64,000 nt of DNA from Tubiluchus corallicola. Taxonomy: Eukaryota > Priapulida > Priapulimorpha > Priapulimorphida > Tubiluchidae. The DNA is taken from positions 1-64,000 of the forward strand of contig JAQGDQ010000401.1 of the NCBI GenBank assembly GCA_030141605.1, given 5' to 3'. Made by a program: the position numbers and the translations under genes. The notes beneath the pieces were generated by a model. That model was not told the DNA's origin. It saw only the letters and a program-made list of their open reading frames with translations, and made no database searches. This document shows positions 1-64,000 of the stretch, piece after piece; within the stretch, counting starts at the first letter, position 1; each line of letters begins with the position of its first letter.

Positions 1-129
1 CAAGGCAAGGCAAGGCAAGGCAAGGCAAGGCAAGGCAAGGCAAGGCAAGGCAAGGCAAGGCAAGGCAAGGCAAGGCAAGGCAAGGCAAGGCAAGGCAAGG
101 CAAGGCAAGGCAAGGCAAGGCAAGGCAAG
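1..129. repeat. (CAAGG)n pentanucleotide microsatellite
   Basis: An almost perfect run of the five-base unit CAAGG fills the left edge of the window (about 26 units) and stops abruptly at a unique sequence starting taacggg. The array may continue to the left, so its full length is unknown. Confidence 0.99.
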
Positions 130-130
130 G

Positions 131-919
131 TAACGGGTACGATATGATACGATACAAATAAGACGCACTTTATTCCAGGTAAAAACCTATTGTGCATCAC
201 ACACACATAAAATAAAAACTGCTACATATCAGATTAACATGCGTTTCATAGGTAATGGGTGTTTAACATGTCTTTCACCAACTGCGCAGCCAAGTTTAGA
301 ATTACGCATAAAAGTACGCATTAAAAGTTTGAGTGACTGCAGACTTCCTTGTCTAACACTGTTCGAAATTATAAGAGGCTCAAAAATAATATTACCTCGT
401 CTTACAGGTATGTGCTGTGTACCAGTAGAATAACATGCGTACTATAATAATGGGCAACTCAGTATCAAATAGCTTTAGAAACGATTTACGATGTAGTTTA
501 TTCGTTCGAAAGCTTTTGATGCATCGATTTGCATATGTGGGCACAGCTATTTTTGGCAATGTATAGGTTTATAATCTCTTTAATGATACACTTCTTGAAC
601 AGATAATTTAGTTAAAACCTTTGGCAACCACTCTATACCTAAGATTATTATATCGATCTAAAACAGAGCTGCATAATAGACTAACAAATGTCTGTAATAA
701 ACGAATCGAGTAAACGCCCGAAAAATACTAAATAAGAAAGTCAAAAGAGTTTTGCACTCCACTGGAACCCGAGGTCTTTCTGTGTTTACTATGTCTATCA
801 CGTATAACTATCATAGTTAACACTGTGCAAAACTGTGATGCGAGATAAGATCGTTGCAACAGTTTTCAGCGCATGTTGTACCATTGAATAGTTCATTTGC
901 ATTACATGGGTCAATTGCA
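131..919. other. Intergenic or NHE intron, no gene seen
   Basis: AT-rich sequence without an ORF of recognisable content on either strand. If the NHE call at 5.7 kb is right, this may be part of a long intron of that minus-strand gene. Confidence 0.5.
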
Positions 920-1265
920 TTATAATAATAATCTTTATTTAAAGTCGGCTTTTTGGAAGAATAACTAACATAAGCTCCAATGAGCTTTTGGGCCTACATA
1001 GGTCAATTGCATTATAACAATAATATAATAATAATAATAATCTGTATTTAAAGTCGGCTTTTTTAATGAGCAATTGACGTAAGCTCCAAAAAGCTTTTGG
1101 GCCTACTGTAGTAAATAACAATCTACAGCTACATAATAGAGACTATTACTACCTCACTTACCTTAATAACCACAAGCCAGGCAAGGTATGACCCGGCCGT
1201 AGTATCGAACTCACGACATTTCAGACAGAAAACAGACGCGTTACCGCTAGACTAAGCCGTCTGGA
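920..1265 (-). mobile_element. tRNA-derived SINE with duplicated tail segment
   Basis: Read on the minus strand, the right end has a tRNA-like head: an A-box-like GGCTTAGTCTAGCGG followed by a B-box-like GAGTTCGATACT about 40 bases later. The body then runs leftwards and ends in (ATT)n-type tails. The 3' part (AAAGTCGGCTTTTT ... AGCTTTTGGGCCTAC) is present twice, at about 928-1000 and 1030-1108, each next to a TAA/ATT run. This suggests a tail duplication or two overlapping insertions. Confidence 0.65.
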
Positions 1266-1404
1266 CGTTGATTACACAGGCCCATTGCATTGCATAGTCA
1301 ACTGCATTGCAACTTGATCTAAATTTTACATATATATATATCTATAGACAAATTTCAGCAGTAAGTCGGAATCTAGAATTCAGTGGCAGGTGTTACTTAG
1401 GGTT

Positions 1405-1470
1405 GGTTGCGGCGAGACCGGAACCTTTCGTTATCAAGGCCATGCTTCTTAGATGAGCTACTAAACCGGC
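1405..1470 (-). repeat. Possible tRNA-like SINE head
   Basis: On the minus strand, TTTAGTAGCTCATCTAA resembles an A box and GGTTCCGGTCTCG resembles a B box at suitable spacing. There is no acceptor-stem pairing and no recognisable body, so this is at best a decayed SINE head. Low certainty. Confidence 0.25.
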
Positions 1471-2467
1471 AGAAGTGTCTTAGTTATGTTCGGATTGTGC
1501 ATGTATAGTTGGGAATAAATAATGGTTTGACGTTGTTTTTATGTTATGTAATATAAGATTTTGTACTTTTGTAACGTTTTGCTTTTGATATTTTCTGTGT
1601 AATGACCGTGTGTTCTTGTAAATATGTTTTCACTATATAACTTATACATTATATATATACGTTTCCTCTCGAAAGTTGGTCACATTGTACTCAGGCGTAA
1701 GATTCAGGGTTGAAAGAAGCTGCTGGGCATTACTTCTAATCTCGTAGAAGCTGTGTTACGTGAAATCAAGACGATGCATACAATTCTGCAGAAAACCATA
1801 CATTCCGAACTTCCACGGCTGTTGTAAAAAGACGAGAAGTCTGACCTTTTCACCACGCTTTGGCTAAAGGTAATCTGTCACGCGCTCTACCTGTGTGCAT
1901 CGCCAAATGAATAAATGCGTTTTCGCTAGTAAAAGCTATATAAATGCATCACGCTACAGCTATTGTTCACTTTCATCATAATGTTGTTCGGCGTTATTTT
2001 TAGCACCATCTATTCAGTTCTCTTCTCACAGTAAAATTTTTATGTTTATAACAGAAAAGACTGTGTAATAGTTTTCTTCTCGGCATCTACTAGCAAATTG
2101 GCACAGTCAGACTTGTAGAAGTAAAATGGTCAAATAAATTTGCGGAACAGTCCTAGAAAACTGAATACAAGAGAATCTGTATACATACAGTGTTTATGAT
2201 CATCTTTGAATGCTTATGAAACATGTCTCTCAACGTTTGTAAGACACCCCACAGCGCGTTATAGTGTACGTATCTGATTTTAGGTTAGCTTATTTATGTG
2301 TATTTTCGTCGGTGTGTATGCTTATGTAAATATTTAGCTTGGCTTCTATGCGTTTTCGTTGCTTTTATGCCTGGTTAGCTTAAAATCACTTGCCCTGAAA
2401 GTGTTGAATAACGTCTTTCAAAGTTAAAAGTCAAGAAACATGCAAGCTTACAATTCATATACTGTTA

Positions 2468-2669
2468 AGTGGCGTTTATGTAGCATCCGGAATGCGTTAT
2501 ACGTTGTGCACCTATGGAATAGCTGCGGAATAAAAATCAGTAGGAAATAGCTGCAGAAAAAGATAACGCAGGTCAGATAAACGGGTGCGTTGAAAACAAT
2601 ATAAACCGATTTTATCTATTCCGCATCCACATAACGCATACGCATTCCAGATGCTATGTAAACGCCACT
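2468..2669. mobile_element. MITE, copy 1 (202 bp)
   Basis: The element is bounded by inverted repeats: AGTGGCGTTTATGTAGCATC at the left and its near reverse complement GATGCTATGTAAACGCCACT at the right. The interior has no coding capacity. A second copy in the opposite orientation is at about 10297-10515 and shares internal blocks (AAATAGCTGCA..., TTTTATCTATTCCGCA). Two copies with shared ends identify a non-autonomous DNA transposon family; I cannot assign a superfamily. Confidence 0.8.
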
Positions 2670-5668
2670 TTGTGAGATGGACATCCCAGGACATCCAAAG
2701 TTTGAAAACTATAGTACTGGACGGAGGATATATTTTAGTAGCACTGTCGGTGCTCTTCGATGAGCAGTGGTTTAAGGTCAGTGACCAACTAAAAGCTCTA
2801 AGAAAATATGGATGCCTTAGTATCAGATGGAGGACGATTTTAGTGTATTAGTCTTTCAATGAATGGTTTCGAGGGTCAAAAGTCTATTACAACTGAAAGC
2901 CTCTAAGGATTTGGGTAACTAAACTTTTGGTACTTGGGAACTAACTGGGATTATACTTTGGTGAAATTGTCTATGCTATTAATAATAATGATTTTGTTTA
3001 GGATTTGTCCACTAACACGGGCTAATGCAGGTAATTAGAGCTAATACTCTAAAGTGAATTATTTCCTAGGGGAATTCCCCCCTTTGTTTTTCGAATAAAT
3101 TCGTCTGCTTCGACAAAGAATCAGCGGTACCATAGTTTTAATTTCGGGTACGACTAGACTGGGACTAGACTAGACTAGACTAGACTCACACCTCGTGGAT
3201 GGGAAGGAAGCACGCCACCGCTGAGCAATAATATCATTTGGTCATATCATCTGCGGATAGAGAATGGTCTCCCTAGAGATATGAATTGGTAGTCTGTAAC
3301 CTTAGGTGTGCATGGTGCAATAAGTAACAAATAATCATTAAAACGAATTAAAAAAGTTGATTGCGCCTTAAACTGAGATGTTGTAACCTACCTTCGTTAA
3401 GTTAAACTCCTGATTAAATAATTGCTTTAGTCTTTAATCCAGTGTTATTCTATAATATACTAGACGAACCCAAGCTTTTTAAGGTTGGTGATTTGAGCCA
3501 AAACTTTCAGATAACACAAAACTGAAACTGAAGCGAGTCATGTCATAGCACTAAAATCTATATTATGTCCTACGATTCAGAATCACCTTGCTTGCTTGCT
3601 TCTATGATAAAATATTCCGACGAAAAGCCGTCTACAAGTATCTACCTGTACTCCGACATGTGAGTAAAACCACTGCATAGCAACACAATATTTATTCTAG
3701 GATCAAATTTTCAGCATATTGTTATTCGCCTTAATTTGTTTTAATAGCTATGCCTTCGAAAGTGCAAATTGCAAATTTTAAAATTGTATAGTTGTTATAC
3801 TTAACTTTATTTATTTCACATTTAGGCAGAACAACTCACGTCGGTCTCCCACGTCGCTCACTAATTTTCAAAAGATTAATCTGCCGTAACAACGATTACC
3901 AAATAGCAAAATCTTAAAAACGTGTTAATGTTGATGTAGTGCAATGAAAACCATGTATTTTTTGATAAACGTTCCACTCAAGAACATTTCCTCTGTTCTG
4001 CAGGCTAAAACAGCTCTATAAATAATTTAACATTTCATCAGCTCGAATGCAGCAAAACACCCCCCCCCCCAACGCAGACTCATGTCAGGCTTATTAGCAC
4101 TTCTGGCTCTAAGAAGCCAGAACATCAGATCAAGCTGAGTTTTTCTGGACTTGGTTGTGTGGTTTCGCTGACTGGCTTCAGCATCCGGAAGGTCACATTC
4201 GTGTTCGGTGGAACATCAATAAACACATGAATTTAACTTGCCCAACTTGAACAAACAGCTAAGTGCTTTTTAAGTAACTAATATACACTTTTTAGGCCGC
4301 GAAAGCCGTATTATCGAGATCCTAAGCGTAATCAAATTAAAGACAGCCTTCGTATCTTTCGCTCTCGCAAATTTACTAAATATTTTTCAAATTTCTGATA
4401 TACGTAAAATTTGTTTTAAAACTGCTTTATGCATTTTGAAATTGAGAATATTTATCGAAGTTACAGTTAAATTCATTCACATTTGTTGCTACTGACTGTA
4501 AAGTTTATTTTTTATTAATTTTATTGTGTAAATTGGGTCTGTATGCTTCAATGACTTTTCGTACACCTTTCTGCAAAAGCTTGTTAGCATCATATTTAAA
4601 ATGTATACTGTGTAAGTTAACTGTAAAACCTACTCAGAAATACCGAGTCAGTAGTTTTGCATTAATTGACTATTTTACACACAAGCTGAGGATCTAGCCA
4701 CCTTGCCTGCCAAATATTAAAAACAGGTTTTCCTTTTGTCATCGAAATGGACTTTTCGAATATTTTTGTCTTTATAAATACCTGCAACGTTATAGGAAAA
4801 ACCGTTTATATAACTAATATGAAATGACGTCAAAAACCTTTGTTCAATGTAACTGGTCTCTGTATGTGTAATTAACCGTATTGCAGATTAATGTGCTTAG
4901 AAATTTTCAAAATACGGAAGTTTGCCCAGGAAGTGGGTTAACAAGAATGATCAATAAGGCACGCACTATTCTGATCCAATTGCAGGTCTGCTTGTCAAAT
5001 TACACAATTCGTTTGTTCGTAATAGGATTTTGTCCCAATAAAATAGGCAGTTTCGGGAGTCATAAAAACCTTGGAGTCTGTTTCGCGTTTTTATATAGTT
5101 ACGTTGAGAAGCCCATAAACAAGCTAAAATTTCAATAAATGATTACAGGCTAAGCGCTTCTAACACTTATTTATATCAGAAGGAGACCGTTCAGACTGTG
5201 TTGTGAAGTTGGAAAAACTAAAAAAAGATACTAAAAATAAATTGCTGCAACAAATACTGCATCTGTTTACAGAGCTGTCATCACTTTCTCTTTTTAGCAA
5301 CAACAAGGCGGAGAAACAATTCGGTGTATATGGTCTGTATTTGGCTACGCTAGATAAGCTTTTCTGAACCCAATCGATAGATAGAGAAGAAGTCAAATTA
5401 GCCTCCAGTTGCTTCAACTATACTGCTTCCAGTCATTAAACATAATTAAACATAATTAAACGTAATTAAACATCCGTATCGGTTTATTTTTTATCTTAAG
5501 GATGGATTCCCGTACCTCTACAACTATCTGCAGTTGGTAAGCACTGCTATCCTGCTGCTACTGAGTTCCACTTTATAGAGCGCCAAACTGCACAAAAAAA
5601 CCAAAACCAAACTACAGTGATTTACTTATCACATTTTCTTTGCAGCCAAATGGAAACGTCAAACTTAC
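2670..5668. other. Putative NHE intron 1 / intergenic
   Basis: No exon resembling the next NHE segments was found here on the minus strand. The stretch holds a short degenerate (GACTA)n run at about 3149-3186, a C10 homopolymer at 4062-4071 and a small repeat of ATTAAACATA units near 5436-5470. Otherwise I see nothing. Confidence 0.45.
3149..3186. repeat. Short (GACTA)n pentanucleotide repeat
   Basis: About seven imperfect tandem GACTA units. It is one of several pentameric microsatellites in the window. Confidence 0.8.
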
Positions 5669-5978
5669 CAATTTTAGATATTCCTGCAGTCATGACAAAA
5701 GCGGTTATAATCAACGGCTCAGAAACATAGTCCCATCTAATACTTGCCACATGGATTCCTCCATGATGAGTTTCCTTATGTGGCTCAGAATCGTTATGCC
5801 CTCCCAAAGCGACCTCCCTAGTCATTCCGTGCCCTACCACTTCCTCGGTGGATACTGTGTCCCTCTCTGCGTCACCTCCGTGATCAGCCGCTTCGATAGA
5901 AGCGGCGAAGACGATCCCGGGAACCACTCCGACGGCCGCATGCAGCAGGATTATTAGCACGATTAGTTTTGATGCCAT
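5669..5978 (-). CDS. First coding exon of a probable Na+/H+ exchanger (SLC9A/NHE)
   Basis: From the ATG at 5978 the exon encodes 103 codons plus one base before a donor site (TTG|gtaagt) at 5669/5668. Residues 1-26 form a hydrophobic signal-peptide-like segment. Residues 30-75 are rich in His, Asp and Glu and would be an extracellular leader. Residues 76-101 (ASIRWDYVSEPLIITAF, then a hydrophobic stretch ending in SKI) match the characteristic start of the NHE transporter domain: a W-x-x-V-x-x-P-aliphatic motif leading into the first core helix and an A/S-K-I junction. NHEs exchange Na+ for H+ across plasma or apical membranes. The remaining exons should lie to the left on the minus strand; none was identified in the 5.7 kb available, so the gene is truncated by the window edge or has a very long first intron. 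An unrelated secreted protein is possible but less likely. Confidence 0.65.
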
Positions 5979-7645
5979 GCTAGTCTGACACTGATGGAAA
6001 CCGTGACATTAGCGATTTACTTTTAGTGACTTTTAACCGTAAAGTGAACATTAAGCAAAGAATACTCTAGCAGCAATAGTAATTTTTTGTTCGTCTTTAA
6101 TTCGCTAGCTTACAGTATCGAAGTGGGCTTTTAAAAATCTCTGTCACAGTCTTTCAGGCGACAAAAGTGTTTCTAGAGCCTGTCATTTAGCCTTTCGTAA
6201 TGGTTTTACGCTATAACTATAGGAAGCCTCTTCACGAGTCTCATTTGTAAGACTCATTGAACACTGCCCTTACTAAGAAGCGATTCTCACCACAATTACA
6301 GTAACTAATCTTGCAGATAAATCGAACTAAGTTGCACGCAGCTTCTTCTTGACCATTAGTGCAGCTCACGATCTTCTGGGTAATTAGGCTTTACGAGGCT
6401 TTAATTAAAGTTTGACATTGGATCTAGTGACGTTATGATAGGATTACCACAGACTGCACATTCAGCACCAAGCATGATGTTTAGTTTAGACTCATCTGCG
6501 TTCTAGACTGGGCATTCCTTCATTAAGACTTAGTATTTCCAGGCTGGTGAAGCCAGAACTCACGTTTTAATCAGCACAAATCGCGCTGGGCGAAATCAAC
6601 CGTGACGTCGTTATAACCGAGTTGCCTTATACAGACAAGCTTTAACATAACCCCGATATTGACATGTGGGCATTGGAAGCCAAGCTCCATGCGTTAATGT
6701 ACGCTGTTTACTTGCTTCTGTCACCAAACGTTCGTAAATGCCTATAGATGATTCGCACATGTTCCTAACAGTTTCTTGAAAGTTTATACACTAAAATCTT
6801 CAACAACAAGAAGAAAAGAAATTGCTGTTGCACAACAACTGTCATTCATTTAAGAATTTTCTTCATCGATCAGCAAGTTCATTTATTTTTATACCACAAC
6901 ACAACATTCACACTTTTCGCTACAGATGTTAAAAAGTTCTTGAAAAAAATCTTTGGTTGAAACGTCTGAAATAGAGTCTTACACATAGAAGCGATTTACT
7001 TGCGCCTTACGTCGTACCACGCCAGTGTCAGGGTCTCGCTCAATGTAAACTTGCCAATCAAGCTAAGTAAGGTGATGAAGTTCTTTTATACAAGTAGTTT
7101 GCCTAGTAAATAGTCAACGTTTGCCCAGGAAGGAAATCGGTTTCCTGTAGCACGAGTAAAGACTAGGCTCCTCAGAGGCTAAGAAACACACACACTGCAG
7201 CCCACTGCATGCACGGGTTTGTTTCTAACCATATCAGATGCTGACAAGTTATCATTTGCGCAAGGGACTGTAGGACAAGAAGCCAGACCTGAGAACGGCT
7301 TAATGAAGGGAGTTTAGATGAAGCCATCGTGCAGCGCCATCTGTGCGAGACGAAAATGAACTTAAATAATATCGATCATGTACCCGTGATTTTGCTGATT
7401 TTCTTAATGGAACATGAATTATATGCAAATTTTATCAGTAACCTTCAAATTATCAACAATTTATGATGGAATAAATACGTGAATTATTTCAGGCTCTAAA
7501 CTAATCACATAGGTAATCTAATTGATTAGTACAATAATTATTATGCAGTAAGCAAAGAAATATTTGAAAATTTTGGATTGGTTTGTGAACTATTAGTGAC
7601 GTTGACTGACGAACGATTTAAGACCGCTTTTCGTCTTTAAAGGGT
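5979..7645. other. Upstream region of the putative NHE gene, no gene seen
   Basis: Contains the presumed promoter and 5' UTR of the minus-strand exon at 5.67-5.98 kb. I could not pick out a convincing TATA box or initiator, and no other ORF is recognisable. Confidence 0.4.
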
Positions 7646-7647
7646 AT

Positions 7648-7705
7648 GGGGCGTATGTAGTTTAACGCGTTAGACTTGTGATCTAAAAAGCTGGGTTCGA
7701 ATTCA
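7648..7705 (+). pseudogene. tRNA-like sequence (SINE head or tRNA pseudogene)
   Basis: GGGGCGTATGTAGTTTAACG is followed by a perfect five-base-pair anticodon-type stem (TTAGA/TCTAA around a seven-base loop) and a good B box, GGGTTCGAATTC. The 3' sequence (caatttttc) cannot pair with the 5' GGGGCG to form an acceptor stem, so this is not an intact tRNA. It is best read as the head of a tRNA-derived retroposon or a decayed tRNA copy. Confidence 0.5.
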
Positions 7706-9035
7706 ATTTTTCTATCACTAAGATAGTGGTACAATTTATAGTAAACAACGTTTGTCTTAAGCATCTTATAAAGAAAATCATGTTTATTGAGACCATTATT
7801 TTATTGTTCAAGAAATCAAGCAATATTGCTGACTGTTGTACCACATTATCTTTGTTTTACAGCCAATATCTAAACGTTAGTTCCTCTAGACCGAGAACCT
7901 AGATTATATAAGTAGTCGTTCACCCGAGAGTTTTTCTTGCCTCTTGCCAGAGATGTTACGAGGGTGATACCTTTTCTTATCCAATGGCTTATTAATTTAA
8001 CAATTTTAAGGTTGAATTACTGGCACCCCGCCAACCTTGTTCGTTCAACTACAAGCTACTTCTACAAGAATTGCACGTGTGCCATAATATTTATAATAAA
8101 GTTACCAAAACGGAATTGGGTATCACAAAGCTAATAATCAGGCTTACTACTGTGTGCTGGTAATATATCTTCAGCGAATCTCCTATTTACACAAGTTCAT
8201 TTGAAATCTAATTCGGGTTCCAGTGGCAGGTCAAGTACAAAGGGAACCTTCTGTTTATTTTTATAACATTGTCAACCTTATTGACAAGTCTAATTCTGTG
8301 CTTGCAGTATTAAAAAGCGTTGTAGGTCTACACCGAGGATTTGGATTGACTTTAGCTGAACGTGTGCCAATGCCTTTTATTTACTTTTATATGTTTATTT
8401 TGTTTACTTGTGTTAATGTTGTAATCGTTGTATGTTAGTTAATGTTAAATTAAATATACTCGAACATCATTTTTATGATGTAAATTCTAGCTTATGTGTT
8501 TGTAATTGCATCTGTGAAATATATAATATGACACCTATTGTCCGCAAAATTCAGTGTTTGTAAAATGTAATGTCTATCTAGATAAACACAATTAAAATAC
8601 CCGTCTTTTACAAATAAAATCGAAATTGATATCTGTGCTAATTAAACCAGATGTAATTATGTATGTAAACCTATGTATGTAAACCAGATTTGCGCAATTT
8701 AAATTATTGACTCACTCGTGTATCTGTTTCGTATCTATCAATATTTTTTATGTACTTCTGTAGCTATATTGAAATTTCTGTTAAACAAAATTGGCCTATA
8801 AAAAATGTACAATCAACATTGTAAAGGTAGTCTGTATTAGAGTTGTATGTCAGTCAGCTTTGTTTAATTTTAAATTGACGCCAAGTGCGTCTGTGTAACA
8901 TTATCAGTCAACCTTTTATTTACTTGTGTAACTGCACGTTTGTGATGTCTTAACATTTTCAAATTTTATTTACATGTAGAACAGCTCCCTGCAAATAGAG
9001 GGACACCTACTTGTATATATTTGTTTCTAAATAAA
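7706..9035. other. Intergenic; possible 3' part of a retroelement leading into (TAA)n
   Basis: AT-rich sequence with a short plus-strand open frame at about 8223-8438 that I do not recognise. The last part (…TTTCTAAATAAAGAATAGTAATAA) runs directly into a long (TAA)n array. That arrangement is common at the 3' end of LINEs and SINEs with microsatellite tails, but no RT motif is visible. Confidence 0.3.
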
Positions 9036-9186
<151 letters not shown>

Positions 9187-10296
9187 GTTTTATAAGACTA
9201 TCAAACTTATTGGCAAGTGTAAATTATTTAGTCATCTGGTGATTATAATTATGGTCGTTTTAGCTTATTTACATCAAATTGTATAGGCTGTTTTGTCTAA
9301 CTTACTGCAAAGTACTCCGAGGCGTGTGGTGATTCCAAGAACCGACCTTCACCTCGAGACAACGTGTACACAGTCCTTTCTCTCACAGAAAGTAAGAGCA
9401 AATTCTTTGCATCTAAATAAGGTTAATCTAATATAACCATCACTTCAGCCTATATGTTCATTCACTGGAGTTGAGTCAGCAATGTAGGTTACTCAGCCTC
9501 TCCAAGCTGCCTGTACACTCTTTTCATCATTGTGTTGTTTCAAACACGGACACGGCAGATTTTGTTTGGGATTAACTAGAACAGCAGCTCTGTACAAGAA
9601 ACCTTCAATTCTTCACTTTCACTGCACACGGGTGTCAGACATCATTTAAACGAGCAACTTGCAGCTAAAGTGGTACCAAAGAAAAATACTGGTACAGCTT
9701 AAAGCCAGCAAGATCAGGGACACACATGCATACACCATTTTTCTGGTTTCTCAAGTGTTGATGGAAACCTGCTGATTAACTAAGATAAGACCATTTACAA
9801 TGGGAAACTAGTCTCATGCGAAATAATATAAATTCCTATTAACAAAAATTTGACAAATAATAAAAAAGTGTCACTATGAGGAAGTGAGAAACCCGACGTT
9901 ACCGTTAAAGTTCTGAATTTAGATGAAAAATAATAAAAACGAACAAAAGAGCACTAAAAACTACTAATATCTTGCATGGCTATTAAACAGAGTACAGAGC
10001 GCAGAAAAATCACAAAAGCAAAAGTACAAAATGCGCTAACAGTATGTTTGGAAAAACAATCTGCCAACTACCTGGTGTTATTATTTAGGTATATTGATAT
10101 ATTTAGTGCCTTTAGTGTTTTCTACTTAATTTTTTGCTGTGTTCTGTTCTTAATTACACATTTGTGCTGTTATTATAAAACCAAGAAAAGCAAAAAGTTA
10201 ATATGATTTTTTTTCTTCTTCTTTGCTTCCGCTTAGAAATAATACATAGTGGCGCTTATTTCATTCCTATATTGTGGGAACTTTCATTTCAATAAA
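9187..10296. other. Intergenic, nothing recognised
   Basis: A 76-codon open frame at 9976-10206 has a hydrophobic C-terminal half but no recognisable domain, start context or splice support. I would not call it a gene. Confidence 0.4.
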
Positions 10297-10515
10297 AGAC
10301 GCGTTTATGTATCTTGCGGATGCGGATACGTTTTTTTTTTGGGGGGGGGGGGTGCGGAATAGATAAAACTCGTTTATGTTGTTTTCGATGCACCTGTTTA
10401 TGCAGCCGCCGGATGCGTTACTGTTTTTTTGCAGCTATTTTCTATTGATTTTATCCGTAGGCTGTTCCGCAGAGTAAGAAACGCATCCGTACCCGTAAGT
10501 TACATAAACGCCACT
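10297..10515. mobile_element. MITE, copy 2 (inverted relative to copy 1)
   Basis: The right end (GTTACATAAACGCCACT) and internal blocks are the reverse complement of the MITE at 2468-2669. Shared blocks include TGCAGCTATTTTCTATTGATTT and the TTTATGTTGTTTTCGATGCACC region (each matched inexactly in copy 1). The left end has drifted and contains a T-run followed by a G-run at about 10331-10351, absent from copy 1. The exact left boundary is uncertain. Confidence 0.7.
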
Positions 10516-11013
10516 TAAGCATGCTAACCATTATCAAACAAATCGCATTGAAATCGTGGTGCATTTTTGTAATTTCATTTTTCCGATGATGGCTAACGTG
10601 CTAACAGCGTAACGTCAGAATTTTTAAGAAAAATGCATTTGAAGCTTAATTTGGGCGCCTATGTTTTTGTTAAGTATTGACTGTAATACCACAGTACTCG
10701 TAATAAGGTCGATGTTAAATATTCGGTAAAAACGGTCTGGAACAGGAGCCGCAAAATGTGTTATAAATACGACAAACTAAAACACAAGGAGCTTGTTAAA
10801 AATCGTGCAATAATAAAACAAAATGAAAATAAACAAATCGGTTTTATTTTCGAAACGAAAAGAGAAAAACTTCCTGAGGCCAAAACACAATGTAGGAACT
10901 AGCTCATCGTTACAGTAGCCAATCTACTACTTGATAATAAAGTGCAATGTTCAGCTTTCGGGTATGCTAAGTGACAACATGCGCATGCGTATTTTCACCT
11001 GTTACAAGATTAA

Positions 11014-11049
<36 letters not shown>

Positions 11050-12540
11050 GCTTCTTGGTCACCAAAATTATTAAATGTTGGTTTTATTATTTTTAAGGTT
11101 AATTATTTTATTTTGTGCTGATAATTTGCTAAAAATCTTTGTTTTTAATGTATGTAAATCTTTGAATTTTATGTATTTTCTTTGTAACTATGTATTAATT
11201 GCTTTAATTCTTTGTATTCAAGTACCTACAAGACCAAACCAAAAGTCAAAGGTGTTGGGAATACCGAAACCTAAAGTACAACACTCCCTCGTGGCCATTG
11301 ATCTACTATTCAGTTGCTAAACAAAAAGGAAATCAAAAATCGCGATGATTTTAAAGTTTTTCTACGCACGAAATAGCTGTTTAAATGACTTGAGAGACAG
11401 ACGTTCATCGTTCAATAATCAACTATATCAAAACTTGAAGATTCAAAAGGCAAAACTTCTGAGTTCATATAAACACTCTCCACATTCACTAAATCATTGG
11501 TAATATATTATTTTTAGATAATGAGGGCATTTTAAAATAATTATGACTTTTAGTAACTGCAACGGTTCATGGCTTTTGAGTACTCATTGTAACCTGAAAG
11601 ATTTTAACATGAACAACATTCTGTTTAATGCTTTTGTTGTTGTGTAAAAGCAGTTTCAAGTCTGGATGGTTGATTTTGATAACAGTCCAGCAGATTCTGC
11701 AGGCAGTCATTATAAAAAAGTAGAGTGGGTCTCAGTGGCTTGCACTTATAGTCCAAAATCACCTCCAAGCGAAAGCCATATATTACCGAGTTATCACACT
11801 GAGCATCTAAAACCGAAACCGAAAGTAGACGTTTCTTATCACCCGAATCCAGTGAAGGAATTCTCGATATTTTTACAGATAATAGTAATTTATTGTTTCT
11901 CTCTGTGATTTCACGGTTCCTAACTAGGTCACCAGTTTCTGGGTAGGGGTCAGCGGCTAAAACAGCCGAAATCAGCCTCCGCTTAATCATAAAGCCCACG
12001 CTCTATGCGTTCACAGATTGCTCAGGTACAAAATTATTCAGGTATAAAAAGGAAGGCAGTAGTGTAATCCAGTTTACAAACTTATTGGTGCACACAGAAG
12101 CGAGGCCGAGTTATATTATTAATTACCAAGCGAATTATTAAATTAATATAATTATTCAGGTATGATTAATCGTAGCAACATTGCGTTAACTTGTGCGTAG
12201 ACAGCTAAGGTTCATATACATGTGAATGTGTTAAAAGTCATTTTATTTTTGTGGTCCTTGTATTTTATATCATAATTTAATGTGAGTGCGCTGAGGATCG
12301 GATTAGGGCTAAACAGGTGCATGGATTTCGATTTTTCATACGTGGCTGTGCATTTTTGCAGTTTTGTGATGTGTGAAGCAAATCCTTAATTAGTCCTATT
12401 TATTAACTGTTTACTTTACAATAAAATTTCATATACTAGTGCTTAATTCGTGCAAAACGTCCAAGATCAAAGCCAGAAAATGATTTTTTCTATTTGAGGA
12501 TCGAAGAAGCGTTTCTGTAACCGTGAGTCAGTCATCTACA
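10516..12540. other. Intergenic, with (TA)n at 11014-11048
   Basis: Contains a (TA)n dinucleotide run at about 11014-11048. A minus-strand open frame of 124 codons (11625-11999) starts at an ATG but shows no family motif, signal sequence or splice sites. It could be chance or a decayed repeat. Confidence 0.4.
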
Positions 12541-12722
12541 GTCCTACAGTTAGTCTGTCAGTCAGTCACTCAGTTGTCATTCATTTGGTCAGCCAGTCTG
12601 TCAGTCAATCAGTCAGTCAGTCATTCAATCAACCAGTCAGTCAGTCAGTCAGTCAGTCAGTCAGTCAGTCAGTCAGTCAGTCAGTCAGTCAGTCAGTCAA
12701 TCTATCAGTCAGTCAACCAAAT
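12530..12722. repeat. (CAGT)n microsatellite
   Basis: Tandem CAGT/AGTC tetranucleotides, nearly perfect from about 12638 to 12700 and degenerate on both sides. The apparent Ser-Val-Ser-Gln open frame across it is a by-product of the repeat. Confidence 0.97.
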
Positions 12723-12729
12723 CAGTAAA

Positions 12730-14999
12730 CAAGTAAGCAAGTGAGAAGTTTAAGGCTAATCAACCAATAAACGTATGCATTCTGTCAAACAAACAAATTA
12801 AAGGAAAAAAATAAATTAACAAGAATTTTATCAAGTACTTCTAATATAAGTTATGCAAGCGAGTAGTAAGCAAGTAGTAAATTTTTAATATCCAATATTG
12901 TAGGTGAAAACCGTACAGTTTTTTATATCAAAATAGTTTTTCTGTAGTAAAAATGCGTACTGGTACTGAGTTCCGCTGAGGTGGCCATTATAAAAAATGC
13001 TACTAGTCACTAAGAAATAAAGTAAACGGTCAATAATTAGGTAAATGATCAAAAAAGTAAACACTAAATTTCTGCAAAATAGAAAAAGCCTGCTGTTATG
13101 AAAGTTTGATTCTAACTTCAGTCATAAGTTTTTTTAGTATTATAACATTTGCTGCACATCCTTGGCATTCTTTGCTTTGCTGAGCTGACAAATTATTTTG
13201 GTTACGTCACGTTTTCAAAAATTATTTCAGTAACACATTCGAAGACATTTGGAATCCACTGCTTATTGCTACGCTGGCCGGTAGACCTAATTTATACCTA
13301 TTGATTTAGATCAAAGTACAAATGCGCAAGTTACTGAGAGAACATAATAGCCCATTGTTGAGAATGCTGTGCTGGTGTTCAATACGATCTTGTTTGCGGC
13401 TTATTGTTTGCATGTGAGTGGATAATGATAACTAAAAAGACGAAATTGTTTGGTGGCCATTAACTATGTATCAGAACGTGCCTGGACCCAGACCTCAGAA
13501 TAACTGATTTCCACGATAGGGAAAAATTGATGGTGATCACGCCGAAGAAACCGAATGTTGGCCAGCTTGCAAAAAACGCGATAACGCGAAGAAAAGAAGC
13601 TGAATCGTCCTGCACAAAAAGAAGAAACAGTTCCACTTAAAACTGTAGAATTATTCGGTTTGTGTATCTGTCCATTCTGCTAGCAGCTGTTCTCGCTTTT
13701 GCTGTGATCTAGAAAGTTGATATTTGGCTGCAAGATACTTGGCGGCAAGGTCAGAGCCTGTTGATTTTGGGTCAATCAGTGTAGAGTTGATTTGTTTTAC
13801 ATTCTTAAAAGGTTATTCGTACAACACAAAACTATGACTTAAGTCATAGCAAGGCCGCAATCAGTAACATACATTTTTATTTCTATATACTAGTGTTTTC
13901 TTATTCTTTGGCACATTCCAAGCTGGAACCCTATACATTTAACTAGCCAGCTACTCCCAAAGTTGAATAGTTGCAGCGAGACCACAATCTAGCTAATTTC
14001 CAAGGATAAGTTTCTAAAATCACTTGAACAGGATACATCACAGCGATTACACGATCTGCCTTCGGATTACCAAATTGCGGATATGTGTGAAACTGCCTTA
14101 GTGTTGTATTTGAACCGCAATAAATTATCTTACGTTAATTTTCCAACTTTAATCAAAAGAAAACTTTCACTTGTTCATTATCCGTGAATTCAGTACATTT
14201 TATTGCGCATATGAGGAATGTAGGCTTTCTGGTTTGAGCAGCCACAGGTTTATTATTTCATTGTTTTGTTGAACGAAAATGAGGTTAGTCTAACACGACT
14301 CTTAACTAATTTTCTGCAATGCTGTAATTAAAGTCGGTTAATTTTATCGTTTATGTCGCATTGAAACTTGCAGAGATTTAAACCAAACACATAGCTTGGA
14401 TCTTTTTCATGGCACCAGATAAAACACCATTCATAATGTTTCAAGGAAGTAGTTTCGCTGGTGCACGCAATAAGAATGCACTTTTGGCCCACATCGCTAG
14501 TAAACACAGTCATGTTTATGAAAGACAGCTGTCCGCGTGTAGATATTAAATAAAAGCGGCCTAAGTACTATACCTAGCTTACTTCTTTATACTAACCATT
14601 GCAAGATAAATTATTGGACATTTAGCCAAGTCATTAGTTTGGAACTTAAGTTATAATGCAGTTTATTATCAGTTAAGAACTGAAGTTTGAATGTAACTCT
14701 TCACTCTTCTCTTCTCTGTAGCAGATGCTATGGTATGTCTAGTGATTCATCGTTTGCTTTGCTTCAAGTGGCTCTTTAAAGTACAGATGTGCAGATTTTT
14801 ATCAGATAAACGTTAATAATATTTCAGTTCATGATGAATATGAAAATGATAATTTTTATGCATTGAAAAAAGCGAGAGACGTCAATAGTGGTTTAAAAAC
14901 AGTAAACAAAGACTTTTTTTACTTCACTTCTCTATGTAAAAAGCGTTCGTTCGTGTATTTATATAGCAATTTCTATAATGTCAATTTGTCTGTTTTCAG
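12730..14999. other. Intergenic upstream of the Gly-rich gene
   Basis: No recognisable coding sequence. It probably contains the promoter and an untranslated first exon of the Gly-rich gene, because a good acceptor (TTTGTCTGTTTTCAG) ends at 14999, just before that gene's ATG. Confidence 0.45.
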
Positions 15000-15007
15000 A
15001 TCATAAA

Positions 15008-17342
15008 ATGAAGACATTTTTGTTTTCCGTTGTTGCATTAGCCAGCTTTTCCACGACTGTAAGCATTTGTAACGTTTACTTATTTTTATTTATTAGTATT
15101 TAATGAAAGAGTACAAAAAGAGTACATGTTTCAAATATAAAATTTATTTACACTTAATTATTGTTACCGTAAATAATGAAAGAGAAACCGAAATTGTTTA
15201 AATTGTTTACTCTTCAACAAGTGTAAACACTTGAAAGTGTAAGTGGGCTAATATGTTCATATGAAAACAAGGTGATCTCAGAATCGACTCGCAGTTATAA
15301 TTATAGTCTTTGCCTTCTTTTTGTCCTCATCAGTGTGATGCAAAGAAGCTAAAAAAACACAAAGCACAAAACCACTATATATATATATCACCACTTCAAA
15401 AGTTTTGTGCTTTTTTAACTATTTTCGTTATATTTATATGTATGTACGGCCATTTGTTTCAGCCTGTGTGAATCTTTTGTCAAGGGTAACCTATTTTTCT
15501 CTTGTTTTTCTTCTCTTTCTTCTATTTCTCTCTTCTCTAGCTCTTCGTTTATGGTTCCTATGGCTACGGAGGCGGGTCCCATGGTTACGGAGGACATCTT
15601 GGGGGGTACGGAGGAGGACACCGCAAAGGATACGGTTATCATAATGGAATTCATAAAGGTTACCTCGGCAAAGTGAAGGGTAACCGCCACTCAAGTATGT
15701 CTATATCTAAAATATATCGGAAGGTTTCCAACTTAGTCATTTTCAAAAATTTTCTCGTGATCGAATAATATAGAGATATAGAGAACTGATTTTCCGTACC
15801 ACCGTCCCTTAAATGGTAATGTGTACATGAACTAGAAACACTGCGCTCTATCAATATTAACTTGATAACAATTGCATTCAATTATATGCCAAAGTTTTCC
15901 ATTGACTTCGTTTTAAGTGCTTTGAGAATTTTCAAATTCTATTATTTGTTGACAAATCTTTTAGCTAAATCTTACAAGTATCATGGGAAACGATGCGGTT
16001 ACGGCATACGAATATACGGGGGTTATGGAGGACACCGCAAATACGGCTACGGCAGCCACAAGAGTGGAGGTCATGGTATCCTCTTTAAAGCGAGCGACTT
16101 AGCTGGGGTAAGTCTTCCGAGGTTTTGTTTTACGTTTATTTGTTAATTATCTTTCTATTGTTTTCCGAACCTAGACAATCCACACAAAACCCATACAAAC
16201 TCATACAAAATTTCTTTTCCTAAAACTACTTACACCTTCCTTCTGATGTAGATGCATGTAGATTGCTTAGCATCTGCCCTTTAGTATTTGTTCCGCATTA
16301 GGCTTTCCCTTAGATATGGTAATGTCGAGGAACTTTTCATTCATGAGGATGGCCTCTCCCTAAAAGAAAATCATTTTCATGCAGTTGACAAGCAAATCCA
16401 AAAGAAAATGACCTCCTTGGAATGGACCCCGAAAGAAAATAATATTGCTAGGGATAGTTTCACACGGACGGGGTGGGGAAACATCAGTTCGCAGAGGTAG
16501 CAGTCTCATTAATGTTTGCAAAATTCCTTCTCTTAAAACCTGTGTGAAACGAAAATAAGAAATCACCGTGTTCACTAACTAGGTTAAAACCAAATCAATC
16601 AATTTAGATTATTTACATAAAAAAAGAATCGAATAGTGCTCACCAAATTAATCCAGAGTAAACTGCCTTTCTGTGATGTATCAGCTTTTCTTACTCAACC
16701 TGTATTTTATTCTGTACCAACTTGAGCACCAACATTTTTCGTTACAGTTTCAAGATTTCGTTTTTCCTAGAGGACATATTTTTCTGTTAGAGATATATAG
16801 AGTCTGTCTTGCTCTAACAGGGAAAGCGATAAGATGGGAGGAGGTTTTCTTCAAAGAGCAGTTCAATCAGTAATAGCCTGTATATGTATTTTGATAAAAT
16901 TTTATTTATTATCATTATAATTATCTCAATTTTGTTTTCGATGTTTTTTGGTGTTTTTGCATTGTTTCGTTCATTGCAGGGCTATGGCAACTGTCATGGA
17001 GGCTATGGCGGTTATGGTGGTCATCACGGTGGTTATGGTGGTTATGGCGGTTATGGTGGCGGTTACGGGCATGGTGGTTATGGAGGCCATGGAGGAGGAT
17101 ATGGAGGTCACGGAGGCGGTTATGGAGGCCATGGAGGAGACTATGGAGGTCACGGAGGAGGTCATGGAAGCCATGGAGGAGGTTATGGAAGTCATGGGGG
17201 TGGCTACGGAGGCCATGGTGGTGGTTATGGAGGCCATAGCAGTGGCCATGGAGGTCATGGTGGAGGATACGGAGGTCACACGGGTGGCTATACTTCGTAT
17301 GGCCATGGTGGAGGTGGCTATAGCAATGGCGGATACCATTAA
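15008..17342 (+). CDS. Secreted Gly/Tyr/His-rich repeat protein, four coding exons
   Basis: Coding exons are 15008-15058, 15541-15694, 15965-16107 and 16980-17342. All have GT donors and AG acceptors and the phases agree (0, 1, 0), giving 236 residues. Exon 1 encodes MKTFLFSVVALASFSTT, a typical signal peptide. Exons 2 and 3 encode shorter Gly-Tyr-rich segments with Lys, Arg and His (YGGGHRKGYGYH; YGGYGGHRKYGYG) and one Cys. Exon 4 encodes about 120 residues of GGYGGHGG-type repeats with one Cys near its start. Proteins of this composition occur in extracellular matrices, cuticles, egg coverings, shells and as glycine-rich antimicrobial peptides; the sequence alone does not choose between these. 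A 5' untranslated exon probably lies upstream. The repeated codons leave the antisense and other frames of exon 4 open as well; those are artefacts. Confidence 0.82.
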
Positions 17343-18700
17343 GTATTACCATGAGTTGTCTGTGATCGCGATGGCCTATGTTACTTCATTGCACAATTAT
17401 GGCATGTGATAGAAAACACACAAACAGTTTCTCGAATTTTATCCTAAGGTTTGTTTGACGATGCATCATTCCACTTGTCAAGTATAGCTTATATGGCGCT
17501 TCCGGCTGATCACAATGATTGCTTTAACAAGATCTGGTAGAAGAAATTTTGTTCAATTGTTGTTGTTCTTGTTGTTGTACGAATAACTTTTTGTTTAACA
17601 GGCGTATTAAAAAAACTTGTTGCGGCCATTCTGGTTGTTGACTTTTAGATATAAAAGCCAGTCAAGGTTAATTAGTTAAAAGACACACAGTTACAAATTA
17701 GTTAGCAATTTTGTGAGTGTGCGCGTTGTTGGTTGTTACCCGATTTGTTATTGATACCATTATTTAGGATTGTTATCTGACAGACTGTATGAGCTAGCAT
17801 AACTTGTGTAAATAATATAAATTTTTGTGTGGACAAGACGTCAGAGGAACTTAAATACTTATTGTTTTAATGTAAGTGAAACATACTTTAATTTGAATAT
17901 GTTGTAAATGCACCATTGCGTGCAAGCCCTTATGATCTCCAATGTAATAGGCTAAACGCATGCAGATGATGATGAACTTGTGATGAATGTTGGAGATTCG
18001 ACAGAACTACAACGTAGACTAATAGTAATAGCAAAAACCGTGACAAACACAGGAGCATAATGACGTGATTATGGTGAGTGTCATCAGTAGAGCTAAACAT
18101 GAAAATACATAAATGGTTATTTTGTGTCACTCAGTGCTACATAGTCTTCTATTACCGTGTCAAACTCGAAATTTCCTAAAATTGATTTCTTTTGCTGAAT
18201 TAAAGAAGTGCTAGTACAATAAAAGCATTTCATTAATCGTGAATAGAACTGTCCCTAGGTTTAGTAAAACTTGCAGGAAATTATCTGAGTTTATGACAGT
18301 TGTTTGCAAAATTTTAAAAATAAAGACCCACCTTTTCTAATACCGTGATTACCACAGATTAGTGATTATTTTTATCAGCGCTATAGGAACTTTAGGTCTA
18401 ATAATCAGGGTGCCTAAAAATCACTACTATGTGCGCTTTTTTAGTTTTTTAATTTTTAATTTGTCGAGTTTTTCATGCAATTTTGGTATCAATCAAAAGC
18501 GACTTTGGAAAATCCTTTTTGTTTAAATTAGATTTTGACTGAAAACACGGTTCTTTGGCAACAACATAAACGGTGTAGAAATGAGGTGCAAAATTTCAGC
18601 CTGGCAAGAGGTCCTTCGATCACCGAGTGAAATTCGGAACACAACATGGGCAACACTGTTCTCTCATTATTAATTAACAATATAGTTTTTCAACAAAGAG
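17343..18700. other. 3' flank of the Gly-rich gene / intergenic
   Basis: No further coding sequence. Candidate polyadenylation signals (AATAAA) occur near 18218 and 18320, too far downstream to assign to the Gly-rich gene with confidence. Confidence 0.4.
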
Positions 18701-18719
18701 ACGCCATTCCTTACAACTC

Positions 18720-18970
18720 AAAAACCACTCAGGGCTTTTATTATGCAAGATTGACGTCTGAGGCACTTTCAACTGGAAGCTTGTAAGTTGCCAGATTTCG
18801 CACCCTGCAATTTTTTGCAGGACTATCAGGCAAAAATAAATGCAAGACACCAAGACAATTTCGTGAGCTCGAAATAACTATTAGATGTCATGCAAATATT
18901 TAACTTGAAATGCTTGCTGATATTCCCGCCCAATTTTTCCACTTGACAAGGACAGCAAAGTAACAACATG
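18720..18970 (+). mobile_element. Decayed mariner/IS630-like transposase fragment
   Basis: Conceptual fragments split over frames read LPDFAPCNF, then FRELEITIRCHANI and LEMLADI. These resemble the C-terminal part of mariner/IS630-type transposases, where (S/L)PD-x-APC-DFFL carries the last catalytic region and a later ELK..I..H...I....L segment follows. There are several frameshifts and at least one stop, so it is a relic. TIRs were not found. Confidence 0.4.
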
Positions 18971-20655
18971 TAGTTCTGTCTCACTCATTTGTTTTATCTG
19001 ATTTTACTGTGCTTGTTCTTGGTTGAAATTTTGATGGTTTTTAGCAGTACAAGTAGATAGATAAAGCCTTTATTTGCCAATTGAAAACTTAGTGTAGAAA
19101 GTAAAAATACTTTGCACATCTGAAATGTATACTGGGTACCAGAGGCAGCTAGAATACCATTCAATCATATACAACATATGCGACTGACTGAATATTGGCA
19201 ATATAGTCATCTGCACAACTAATATTATGAAAACAAGAACTACAAGATTATAAAATTACTGAAAATTAACAAAACTACGAAATACATGTTATTAATTTTA
19301 CAAAATTTACATTGCAGAAATTAAGAGATTGCTAAGATGATGAGTATGGACAAAATTAGTTAGATGGTTAGTATAAATACTGTTAATTGCAGCAAGTTTT
19401 ACTTAAATCCGTGATTATGATAGTTGTAAAGACCCGAAGAAGGTAAAAGCTCACCTGTCTAATATTTCATAAACGTGATGTGTAACATTTAAATTGATAG
19501 TAATTCACTCTAAAATTTGGTTAGCTTATCAATTAATAATAAAAATATAATATTATTGTACTGTAACCAACGTTGTTATGAACAGGTATTAATGTACCAC
19601 TTGGGGCTAGATTATTACAAGGCCGTAATATAACTTAGTTTGAGTTTTAGGTGTTTAAGTTTCGATACTAGCTTTTACTATAGATAAATGTTTAGCTAGC
19701 ATTACTGTAAGGTAATGTTGGTACTGCGGTGAGGAAAGCCACACACCTGTCCTTCAACAAATGCATACGTTGAAACTGGGTTATCGTCTTATTTTATTTC
19801 AACGGCTTCGGTCGCCATGTTTTTCGCTGTGAAGTGTTTCTCTTGGGTCGTTTTACTTGCGGACTATGTACTTGGTTACAATTTGGCATTTTTATAACTG
19901 CGCTTACAATAAAGGATAGCACATTTTTCGGTAGCCCTGATACGTAATGATACATTTTGTGTACATCAGAATTTACAACCAATTGGATGCTTGGGACTGT
20001 TGGCTTAATTCGTTCACGATGTTACTACCGTTCACGTGGACAGGTGGACTAAATACCGTCTCACAAATTTGCCTGACAATAGTCTGAGGGAGTCTAACAA
20101 TTCTCGATGTTACCTCACCTACTAGGCAGCGCAGATTTCGATCCAGTGACGTCACCATGACTTATGTGACATGCTAAGATGGCATCGGGCAGTCAACCAT
20201 CTCCGAATGGGTAATTAGTGACTGTATAGTCGATTAAATTTTGCTTCGTTTAGCTTTAATCTGATTTTGCCTTGCACTCGGTTTGCTCCCATGTTCAATG
20301 AGCAACAAGAAGTTTACCAAGTTTTGTCTAAAGTTATAAAATGACTTACGCTTTATAAAAAAACAGTTTCGCTCTAGGTATAATCTCGTTAATTGTTCTT
20401 TAAATTGTCTTCGAAAAGTATTTTGTGATGTTATTTTTAGCCTTTAAGGCAAAAGGGAGTACAGCACTCTGATTGATTGAAAATACCTTTGTTTACGATC
20501 GAGAACTTGTTTTTTAAATTTCGGGTTTAGTTATAGGTGTTTCTCAGTGCAGTTTTTGTAAATGCTTAAAAAGAATTTAAGTAGCAAATATCATGAGCCG
20601 TTCGCACTTTGGTTACTAAACACAATAATAGCAACTCAAGTCCGACACTTAAGAT
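18971..20655. other. Intergenic; possible TE 3' end at about 19050
   Basis: The string GATAGATAAAGCCTTTATTTGCCAATTG at 19054-19081 (given here only as a landmark: key core AAAGCCTTTATTTGCC) looks like the 3' end of a minus-strand retroelement, but no coding motif accompanies it. Nothing else is recognised. Confidence 0.3.
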
Positions 20656-20659
20656 CCCA

Positions 20660-20722
20660 CTCGTGATTCGAACCCATATCTTTTACTTCAAGGTATGCCC
20701 CGTTGAGTTACCTAGGGCCAAC
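20660..20722 (-). pseudogene. tRNA-like sequence (SINE head), minus strand
   Basis: Read on the minus strand, GGCCCTAGGTAACTCAACGG resembles a tRNA 5' half with A box, and GGGTTCGAATCACG about 35 bases later is a good B box. The 3' part does not close a full acceptor stem. Probably the head of a tRNA-derived SINE or a tRNA pseudogene. Confidence 0.45.
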
Positions 20723-22009
20723 TCGTTTCTAAACTATCATCGCTAGGCTAGGAGTACTCGTTTAGAAATTGTTGAGTAAATTTAGTCCAGAAAATCAACA
20801 AAATAAGCACAGCGTCCTAAGCATTTTACAGTAAAAATTATATGTCAAGGTGATAAATAGTTTACAAAAATTTTAATGTGATTTAACCTTTACTACAGAT
20901 AATATAATGTCAGTTTAGGGAATAGATCGAGATGCCTTTTCTAAATAAATCTACTGACTTAGCCATAAAATGCCGGACTTTATTAACAAAGTTAAAAAAT
21001 AACTATAGAAAATGCTAAGTGTATAGGAACTTTCGACCCATACCATAAAAAATTGAATCATTTAAATAATTTTTAAATTTTAATTGAAAATAGTTCAACT
21101 ACAAGCATTTCGTAGACAATTTCATTGTTCAAAATATCTGAACGTATATAAAAATATAGTACTAGTTGCTGTCAATTTTTAGCAAGTTTATACAGAATTA
21201 AAAAAATCTGCATCATTGTTATAGTACTAATGTAATTTTTGCTGTAACGGTTCTACTATTTGCGACGGATCTGTGATATTGTTATAAGAGCAGTTTAGTA
21301 GACATTTAGTTAGAGACACAACAGCAAGAAAATGAATAAAAATTACTAGATAATCATAGAAAGGATATTACCTTTTAATATCATTGACTAAATTACAAAT
21401 TTAGCTAAACTATAAATTTATAAATAATAATTATAAATTAATTAAGTATAAATTATTAATTTAACAATTATAAATTATAAATATATGATTGCTAATTTAT
21501 AAATTTTACAGTTTGCAATAGCAATCAATGCCACAACAATTAATGCAATGACAAATGAACACAATAATAATAATAAAGGCTGTAGTTAGTGGTAATGGAC
21601 TAGTGATATCATATAGTAACGATGATGACGATTATAAAAACTGAAGCGACACTGTCTTTTGACGGCGAACTATATTAATTTTACCCAAAACTATCATATT
21701 CTGTTGCTAAAACACACAAAAATGCTCACGAAAACTTATTTGTTTCAACAGAAGTAATTTAATGAGCAGTAACTGCTGATTGTTAAAAACTGAACAAAGC
21801 TACGTCAAGTCTTTGCTGTAATTTAGTAAACACTAGCGTAGTCGCCTGGCCCACCATTGTGTCGTTCATAAGCGATGCGCTAGTGCGTTCAATTTGCTGC
21901 CGAGAAAAAAGACGAAGACTATTTAACTATTCAGGTTCGCGATAATTCTTACAATGCGCAACATCAAAAACGCGTTTTAAATCGCACGTGTAAGTCTTAT
22001 ACTGCATAC
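20723..22009. other. Very AT-rich intergenic DNA
   Basis: Includes a stretch rich in TAAATTTATAA-type words at 21390-21510. No coding sequence is seen. The 3' end of the minus-strand LINE stops at about 22010. Confidence 0.45.
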
Positions 22010-23680
22010 GGTCCTATACTTTTTGAAATTTTACTTTTGATCATGTCTATGTGCGGTTTCCAATCCATGTGTTCGTTAAGAATGATTCCCAAAAATTTCA
22101 TTTCTTGAATGATTTTAATAGGGGAATTATTGATTTTAATATCATCATTATTAATTGGAATTTTCTTGTGTCTTGCTCTAAAAATGATACATTTAGTTTT
22201 TGTAGAATTTAATGACAACTTATTCGTTTTGAACCAAATACTGAAATAGCAATATTTTGTAATTCACGGTTGATATATGTTAAATTATCAGCCTTATTTA
22301 ACTCAAACAATATGCTCGTATCATCTGCAAACTGAAACAGATTTGGGATATCTAAAGTGTTGCGAGCCGAGTGGACCACTGAGCCAAGTAGACCAATTGT
22401 AGACCGCGGTCTACTTGGGCTGCCCAAGTAGGACACTAGAGACAGGTCGCGAATTGAGTCGTTAAGTGTACTGACACCGTCCGTTGTGCTTGTTTTGTAA
22501 TAATAATAATTAAAAACGTTAGTACACGTTGAATAATTTATTATACATCTAATAAAATAAAAGAATTTTATTCTGAGTTGGTAGAACGGACAATATTAAA
22601 TTTGGTTTCGATATTAATGTTGTTGAAGTGAAAAAAACCCACTTTTTTTGCGAATTCAACATTTGTTTAAGGTATATCATTTTTGATTTTGTCTCACTTC
22701 ACAAACAGGTGATCCGTTTCACTACCTCTTGGGCAAATAATTGTTTTCTTATAAGTAAACGTTCTAGCGATCTATGTGTCCTACATGGGCTAGCGAGCCA
22801 TGTAGGACAGTGCCCTACATGTTACAATACTACTGATAATATTAAAACTAATTATCCTTGCTTTTCTTAAATGTTAAAAATTACTTTTTGGTGTTGTGAA
22901 GGCTTAGCAGCATCTGTCTCATTTTTAAATTTGCAATTATTTCTGTAATAACTGTGTGCAGAATTTCGCTCTTTAAAGCATTAGATACTAGGTTTAATGT
23001 TATGATATATTAATGGAGTTAATCATAATGATGAAATTATTGTAAGAAATGCATTTGTAAATTGCCAAGGAATATCAATTTCTAAAAGAAATTTTGTTTT
23101 ATGCTTTATTATGTCATAACAATACTTATAAACAATGGTAATATAAACTGGAAAACAGTTTTGCCAGAGCAAGTTTCTCGACAAAAATCGCTAGTGTCCT
23201 ACTTGGGCTGCCCATGTAGGACACTACTTTTAGCGCATCGGTTTTACCGGAAGTGGTCTACTTGGCTCCTTGGTCCACTCGGCTCCCTACATAAAGAAAT
23301 GTTTTTATGTCATTTATATATATTAAAAATATCAGTGGACCTAAAGTTGAGCCTTGTGGTACTCCACAGGTTATAGCAGCTTCATTTGAAATTATATTAT
23401 TATATCGAATCAGTTGTGTTCTCCCATGAAGATAACTAGATATCCATGGTGTTTGCTCTCCCTCTAAGACTGTAATGATATAGTTAGCTAGAAGTATTTT
23501 ATGATTAACAGTATCAAAGGCCTTAGACAGGTCACAAAATATCCCTACTGCTACTTTATTTTGTTCAATGCATTTAGTTATACTCTCTACAATGATTATC
23601 AAAGCCAATTCGGTTGAGCCGTTTTCCGAGAACCAAACTGCTTATTGTTAATGTTTTGATCATCCAAATAAGATAATATT
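22010..23680 (-). mobile_element. LINE, 3' half: reverse transcriptase (interrupted)
   Basis: On the minus strand the fragments read YLDDQNINNKQFG, FCDLSKAFDTVNHKILL, TCGVPQGSTLGPLIFLIY, FQFADDTSILF and MKFLGIILNEHMDWKPHI. These are, in order, RT motifs of an APE-type non-LTR retrotransposon, including the catalytic A-D-D and the thumb start. A one-base deletion near 23604 shifts the frame just after the FGSRK segment. A 922-bp TIR element (22364-23285) separates YIND from FADD. The C-terminal end after KISKSIG is missing. This half continues the LINE at 31750-33660, from which it is separated by the 8-kb element at 23681-31749. Confidence 0.88.
22364..23285. mobile_element. 922-bp TIR element nested in the LINE RT domain
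   Basis: Left end: GAGCCGAGTGGACCA then GAGCCAAGTAGACCA, separated by two bases (22364-22395). The right end, reverse-complemented, shows the same pair of blocks (23254-23285), with a different dinucleotide between them. The 32-bp TIRs therefore match at 30 positions. Inside are three hairpin-forming stretches using the words GTCCTAC, TTGGGC and GCCC (22400-22431, 22777-22809, 23192-23224). No transposase ORF is seen, so it is non-autonomous. No clear target-site duplication could be read. Confidence 0.85.
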
Positions 23681-23971
23681 AGGGTGGCTGACGCGTGGTG
23701 CCATGTTGTGGGAGACGAAGGTAGAACATTATTTTCTGGCATATTTCGGTTATCAGTTTTCAAACAATATGAAAGTAAATTAAAAATCAAATTAATACAG
23801 TTAAACTACTGTTATCGGTCTTTTATCTGCCGAAATTTAATTTTCCATACTTTCCTAAGTTTTGAGCAGGAAACTTGTGAAATTGTCAAAAACGGCTTTA
23901 CTGCAATCGATCCGTCAGCGTGACATCAAAAATGGCGCCGATTTAAAGACTACAATGGGTATTTTCAAATC

Positions 23972-24240
23972 AATTTGCAGCCCGGACTAACAGCTTTATT
24001 TTCGATATTATCAGCCTTACCTGGGTAAAAAAGATCTGCAAATTACTTTAAAACCCGAGCCACAATTAAATTACAACATTTTGTCCGTCAAAATAGCGTA
24101 TCTTTTACACGCACTGCGGTATTAAGCCTTCAAAGAGTGAAAATCTTATTGGCTCGCATCTAAAAATATTCTTAAATGTCTTATCTTAAATTCTAAAACA
24201 CGTTTTGATTGGATAAAATAAGTTAGTCCGGGCCGCATTT
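23972..24240. mobile_element. 269-bp inverted-repeat element (MITE-like)
   Basis: AATTTGCAGCCCGGACTAAC (23972-23991) is mirrored by GTTAGTCCGGGCCGCATTT (24222-24240), about 230 bp apart, with no coding sequence between. It could be a small MITE inside the 8-kb element or a subterminal hairpin belonging to it. Confidence 0.55.
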
Positions 24241-24778
24241 AGCCATATAAAAGAACTGTTTTGTAAAGAGAAGTCTCTCTGCTGCTTTCCGCTGATTGGC
24301 TCAGGGTGTATGAGTCATGGTACAGCCTGAAAAATCAAAGCGCTTTGCAATTGGTTGCTGCAAGTAAAGAACTTTTAGATGGATGCATCTCCTGAAGCGC
24401 TTACTGGTGAAGCTAGAACAAAGAAGTAGTGACACTATCTACTCCATTCATAATTCTGGTGAGTTGTAAACACTTTAAGCGACGTGATTTAGAACGTGCC
24501 TGGGATTGTGTTAGTGTTTACTGTAGTTACCCTATTTTTCTGTAGTTGTGTTTCCGCTGTTTCCTTATAATTCTCTACCGCTCTTCTTAGTGTAATGTGA
24601 TATCATTTTTTTATTTCAGTGATCAAAGTTGTTACTATTAACTATTAATTTATCTGTGTAATTACAATAATTTATTTTAGTGTCGAGGTTTTTGAAATTA
24701 AAACTATATAAAAGTGGGCTGTGCATGTTACTGATTTTAAGTGATCGTAGACTACGACAGTGTTACTAGATCATACAA

Positions 24779-27700
24779 ATGGACAAGGTAATAGCTTCAT
24801 TTCCTCTCTGGGCTTCCTTTTTTCAAACTGGGGAAATTAAAAGTGGTTCTGAACTGGATAGTGTTTTGCATTCAAAGTCTCTGACCTGGACTAATATTTT
24901 CGAATTATTAAAATTAGTAGATAGCCTAGAAAATGCAAATTTGTTGGATTTCCTGTCTTTTGGCATTTCCAAACCAACAAAAGCCAGGGTACTTGCAAAA
25001 GCACTATGCAGTTTGGGTATTAATGTAGGGTGGGCTTTAGATTTAATCGAAGACACAAGTCCTGCTGCCACACGAACATTGTACACAAAAGTGAAAATTT
25101 TTCGAAAAATGTCAGAAAATGCAAAAGACAAGGTTGTGGCAGCAGTGTTTAGTGCCTTGCCTTGCACAAGTAGTGGCAGTGCTAGTGGAAGTGCATCAGA
25201 TTTTCAGTGCACATCACTACAACCAAGCAAGCCAAAGTTTGAATCTATGTACTGCAATAAAATTGGGTTGTCTGTAGAAGAAATTTTGAGTTGCGCAGGT
25301 GGAAGTAAGTTTGAGAGTTCCTCACAAACTCAATCAAAATTTTCTGTAGATCAGCTTAGTAAGGGAGTTGCTTGGGAAGTGTACACTGCTTGTGCTAAAA
25401 ACACAAAAAAATTCAAAAATGTGTTAGTAGCCCTTTTTGGCTGTGAAGAGAAAGACGTTTCGCTTCCAAAACTCAAAAATAGACTCTACCGTATGCATAT
25501 GCTAATGAAAAAAACAAAAAATCCAAGGCCACATTATGCTGCTTGAAAAAGCCTTTCTTAGGCCAGGATGAACAGATAACAGCCAATATTTCAAATGTTA
25601 GTTCTAGTTCGTCTACTGATGTTACAGTCCACAAGAAGCGAATCGCATTTCTTGAAAAACAGAAAGGGGTTTCAAATGCAGCTTATAATGTAGAAACAGA
25701 GAGCTTAAAAAATTATATGGCTCAGCTTGAAAAGAGGTTAGAAGCCATTTCTTTGCTGAAAAAGAACGCACGGTGTAAGAAATTGACAAATGCGGCAAAT
25801 CTGAAACTGGTTGGTAGCACAAAGAATTTGAAAAAGAAATTGACGAGAAGAAATTCCAAAATTGGAAAACAGAAAAACATCATTGAAGATTTGAAAAAGC
25901 AGTGGGAAGCATGTTTTGCAGAAAATCTCAACCTGAAAGAAAAATTGTCTGAGTTTTGAAAGTAGCAAAAAAGCGATGGAGAATGAAGTGCTTGGTAGAG
26001 AAACTTTATTAAAACGAGCCGAGGAGAAAGAAGCAGAGTTACGGTCTCACATTGATGCATTATTGAAAAGTCGTGGAAAACAATACAAAAAAGTTCTTAC
26101 TACAAGAAAAAGCTTCAGAGAATAAAACAAAAAAATTCAACGACAGTTATTTTGAGATATTACAAAAAATTTTGTTAGATTTAGCTAAGCTTTATGTTTT
26201 AAATGTAGATGAACAAAAACAGTGGGCAGATAGATTTATTTCAAAAATTAAGAATACAATGAGTGATCGGCATATTGTGAATAAAAAGTTGAACAGTCTT
26301 ATACAAGAATATAGGGATGGGGTGCTTCCAAATGTCATCAGGGGATATGAAAGAATGACCACAATTGAAAAAGAGTCTTGTCACAAAATGAACAACTTTT
26401 TTGTATTTTATTGTAGGTCTAGGCACTCAAGCCGATGCTGCCCTGAATGTTTGGGAGAAATGCATTTTTGGTGAAGATCTGGTCGGGTGTGCTAAAGTAG
26501 GCTGTTTTCCTAAAGCAAATGAAAGTGGAACAACTAGGCTAGTAAGCTCAGTTTGCAAAGCTGTTGGACCCAGGGCATGTGAAAAGTCAGAAGAACAAGA
26601 ACAGTTTGCAACATTTTTAGGGGTTGAGTCGGACATTAGTAAATTTCCTTTGGCATCTTTCAGGGGCAACAGGGTAAATATTTTTTTTCATTTACTTCCT
26701 ATATCCTAGCTTGATAAATTTTTTTGCTGAACACTCTAACGAAAATAAGTTAATGAATGCAGTAGAAGCAGATCTTGGTGTGTCAGTTTATAAATCAGGT
26801 TGCCGAGTATTAGGAATAATTGACAAGGTAGTAACTTCGCCATTGTGGCGCATGCTAAATTCTGTTGAGCACATTTATAATATGAATGATGTTTACCAGC
26901 AATTGCAGAATGAGTTACGGGAGTGAGCAGTTGATTCCAGTGAGCTTTTAAATGGTGATGCTAGGTTGTTTGGAAAAATGGGACAGTGGGACGGTATATC
27001 AGAAAAGCTGTTCCAAGTCAATGAATTGACATGCAAACAAAGCAGGCCTTAGAAGTGATATGTGCAGGATTTTTGGTTGTTGTAAAATGCATGGTAACAG
27101 ATCATTTGCCTGGATGATGCCATACAGAGTATAGTGAACAGGATGAGTTAGCTACTGCCTCTGTTCCTAGTACTAATGTTAGTGCTGAAAGGGATTTTGG
27201 AATGTTGGATCGGATAATGAGAGAAAAACCGAATGCCACCACTATCACGATTGAAGGATTAATAATGTATAAGCAGAATAAGACAGCAGATTGGTTAGAT
27301 AGTAAATCAGAAGATGAGCGTAAGAATTTATTAGAGTGGGCTGCTAAGTCAGTGAAGCATCAGAGAGAAGAATTTGTAGCCTGACGAAGAGAAGTGCAAA
27401 TGAGGAAGCAACTGAAACGAATGCAACACAGGGAAAGTAAACTAGTGAAAGAACGAGTAGAACAAGCAAAGAAAGAAAAATTAAGTAGGGAATTATTCAG
27501 CATAGGAGGACTATGGGATAGTGAAGAAGCTGTTCAAATAAATTTGTCAAGGTACAGTTCTTCAAATACCAAGCTATGTGCATTGAGAACACAAATTTGA
27601 TACAGAAAAGTAGTTTTAGGACAAGATAGTGTTAGAAAACTGTTTAAATTTGTCTTCAGGTCAGCAAAAATTTAGTGCAGAGAAACTAGCCACCAACTTA

Positions 27701-28337
27701 AAAAAAGCAATCAGGCAATCTCGGCAGTTATTAGATAGCATCTATGGTAGCAATGAAATAAGTGCTTATTCTATAGCAGCAAAATCTGAAATAGAACAAA
27801 TCAATAGTCAATTTTTAACAGACAGCAATCTGGAAGAGGGGAAGAGCACACAAAACAGATGCAGAATAGCAGGTGACGGTAGTCTTCGCAATGACATAGA
27901 TCCTCGAAGATTGCTAGGTAGAAGAGTGAAGCACCTCTGTTATGAAAATGATAAGGAAGAATGGTACGAAGGTGTTATAGTCAAGGTAGGAAACAGATAT
28001 GGGGTAAGATATGATGGTTACAAGGAAATTTTGTCTGTGGGGAATGGCTGACTTAAGAGAAGACATAGAAAAGGGTGAGCTAGTTGAAATAGAGCTAGAA
28101 GCAGCCCATTTAGTGGGAAAAAGCATACAGAATTTATAGATTGATGAGGATAGTGGTGAAGAGATTTGGTACAGAGGTAGAATAGTAGAAAGGGATGGGA
28201 ATGTATTCAGTGTTGTTTTTCAAGGAGATGAGGACAAGGAAGATGAGGAGGTAGACAAAGATTACTACACCAAAGAATACTGTGAAAAATTACCTGTTTT
28301 GGAAAACTATAATAAATTTGAACTCAGAATTCTGTAA
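24779..28337 (+). pseudogene. Broken gene of the 8-kb element: coiled-coil protein with two Tudor-like modules
   Basis: Conceptual segments follow one another in changing frames. 24779-25546 is an intact 255-codon ORF from ATG. 25547-25959 and 25955-26125 are Lys/Glu-rich coiled coil. 26073-26400 and 26401-26709 contain ESGTTRL and FRGNRVNIFF. 26711-26926 contains VLGIIDKVVTSPLWRML. About 27030-27105 reads QALEVICAGFLVVVKCMVTD. 27169-27600 contains SAERDFGMLDRIMREKPNA and NKTADWL, with an in-frame TGA at 27382. 27629-28051 and 28050-28337 follow. I recall this order (GNRFN..., AGFLVV...DHLPG, ERDFG..LDR..REKP, NKT..WL) from uncharacterised multi-copy proteins of cnidarians, echinoderms and other invertebrates; I cannot name a Pfam family. 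At least seven breaks make this copy inactive. The ERDF...LDR region is vaguely like hAT dimerisation domains. DNA between segments could partly be introns, but stops and shifts in short spans argue for decay. Confidence 0.72.
27890..28310 (+). pseudogene. Tandem Tudor-like modules at the end of the broken gene
   Basis: The first module reads LLGRRVKHLCYENDKEEWYE, followed by a YGVRYDGY strand. The second, after a frameshift and a stop, reads LVGKSIQNL, then EIWYRGRIVE and FSVVFQGDED. The spacing G+.I/V.H - W(Y)xG - Y/FxVxYxG is that of Tudor/Spindlin-like barrels that bind methylated histone tails or other ligands in eukaryotes. Placement at the C-terminus of a transposon-type protein suggests a chromatin-targeting role; this is inference. 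Confidence 0.5.
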
Positions 28338-31300
28338 AAAAACAACTGCAGATTAATAATTTTGAATTAAATTTTGAAACAAAAATACAAATTCTCATCA
28401 TCATTCTCCAAGGCAATTCAAAAAATTTAACAGCTTTCTATTAAATTGCTAAAACCAATGAAAAAAAAAATTGAAAGTAAATATCACTATTTATGTTCAT
28501 TTTTTATAACTTTTCCGAAATACAAATGACATCATCGGGCTTGTTGTCAGCACTGTCAATTTAAAATAAGCTTCATCAATCTGCTCATCTCTCATACTGT
28601 TAGTTATGTAATAGTTTTAAAATGTGTGACCTGAATTATACAAATGACAAAGGCTCTTGCATTTTAGGAACACTTTTAAATACTTAGTGAAAGCAAGCAG
28701 TGTTGAAATGGTTCTCTTACTCTGAAGTTTGATGTACTCCCTTGTGTTTCAGGCAACCAAAGCAGTGTACATCTTCTATCATGTGCAAACTGAACTGAAC
28801 AAATGACGAGGCTCTTGCTTTTCAGATGCACATTGAATAAAAATGATGTGTAATTGGAACTATACTCAAGGTACTTGTGCTCTTCTAAGCCCATCCCAAA
28901 CATTTTCCCTTCCAGATGTGTGCTTGAACTGTACAAATGACCTAAGGCTCTTGCTTTTTAGGTACACATTGAGCAAAAGTGTGTTATTACCTTTAATTAG
29001 TTGTTTAAGCGCACACGAACATTGTGTTTAAATGTGTATACTCAAGTGCGTAATCTAGAATTTTTACTAGCCCTTCACTCTAATAGTTCAGTGATTCAAA
29101 ATGAGAGTTTGTATTATATCATTCGTCCTGGGTTGTGTGATCGAGTGGTTTAGATTTTAGATTGCAAGCATGCAGTCTTGAGTTCAATACTAGCGGCTGC
29201 CAATGCCGGGGCATATAACCTACACGACGTATGCAATTTGTCTGTTAAATGAGTTCAATAAATCTTTTCTTTGTCTTTTTGTCTTTGTCCCTGGCATTTA
29301 ATAGTCACTAACATTGAGTTTTTCAGCATCTTGCATACACAACTGAAACTACGGTCTGTGGAGTGTTGTATATATAGCCATAGCCATGTATTTACATAAG
29401 AGGCTAAAGTATAGGCAGATATTTTGTGTCATAAAAGTATTATGGTGGCAATGTCACTTCTTAACTCAAAAGCAAAAAATATGCCATTTGACTTTATTAA
29501 TTAGATAAAAATCTTGCACAGAATTTTTTGTAAAGATCTTAACACTTATTACTACAAATAGCAAATGACATCAAAGTATCTGCCAAAGTTTGTCATAATT
29601 TCATAAATGGCTCTTGTTTTAGTTTTGTTCAATAATAATTCTATTGATGTAAAAAATTGTTACATTTTTAGGTTTAAATTGGCTAAGAAATCACTGAAAA
29701 ATACAAAAAAGTGAACTTTGTTGTCAAATTTTAATGCAAAATTAACAAAAGGTTGATACGTTGAATTTTTGAGATACAGACAGCATTTGTCCAAGCCATC
29801 TTTAGTGAATTGAAAAAAGAATAATTTTATACTGTTGTTAAAGTTTTTTCTGAACCCCTAAATCCTAAATCTTAGCATTTGAATTTAGGGTCTGTTCGTT
29901 TTTTGCATTGTAAAAATAAATTAGAAGGGGGAATGTGCAAATATATTAAATGTTGTTATTTGGCATTCTGTATGTTGCCTACTTATAAATAAAACCTGAA
30001 GGGCCATTTAAAAATCAATTTTCACTTTATGTCATAAATTGTGTATTACCATAATATATATTCCTCTTCAGTCACATTAGTATTTATATTAATTCGAAAC
30101 TTGTCTTTTCTAGGTTTCTACAACTGTTGTGCTTGCTGTACATCTTACTTATGATCCTAGTCAATCAACAAAAGGCATCCACTATATTTTCTAAAAGAAG
30201 AAAATATTATCAAGAATATGAATTTGCTGTACATAAGATCAATTTTAAATTACATAGGCCTTTTAACATTTTCCTTGGTGCTTATAATATGTAATTTGAG
30301 GCAAAATTAGCAGATTCGTCATAGAAGCATCTTTAGAGTTTTTGTAAAAAGTAAATTTATTATTGTCTTTTTCTGTAATAGTTGCGTTACAGTATAAATA
30401 TCTCTGATATTATGTAACTAAGTTTGTCATTTATAATAAATTTATTTTGCATTGTTACTGAACTAAGTTTTTCCTATTTTTTTAATTTTGTGTATTTTGT
30501 GCTTGCATACCTTGCAATAACATACAAAATAGAAATATATACCTGTAAAAGCTGATTCACAGTTGAACAAAATTCCAGAAGTCAGGACTAAATGGATAAT
30601 CAAAATCTGCTTGGACAATAAACAACATGTGTCTTTAATTATGTAGGGAGCAACGATTAATTACATGCACCTGGAAATCGAAACTGCAGACTTATGGTGC
30701 ATCCTGCTTGTTCATCTTGTATCATTTCTTCGGGCATTAACTACCTAACGTAGAAAAGGTAATTTAGAAAAATCTAGGAATCTGAGAAAAGATAACAATT
30801 AGCAAGTCAAATTATAAAATAAAACATTTATCGATTAGATGTGTCAGGTAAAGGTAATTAAGGTTTTCTAGTAATAAGGGTGACACATCTAGTGCTGTAA
30901 ATGCTTTCTATTTGATAACAAGTCTTGACTACCAAAGTGCATTATCATAAATTATACGTTGGTTAACATTTAGATTATACTATACAATAATACATGTAAC
31001 AAAAATATCAATTAGGCATGCCTGGAAAAGGATAACAATATATTAAAACAGGTGTAATCAAGGCAGTGCACATACTATGACAAAAGATTAAAGATACAAA
31101 GTATTATTTTGAAAAAAACTTTAATAAAAGTTCACTCAGATCGGTTCTACAAAGAGTTAATTAACACGTTGCCATGACAACAGGATGTCTTCATCCCAGA
31201 TTTTTTACCTGCGCAAGATGAAAACATGGACTTGGCAATAAACACACAAAAATCTCTTCAATGACTGTGCAACCAACTAAATTCCACTTTCTCAAACGAA

Positions 31301-31749
31301 TACTTTTCATATTGCAAATTCTGTAATGTTAATGAAAATGCTGTTTTCCCAGTTTTTCCCGTAAAAATTTTTCCTAGCATAAATCTGAAGGTGCGTAGTG
31401 TTTATGAATATCTGTTCTATGTACACTGAGCTACCAAAAGTCATATTAACAATTAACTACCAGCTGAATTGGCACCTTTTATAACACTCTAAAGTTGACA
31501 AGTTAGCGAACTTTCGTAAAAGGTCCATTTTCACACCTGTTAAGATAAAAAATCATTTGGATCAATTTAGTCATTTTTTGTTGCTCCTAAAATGCGAGCG
31601 TTTTTCTTAACTTTAACTGCCCGCGATTTCAAAACAAACTAATTGTTTTAAATCTGGTTTTTTTAATTAACTATATGCTCAAAGCACTATCAAATGACCA
31701 CGCTTGCGGCTATGATGGCGCGCTCTACAATTTTTGTTCAGCCACCATA
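28338..31749. other. Right flank of the 8-kb element, non-coding
   Basis: AT-rich and without recognisable coding sequence. It holds three diverged repeats with the core AAATGAC..GGCTCTTGC at about 28632, 28792 and 28926 (roughly 135-160 bp apart), and a SINE at about 29131. Nothing else is recognised up to the TIR at 31738. Confidence 0.5.
29131..29285 (+). mobile_element. tRNA-derived SINE
   Basis: GTGTGATCGAGTGGTTTAGA resembles the A box of a tRNA head, and GAGTTCAATACTAGCG carries a B-box-like core. The body GCCGGGGCATATAACCTACA follows, and a TTCTTTGTCTTTTTGTCTTTGTC tail closes the unit (last 23 bases described by their repeat TTTGTC). A shorter match to the body occurs near 46397, supporting a dispersed family. 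Confidence 0.5.
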
Positions 31750-33660
31750 ATAATATTTTATTGTAAACAAACTGTAAGGTAACAGCACGATAGGTCTATA
31801 ATTATTAATGTCGAGAGAATCCTTGGATTTGAAGATAGGAATGATAATTGACCCTTTTAATTTAGAAGGAACAGTGCCAGTTTTAAGTGAATTATTAATT
31901 GTGTGTCAAAGGGGTAATGATAGTTTCAATTACATCTATAATATCTTTGGGGCGCAAATTATCCCTACCATTATTTCGATCAAATGACTTGCATATACTT
32001 ATAATATCAGATTCCGTGACTGGTGTAAAGAAAACTGCAGAAGGATAATTGCCTTTTAAATAAGTTTCATAGTTGATATTAACATTTTCTATATTATCAG
32101 CTACTTTTTGTCCAATCTGCAAAAAATGGTCATTAAAATGATTTACTATAGATTTAGGATCTGTGATTAATTTATTATTAATTTTTAAACGAATTAAGGA
32201 CTGTTCGCACATGGAATACATAATTTCTTTCATAATTCCCCATGTTTTCTTTAAATTGGCTTTAACACCGTTTAGCTTATTTTGATAATAAGTCGATTTA
32301 GCATTTTTAATAATATTATTTAATTTATTGCGATATTGCTTATACTCGGTCCCAGCTGAGTCTGAGGTTTGTTTGATTAATGAATCACACATTTTAATTT
32401 TGCACTTGATACTGGTTAATATGGTTGGAGTTATCCAAGAATTTTTTATGACATTAGTTTTCTTGGAAGCTTCAGTAGTTTTTATATTTTTAAAGTAAGC
32501 TTCGTTAAATTTATCCAGAAATAGATTGTAAGCTGCTTCAGGATCTGAAGTACTACAATTCCTCCCAGTTAATTGATTCTATATCACTTCTTAATTTATT
32601 TTTTACATGGTTATTGTATATTACTTTGTCGATATTATTAGTTTGAAATTTTGCTATGTTTAAATCAATAATTAAGAAAATTGGTAAGTGATCGGTGACA
32701 TCTACTAAGAGACTCCCAGCTCTATACTGATGCTGTATAACGTTTGTTAGAATATTTTCAATTAATGTAGAGCTATATGCTGTAATTCGAGTAGGATAAG
32801 TAATAACTGGAAAAACATAATTAGTAATAACAGTATCAAGAAACTCAGCCATGTCTTGAAAAACATAATTAGTAATAACAGTATCAAGAAACTCAGCCAT
32901 GTCTTGGTGCGAAGAGTGATTTAATAAATTCAAATTGTAGTCCCCTAACAAAAATAACTGGTTATTTTGTTGATTTATTATTGATAGTTTAGTACTTAAC
33001 TGTTCAATAAATGTTTGTGGGTTTTGCCTGGGTGGTCTGTAGATCACGCTGACTACTATGTTTTTGCCTTTAACTTTATAAATTTCAATAAAAATACTTT
33101 CAAGGTCAGAACTGCTTGATGTTAAGTCGTTTCTTAATACAAAGGGTATGTCTGATTTAATGCCCTACGCCAACCCCCTTTTTATTCTTCCTATTTCTAT
33201 TCACCAGAGTATATCCAGGTAAATTAAACATTCTTTCTGTGTCTTCATTTAACCATGTTTCAGTTAGCACAATTAGTGAGAATTGAATTTGTAACATTTG
33301 CAGCACTGCAGTTAAGTGGCCATAATTAGCAGATAAACTTCTTATATTCAATGGATCATTGATAATTTGTTGTTGATATTTATGTTTTAAAGCACAGACA
33401 AAAATTGCTCATTGTCGTAGTATTTATTTTTTGGAAAAGAATCTTTTTGATTGAAAAAGTGTATATCAGGATCAATATCCTCTAATGGCAAATTTGCGTT
33501 CACACTATTTAGTGTTTTGAAAAGATCTAAATTATACTGATTGTTAAAATTATAGAATCATGTAGAATTAAAGCAGACCAACAGGCATAATATGCACCAT
33601 ATTCCCAGAACAGTATAGGTTTTTAGGCGTTGTAATTCCAGATTAAGATTATTCATTACT
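31750..33660 (-). mobile_element. LINE, 5' half: APE endonuclease and start of RT
   Basis: On the minus strand the reading starts at an ATG at 33656. It passes LNIRSLSANYGHL and LIVLTETWLNEDT (33351-33157, APE endonuclease N-terminus), VIYRPPRQNPQTF and LLGDYNLNLL (catalytic GDxN), TDHLPIFL, then a linker with KTWGIMKEIM, and finally SKLKGSIIIPIFKS and INNYRPI of the first RT motifs. It breaks off at 31757 where the 8-kb element begins. One stop near 33560, a shift near 33160 and another near 32550 show it is inactive. A 48-bp tandem duplication lies in the endonuclease region. APE plus RT without visible RNase H fits the CR1/L2/Jockey-like groups. Confidence 0.88.
32811..32906 (-). repeat. 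48-bp perfect tandem duplication in the LINE endonuclease
   Basis: Two adjacent identical 48-bp units (32811-32858, 32859-32906) encode the same 16 residues (QDMAEFLDTVITNYVF) twice. The reading frame is kept. Confidence 0.97.
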
Positions 33661-34527
33661 TACAACCGCCAACACGCAAGAAGCTCCACGTGAATAGCTG
33701 TGTTTTTACACACTATTGCGCAGTTGCTATAATGCAATGTGGCCGTTAACCTGCATTTTTAGTTTCGTTACATAATTTATGATTATTATGAGTTGCACCC
33801 ACAGGAGTTTGTGCCATATTATATAATAATTAATTACATGCCTACAAATCCGTTTTTCATGTTTGTTAAGTTGTTGCCTGGTCAACTTGTAATAAAAAAT
33901 GAATTACTTTCAATATTAATATGTTTATATTTATTGTATTTTCCAGCTATTTTTTATTAATATTACTATGCGACATCATCACTACCTACCAAACCTTCAC
34001 CATCATCACTACCACTGGTTGTAATTTTCTTGTTCTACTTTTTCTTCTTCGTCTTCTGGTTTTTCGTTATTGTCATTACATTCAGCTTTGTAATGATACT
34101 TTGCACTACCTTCCCCCGTATTCCTGGGCCCATATTGTATAAGCTACTATAAGTTGTACATAATAATGATGGCATTAGATAATTGTGGTAGTGATGACGA
34201 TGATGATAAAAATTACAGTGCAATAATGGCGGTGATAATGAGTGCCACATACGTTTATGATAATAACAGTGATGATAATGAGAGCGTTATAGGCCTACAG
34301 TATAACTTTAAATAAAATTTAATAATAAATGTTTTAGAAGCTACAGCATCACTAACGACAGCTGAAGTTTCAAATTAATTGTAATTATTGGTAGGGTGTA
34401 GGCCTCAAATACAACGTTTCTAGACCTAAAATGCCTTTATGGTCCTGTGTCATTTTGCAAATTCTTTGCTACTAGTCATATTGTCTTCCCTTCATAAGAT
34501 TTCCTGACTTTTTTCTTTCTCCTTCAG

Positions 34528-34625
34528 TGTGTACATATATGTATGTGTGTGTATGTACACATGTATGCAAGTTGGTGAGCATGTATATGAATGTATGTAT
34601 ATGTATGTATATGCATATGTGTGAG
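34528..34625. repeat. TATG/TGTG-rich microsatellite
   Basis: Degenerate alternating purine-pyrimidine repeats of GTATGT and ATGTAT words. Confidence 0.85.
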
Positions 34626-34931
34626 TTAATTATGACAGTTTATATATATATAACCAAACTTTCGTACAGTTGTTAAGTTTTTTGTAAAGATGCAACAAAA
34701 AACAATGGCTGACTTTAACAGTGATTTCCTCAGGATTATGTTTTTTAGTGCATAGCCTGCACCCCAGCTTCAACATAGATTCAACATAGAGCGATGAGCT
34801 TGGTATCAAAATGATCCTTGGGAACTGGATATGTGACTAGAAAAGGACTAGGACTAGAAAAGTTTAATTGGCGACTTATAGACGATTTTGCTATGCATGC
34901 ACACATATATTTGTTATATATGTATAAACAT

Positions 34932-34973
34932 AGTTACTTCAGTCAGCAGTTATGAATGCTGACTGAAGTAACT
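34932..34973. repeat. Perfect 17-bp inverted repeat with 8-base loop
   Basis: AGTTACTTCAGTCAGCA (34932-34948) is followed after GTTATGAA by its exact reverse complement (34957-34973). It can form a perfect hairpin; no flanking duplication was seen. Confidence 0.95.
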
Positions 34974-36707
34974 TCTCCTTACATAATTATTCTCCTGATT
35001 TTTTATGTATGTTTTTGACTGTCTATATTGATATTGTTATCGTAATTTAAAATGTTTTTTGTCAATTTTTATTTGCGTATACTTTACTTTCACCTTACTT
35101 ATATACCATTGTTGTTTTGTTATTTTATCTTTATATTGTTGTTGACAATTTATATGAATTCTAATTAAAAAAACAAGTTCCTTTAATACTAACGCCACTA
35201 ACCTACACTTTTATTATATAATATTATGAGTGAGGGGTGGATGCTCGGTGACCGTAGTGTCTTTATCCAACTTGTCTCTCTTGTTAACTACTACTTTGTC
35301 ACTAATGCTTTGCTGTATATTGTTTTCGTATGAGACAACTAAGAAATTAAATTCAGTGTATAGTCAGACCCAAGCTGAAATATACAAAGAAATTTTTTTC
35401 AGGCAACTACAGTTATTTATCATTAATTTTATTTATTACTGCAAAGTTATTAGATTATAAAAGTAAAGGTTTTTGTCTTTATTTCGTAAATGCAGTTAAG
35501 ATAAAAGTGTGTCACGTGCCTTTTAAGTTAGGCCCTGATAATGCATAAACTAATCCGAAATTCATCACATGACCCGGCATAAACACGATGTCGATACGAA
35601 CTGTATAGTGTACAACTATGAATACTGCGTAATTATACACTAAATATAGGACTAAATTGTGACTAGATTATCGGAAACATACACTGATCACGTGAAAATA
35701 ATAGAATAATGGCCTACGAGCCTAGAAACGAGTAATAACCTAGAAAAAAGTAGGAGGTGCAAAAGTGTGATAGCACCTAGAAATCTTAGGAAAGTTTTAA
35801 AGATAGCATGGTATACATAATCAAAAGTCGAGATTTATACGTCAGAACGAAAGAAATTTCTTGCAGTTCAAAGGTCAAGATGCAAAGATTAAGATGGTTA
35901 GGACTTCTAAGTTCTCCAGCCATATTCATTTAAAAACTGGCTCACCAACTTTTGCTAAATAAAACATTTTTAAAATCAATGTGAGCACTACCATCCAGGG
36001 AAACTGGCTCGTGCCACCATGTGGATAAGTCCTAATAAGGAACCGCGATAAAGAAAACTCAATGTTCACTTTTTCTAAATTCTACAATGGTGTGTTTTAT
36101 AATAATGGTGTCACATAAAAGTTGTAGTATTATTTGTGATTTTGGTTAAATTTTGCAGACTTTCATGTGAAAGTTCTACCAAATGTGTAAGTTTTTAAGA
36201 AACCGTGTAGTAGTCGAATAATTCTTATTTTTTGATTAAACATGGTGTACATGTAAAGTGTCTACACAAATCTGGTCCATTACAGATTGGTATAGTAATG
36301 GACTCCTCAGTAACTGCTATTCATATTTAAGTTCTATTAAATACAACTGCACATAAACTTGATGTTTCTAATTAATATTATTGTAAGTCTAATTTAAAAT
36401 GACTAATTGGTGCATATTATCGTATGATTTTTGTTTTTTTTGTTTCAGTATATTAGTGCAAAGTGAACAAATTACACTCGGAAATTTTTGGGACAGAAAT
36501 TGTAAATTCCACTGGTAAAAGAGGCCTACCATCACTGTTGCAAATTTGAGACTGGACTTCTGTTTTTTAGCTTATAAACTGCAAATTGATGTGGTGGGGC
36601 GATCCTGTGCTACGCCTATTATAATTTAATCCAATCTATTGTGAAGTCCACACCTGTTAGGACTGGAACCTCATTCATTTGTCCTAAAGGCATATCGCGC
36701 CAAATTA

Positions 36708-39700
36708 ATGGAAACTATAACACGGCTTATAGGACAAGGTTTTAGACATCACAGAAGCAGATCCTTTAGATCTTGTCTGTCTTCCATGTCGTCCACTATA
36801 TTTGCTCACTCTTCGGGATTGGGACGATGCGGCGTAGCAGTTATCAGGTAATGGTATTCTGTTCTAGAAGCAGCAGTTTTTAGGTGATAAAAACAAAATC
36901 GATTTCTTGGACGAATTCGACCACTTGGTGTAAATAATGACAATTGGAAATGTGGTAGTGAGAAAATGTGTTCATTACGAAATAAATTTTTTAGCTATCA
37001 GTTTTCAAAGTTTTGAACATCTTTGAGAAAATTTGTAGGCAACAATAAAAGGTTTGGTTGCCATGGGATTGTATACTAGTTAGCGATGATAAGCAATCAA
37101 TTTTATAATAAGATTTGTTTTAAAGTGGCAACAGTGCACGCGTTTTCTTACTGTTCTATAAGTTTTTGCCCACCTTCACTAGTTTTTTTTTGCCTAGAAA
37201 TTTTTACTTCTGTAATCTTAACATTTTGGTTAATGTGGTAAATCAGGGGACTGGTCTCACTGTTTGTACAACAACAAGTTTTAATTGAAAGAAAGGAAGT
37301 GTCAGAAAAATTGGCAGTAACTTTAATTTTTTAGTCAAGGTGTTAAAAAATGGGTTTCAGGTCCAAGGGGACATAACTGCTTGATGACGATGATGATGAT
37401 AAATATTTTATTGAAAATAAATAAAATATTTACAGATGTACCTCTATTTGCAGGCGAGCTTAGAGACTATGACATTAGTTAGGTTCAATATTAATAGCTC
37501 ACCAATCACTCTATTTGATTTCAAGAATTTGACAAAATTTTGTGTTTTAATCGCTCAATCTTTTTACATGTTTGTAAACGTCATTTGTTATCTTTTTGAA
37601 GCAGCAGAAAATTCAGCTGTGTACATGGTCTTTGCAAAATTATACATAGCTCGAGAATTTATTTAAACTGCAGAAATTGTAGCAAAGTATTTGTATAAAC
37701 ATTACACCACAGATTATGTATAATTTTAATTTGTTGAAACCGTGTGTTTAGATTTCTATTTATGATAGAAGTTGTCAAATGACCTAATGTAATCAATATT
37801 AATTTAGTCAGTTGAGTACTTCGTCATGGTGCTGTTATTTCTCACTGAGATTAATACAATGTTGCAGAAGGTTAGTTCAGGTTAGACGTACAGTAGAATC
37901 TGTTTTATTAAATCCTCAGATAATAAATTCAGGCCATTCTAACCCCTATTTCTCGCCACTATTGTTGGAATGGAATTATATAATACTTTAACTTGGTAAA
38001 ATCTGCTGTTTATTAAATTCGTACTTCGCTTTATAAATCCACCTTGCGCACTGAAAGACACTAAAATTATAATATTAGACCACACATTATCCTGCGTTTT
38101 AACTTGAGCTAGATCAACATCTTTGTCTAAACACATATTACACCTTTGCATATTTACTTAATGACCTCAACAAAAAGGACACCGATGACGAAGATGATGA
38201 ACCAGAAATTACTGTATCAGCTAATGAAATGCGATGCACTGGAAATACTGCATTGTGGACTACAGAACAGTAACTATTCAAACATGCGATACTTCACTGA
38301 ATGCAATTAATATATTGAAACACATCTTCAAAGAAATTCCACTAGAACAGACCACATCCAGTGCGTTGCGACTTTATGCTGTACTGCTTGGTGTACAATG
38401 GTCTATTGCATACTCATTTAACATATGTAATTAGGTTAAACTAAAATGCTGAGAATCTTGCTGATAGACAGTTGTGTGCAAGAACATTAGTGACAAAAAA
38501 ATAAATGAATGCTGAATCACCTCTGATATTAACAGCTGATATGTAAAGGGTAATAGCATCGTATATAACAGTACAGTAAATCCTCGCTTAACAACTCCCA
38601 ATTTAGCGACGTTTCGCTTTAATGACGCTGATCATTTGACACCTTTTTCTCGCTTAATGACGCATGTTTCATTTTAATGATATTTTTTTTACTTTGTACA
38701 GCCATTTTTATTTTACCAACAATGTTTTTAACTAATTGGAAACATTAAAATGGCAAATACTGTGTAACCTAAACAGTGCAATTATTATAATGCTTTTGCT
38801 TCCCGACTGATTACGTACTAAATTCTAGTGGCTCTACCCGTTTGTATCGAGCAAGATCTATTTGCCGATTTATACGCCTCCACATACCCAAGTTTAAACT
38901 TTATGCTAACGATTTTGTCTGCAACCTAGCTGTTGCTATAACAACCAGGTTAGTTCTACATGAAATTGTTTTAAGGTTGCTTCATGCAGACTTATTTAAC
39001 TGCTAACTACCTATATATAGGCTTCAACGTTATGGAAAGAGAACCACTAGCAAGTCTAGCTAGATTTTATAGAAAGATAGATGATTTCAAGCAAACGGAA
39101 AGAAATTAATCAGTAGAAATAGTTGTTAAGAGTCTTGGCTTCATTAATAAACAGTTTACTATACTTCGGTTATAAATCCAGCTGCTTGATAAAGTGGATT
39201 CATTAAATGGAGTATGCTGTATTTCATAGAAGTGTGGAGATTTCATACATTAGTATGAACGCTGATCAGTAAATGCATTTATATTTGATTTTACAGGATT
39301 TCTGGACCTGCTAGTGGAACGGTCATCAAAGAAATGGCAAAGCTTGATGAGCTACCGAAGCCTAGACAAGCAGTGCTGAAGAAACTCTACAAGCCAAACA
39401 CTGATTTGCTCCTAGACAAAGGACTTGTCCTGTGGTTCCCAAGTGAGATTTAGTCAGATCTTACACGACCTTTTTTATTGCTCTTTTATAATTTTTTCCA
39501 TTGCTTATAGGTCAGGCTTGGCTGTTGATCATTCAGTTAAAGCAGGTTGAGAATGTCATGACCTGGCCCTCTCTTAGCAATAAAGTAGTGCCCTCTCTTA
39601 GTAGTGCTGTTCCGATTAATCAGTTTTATCAAAAGTCAGCCGGCCATGATGTTCGATACAGTATTAAACGGATTGTAAGTCAGTGTAAGATTTTGTGCTC

Positions 39701-42700
39701 TTTGCCACCCATTTCTGCCCCTTAATTGCTGTGTCGATACCAACAAATGTTGTTAATAAAGTGCTTTAATGAATGCACTATAATTTATACAAATGGAGTA
39801 GCTACTCAGCAAAAGAAGTTGCCAACGGTCAACGCCGAAGCAGCGTGGCTTACAGCAAAGTTCAGTATGGAATATCTGTGCGCAACGTTGCCGCTTCTTG
39901 ACATTCTTATTGACTTCCCGCATTGAGGCACAGGAGTAAAACAACAGGCAGTTAATGTTCTAATGTAATATTTTTCACTATAATATAATAAAAAACCACG
40001 ATCGTTCATTAGTTGGTCAATGATCAATCATAGAAATGAGACCGATTCCCAACACTAGAAAGTAGCCTATGTAAATTTTCTAACTGTTTAGCTCCTCTAG
40101 CCTGTTGCATGATAAACATGATAACCATATTAATGATAACTGGAACTACGCTAGCCAAAATAACTTTCCATATTTAACATGTTCAAACTTAGTGTAATCA
40201 ACACAACAAGCATTACTGTTACAAGATAACGTTGCATGACTGCTAGTTAGGAAAATAGGGACTTACTGGTACTGGCACCATATCAGTGTTTTTGCATGGT
40301 ACAGTATACACTGTCCACATAGCTCCAACAGCAGAGTGCTCCTTCAAGCGATGTCAAACACTTACAGAGTCTACAGGTTATTCCTTCTTTGTATTCCATG
40401 GGAAAATCCGATCTGATGGTGCAAGCTCATAGCTTGTGTCTCTGTACGGAAAGATCAAGGAATGTTGGTCATCTGGGGGAAAATGACAGTCACACTGTGA
40501 CTGAAGCAAAACATTTCTTTATTCGTTTCACAAACTTTAATAGATTATTTTAACAAAGCTTAAGCGTGTGTCATAGACAGGGATCAACTTTGCACCTGTT
40601 CTGTCTATCACAGGTGACCAACAGTAGTTGCCTACTTTGAACAGTTATGAATGTCGCCTGGTAGGCAGCTAGCACCATCTAGTAGTGAAAATACAAATAT
40701 GTTACAGCAGACTGTCACAAAGAACCCGTGTAGGAATGGTTGTCACAGTACTCCATTCTTTAGTGGACCCGATGGAAAGTGAAAATGCATCTTAGGTGCT
40801 TGAGATTGTATGTGTATGCCCAATGATCAGTGGGTAAAGTTTTAGTCGTGTCTGCATGCGAGTAGGACAGTAAACACACTTTTATCTTCACTTTGTCTAT
40901 ATTATGTATATTTGATTACCTGTTTGTTATATTTGTTTTCTTAATAGGTCCGAACAGTTTTACGGGAGAAGATTGCTGCGAATTCCATGTGCACGGTGGC
41001 ACCGCTGTTGTACGAGCAGTCATGGAAGCCATTGCTTCTCTATCTGATACCAAATATGCCGAAGCTGGAGAATTTACTAAAAGGTTGGGAGTTAATCTTA
41101 AATGCTATGAGCATTGCATAAACTCACCCATTGTTTTGACATTGGACAACTAAAACTACTCAAGTTAGCCAACTCTCGCAGTTTTTTGGCAAATCTTTTA
41201 GGCTGCTTAACTTTAATGTTATTGATATTGCTTGTTTAATTAGTAACTTTTGAATAGGAACAGGTTGCTACCTAAGTCATCAATCATTGTCCATTGTTGT
41301 GGAGCTTTGTTTGCATTTGATTTGGCTTTTGTTTGCTTTCATAATGGATTGCATTCGAGAGTTGGGCGGAAAGTTTCGGCTTTCAGACATAGTGAAATCT
41401 CAGTTTCATTATATTATAAAAATTAGTTAATGCAAATTTACATTGCACAGCATTCTAAAAATGCTAACAATTTTGTTGTGTAGTGATGAAATAAATTGTA
41501 ACAAGCATTTCTGATTGTACATGCAACATGCATAATGGGTAGTTTAGATGAATAATGATGACGGTGAGTAATCTTTAGTGCAAAGTTAAGTACTATTGGA
41601 TCTGGTTAATACCTGGATCTGTGACATGGTCAAACATCTATTTGCATGTTGATTTCAGGGCATTTATCAATGGAAAACTGGATTTGACTGAAGTGGAAGG
41701 ACTGGCGGATCTTATTCATGCGGAAACAGAAGCGCAGCGCAGGCAGGCACTGCGACAGTTAGATGGTGCTCTCAGCAACTTGTATTCGTCTTGGAGAAAA
41801 AAATTATTAAAGGTGATAAATTTATTAAGACTATACAAAGTATACTTTTCATTAAACCTATGGGATACAAAAAGGGGCCTCAATAGTATTTCCTTCTTTG
41901 AAATAACTATTGCCAATTTCTGGTTCACATGTCACTCTTTGGAGTTGACTCAGTTATGTTTTAATTCAATGTCAGTGAACAAACATTTCAAGCCAAGAAC
42001 TGCCACAGTTACACTGAACATTTATATTGGCTGCAAAATTACACAAAAGCAACAGCTAACTCACTATATCACTAACGATCCTATTAACACTGAAACAAGA
42101 ACTGTGGTTTTCTGTTAGGCCATTCAGGTTTTAGGTTGTCCGACTTGTAAGAATCGGGGAAAAATTTGCTGCTTGCTTTTGGTGGTATATGTTTTTGAGA
42201 GGAAACCTGACGTCTCTTGTCTTTTTTTGTAGGCTTTAGCGCATGTTGAAGCTTATATTGATTTCAGTGAAGAGGACAATATTGAGAGTGGTGTTCTCGA
42301 TAATGGTGTGTACCTAAGCAAATCATCTCTGTTTAATTAAAGGAAAGTAATGTAATTTCATTACGTACATAATTTCTTGTAACTTTTAGTTATTACTTGT
42401 TTACTTAATCATCATATAATTTATATAAGCATATTTTGTTTGTCAAACATATGAAATTAAATTGTGTTTTAGTTGCTACAGACTAAAACACTTACTCTGA
42501 ATGCTTATAGCAAACACTTTTCTTGTGTTTTTTTCATGACTTTTTAGAATTTCTTACAGATTAGATATATTGACATTCATTATAGCTAGCGTTGCTGTTC
42601 GTAACTTGCTGATGGAAGTAGAAAGCCACTTGCAGGACAGTCGACAAGGTGAGCGATTACGGAGTGGAGTTCATGTTGCGATTGTTGGACGACCCAATGT

Positions 42701-45120
42701 AGGAAAGAGTAGCCTAATGAATTATATTTGTAAGTATGTGATATAAATTGTTGTATTAGCATATCAGTTATGATAATATCTATTATTCATACAGTCGCTT
42801 AACTCAGCTTTATTGATTTGTAATGTACAATCTTTACAAGAAAACACTCCTTTCATATTAGAGAATGACTATGCTAGAAAAAGTGTGTGTTCTTCTTATA
42901 AATAGGAATAAAAATGAGTGAGTAGCAAATATTGTTCAATATTAAATGCAGACGTGTCTGTTATGTTTTAGACATGGTAGGCTTGAATCTGGCCAGGCAG
43001 GGCTTACTTAATTTTGATGGCTGTGGCAGAATAGGAGCCTCATTATCAAGGCTGATCTCTTAAGGTGAGGCACTGAATCAGCAGTGGTGTCTTAGCACAT
43101 TCACATGCGTATATAATTTCTCACCTTGAGGTAAACAGCTGGACTCGTATGATAGATGAAACTGTCTAAAAGAAGTTTTTGTATCCGTCACTTCCTGATT
43201 TGTTACTACCTCAATTAATGCCAGAATTGTCATTGTCTCAGTTAGGCTATTCATTATACTGTCATCCTTGATACCAAATGCTCTTCTTGCTTTTCTAAAA
43301 GTGTTTGCATGTCAGTCCATAAAATTAACGACGTCGATAAAATTAACTTACAGAAATGATTGTGTTCCAAATCATACATTTCCCTCCCTAGTTGGAAATC
43401 TACTGGCTCAGTAAACTCTTGTAATAACATTTTGTATTTCAACTGCATATTCATTTTGTCATTTTTACTACAGTTGATTTTAAATTATCTACATTATATA
43501 ATCATAGGTCAGCGTCCAGCCGCGATTGTTTCACCCATAGCCGGCACAACAAGAGACGTGGTGGAGTCTGCATACAACATTGATGGATACCCTGTGGTTA
43601 TCTGTGACACTGCAGGCGTGCGCAATTCCCGTAATGTCGTGGAGCAGGAAGGTGTGGCCAGAGCTAAGAGAAGGTAAGTTTGGGCTTGCAGTGTCAAAAG
43701 TCGATTTCATAAGTGATTCATTTATGTTAAGAATTAATTCAGGTGTGTCAGATTTTGATATCCTTTTGTTTTTGCTGTATCTGCTATGTTTGTCATGTCT
43801 ATAGTTGTACATTCATATTTTTAGCATTGCAAAGCTTTTTGTGTTTCTAATTTAATGTTCGAAACTTGCGGGAGTTAAATTTAGCACATATTTCTAATCC
43901 TAGAAACTCAATTTTCCTACTATTGACTGTTTGTATGCATATTAATGCTTTTTAGAGCTGAGTCGGCTGACCTGGTACTGGTTGTTATCGACGTTACAGA
44001 ACTTGAGGCATCTGCGAATCCAACAGAATACATCTTAACTCTCTTCACTGAACTTGGCCTGCGGAGTGTGGCAGACTTCGCAGAAGCGCAGACAAGCAAA
44101 CCGGGATGGCAGAGTATACATCGTCGTCCACCTGTTGCAGAAGTACACAATCAGGATACTTCCAAATTGTCAGACGACGAATTGTTGCGGGACTGCCATT
44201 TCCTTCTAGAACCTTCCCCAGAGTCTCTTCCTAGGCATGTCGTGTGTGATGTCAATTCTTCTTCCAGTGCTAATAAAAACGAAAATCTCAAGAAGCATAG
44301 AGACAGTGCGGACAACGAACGAATACCAGTTATTTTAGTGCTAAATAAGTGTGACCTTGTGCTTGATGAAGGTGCATTAAGATGGCAGGGCTTTTTGTCG
44401 GACGTGTGCCACACTTGTGTTGTGTCTTGCCTTACTGATGATGGTCTTTCAGCTTTTATGGATGTCTTTAAAGAGGAAGTGAAAATTCTGTAAGTCTGTA
44501 CCAGAAATTTCGTATTGTATGCATTCTTTTCAATTATATTGATGTTCAAGTAAGTGTTGCTGAGCATAAATGCCAGTGTTTCATTAAACATGCATATAAT
44601 CAAGAGTAAATACATTTAAGATTGTAATTGAAAAGTATTTTCTAAATAGCATGTTCTTCCTCTTATCACTACATTATAATGATTATATTTAGTTTGTTCT
44701 TAGTTTTTGTTATTTACTGACTTACAATATTTGAAATTGATCGAGTTTTTGCTAGCAACGGAAAATATTCTGAATTATTTTGCACAAGACCTTTTACCAG
44801 TGATATTCTGCTCCACCCATGTGTTAAGCTGGCAAATCAAACTCGCAAAAATTCAAGTGGATAAGTAACACATGAATATGTTTTTATTAAGGTGTGGTAA
44901 CCCACTCGTTGGGACTCCCTCGTTTACCCAGTCTCGTCATCGCCACCATCTTATGAGATGTGCTTACCATCTTCAACGGTTTTTGCGAGGACACGGAGAT
45001 CTGGTGCTCAGTGCCCAAGAACTTCGTCAAGCATCTAGACAACTTGGTAAAATAACAGGTAGGGTAACATCCGAGGAGATACTGGATGTCATCTTTAGAG
45101 ACTTCTGTGTGGGAAAGTGA
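36708..45120 (+). CDS. GTPBP3: GTPBP3 (MnmE/TrmE family), mitochondrial tRNA-modifying GTPase, nine exons
   Basis: Exons: 36708-36847, 39297-39442, 40948-41083, 41659-41812, 42233-42305, 42586-42729, 43508-43673, 43956-44489, 44892-45120; all GT-AG with matching phase, 573 residues. With its partner MTO1 this enzyme makes the 5-taurinomethyl (or related) modification of wobble uridine in mitochondrial tRNAs. Residues 1-30 are Arg/Ser-rich with one acidic residue, a good mitochondrial presequence. [17 protein letters not shown] and [15 protein letters not shown] are the N-terminal folate-binding domain. The helical domain contains [15 protein letters not shown] and [14 protein letters not shown]1 is GRPNVGKS (251-258), G2 GTTRD (277-281), G3 DTAG (298-301), G4 NKCD (450-453). 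The C-terminus is [15 protein letters not shown], with the catalytic Cys of the C-[ILV]-G-K motif. An insertion of about 80 residues lies between G3 and G4. The start is the first ATG after an in-frame stop at 36642. Confidence 0.96.
37889..37935. repeat. Single pogo-like terminal sequence in GTPBP3 intron 1
   Basis: TACAGTAGAATCTGTTTTAT resembles the TA + CAGT... start of Tc1/pogo-class TIRs. No matching opposite end was identified nearby, so this may be an end fragment or chance. Confidence 0.3.
38574..39219. mobile_element. Pogo/Tigger-like TIR element in GTPBP3 intron 1
   Basis: The left end TA|CAGTAAATCCTCGCTTAA and the right end, reverse-complemented, TA|CAGCATACTCCATTTAAT share an imperfect TIR and both abut a TA dinucleotide, the target of Tc1/pogo elements. 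The interior (about 646 bp) has no transposase reading. The TIRs are diverged, so the right boundary is less certain. Confidence 0.5.
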
Positions 45121-47240
45121 TGCCTTGTTTGTGAAACTGATGAGGTAAGTCAGTTACTTGCACTCTACTGTTTTCTCTGGTATGAATTTTTGCAGCCAGA
45201 CCACTAGCCGGTAAACTGCGTTTGGTCTTTTTAAACATGCAGGAATTTGTCAGTGAGAAAAATAGCATGTCAGATGCATGCACAAATAGTGATACGCTTT
45301 AACAGAAGTAACTTAAATTCTATAGAAATAGAAACCGAGAAGCTCAGAGTAAACACAAATGTTTTCAAAAATCAAATTATATTCATAATGCTAGACAGAA
45401 ACAGATTTTCTGCAAAATATCAGTTTTCTAAATTTACGAACATGGCAATGTATTGCAACAAAATGCAATAACGGGCTAGTATTTGGAATTTTTACCAAAT
45501 AGTTAAGCATTGAACAAGATGGCAGTAGTTTAGAGTCATCAAAAACTCGGATCATGAATTGTTTTAGCTGAAACTTAAAGGCAGTGTAAATTGTTTTCCT
45601 AGACAGACGACAGCACTGTGCTGAATCCAGCTTAAAGAGCTTAAAATGCGCACAACTGTCGGGCGTATTTATAACCTGTACTCCACAATAATTATAAAGA
45701 TCCTGCAAAAGGTTTTCCATGCAGTAAAAGAACTTTAAACTCTGAAAAACACTTATCAACGTAAAGTAAACTTACAGCAGACTGATTTGTGAACATTGGT
45801 GTCCTTCTGCAGCACTTATAGTGTTTTATACGCCTGCACGAAGAGTGTATATAGCTGATCAAGATGAAATAGTAGTTTTGTCACATTGTTATTTGACTTA
45901 TTTCCAGTTATTCAATTACAAATTGTTTTAACGTTTGGTAAGCACAATAATTACTTATTTTTGTATGCTAACTCCAGCCGAACTAATAATGTACTTATAA
46001 AAACTACTCATTTCTTGTTTCTATAAACGAAGGGAAATACTCTTTAGGCTTACAAACAACTTCTTCACTGTTTCATTTACGTCAGATTGTGTCTATGTTT
46101 TTGCAATTCTGAAATGCTGTAAACGTGTAAACTTTTTGACAGCCACCTGTGCACGTATAAGCATAAGTATACCATATTCATTTCACAATCGTTGCCAGAT
46201 TGGTAAGATGTACTGCTTATCATGTAGCGACTAAGCCTAATATGTAAAGAAAACCCGTCCACGCAGTACAGCTGGTCACCATTGCATAATAACACTTGCA
46301 TTCAAAATGAGTGATGTTTTTTGGTGAGACATTTGGCTGGCCACGATTAATGCTTTTCTAAGAGAATAAAATTTTTTATGTATATGATGATGATATAGCA
46401 GGGGCATATAAGCCTACATGCGCAAAAACTACTTGGCACATGTATGTGTCATGCATAAAAACATTTTTTACATTTATTTGACTTGTGTTAAACCAGTCAA
46501 AGCCACAATATTGTAAAAGAGAAAGGTAACCATAATGTTTTACAAAATAAAAGTACCTTTATAAATGTAGCACAAGAAATTGTATACATTTCTTTTATGT
46601 TGATCATAAGGACTTTATTGAACATTATTTTGATAGTCTTATAAAGTTTACAATTGACATTGATTTGTTTGTAATAACTGTTTGTAAAATCGTCAAACAT
46701 TATTAGCTCAAAAGCGTAGCAAGGTTGTAGAGTAGGGAGCACACAAAAAAGGCAGTGTGTCACATACCATACTTTTTATCACAAGTTAATTAAAGAGTCA
46801 AAAATAATTGCTAAGTCAAAAAGGTGTCAATTTTGAAAAATGTTGGGGAGTATTTGATCCCCTTGCTCCCCTATTAGCAACGTTATTGGCTTAAGTATGT
46901 AAGCCTGTCATAATTTTTATGAATGTTACATAATGACAGTATTCCAAAAATTGCTTTACTACTTTACTTGTACAAGTGATAGCAGGCTCCAACAGAATGT
47001 CATTCATTTATTAATTTTAAAATGTGTCACTTGCTAAAAAGGGTAAATACTTTTGGACATGAAGCTTAATTGCACATACATATACAAAGGGAACACATTA
47101 GCAAGGATATTATGGTAAAAGCAAAATGCCAATGACACATTTCACGGCCCCATGTTGCCTTATTCATACATACAAAAATACGAATATGTTATGAATGTGC
47201 ACCACAAAAATAAAGTTATAAAATTATGTAAATGCTTTAG
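45121..47240. other. 3' flank of GTPBP3 / intergenic
   Basis: Open frames here are short and unrecognised. A fragment near 46391-46420 (GGGGCATATAAGCCTACATG) matches the body of the SINE at 29.2 kb. AATAAA occurs at 46365-46370, about 1.2 kb after the GTPBP3 stop, and may or may not be its polyadenylation signal. Confidence 0.4.
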
Positions 47241-47246
47241 TATAAT

Positions 47247-47305
47247 TAGCATAGAATAGAATAGAATAGAATAGAATAGAATAGAATAGAATAGAATAGA
47301 ATAGA
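47247..47305. repeat. (AGAAT)n pentanucleotide microsatellite
   Basis: About eleven tandem AGAAT units directly at the 3' end of the minus-strand LINE fragment. Confidence 0.97.
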
Positions 47306-48240
47306 AATTTATTTTTTCCTTGGATGCATAAAAAAATTATACATAGGAATACGTGCTATTTCCATTATGGTCCAAGTGTTAGTAAGAGTGAAAATCACAA
47401 AAATAAAGTACACATAGACTGTAAAAATATTACAGATTACTGTTACGTTAAGCTAAGATTATGTACATTATGTACAAATCAAATGATACATGTACTAAAA
47501 ACTTAAATATACTGTAAATTAAGCACAAAAGATCACAGATGATTATGTATAAAAATGGATAAGATCAAATTTGTACAGTAAGACAAAAACAGTATGAACT
47601 TAGAGAAAAACTAAAAGTAAACTAAGATCTATAATGGTTATTTAAAGGCACTAAAAATCAAATCTGTAGTATTTTAAATGGCAATTGTAATTCTAAAAAA
47701 TCTGAAGGCTGTTATTTAATCTGATTATTTAAATTAAAAACACTATATATTTGGCTAATTTAAAAGTGTTTGTAGCAAAGCAGTTTTGAGGTGTGCTTCT
47801 GACGATTTAAACCTAAGATTAGCATTGACATTATTGTACAATAGTGCTCCAGAATATTGTAATCTTGCCTTTCCATAGTCTGTTCTTGGTTTTGATAATA
47901 AAAGTTGGCTTCCTTTCAATTGTTTTGTGTTATGTTGTGTAATTTCCTATTAAACCTTTGTTTTAATTTAGCTGGCATTGAATCACATGTTACAATCTGA
48001 TGTACCAAAAGAGCTTTTCTAAAATCTATACACTTCTCGATAGGAATTATCCTGGCCTGTCAATCTTTCTTCTACTTTGTTTAGTGTCACTCAGAATTAT
48101 TTTAGCCAATTTGCTCTGTAAATTACAATTTTTTTTTAAAATCATCTTTGTTGCGACTGTTGCTCCGTATTGTACAACAGTATGTGAAATTATAATACAT
48201 AACATTAATATGAGCAAGAACATCAAGACGTACACCATGC
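47247..48240 (-). mobile_element. LINE 3' end with (AGAAT)n tail
   Basis: On the minus strand, QYGATVATKMILKKNCNLQS and LAKIILSDTKQSRRKIDRPG lead, through frameshifts, to KPRTDYGKARLQYSGALLYN, NVNANLRF and LKTALLQTLLN. This is the usual C-terminal region of CR1/L2-type LINE proteins (…RT.YGK..L.Y.G...WN.I...++....FK..LK..LL). A 3' UTR of about 450 bp follows and ends in a tandem (AGAAT)n run at 47247-47305, as expected of a retroelement tail. Several stops show it is dead. Confidence 0.65.
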
Positions 48241-49515
48241 CACTATTATTACTGAATGTACAGGTTAATTATACCTACTTAGCAAATGTACTTCACTGGG
48301 TAATGGTAATGTGTTCGAATACAAGGTGTGTAGTTTGCATACTACTGTTCTAGTGTTGTTGACAGAGGATTTCCTTCAGCAACTAAAACAAAACAAAAAA
48401 ACTTTAGAATTTTACCAAAAAATCATCAGTTGTACATAAAGCAGGGAGCACATTTGCTAACACTACATTTTTACATAACCCATTGAAGGGAATATTTGCT
48501 GATTGACAATTTGATTATATACTCGATCGATAACATAAGATATTATAACTTGGAACTACAAATTAAGCATATAATTCAGACACTTTATCCAAGCGTCGAA
48601 GTGAAAGATATCTGCTATATTACTACATTACAAAAAATATTTTTGCAATTGGGCTATTTTTCAAAGCACGTAAACGAAATTTGCCAAGAACTACCATTTA
48701 AAACCTGGACAAAATACTCTGAGCATCAATACAGAGACAGTACTAAGAAGAAATTCAATTTTTGCTGATAGCACAGTTTGCTACTTTTTCCACAAAGTTG
48801 ATGACAGAATTTTTCAACAATTTTACCATGCAAAAAAACTCTCACACCTGCATGCCAGAAGAAACTCTCGTGCCAGAAAGATAGAAATTTCATAAAAATA
48901 AGTTCATACTTCTCGCAGTGAGGTGCTAAATTTAGTCACCTTTTGAATTGTACTACCAAAGCTATTGTGGAAACATTTTCGTAGCAGAAATTCTGTAAAG
49001 CATTAATCTTGAAAACTTATACTCGTGTACTCCGGTAGAGCACCATCTGTTAGCCTGTTACTACATTCAAGCCCAGAGGTGTGTCTTTTTTATTCACACC
49101 TTTGCACCTTCTTGCGGGCACAAACACTAAGAAAACGTTATTCTCTTATTTTAAAGCTATTTCAAATTAAACCTAAAAATGAATCCAAATTCATTTTTTT
49201 TGTTATGTGACAGTTAAAATTGTTTATCGAGTACAAACAAGGGAAGACTGAGTGCAAGCTCTGATTCAACAATTTCATTTGGGTAACAGTTATTCATACT
49301 GTAAGCACTGTACATTTCATTTGAATGTTAACAACCTGAAGTACCAAAGTTTGCAACCTTAATTGATTACATGAATGTAGTTAGTACATTTGTATAGAGA
49401 ATGCCGGTATATTACAATAAAGTTTAATTCATTGTTCATTCCAGTCTTCATTTCATTTGCTGTTTCTTCTTGAAATTAATTAGGTTTAAGTTCTTAAAAT
49501 GCATACCAACATTTC
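48241..49515. other. Intergenic, nothing recognised
   Basis: The 90-codon plus-strand open frame at 48496-48768 is AT-driven and has no recognisable domain. No RNA gene or element boundary is seen. Confidence 0.4.
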
Positions 49516-49992
49516 TTAATTACACCAAGTAATAAATTTTACTTTCCAATCTTCAAAAATAGTTGTTTGAAATTGACAAGATGTGCACATTTTAAAGATG
49601 TTTTTTTGATAATTGTTTATCATTGCTAGGTTCACTTCAACCTCCAAAAGATGATTTTCTTTTATAGCTCTCGTGCCCTTTCGACGTGAATATTGTATTT
49701 GCTCTAGTGTAAACTGCCCACTGGCCTTGTTCTTGAAAGGTGAAAAGAAAAGTTTTACACCAGTTAGCAGGTCGTCAGAAATGGTGAAGCCACGGTCAAC
49801 CATCACACTGTTTCTAGCATCGAAAGCATTAAGCAATGTGTCACTTTCTTGAATGATCTTCTTGTCATTGGCATGGCCGCCTCACACTTCTGACACATAC
49901 CTGATTGTTCCACTGGGACTCATGCCCACCAGCAACCCCACTGTTGAGTGGTGCTTAGAATGTGCATAGAATGAATTAATGAACTTTACCAT
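49516..49992 (-). pseudogene. DDE_Tnp_4 (PIF/Harbinger-type) transposase remnant
   Basis: On the minus strand, NSFYAHSKHHSTVGLLVGMS, SGTIRYVSEV, a stop, GGHANDKKIIQESDTLLNAF, ARNSVMVDRGFTISDDL, GVKLFFSPF and FTLEQIQYSRR appear in order. DDE_Tnp_4 nuclease domains have this arrangement: Y..YK.H.T.K.L...TP.G.I.F.S..W.G..SD, then D.VMADRGF with the second catalytic Asp, then V.L..PPF. An in-frame TGA stands where the conserved Trp would be (about 49881). No N-terminal part or TIRs were located. Confidence 0.75.
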
Positions 49993-51834
49993 AGTGTTTA
50001 TAACATACATTTTGTCATTCAGATTTTGTGAAAAACAAAAAGTTATTTATTAACTGTTCCTAATGCCACCCTATTACCCCCTACTCCCCTGATCATTCCA
50101 CCATCCACATGGGTGCATCATCACCCACTTTGGGAAAGAGTGTAGATTCTCAAAAATACTACATACTTGGAGTTAGTAACACAGCAAAACAGCTTAAATT
50201 ATACTGATAAAGCTAAAATGTGCATAGGGTACCTAGAGACTCAAACTAATCCAATATTATAGTAAGTTTATTACATATATATAAGTTGTGCAAAAAATGC
50301 ATAACATTTATCAAATGAGAGACGTAAGGCAAATGGTCAGACACCCAGCTCAAAGTCTAGAAAGTGTAACCTAGGCATTTAAACTGCTAGAATAACTAAA
50401 GGCAAAATTTATTTAACGTCGATCATTGTGAGCTGATTCATTACAGTAAGAAAGTACATTCATGCTTGAATACATTGCTCCTGCTGTAGTGTTTAAACTA
50501 AAGACATGCACTGAATAAGAAGAAATTTAGATGAATGGCAAATGATGAATAGCAAATTACCCAAATACAAGTTGTTGTGAGAAAAGTAGCTCTTGCCCCA
50601 TAAGGACCCCACTTATGCGTTTAGGACAGGTACATCTCCACGCAATCCTATTGCGTTAGCCAACTTCCTTCTGTCTGGATTCCATCATAGTCCCTACAGA
50701 GGCAGTGTGACAGGTAACATGCTCCATCTTGATAAAAAAATGGCAACTGACTTTGAACAAGGCATCAGCACTTTGTTAACCAGTAATCGTTGCACGTACC
50801 ATCATGAAGCAGTGTAAGCAAAACTAGCATCATTTCCTCATGGTGAAGTACAGGATATGTATTTTGTGCACAATTTATGGATATTTGTTTATAATATTAA
50901 TGTGTGAAACCAGAGATTAGGCTGAGCAATAAAAGACAATTGTAACTCCTCTGGTAAATGAATACAATTTGATAAAAAGCAATGTTACCTGAATAAAATG
51001 TATTTCATGATTTTGCATTATTTTGATTCATTTAATCAAAAACACAACAGTCCTTTCATGCCCAAAACCCACAATCTTTCCCAATGGAAATTACCTCCCC
51101 CCCTCCCTTCGATAAGTGCTTCAGTTTGTGCATTAGCAGCTAAGACCTTGGCATGATAGTCAGACTACTTTCGAATCTAGGAAGAACAACACTTTGTCCA
51201 ACTATGACCTGGATTATTTTGAATTTAAAAGTTAAATTTTTCTGCATAAGAGACAATATTGCATGCCTCAGATGTACCCCTACTATTGGATAAATTGTTG
51301 TTGCCTATCTCCAAAACAGTGATATCTGGTGTCACATTATAAGAAATCCCACACAGTTAAGAGCATTTGCTTGAATGCATTTAGGACAGGCAATTTTGAG
51401 CATCCCCACAAATGCTGAACATCCTCCATGAATCCCTGATTGGAAAATTCTTGATTACAAAACTTCAAGCGAGTGAAATGGCCCAAGAACAACCCTCGAC
51501 GTTGCTGTTCCTAGTTTTGCTGTTGCTTTTCTTACACTGCAGCCTCAAGTCGTAATGGAGGATCATGTTTATTACACTTGATGTTATAACAGAAAGAGTC
51601 ATCTCGGAATTCGACTATCAAAAAATACTGATACCGTGACAGTTTAGTGAGAGATGCAATGTTTATCTAAATCACAGAAGTTGACTGTTTTTATGTAATT
51701 CTCATCTTCCGAATCAACAAGGTTTAAATCTCATCTTTGCTGTTAAGGATAAAAGCAAAGATACATTTTATGAAATGTGGAAGCAAGTTAAATAACTCCT
51801 CCTTAATCGCTGTGAAAGTTTGGGAACAAAAGTC
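49993..51834. other. Intergenic, possible remainder of the DDE element
   Basis: No clear coding motif. Minus-strand fragments are broken by many stops. A weak B-box-like TTTCGAATC near 51172 could belong to another decayed SINE. Otherwise I see nothing. Confidence 0.35.
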
Positions 51835-52010
51835 ATTTCAACAAGCCCACATCACAAATAATATTACTCCTAAATTTGTTTGAAACTGTTTCTAGCTGAG
51901 CATAATGTATGAAGCCTTCTCCATTAACCTGATTTATTTTAACACAGATATGTTTGTTCATTTTATTTACACAGTCAGAGATTGACTTATTCTTCTTGTT
52001 CGGCATTTTC
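51835..52010. repeat. Diverged outlying copy of the 765-bp repeat
   Basis: Shares AATAATATTACTCCTAAATT and the TTTATTTTAACACAGATA block with the tandem copies at 53.0-55.1 kb, but the intervening part is missing. Its minus strand begins with an ATG and reads NKKNKSISDCVNKMNKHICV, similar to the open minus-strand phrase in each tandem copy. Confidence 0.65.
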
Positions 52011-53034
52011 TTCCTTTAATTAGGTAGCAATGTCAATTTTCTAAACACATAAAAATGATCACTTATGTAAACAAACTATTGTTTCAATATTATAGATGCA
52101 ACATGTTATCACTTTTTATGCAATAGTGGCACATGATGACTCATTACACCAGTTAACTCTCTATTCTAGTTTTTTTAAGAAAATGACGTCATTTTTGGTA
52201 TTTGGCGATTATAAGTACTGAAATATTTTACATCCACAGACGTCATTGAATCGGAGTTGAGTGACATTTAGGGTTCAGTGTAGCCTCCACTCGTGTAAGA
52301 ATCTACTATTAAATTTTGAACCTTGATGTAGTCGCCTTCACACATATTTTGTATTAAGCAGATTTGACTGTTCCAATATTTAACTATCATGTTTGACAGC
52401 ATTAAGTCTCTGTGTTTCCATAAAGTTCTTTTTGATGGGATCTGTTCTGATTTCTAAATCAAAAACCAAAAAATATTTGAAAAAACTATTATGGAAAATA
52501 TAAAGTTAACAAATTAATTAATACGAGTTACGTAAACTCCATAATAAAGAGTACATTGTTTACTGAACAATATGTAGCGGTTGTGTTAATGTGTAACACC
52601 TACTATTTTTACAAAGCCTTCTACACAAATTCTGGCTGCTATCGGCAAAAACTTTACTCCTGCAATTGACTTCATTTTAGGATGTTGAAACTTTTTGTAT
52701 AATACTTTCGTCATCACACGTCAAAAAATAAAAACAGAAAAGTTCAGTACCCTTCGTTATAGTCTTAAAAAGATTTTAATGTCATGACGCAAGAATTTCA
52801 GTTCTAAGTACTTTCTGGACTGCCAAACAGTAATCAAGTTTTTACTTACGTATTCAAGATATCACAAGGAAGAACGCACATCAACAAGAACTGTAACATG
52901 TTTATCTGGTCAGATATTACCAACAAGGTTGTTTATTTAAAACATCGCTAATGCAACGAAAAAATATGTAAACTAACCATTGAACTCTACATAATTTTGA
53001 TTATTTCACAACGTGGTATAATGATGTTTTATGT
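52011..53034. other. Intergenic between repeat copies
   Basis: AT-rich, no coding motif, no clear match to the tandem unit on either side. Confidence 0.4.
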
Positions 53035-55075
53035 AGTTTTCATTAAAACTGTTTCCTGTTCTGCATGATGTATGACGCCTTTCTTGAGCTAAACACATAA
53101 AAACTTAAAATGCCCTCCTCTGCATACAATTGTTATCATGCACATTTTGCAACTCATTAACTGAACTAAATTAATCATCTAACACAAAAAAATGAAATTT
53201 TGAAAAATTCCACACAGGCCTATAATAACAGTAATCTTCACGGTTGTGTATCAGGTTTCAAATGCCAAAAAGGTGTCAGGCACTCAATTCACCGTAGTTA
53301 TTTTAACACTGATATGTTTGTTCATTTTATGTGTGCTGTCCAGGATTGACTTATTCTTATTGAATATGATCACCATCAACTGGAGAACCATCTTGAAATA
53401 TCCATGATACAAATCTTTTTCTTTTCTATTTTGAGTGTAAAAGTGTGAATCTTGGTTGTTTGCACTGCTGAACAAGTAACAGAGCCACAGTGCAAACAGA
53501 CCATCTGATTCCAGTTCATTTGATTGATCTGTAAGTTGCTAGTGATCTATAGATGTCTATACACTTTTTAGTAAGCTTTCAGATTGAGCAGCATAGTTCC
53601 AGCATAGTTCTACACCTCCTCTGGTCTTTGCTGCCATACACATTCGGTAGGCTGTGTCAAATCGTGAAATCTTCGTCCTTTGTAATTACGCATACTCGGA
53701 CACTCATCTTGCCATAAAATAAACAACATTTTAAAATTTTACAATCCGAAAACTTAGACACCACATTGTTCAAGCCCACACCCTGAATAATATTACTCCT
53801 AAATTTGCTCAAAACTACTTCTAGTTTACATTATTGTATGGTACTTTCTTGAGCTAAACACACAAAAACTTAAAATGGTCTTCTCAGCATACGATTCTTA
53901 TCATGCACATTCTGCTACTCATTAGCTGAACTAAATTAATTGTCTAACACAAAAAATGGAATTTTGCAAAAGAAAGGAAAAGCCTGCAAATGCCTCTGTG
54001 TACAATAACAGCAATCTTCACAGTTGCGCATCTGATCACAAACGCCAAGTGGCTCATTCCATTCCCAATATTTATTTTAACACAAATACTTTTGTTCACT
54101 TTATTTACTAAGTCCAAGATTAATTTATTCTTATCGAATATGATCACCATCAACCCGAGAACCTTGAAAACATACATGATACAAATCTTTCCTTTTCAGT
54201 TTGGAGTGTGAATTTTGGCTGTTTACACTGCTGGACAACTAACTGAGCCACAGTGCAATCAGACCATCTGATTCCTATTCATTTGATTGATCTGTAAGCT
54301 GCTAGTGATCTATAGATGTCTACACACTTTTGTAGTAAGCTTTTAGATTGAGCAGCATAATTCCAAATAGTTCTAGCATTGTTCTACACCTCTTCTGGTC
54401 TTTACTGCCATGCATAGTCGGTAGGCTGTGTCAAATCCTTAAATCTTCGTCCTTTGTAATTACGCATACTCAGACACTCATCTTGCCATAAAATAAACAA
54501 CATTTTAAAATTTTACAATACGAAACTTAGACACCACATTGTTCAAGCCCACACCATGAATAATATTACTCCTAAATTTGTTCAAAACTGTTTCTAGTTC
54601 AGCATAATGTATGGTACTTTCTTGAGCTAAACACCCAAAAACTTAAAATGGTCTTCTCATCATACGATTGTTATCATGCACATTCTGCATCTCATTAGCT
54701 GAATAAATTAATTGTCTAACACAAAAGGCTGAAATTTGCTAAAGAAAGAAAAAGCCTGCAAATGCTTCTGCATACTATAACAGCAAACTTCACGGTTGCG
54801 CATCAGATCACAAACGCCAAGCGGTACATTCCCTTCCCAATATTTATTTTAACACAGATACTTTTGTTCACTTTATTTACTAAGTCCAAGATTAACTTAT
54901 TCTTATCGAATATGATCGCCATCAACTGGAGACCCTTCTTGAAAATGTATATGATACAAATCTTTTCCTTTTCAGTTCAGAGTGTGAATCTTGGTTGTTT
55001 GCACTGCTGGACAACTAACTGACCATCTGATTCCTATTCATTTGATCGATCTATAAGCTGCTAGTGGTTGCAAAT
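53035..55075. repeat. Tandem array, three copies of about 765 bp
   Basis: Anchor words recur at constant spacing. GAGCTAAACAC-type sites are at 53086, 53851 and 54623 (steps 765 and 772). CCATCTGATTCC is at 53501, 54264 and 55023 (steps 763 and 759). The copies are similar but carry many substitutions and small indels. The minus strand of each copy contains a related phrase around NKVNKSICVKI, suggesting the unit came from something once coding, perhaps a transposon. Confidence 0.85.
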
Positions 55076-57270
55076 GCCCAGATGAGTTACAGAAGCTGGT
55101 TCTACGGTCTCCCAAAATTTCTTTTTTCAGAGTGCATATACAGGGTTTGGTAGTCTTGATCGTCTCAAGAAGCTGACTGGGAGGTATCCTGGAAATTCTG
55201 ATATTTACACACTGTCTTGAATTAGTGATATTTTCCAAAACTACAACTTTTTATCACTATTACTTAGCTTTGTGAAGGATGAGTTTGTAGAGGACAGGAA
55301 GTACGTCTGTAATGTAAACATATTTCATTTGAGGAGAACTAAGTGGATGGTAGATAGCCTTTTGCTAAGAGGCATGATTGCACTAAGTGATAGTACAAAA
55401 CAATTACATCAAAATATTGCTGAAACAATGAAGAATCTATCATGCACCAAGTATTGCCTCGCACGTTTTGCACAATCTCACACTTGACGTGTTGATAGGA
55501 GTGGGAAGTTGAAAGATCAGTGTCGAACTCAAGATCCTCCAATGCATCATGCAAATGTCTCATATGGTTGTCTTTGAATACCAAACAATGGGATGTTCTT
55601 TGTTTTCTTATCTTTGCTTTGCATTGTAGGATACCTCCAAACATAGAAGTGTTGAGGTCAAGCGAATCCCGAAGTTTTCAGTTTTGTTATTCAAATCCTC
55701 ATGATTGCAGATGTTGTAAGATAGTGTGAAGTTTCTCCTATAAGTATTGAACTTATATAAGTAATTGACTTTCTATTGTTTCAGCTATACTTTGATGTAA
55801 TAAATTGTTCTTTACTATTACTTTTTGTTTTTGTACTCCCATAGGAAAAGGTTATGTAAAACCCAGGACTGCAAAAAAGTTGGCATTATACTGAGATTGG
55901 CTTCATAACATGGTGAATTAATACATACATGTCTATGCAAATATAGACATTTTGTTTTGCTAAAAAATTTTGCATTAAGTGAGGTTTGCATTATAAAGGC
56001 GGGTGTTATAACAAAGTTTGACTGTAGCACTAATTTAGCTGATGAAGCTCATGAGACTGAAAGCTACCAACAGAAAACAAACTGAGACTTTATTTTGTAA
56101 ACTTCATAGCTAAATTGAAAAGCAATTTTCAACCACCGTTATCTCATGACCCAATTTCACGGTGGGACCCCTCTTGGCCACACTGTTTTGCAGTCAGAAT
56201 TTTTTAATGTAGTTTATGTTACACAAATTGATAAATTTAAACTAAGTTTTATACCCAACTTCTTTTTTTTCTGTTATTCATTTTTCTGTATGTGTATGTG
56301 TATGGCATTTTAACTTTTACAGTTTGAACCAGTGTTCATGTCTGCAGTCTTCCGTGAAATGTCTGAATATATAAGACTTGATTTGTCTAGCATTTTCTCA
56401 TTGTGAAACCACCCCTTTTAACAGATCTGGTTTTTAAAGGCAATTTATGAAAAGTCAGTCCAGGAATTGATATTCTCTGTCTGTGATATTCTCCAGTACA
56501 CTGTACGACACTACGCAGGCATCCCAGCAATTTTCCAGTCTGTGACAAGCACTCGATAACAATAAAGTCACTTAGGCCTATACCTATAGACAAAATGACC
56601 ACAGACCTGCTAAGACCACATATCTATCCACATCAAACGGAACCACACCAGGAGTTATCATGATGAACTTAGCCAGGATTTTGCTTTTCCTCCACTCTTA
56701 AGCCTGTCAAACTCTTTAAACGTGTTTCTCATTTCATCTCTCTAGATGACACTACTTTTTCTGATAGGTAAATTACTGTCTTTTCGGACAAAGACCACCA
56801 CTCCGAGGTTGCAATGGCTCACATCTACCAATCAGTGAGAGCAGCAGCTCAAAAAGTATGTCTACTCATCCAACATGCTCCCCTCATGATTTTTAAACTG
56901 AAATTCAAAATAACTTGAAATTGAAAATGACACTGATTAATCCGAAATATCATAGGGTCCGTATGTGGCCATACAGAAATAAGTGATGCATTCTCAAAAC
57001 TGACAATACCATTAAGATGCCACATATGATCGAATTTTTACAAAAAAAAATAGATAGATTAAACTGTGACAATTCTGAGTGAAAATTAAAAAAGCTGCAA
57101 AAATTTCCATTAATTAGTAATGCACACTTACGAAACGCCATGAAGGTGGGCACAGTTTTCAAAAATGACTGCAAACCAAATTTGTTTGGTGTTGGATAAC
57201 AATAATTATTTCCTTTCCTTTTTAGGTGAGATGTTCTAAGCTTGTAAACTTTGTGGTAATCTCAATATTG
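55076..57270. other. Intergenic; pogo-like end at about 56024
   Basis: The sequence ...TTATAACAAAGTTTGACTG|TA at 56008-56026 resembles the right end of a Tc1/pogo-class element whose left end was not found. The short open frames at 55272-55729 lack recognisable motifs. Confidence 0.35.
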
Positions 57271-57285
57271 TACTTTCTAATTCCT

Positions 57286-57480
57286 TTCGCTGATCCTGTC
57301 CTGTCCTGTTCTATTCTCTGTTCGGTTGTGGTCTGCTCTACTCCACTCAATTTCACCCTACTTTGTTGTTTCATTATGTCCTGTCCTTTCTGTTCCACTC
57401 TGTTCGGTTCTGTTCCGCCCTGTTCTCTTCCGTTCTGTTCTGTTTTGTTTCGTTCATTCTATTCTAATCTGTTCTATTTT
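57286..57480. repeat. Degenerate (CTGTT/CTGTC)n pentamer-like repeat
   Basis: A pyrimidine-biased tract built of variants of CTGTC, CTGTT and TTCTG. The 110-codon open frame across it (57226-57558) is composition-driven. Confidence 0.75.
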
Positions 57481-57559
57481 TTGCTGTTTGTCATAATGGC
57501 TTCACTCTTCCTGCTTTATGATATTTGTCCAAATATCCTCTGTTTCACTAGGCCGTGAC

Positions 57560-59742
57560 TTTTTATGTGACAATCTGGACTCTCTGGACTTATTAGACGT
57601 GCTCCTTGGTCCGAAAGGTTCAACCTAGGTCTTTGCTCCCAAGCCCTGAGATGTTAAGACAATTAGACGTATAGTGGACCCCCAACTACATGTGTATTGA
57701 GATTGCTACTAGCCAAGATATTTACCAACACGCTACAAACAGTTAAATCTGCCATTAATACTACTAATTGAGGGAATATGGTGCATTGTGTCTGTCGATT
57801 GAAATAATCGCCTAAATTCTGATTATATAGAGGCATTGACGCGGACAAACACTTGTTCCTTCATTTGTACTATATTTTTACTATTGCGCGTTATATGTAG
57901 ATGGTTTATCATGATACTCTCATCATACTGGCAGCCATAGCGGTGCTTATTTCAGTATGGTTTTACACTATTCAAATCAATGGAAGCCTGTTGTAGTTAC
58001 ACATTTTTATATTGCCAACATATATATATATATATATATATATATTGCATTTGCTTGTCTAGTTTCAACCTATAATCAAGTTAATCACATCGTCTGCTTG
58101 GATTTATTTATTTAGTTATGGTAAACATTCATGATATGCTGGTAGCATTAAACAACATTGACAATTTCAGGTACCATAGTAGTATCAGGTACAGAAACAG
58201 TTATAGATGCTGACTCTGCCAGAAGTTCTGAGCTAATCTACTGGGCAAGTGTTGAACATGTATTTCAATAAATCTGCCCTTTAAAATACCTGTGTACTTT
58301 CGGTTGCTATCCTAGATAATGAAGTAACGCTTTCTGTGTGATTTATACTGTATTTGTGTATATGTGCCATTTCTACCACAAGTCTCAATAATTACTCTAA
58401 AAGGGATTCGTCAAGGAGACCTGTGCTCCGAGCCAGTGTTGTATGCTATCGCTCAGCTGTTTTCATCTACATGAATTTACTATAGATTTTTCCGGTTCCT
58501 ATTTCATCAAAGAGCCTAGAAAAATAGTTCTGTAGCTTAAACGCACACTCCAAGAACGCGATAAAACCAAAACTCCAAACAAGTGAATTAAAATAAACAA
58601 GCTCCCTGCTTTAGAGGTTTAATTCGAAATTTCCAGCATACAGGACAGTTTATTGTGATAATATATGAAGTCTTTCAAACAAGAACGTTTTTCACAGAAA
58701 CATGGGCCGAAATAAGGCACCGTTATATTGACAGTTACATTTTTGCAGTGAATTCGAATACGTGTTGGAAGATGATTATTAAAAGTTGATGTTAGTGGCA
58801 AGTGCCAAACTTTATAAGTCACAACGAAACGAACAAAAAGTTAATATAACATATAACAATTAAAACCAGCCAATTGACTTTGCACTTTCTGGTTTTTCAC
58901 CTTATAGTTTGAATCGCATTATTAAGAACATTTATAATCCTTCTACAATATTCATTAATCAGATTCATTGTTAACGTCTTGGACGCCAAGTCGAAACTGC
59001 AGCCCAGATCTGTCACTGAGAGGTGCAGTCAAGGACAACACAAGTGATTTGATTTCAGTGTAGTAGACACCACCACACTCATGTACTCGTCCGCACAAGC
59101 ACTAATTCGTGTCAATGAGACCCACATGTATAACAGTCAAGTCGAATGACTCGAACTTCTCTAGTTTTTTCACAATATTTTTCTTAGGCGTGGTATGTTG
59201 CATGCACTCATGATTTTCGATCGATATGAGACAGTTGATGTCAATGTACTGTGCCACTGAATCGCGAAGAAAATCTAACAGTCTTAAGATTGGCTCTCAT
59301 CATGTGCTGTCTTAGATGGCTGCAGCGGGGTCCATTTGCATTAGTGTCTGGGAGCTCATGTCATTGCTCACCGCATTTTTTGTTATACTTCATGTTATTT
59401 TTAGAAAAAATTAAAGACGTACTCTCTACATCTGCAACAATGAAAAAAATGTAGTCGACTGTTACTAGAAACTCGTTTAGCAAGATCAAATTTAGTTAAT
59501 TTAATGGAATTATCTTTCCAAACAATAATGTGGAACTGTTAAAAATTATTGAAAATTTTCTTTTTTATGTGAAAAATATTGTAAAATACTTAGTTTTAGT
59601 GAATGGTTTTTACAACATTCAGTTTCAAAACATCGTAGCAGTTAGTACTATTACAGTATTTGACGAAAATGGTTTGATTTAGATTTTGTAAATTCAGACG
59701 TAGGACATTTTAGAGTATAATGTGTAATTAAAACCAAAACAC
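57560..59742. other. Intergenic; (TA)n at 58019-58046
   Basis: A (TA)n run at about 58019-58046. A minus-strand open frame at 58619-58822 contains several Cys residues (YFGPCFCEKRSC) but has no start ATG at its head and no recognised family; it might be an isolated exon. Nothing else. Confidence 0.35.
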
Positions 59743-60487
59743 TTAGTGATTTCTGCCCCTATTTTGCTGCTGCTGAAACTGTCTTTGTACCGGTCTGTGT
59801 CGTCGTCGTCTGATTTTGTTTCTGAAAGGTATGTGTTGTCTGTTGTTGTTCTGATGATGTTGATGATGATGTTGTTGTTGCTGTTGCTGTTGATGTAAAA
59901 GTTGCTGCTGGTGGTGGTGTTGTTGTTCTAGCTGCTGTTGTTGCATATTTGAAATTCTATCTATTTGTGTTTGCATATAACCCATAAATTGAATTTTTGT
60001 TGCTGATGTGAATGTTCGTGTTCATGTTGTTGCTGTTGTTGTGCCTGTTGTTGCTGTTGTTGTGCTTGTTCTTCCTGCTGCTGTGGTTCTGCATGTTGTA
60101 GGGCTTGCTGTTGTTGTTGTAACTCCTGTTCTTGTTGTTCCTTTTCCTGTCTGTTTACGTTGTCCAGTCTGTATCTTGGGTGTTCTGTGGGTCTATTGAT
60201 GTTTAATCCCTCGAATTTCTGTAACATAGACGTATTTTTGTGAAAAAAACAAAGATTTTTCAAAACAACGTGGAAAATTATTTTTTATTTCACTTAGATT
60301 CATTTTAAGTCCGACATGTTATTCATAAAACTTTAGACTTAAATTTTGTATGTTTTAGATCATCATTTTAGATATTTTCTCTTTGATAATAAATGTTAAT
60401 GCATAGTATTTGCTAGAATGTTTATATTACCTTAACAAATTCTAAGTTTTTGTTCACCTTCACTCCCCACACTGGCACCATGGACAT
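59743..60487 (-). CDS. Gln/His-rich protein, two exons, with one frameshift
   Basis: Exon A (60487-60431) begins ATGTCCATGGTG and ends at a donor GTTAAG|gtaata; exon B starts at 60218 after TATGTTACAG in matching phase 0. It continues KFEGLNINRPTEHPRYRLDN and then a poly-Gln region with Glu, Ala and HEHEHSH. At about 59990-60005 the frame must shift by one base to continue into IDRISNMQQQQLEQQHHH and a basic end (RRRRHRP ... NRGRNH) stopping at 59743. Upstream of the ATG the same frame stays open for 14 more hydrophobic codons (VITFLCVF), which together with FMSMVPVWG look like a signal peptide. The true start may therefore lie in another exon. The frameshift may be a real mutation, an allele or a sequencing error. 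Function unknown; secreted low-complexity proteins of this kind occur in silks, adhesives and matrices. Confidence 0.55.
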
Positions 60488-60530
60488 GAATACACAGAGG
60501 AAAGTTATTACAAAAATACTTATAATTGTT

Positions 60531-61030
60531 CATAAAGGTTTCAAGAAAATAATTTAATAGCTAAAAAATTTAATATAGTAAAAATATTTTATCTATATAT
60601 TACTAAGCAAAATACTTGGAAAAACATCACAGACATGTGATCGGTAAATCAGGATAAATTTACAGTTGCAATAAAATTTACTTGCAACAAAATAAAAACT
60701 GTTGTGAATAATACTAAACGCTCACAGCCTAGTGGAGAAATTTTGAAAAAAATTACAATGAGGACTTACGATGAAACGAAGCAAATTGATCCGAAATAAG
60801 ATGGTTAGCGAAATATTAAAAAAAAGCACTGACTTGTTTGAAGTCTAATTCCGAAATGACGATATAAGTTCCAATTTCGTACCACGCATTGTTTACATTT
60901 GTAAAATAATGGGTTAAATGAAAAGCAAATTAATAATTATATATAGGTCACTAACAATCAATTCCTTTATATATCAAGAGTAATTTTATTTCATTAAACA
61001 TTGTTGGTGGTATAATATTTGGCAATAGCA
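60531..61030. other. Upstream region of the Gln/His-rich gene
   Basis: AT-rich. A possible untranslated first exon with donor TTTCATC|gtaagt on the minus strand lies at about 60772, unproven. Confidence 0.3.
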
Positions 61031-61935
61031 TCTATATATTAATCGGTGGTATATATTTCGTATATATTAATTTCGGTGGTATTTATATATACATTTATAT
61101 ATATATATATAATAATGTATATTATATGTATTATATGTATAATATATAATATATATATATTATAGTTATATTTACATTTCGCGGAAGGGCCACCAATACA
61201 CACTAGAAGCATTTTCCCGGACCCTACCACGCAAATTTTGCAGAAAACTGCTTAAACAGCCGCTAGAAAAACTCAATTTGTGCAACTGTTTGGGCATGCT
61301 GGGAAAAAATAAACACATTCGCAGAAAGAGGGCGAAACAGTCTACGAAGTGCTGGTGGTTTCACTAGGTGAGATGTATACTGGATGAAATAGGATGGGTG
61401 TATTTCGAAAGTTCTTTTTCTACCCCCTGTGCTGCACGCTATCTGGAACATCGATTGTCTTTGTGTTTGAGAAATTTTGCGGCTGTTCCAGGCATTGTGT
61501 CCACCCGTCATTCTACAGTGTTATAGATTTTACAAATAAATAAGTTCTGTTAACTTATTATCATCTGCGAAGCAGCAAAACAAAGCTATGTGAAAAATAT
61601 TTTGAATGGTTTTGCTGTGTTGCTGTACTGTTGGTGTTGTAGGTGTCGTCATCGTTGTCGTCATCATCATCTTCTTCAACATCATGATCACCGTATGAAG
61701 TGGTTGGTGTGGTGTGAATGGTGTGCTGTGGGTGTTGTGTTGTGGATGGTGTCGTGGAGTGAGGTGGTGTGGTGGGTGTGGTGTAGTTTGGTCTGGGTGG
61801 TGTGGTGTGGGTGATGTGGTGTGGGTTGTTGTTGTGAGTTTATGCGCAAAATTCTTTTGCGGGGTTTGGCTAGTCTATATATTAATTTCAGTGGTATGGG
61901 CTTAATATATATATATATATAAGATTCAAGGCTAC
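61030..61935. repeat. Repeat-rich tract: TA runs, ATTAATTTC(G/A)GTGGTAT copies, TGTGG-rich DNA
   Basis: ATTAATTTCGGTGGTAT near 61066 recurs as ATTAATTTCAGTGGTAT near 61881. A shorter version is at 61038. Between them are TA-rich runs (61080-61165) and a TGTGG/GGTGT-rich tract (61700-61830). Confidence 0.7.
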
Positions 61936-62587
61936 AGCTCCGACGGCGGCACCATTTGCGGTGGCCTATATATCAAGCGAAAGGTCTCGATGTAGTGTCG
62001 TGCCATTGATGGTTTATTTTTCGAATCGGGCCCACCCGGACGAACGAGGGGCCAAAAATGGCCATTGTTCGCGCGTTTTTTGCAAAACGTATACCTCTTA
62101 TTTCTGAAGAATGTCAATGGGCCGGGGGCGGTGCCAACTATCCATAGATAGCCCGTTCAGCGGTGGGTGTAGTAGGCGTACTTAGAATTTGCGAGAAGGC
62201 CACAGCGTCCCTTAACAGTGCAGAAAAACGTTCTAGCGGCGCCTGGTGGGACTCTCGAAGGGAGATGTATAACTCTTCAGAAAGAGGAAGGACTACATGA
62301 TGATGTGGACTATATTTTAGGTCAGGTCCGCCAAGAGGAGTGTCGATGAGTTAATTAGAGGTTCTATTTTCTGCAATTTTCGTTGGGAAAACTGCTGACG
62401 CAAAGTCATTGTTCTGACGTCATCCATTATACTCTGTCTATAACCTTTTAACTTTAATTCACTAAAAGCTGTTGCTGCCGGCTTTGCGTTAGGTAAATAA
62501 ACTAACACTAGGTAGAATGTTCGCGCATTGTTGATAAGTGAATTTATGCGCAAAATATTTTGCGAGGCCTTTGCTAGTGTCTATAAA
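61835..62587. repeat. Pair of about 50-bp direct repeats flanking less AT-rich DNA
   Basis: TTTATGCGCAAAATTCTTTT and the following TGGCTAGTCTAT at 61839-61880 match TTTATGCGCAAAATATTTTG and the following TGCTAGTGTCTAT at 62545-62585, about 700 bp apart. The enclosed segment from 61930 on is visibly richer in G and C than the surroundings, and I recognise no product in it. Confidence 0.6.
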
Positions 62588-63036
62588 CTATTTCTCTGGT
62601 TGGCTATGATCACCAGCCAGTTGACAGCACATCCAGTTTTGCGAGACAAATCTTCGACTGGGGGAGAGATTTACTGTCACCATCCAGATCGGATCGCGAT
62701 ACTCACAGTCATGCTGGAGAGGAGGTGTCGTTGGGGTATCGATCGGATGGGACTCCAGGTTTGATAGAAGCGTCGCCAGGTAATGAGTTGTGTGGCTTCT
62801 CGTATGAGAGCGAAGTAATATTTAACCTGCCTTGTGCATGTATGCCTAAAAAGCCTGTTGCTTCTGCATTGACTAATCATACTAATGCGTATACTAATAA
62901 TATGCCAGGTGATGGCCCAGCGGTTACCAGCGGTGCATCTTACGGAGTGGAGGGGCCTCAGCGGCCGACAAGTACTGTGCCGAAGCGTGCGCTGTCGAAT
63001 AAAGCAACAGATAGCGCTGGAATGAAAAGCTTGTAG
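62587..63036 (+). CDS. Candidate 3'-terminal coding exon, unrecognised protein
   Basis: One frame stays open for 149 codons from just after a TAA at 62584 to a TAG ending at 63036, in a segment less AT-rich than its surroundings. It has no ATG near its head, which suggests an internal splice acceptor; CTATGATCACCAG at 62604-62616 is one option. The product would include IFDWGRDLLSPSRSDRD, YESEVIFNLPCACMPKK and a Ser/Thr/Pro-rich tail ending GMKSL. No family is recognised. AATAAA-type signals at about 63298 and 63319 could serve as its 3' end. It may equally be part of a transposon. Confidence 0.3.
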   Translation, partial: TISLVGYDHQPVDSTSSFARQIFDWGRDLLSPSRSDRDTHSHAGEEVSLGYRSDGTPGLIEASPGNELCGFSYESEVIFNLPCACMPKKPVASALTNHTNAYTNNMPGDGPAVTSGASYGVEGPQRPTSTVPKRALSNKATDSAGMKSL

Positions 63037-64000
63037 GAGTAAAGGAAAGCTGTGTTAAACAGTGAGTTTGCTTAAAGTGGGGATTAATTTACTAAATTAA
63101 TAATTTAAGATTAAATACTTTACGATGCGAGATTAAATTATCGTCGTGGCTAGAAGAATAGTTAGGTGTGGCATCACGTGATCAGCTGATATTCCACCGG
63201 CTGACTCAGAAGTAAAGATTGATAATGTTTTGAGGCCCGCACCTCGAGCAGATTAGGAACCGACTTGGAGACGGAGGGCTGGCATTACCATCCTCTTTAA
63301 TAAATGTGCACTTTATTAAATAAAGTCTTGATAGTTTGCCATGCCCATTGTGGCTACCTTACACGCCACGCAATAAACAACAATAATCAGCAAGCAGCTT
63401 TAACTACTATAATAAACAGACTTTAACGCAACCACTATACCAATTATTTTACTGTAGGCCTTCAATTCGCTTACCTAAAGTACACGCCAAGTGTGCAGTA
63501 AATAAAATAACATAACGTGCAACCTTCTGGCGGAAGAAGTGGAGATTCTAGAATGACGCATTTCACAAATACAGTCGCAACAGTTTTTGTGCCAAAGCAT
63601 ATATATAAATGAAGTGAATTAATAGTAGGTCTAATTCCTACGAGCCAGTTTGGGTCCTAGAAAAAAATCCAGTGATTCTTCACTCACTTCAGCTGTCGCA
63701 CTTTTTTAAACTCTAGTGCATTTACCCCAATGACTTGAAATTTGGAAGAAATGATTAGTTACGATGTCCTTGGTCTAAAAAATTGTAACAATGCGTGTGT
63801 TAATTAACTACAGTTGTTTCAATAAGTAATTTTTAGATTCACTGAAAAAATTATGAAGAGCTGACGTGTATGGTGCCAAATCTTTACACGTGGGTGTTAC
63901 TTTTGGTAAAGACCTAGTTATTGATCTGATGATAAGGCCCATCATCTGATTTTGTAATAACTTTCTGGTTTGTAAAGTTTATATTGTAAGCTGCAAATTT
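63037..64000. other. 3' flank, nothing recognised
   Basis: AT-rich. 63171-63352 starts TGTGGCATCACGTGATC and ends CTACCTTACA with two AATAAA-like signals inside, which is the shape of a solo LTR. No flanking duplication supports it, so it is not called. Confidence 0.35.

Follow-up and report, generated by a model that had tools for sequence, protein, structure and literature searches.

The locus considered here raises the question of whether a broken gene of the priapulid Tubiluchus corallicola is the remnant of a transposase and, if so, to which kind of DNA transposon it belonged. The initial annotation had placed this gene inside a unit with terminal inverted repeats (TIRs) and a 7–8 bp duplication, had considered its protein family the product of a DNA transposon and had hinted at a distant hAT relative. 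We analysed a stretch of 64,000 nt (hereafter the window, C2343:1-64000) and searched the whole genome assembly (343.5 Mb, 2344 contigs) for further copies, all of which, outside the window, come from this one genome.

A transposon copy inserted in a LINE

The element in the window (Table 1) begins with TAGGGTGGCTGA and ends with TCAGCCACCATA. Its two termini are the only exact matches to TAKGGTGGCTGA in the window; with up to two mismatches, four matches were observed against 5.81 expected, so the end motif by itself shows no excess there. Of 15 AT-rich shuffles, 8 contained one or more pairs of 12-bp inverted ends bordered by a 7-bp duplication, whereas pairs having at least six G/C in 12, a limit fixed only after the former result was known, appeared in 4 of 300 shuffles, and pairs of any composition enclosing the gene in 8 of 300. 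Judged inside the window alone, the inverted ends and the duplication are only suggestive of a real element. The decisive support for a transposon comes from outside the window, namely from empty LINE sites and recurring ends.

The element was inserted in a LINE on the minus strand, splitting its reverse-transcriptase frame. The left LINE flank matches the Pfam profile RVT_1 at positions 23258-23641 (E 2.8e-13), and joining the two flanks gave a colinear match of 68.2 bits covering profile positions 5-137, versus 59.9 bits and positions 34-137 for the left part alone. The joined flanks are also colinear with R2 reverse transcriptases, with weaker matches to LINE-1. As expected of a TIR-type (class II) DNA transposon, the empty target site survives elsewhere in the genome: of 15 other LINE copies, 14 align over the junction and have no insert, and the remaining one (L029) ends short of it; the window's own locus (L016) was excluded from this count. 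The LINE in the window lacks ~20 bases slightly right of the junction that other LINE copies have. Besides LINEs, an interrupted MnmE-like gene was noted; together with the protein blocks of the initial annotation, these features suggest an animal host.

Table 1 Positions of the transposon copy, its gene and the interrupted LINE within the window
Feature	Position	Strand	Basis or remark
Whole transposon copy, 8070 bp	23680..31749	+	Ends and duplication, empty LINE site, recurring ends
Left terminal inverted repeat, TAGGGTGGCTGA	23680..23691	+	Recurs at other left ends
Right terminal inverted repeat, TATGGTGGCTGA on the minus strand	31738..31749	-	Commonest form elsewhere TAGGGTGGCTGA
Target-site duplication, left copy, ATAATAT	23673..23679	+	
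Target-site duplication, right copy, ATAATAT	31750..31756	+	
Interrupted LINE, left part (reverse transcriptase; holds a further insert)	22209..23672	-	RVT_1
Interrupted LINE, right part	31757..33164	-	RVT_1 colinear over the joined flanks
Broken transposase-like gene (pseudogene)	24779..28337	+	5 stops in 1185 codons
Lysine/glutamate-rich, probably coiled-coil region	25516..26098	+	Translation; coiled coil judged by eye
Gap of ~960 bp relative to both C1432 copies	26137..26156	+	Copy comparison
Core: KNTMSDR (candidate second Asp), damaged MNNFF..C block, ESGTTRL, FRGNRVN	26157..26691	+	
Core: AGFLVVVK..VTDHLPG, ERDFGMLDR..REKPNA, NKTADWL	27034..27381	+	hAT-dimerisation-like order, without profile match
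Two Agenet/Tudor-like C-terminal modules	27893..28334	+	Sub-threshold Pfam match

Recurring ends and a 7-bp target-site duplication

The right end together with its flank, used as a query against the genome, matched at least 40 places, comprising the window, 15 LINE copies and 24 further right ends, and the left end matched at least 22, comprising the window and 21 others, of which 18 extend to the terminus; these match counts are lower bounds. Among 16 right-end stretches that were fetched, 12 finish exactly with TCAGCCACCCTA, three do so with one mismatch and one is truncated by a contig end; the flanks outside these ends differ, apart from a few that are shared. The dispersed copies have common terminal inverted repeats, as is characteristic of class II elements. 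Two copies are complete from end to end (4155 bp, with five Ns near the right end, and 4091 bp) and match the window copy over ~0.6–0.7 kb on the left and, in blocks, over ~1.3 kb on the right, with the gene absent. The shorter copies read (3.1–4.2 kb), namely C1534a, C1743 and the first unit at C1915 (3121 bp), lack the gene, as does C2147, a MITE of 382 bp with the same ends. The arrangement at C1915 is a foldback-like composite.

Both flanks were readable at nine loci, and in seven of them the adjacent 7 bp are identical on the two sides: ATAATAT in the window, CTAGTAG at C1915, CTAGTAC at C1743, CTAGTAT at C663, CTACTAC at C1472, CTACAAA at C2195 and CTATTAG at C2147. Flanks paired across loci were identical in 6 of 390 cases, because a target preference is common to the loci. 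The two non-matching loci, C1223 (CTACTAG/TTATTAG) and C1652 (CTACTAG/CTAGTAC), have the same left flank, and recombination or duplication is therefore likely. A tenth locus, C1534a, was excluded owing to five Ns at its right end; the eight letters ACTTTTAG stand on both sides there, beside the Ns, so that the length of this duplication cannot be fixed. We also considered duplications of 8 bp, which fit four of the nine loci if the first base of the element is included, four of nine if the last base of the right end is included, and none if one more base is taken on each side. From the initially proposed range of 7–8 bp, the lower value is thus retained, as the fixed length seen in seven of nine elements, and the upper one is dropped.

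Across 31 target sites, among which C1223/C1652, C1534a/C2041 and the two C1915 left ends are dependent pairs, the successive positions are occupied by C (21 sites), T (27), A (25), no preferred base, T (25), A (28) and G (11). The target is close to the palindrome CTANTAG, with G only weakly represented in the seventh place.

A decayed transposase-like gene

The gene consists of nine frame pieces in succession on the plus strand, and the protein blocks named in the initial annotation (ESGTTRL, GNRVN, AGFLVVVK..VTDHLPG, ERDFGMLDR..REKPNA, NKTADWL and SIGGLW) are all real and lie in these frames; their order may be that of multi-copy uncharacterised proteins of invertebrates. The read-through of 1185 codons contains five in-frame stops, whereas the same pieces shifted by one and two bases (1176 codons) contain 109 and 120, a contrast that is somewhat biased by the selection of the pieces as open. 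Despite this bias, a genuine decayed coding region is the plain reading, given its length and its blocks. The gene is not live. Among the gene copies, the longest stop-to-stop frames reach 258 aa (window) and 211 aa (C1432). Longer frames, of 330 aa and 634 aa, were listed as open beside the genome matches and were not reproduced by stop-to-stop reading. An intron at ~26674-26709 (GT..AG, by eye) was dropped, being shorter than 40 nt.

At the DNA level, the gene was found again at C1432, where two copies stand in tandem, and at C1915 and C1399, which have its N-terminal half only. This half lies colinear with a left end at C1915, in the window's arrangement but with ~0.6 kb more separating the two, and C1915 and C1399 have one internal deletion in common (from window position 26080 to ~29909), as expected of a shortened derivative mobilised in trans. 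When the genome was searched at the protein level with a query built from the copies, 16 stretches matched, all on the window contig and C1432. The core-bearing copies found number three and all are broken, and since none is intact, we infer the transposase function rather than observe it. The left end that accompanies the two gene copies at C1432 is a related one (TAGGGGTGGCTGA); no right end turned up in the stretch fetched when TCAGCCACC was searched exactly.

In the encoded protein, an N-terminal part and a long charged part are followed by the core and by a C-terminal part that contains two Agenet/Tudor-like modules. The ~960 bp missing from the window are kept in the C1432 copies, where one copy shows the candidate for the first catalytic Asp (CRDGTSKEGKHYG) and the other has Ala in its place, and the MNNFF..C block that is damaged in the window reads CGMH at C1432. 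Taken in pieces, the order D, D, CxxH, ERDF emerges, with KNTMSDR and ERDF from the window and the Asp and CGMH from C1432. We take the candidate aspartates to be catalytic from their position, and we presume that this order is similar to that of hAT transposases and the ERDF..LDR block to the hAT dimerisation motif. The Agenet match (E 4.9e-4, 21 bits) is under the curated Pfam cut-off of 27, and the two C-terminal modules align weakly to each other (31% over 45 aa, E 0.26).

Pfam searches with the pieces and the read-through returned no hAT, P, KDZ or other transposase match. The hAT models, including the C-terminal dimerisation domain, gave none at E values up to 10, in a range where the HMMER filters hide most matches above E 0.1. 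The read-through likewise had no Pfam match to a BED finger, a THAP domain or an rve-type integrase. The sequence search against the PDB returned nothing relevant, only two acetyltransferase entries (E 0.11–0.45), and no match with the Tudor-like end, while NCBIfam, searched with the two core pieces only, gave a single sub-threshold match (CBO0543, E 0.0063). An AlphaFold model of positions 27031-27381 (117 C-terminal core residues) reached a mean pLDDT of 42.6, which is too poor to compare folds. No homologue was confirmed in viral and prokaryote contig collections; one Blastococcus pattern match was observed, which is about the rough chance expectation.

Proposed mechanism and affinities

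We consider it quite likely that an autonomous TIR-type (class II) DNA transposon left a dead and partly deleted copy in the window, in which the gene is what remains of the element's transposase. This explanation starts from what was seen directly, that is, the recurring TAGGGTGGCTGA..TCAGCCACCCTA ends, the 7-bp duplication, the empty site, the shorter copies and the decayed frame. The unit proposed in the initial annotation is a true DNA transposon, with recurring ends, an empty LINE site and 7-bp duplications, and the window gene is very probably the product of its own element. We infer a chemistry in which a putative RNase H-fold (DDD/E) transposase would have bound its own 12-bp ends, excised the element and inserted it into CTANTAG-like target DNA with a 7-bp stagger. 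The same transposase may have moved the shortened copies in trans, and its Tudor/Agenet-like C-terminal pair probably served as an anchor to chromatin or methylated proteins. The nearest mechanistic relatives are probably the hAT transposases. Points against this explanation are the lack of a match to any transposase profile and the Ala in place of the first Asp in one C1432 copy; further points are the unmatched duplications at C1223 and C1652 and the C1432 locus without a right end in the fetched stretch.

The alternative that survives best, for which we see slightly less than an even chance, is that the element is a true but divergent member of the hAT superfamily, comparable to hAT5, hAT6 and fungal hAT7. 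Elements of the hAT type typically have TAGGG/CAGGG-type termini and usually make duplications of 8 bp. The short TIRs, the TAGGG-type ends (TAGGGTGGCTGA at most ends read), the ERDF..LDR block and the D, D, CxxH order of the gene pieces all have a hAT-like appearance. The initial hint at a distant hAT relative had appealed to the ends, the ERDF..LDR block and an 8-bp duplication; the ends and the block stand, but the duplication gives way to 7 bp, and the Pfam hAT models and the BED finger were not matched. The C-terminus resembling Tudor/Agenet modules and the host, probably an animal rather than a fungus as for hAT7, set the element apart as well. According to passages of PMC12730594, hAT5, hAT6 and fungal hAT7 make duplications of 5, 6 and 7 bp, and a length of 7 bp therefore does not exclude hAT and is shared with hAT7.

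We hold more tentatively that the element represents a new DNA transposon lineage at the superfamily level, equally distant from hAT, P, KDZ and IS3EU. The profile searches without a match, the C-terminal Tudor/Agenet-like modules and the combination of a CTANTAG-like 7-bp target with TAGGG ends, which fully fits none of these four, argue for it; the ERDF and CxxH blocks, however, are hAT-like in look, and the profile searches were weakened by having decayed copies only. KDZ (Kyakuja-Dileera-Zisupton) elements agree in length, with 7- or 8-bp duplications in passages of PMC12730594, but the window element has no KDZ profile match, and Kyakuja has CA..TG ends and no TIRs. IS3EU, which is described in parts of PMC10045372 and PMC12730594 as having TA..TA termini (TAYGG..CCRTA in rust fungi), duplications of usually 6 bp and an enzyme compared with IS3 and integrases, was suggested by the TA..TA ends and rejected because of the 7-bp duplication and the lack of an rve-type integrase match. 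The inverted repeats, at ~12 bp, also differ from those of over 30 bp in the rust-fungus IS3EU/GingerRoot families. On these comparisons, we leave the element unclassified, with a possible kinship to hAT, and do not file it as hAT.

It is unlikely that the gene is a passenger or a captured host gene and that the true transposase lies elsewhere. Few end-bearing places hold DNA of the gene (the window, C1915 with one half, and C1432 with the left end alone), and the shorter copies and the MITE are without it, but the gene is linked to the left end both in the window and at C1915, and no frame of 110 aa or more was found inside the element outside the gene span.

That the element belongs, as a distant member, to the P superfamily of Galileo and 1360 is very improbable, since the ends begin with TAGGG and not with the CA of P elements, the inverted repeats are only ~12 bp and neither a P-transposase nor a THAP profile was matched. 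We disfavour such a relative though the target of Galileo is strikingly alike, with duplications mostly of 7 bp, sometimes 8 bp, and the consensus GTANTAC (passages of PMC4168063), which has the TANTA core in common with the palindromic, CTANTAG-like duplication found here (seventh G in 11 of 31 sites), and though the composite at C1915 is foldback-like.

Returning to the transposase reading, it is possible, though doubtful, that the element stands for a superfamily-level animal lineage unlike any described, combining TAGGGTGGCTGA ends, a CTANTAG-like 7-bp target and a transposase of >1000 residues that ends in two Tudor/Agenet-like modules. If a new lineage is indeed involved, a group of uncharacterised multi-copy invertebrate proteins would be explained as transposases. 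Should intact homologues be alike, a family with a Pfam-unmatched core would become a transposase of known ends, duplication length and target, and gene annotations in invertebrate genomes would be corrected. The element would also allow the possible use of Tudor/Agenet-like modules by a DNA transposon to reach chromatin to be tested, and would add a further lineage in which the duplication differs from the 8 bp that hAT elements usually make. In the published literature, no paper on this element was found by title. The Repbase Update paper gives, in a passage on searching, 'hAT with 7-bp TSD' as an example (PMC4455052), and a Repbase entry for such an element may therefore exist.

Related copies elsewhere in the genome

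Sequence related to the transposon also lies in rearranged or duplicated form at C1915 and C1432 of the T. corallicola assembly. The locus C1915:2663079-2670546 (L013-L014) is a composite with a foldback-like organization, in which two left ends face outward and a right end lies inside, and the 7-bp target-site duplication CTAGTAG occurs three times at its boundaries. C1432:82109-102017 (L010-L012) is a tandem segmental duplication that bears two broken gene copies; the duplicates are ~12 kb apart, with 95-99% likeness in the aligned blocks.

Inserts and repeats in the transposon and the LINE

Within the transposon, window positions 29105-29290 resemble, as judged by eye, a tRNA-derived SINE; ARAGORN and Rfam searches of this stretch returned no match, and a portion of it (29139-29224) is also present, at 79%, in L029, a LINE copy elsewhere in the genome. 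The interrupted LINE itself carries an insert (22364-23285) terminated by 35-bp inverted repeats that are 91% identical and in opposite orientation; this insert is a candidate MITE and would represent a second family of transposons. A perfect 48-bp tandem duplication lies in the LINE frame at 32810-32906.

Other probable coding stretches and tandem repeats

The DDE_Tnp_4-matching fragment is a further transposase remnant, and the two MnmE-like pieces are probably exons of a host gene for an MnmE-like GTPase of tRNA modification.

Further probable coding stretches in the window
Feature	Position	Strand	Match
DDE_Tnp_4-matching fragment	49516-49881	-	E 4.8e-6
Probable MnmE-like GTPase exon, first piece	41579-42118	+	MnmE_helical, E 6.9e-13
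Probable MnmE-like GTPase exon, second piece	43927-44493	+	weak GTPase matches only

Kilobase units that are 85% identical are arranged in tandem at 51842-55066, and the window starts with 26 perfect copies of CAAGG (1-130).
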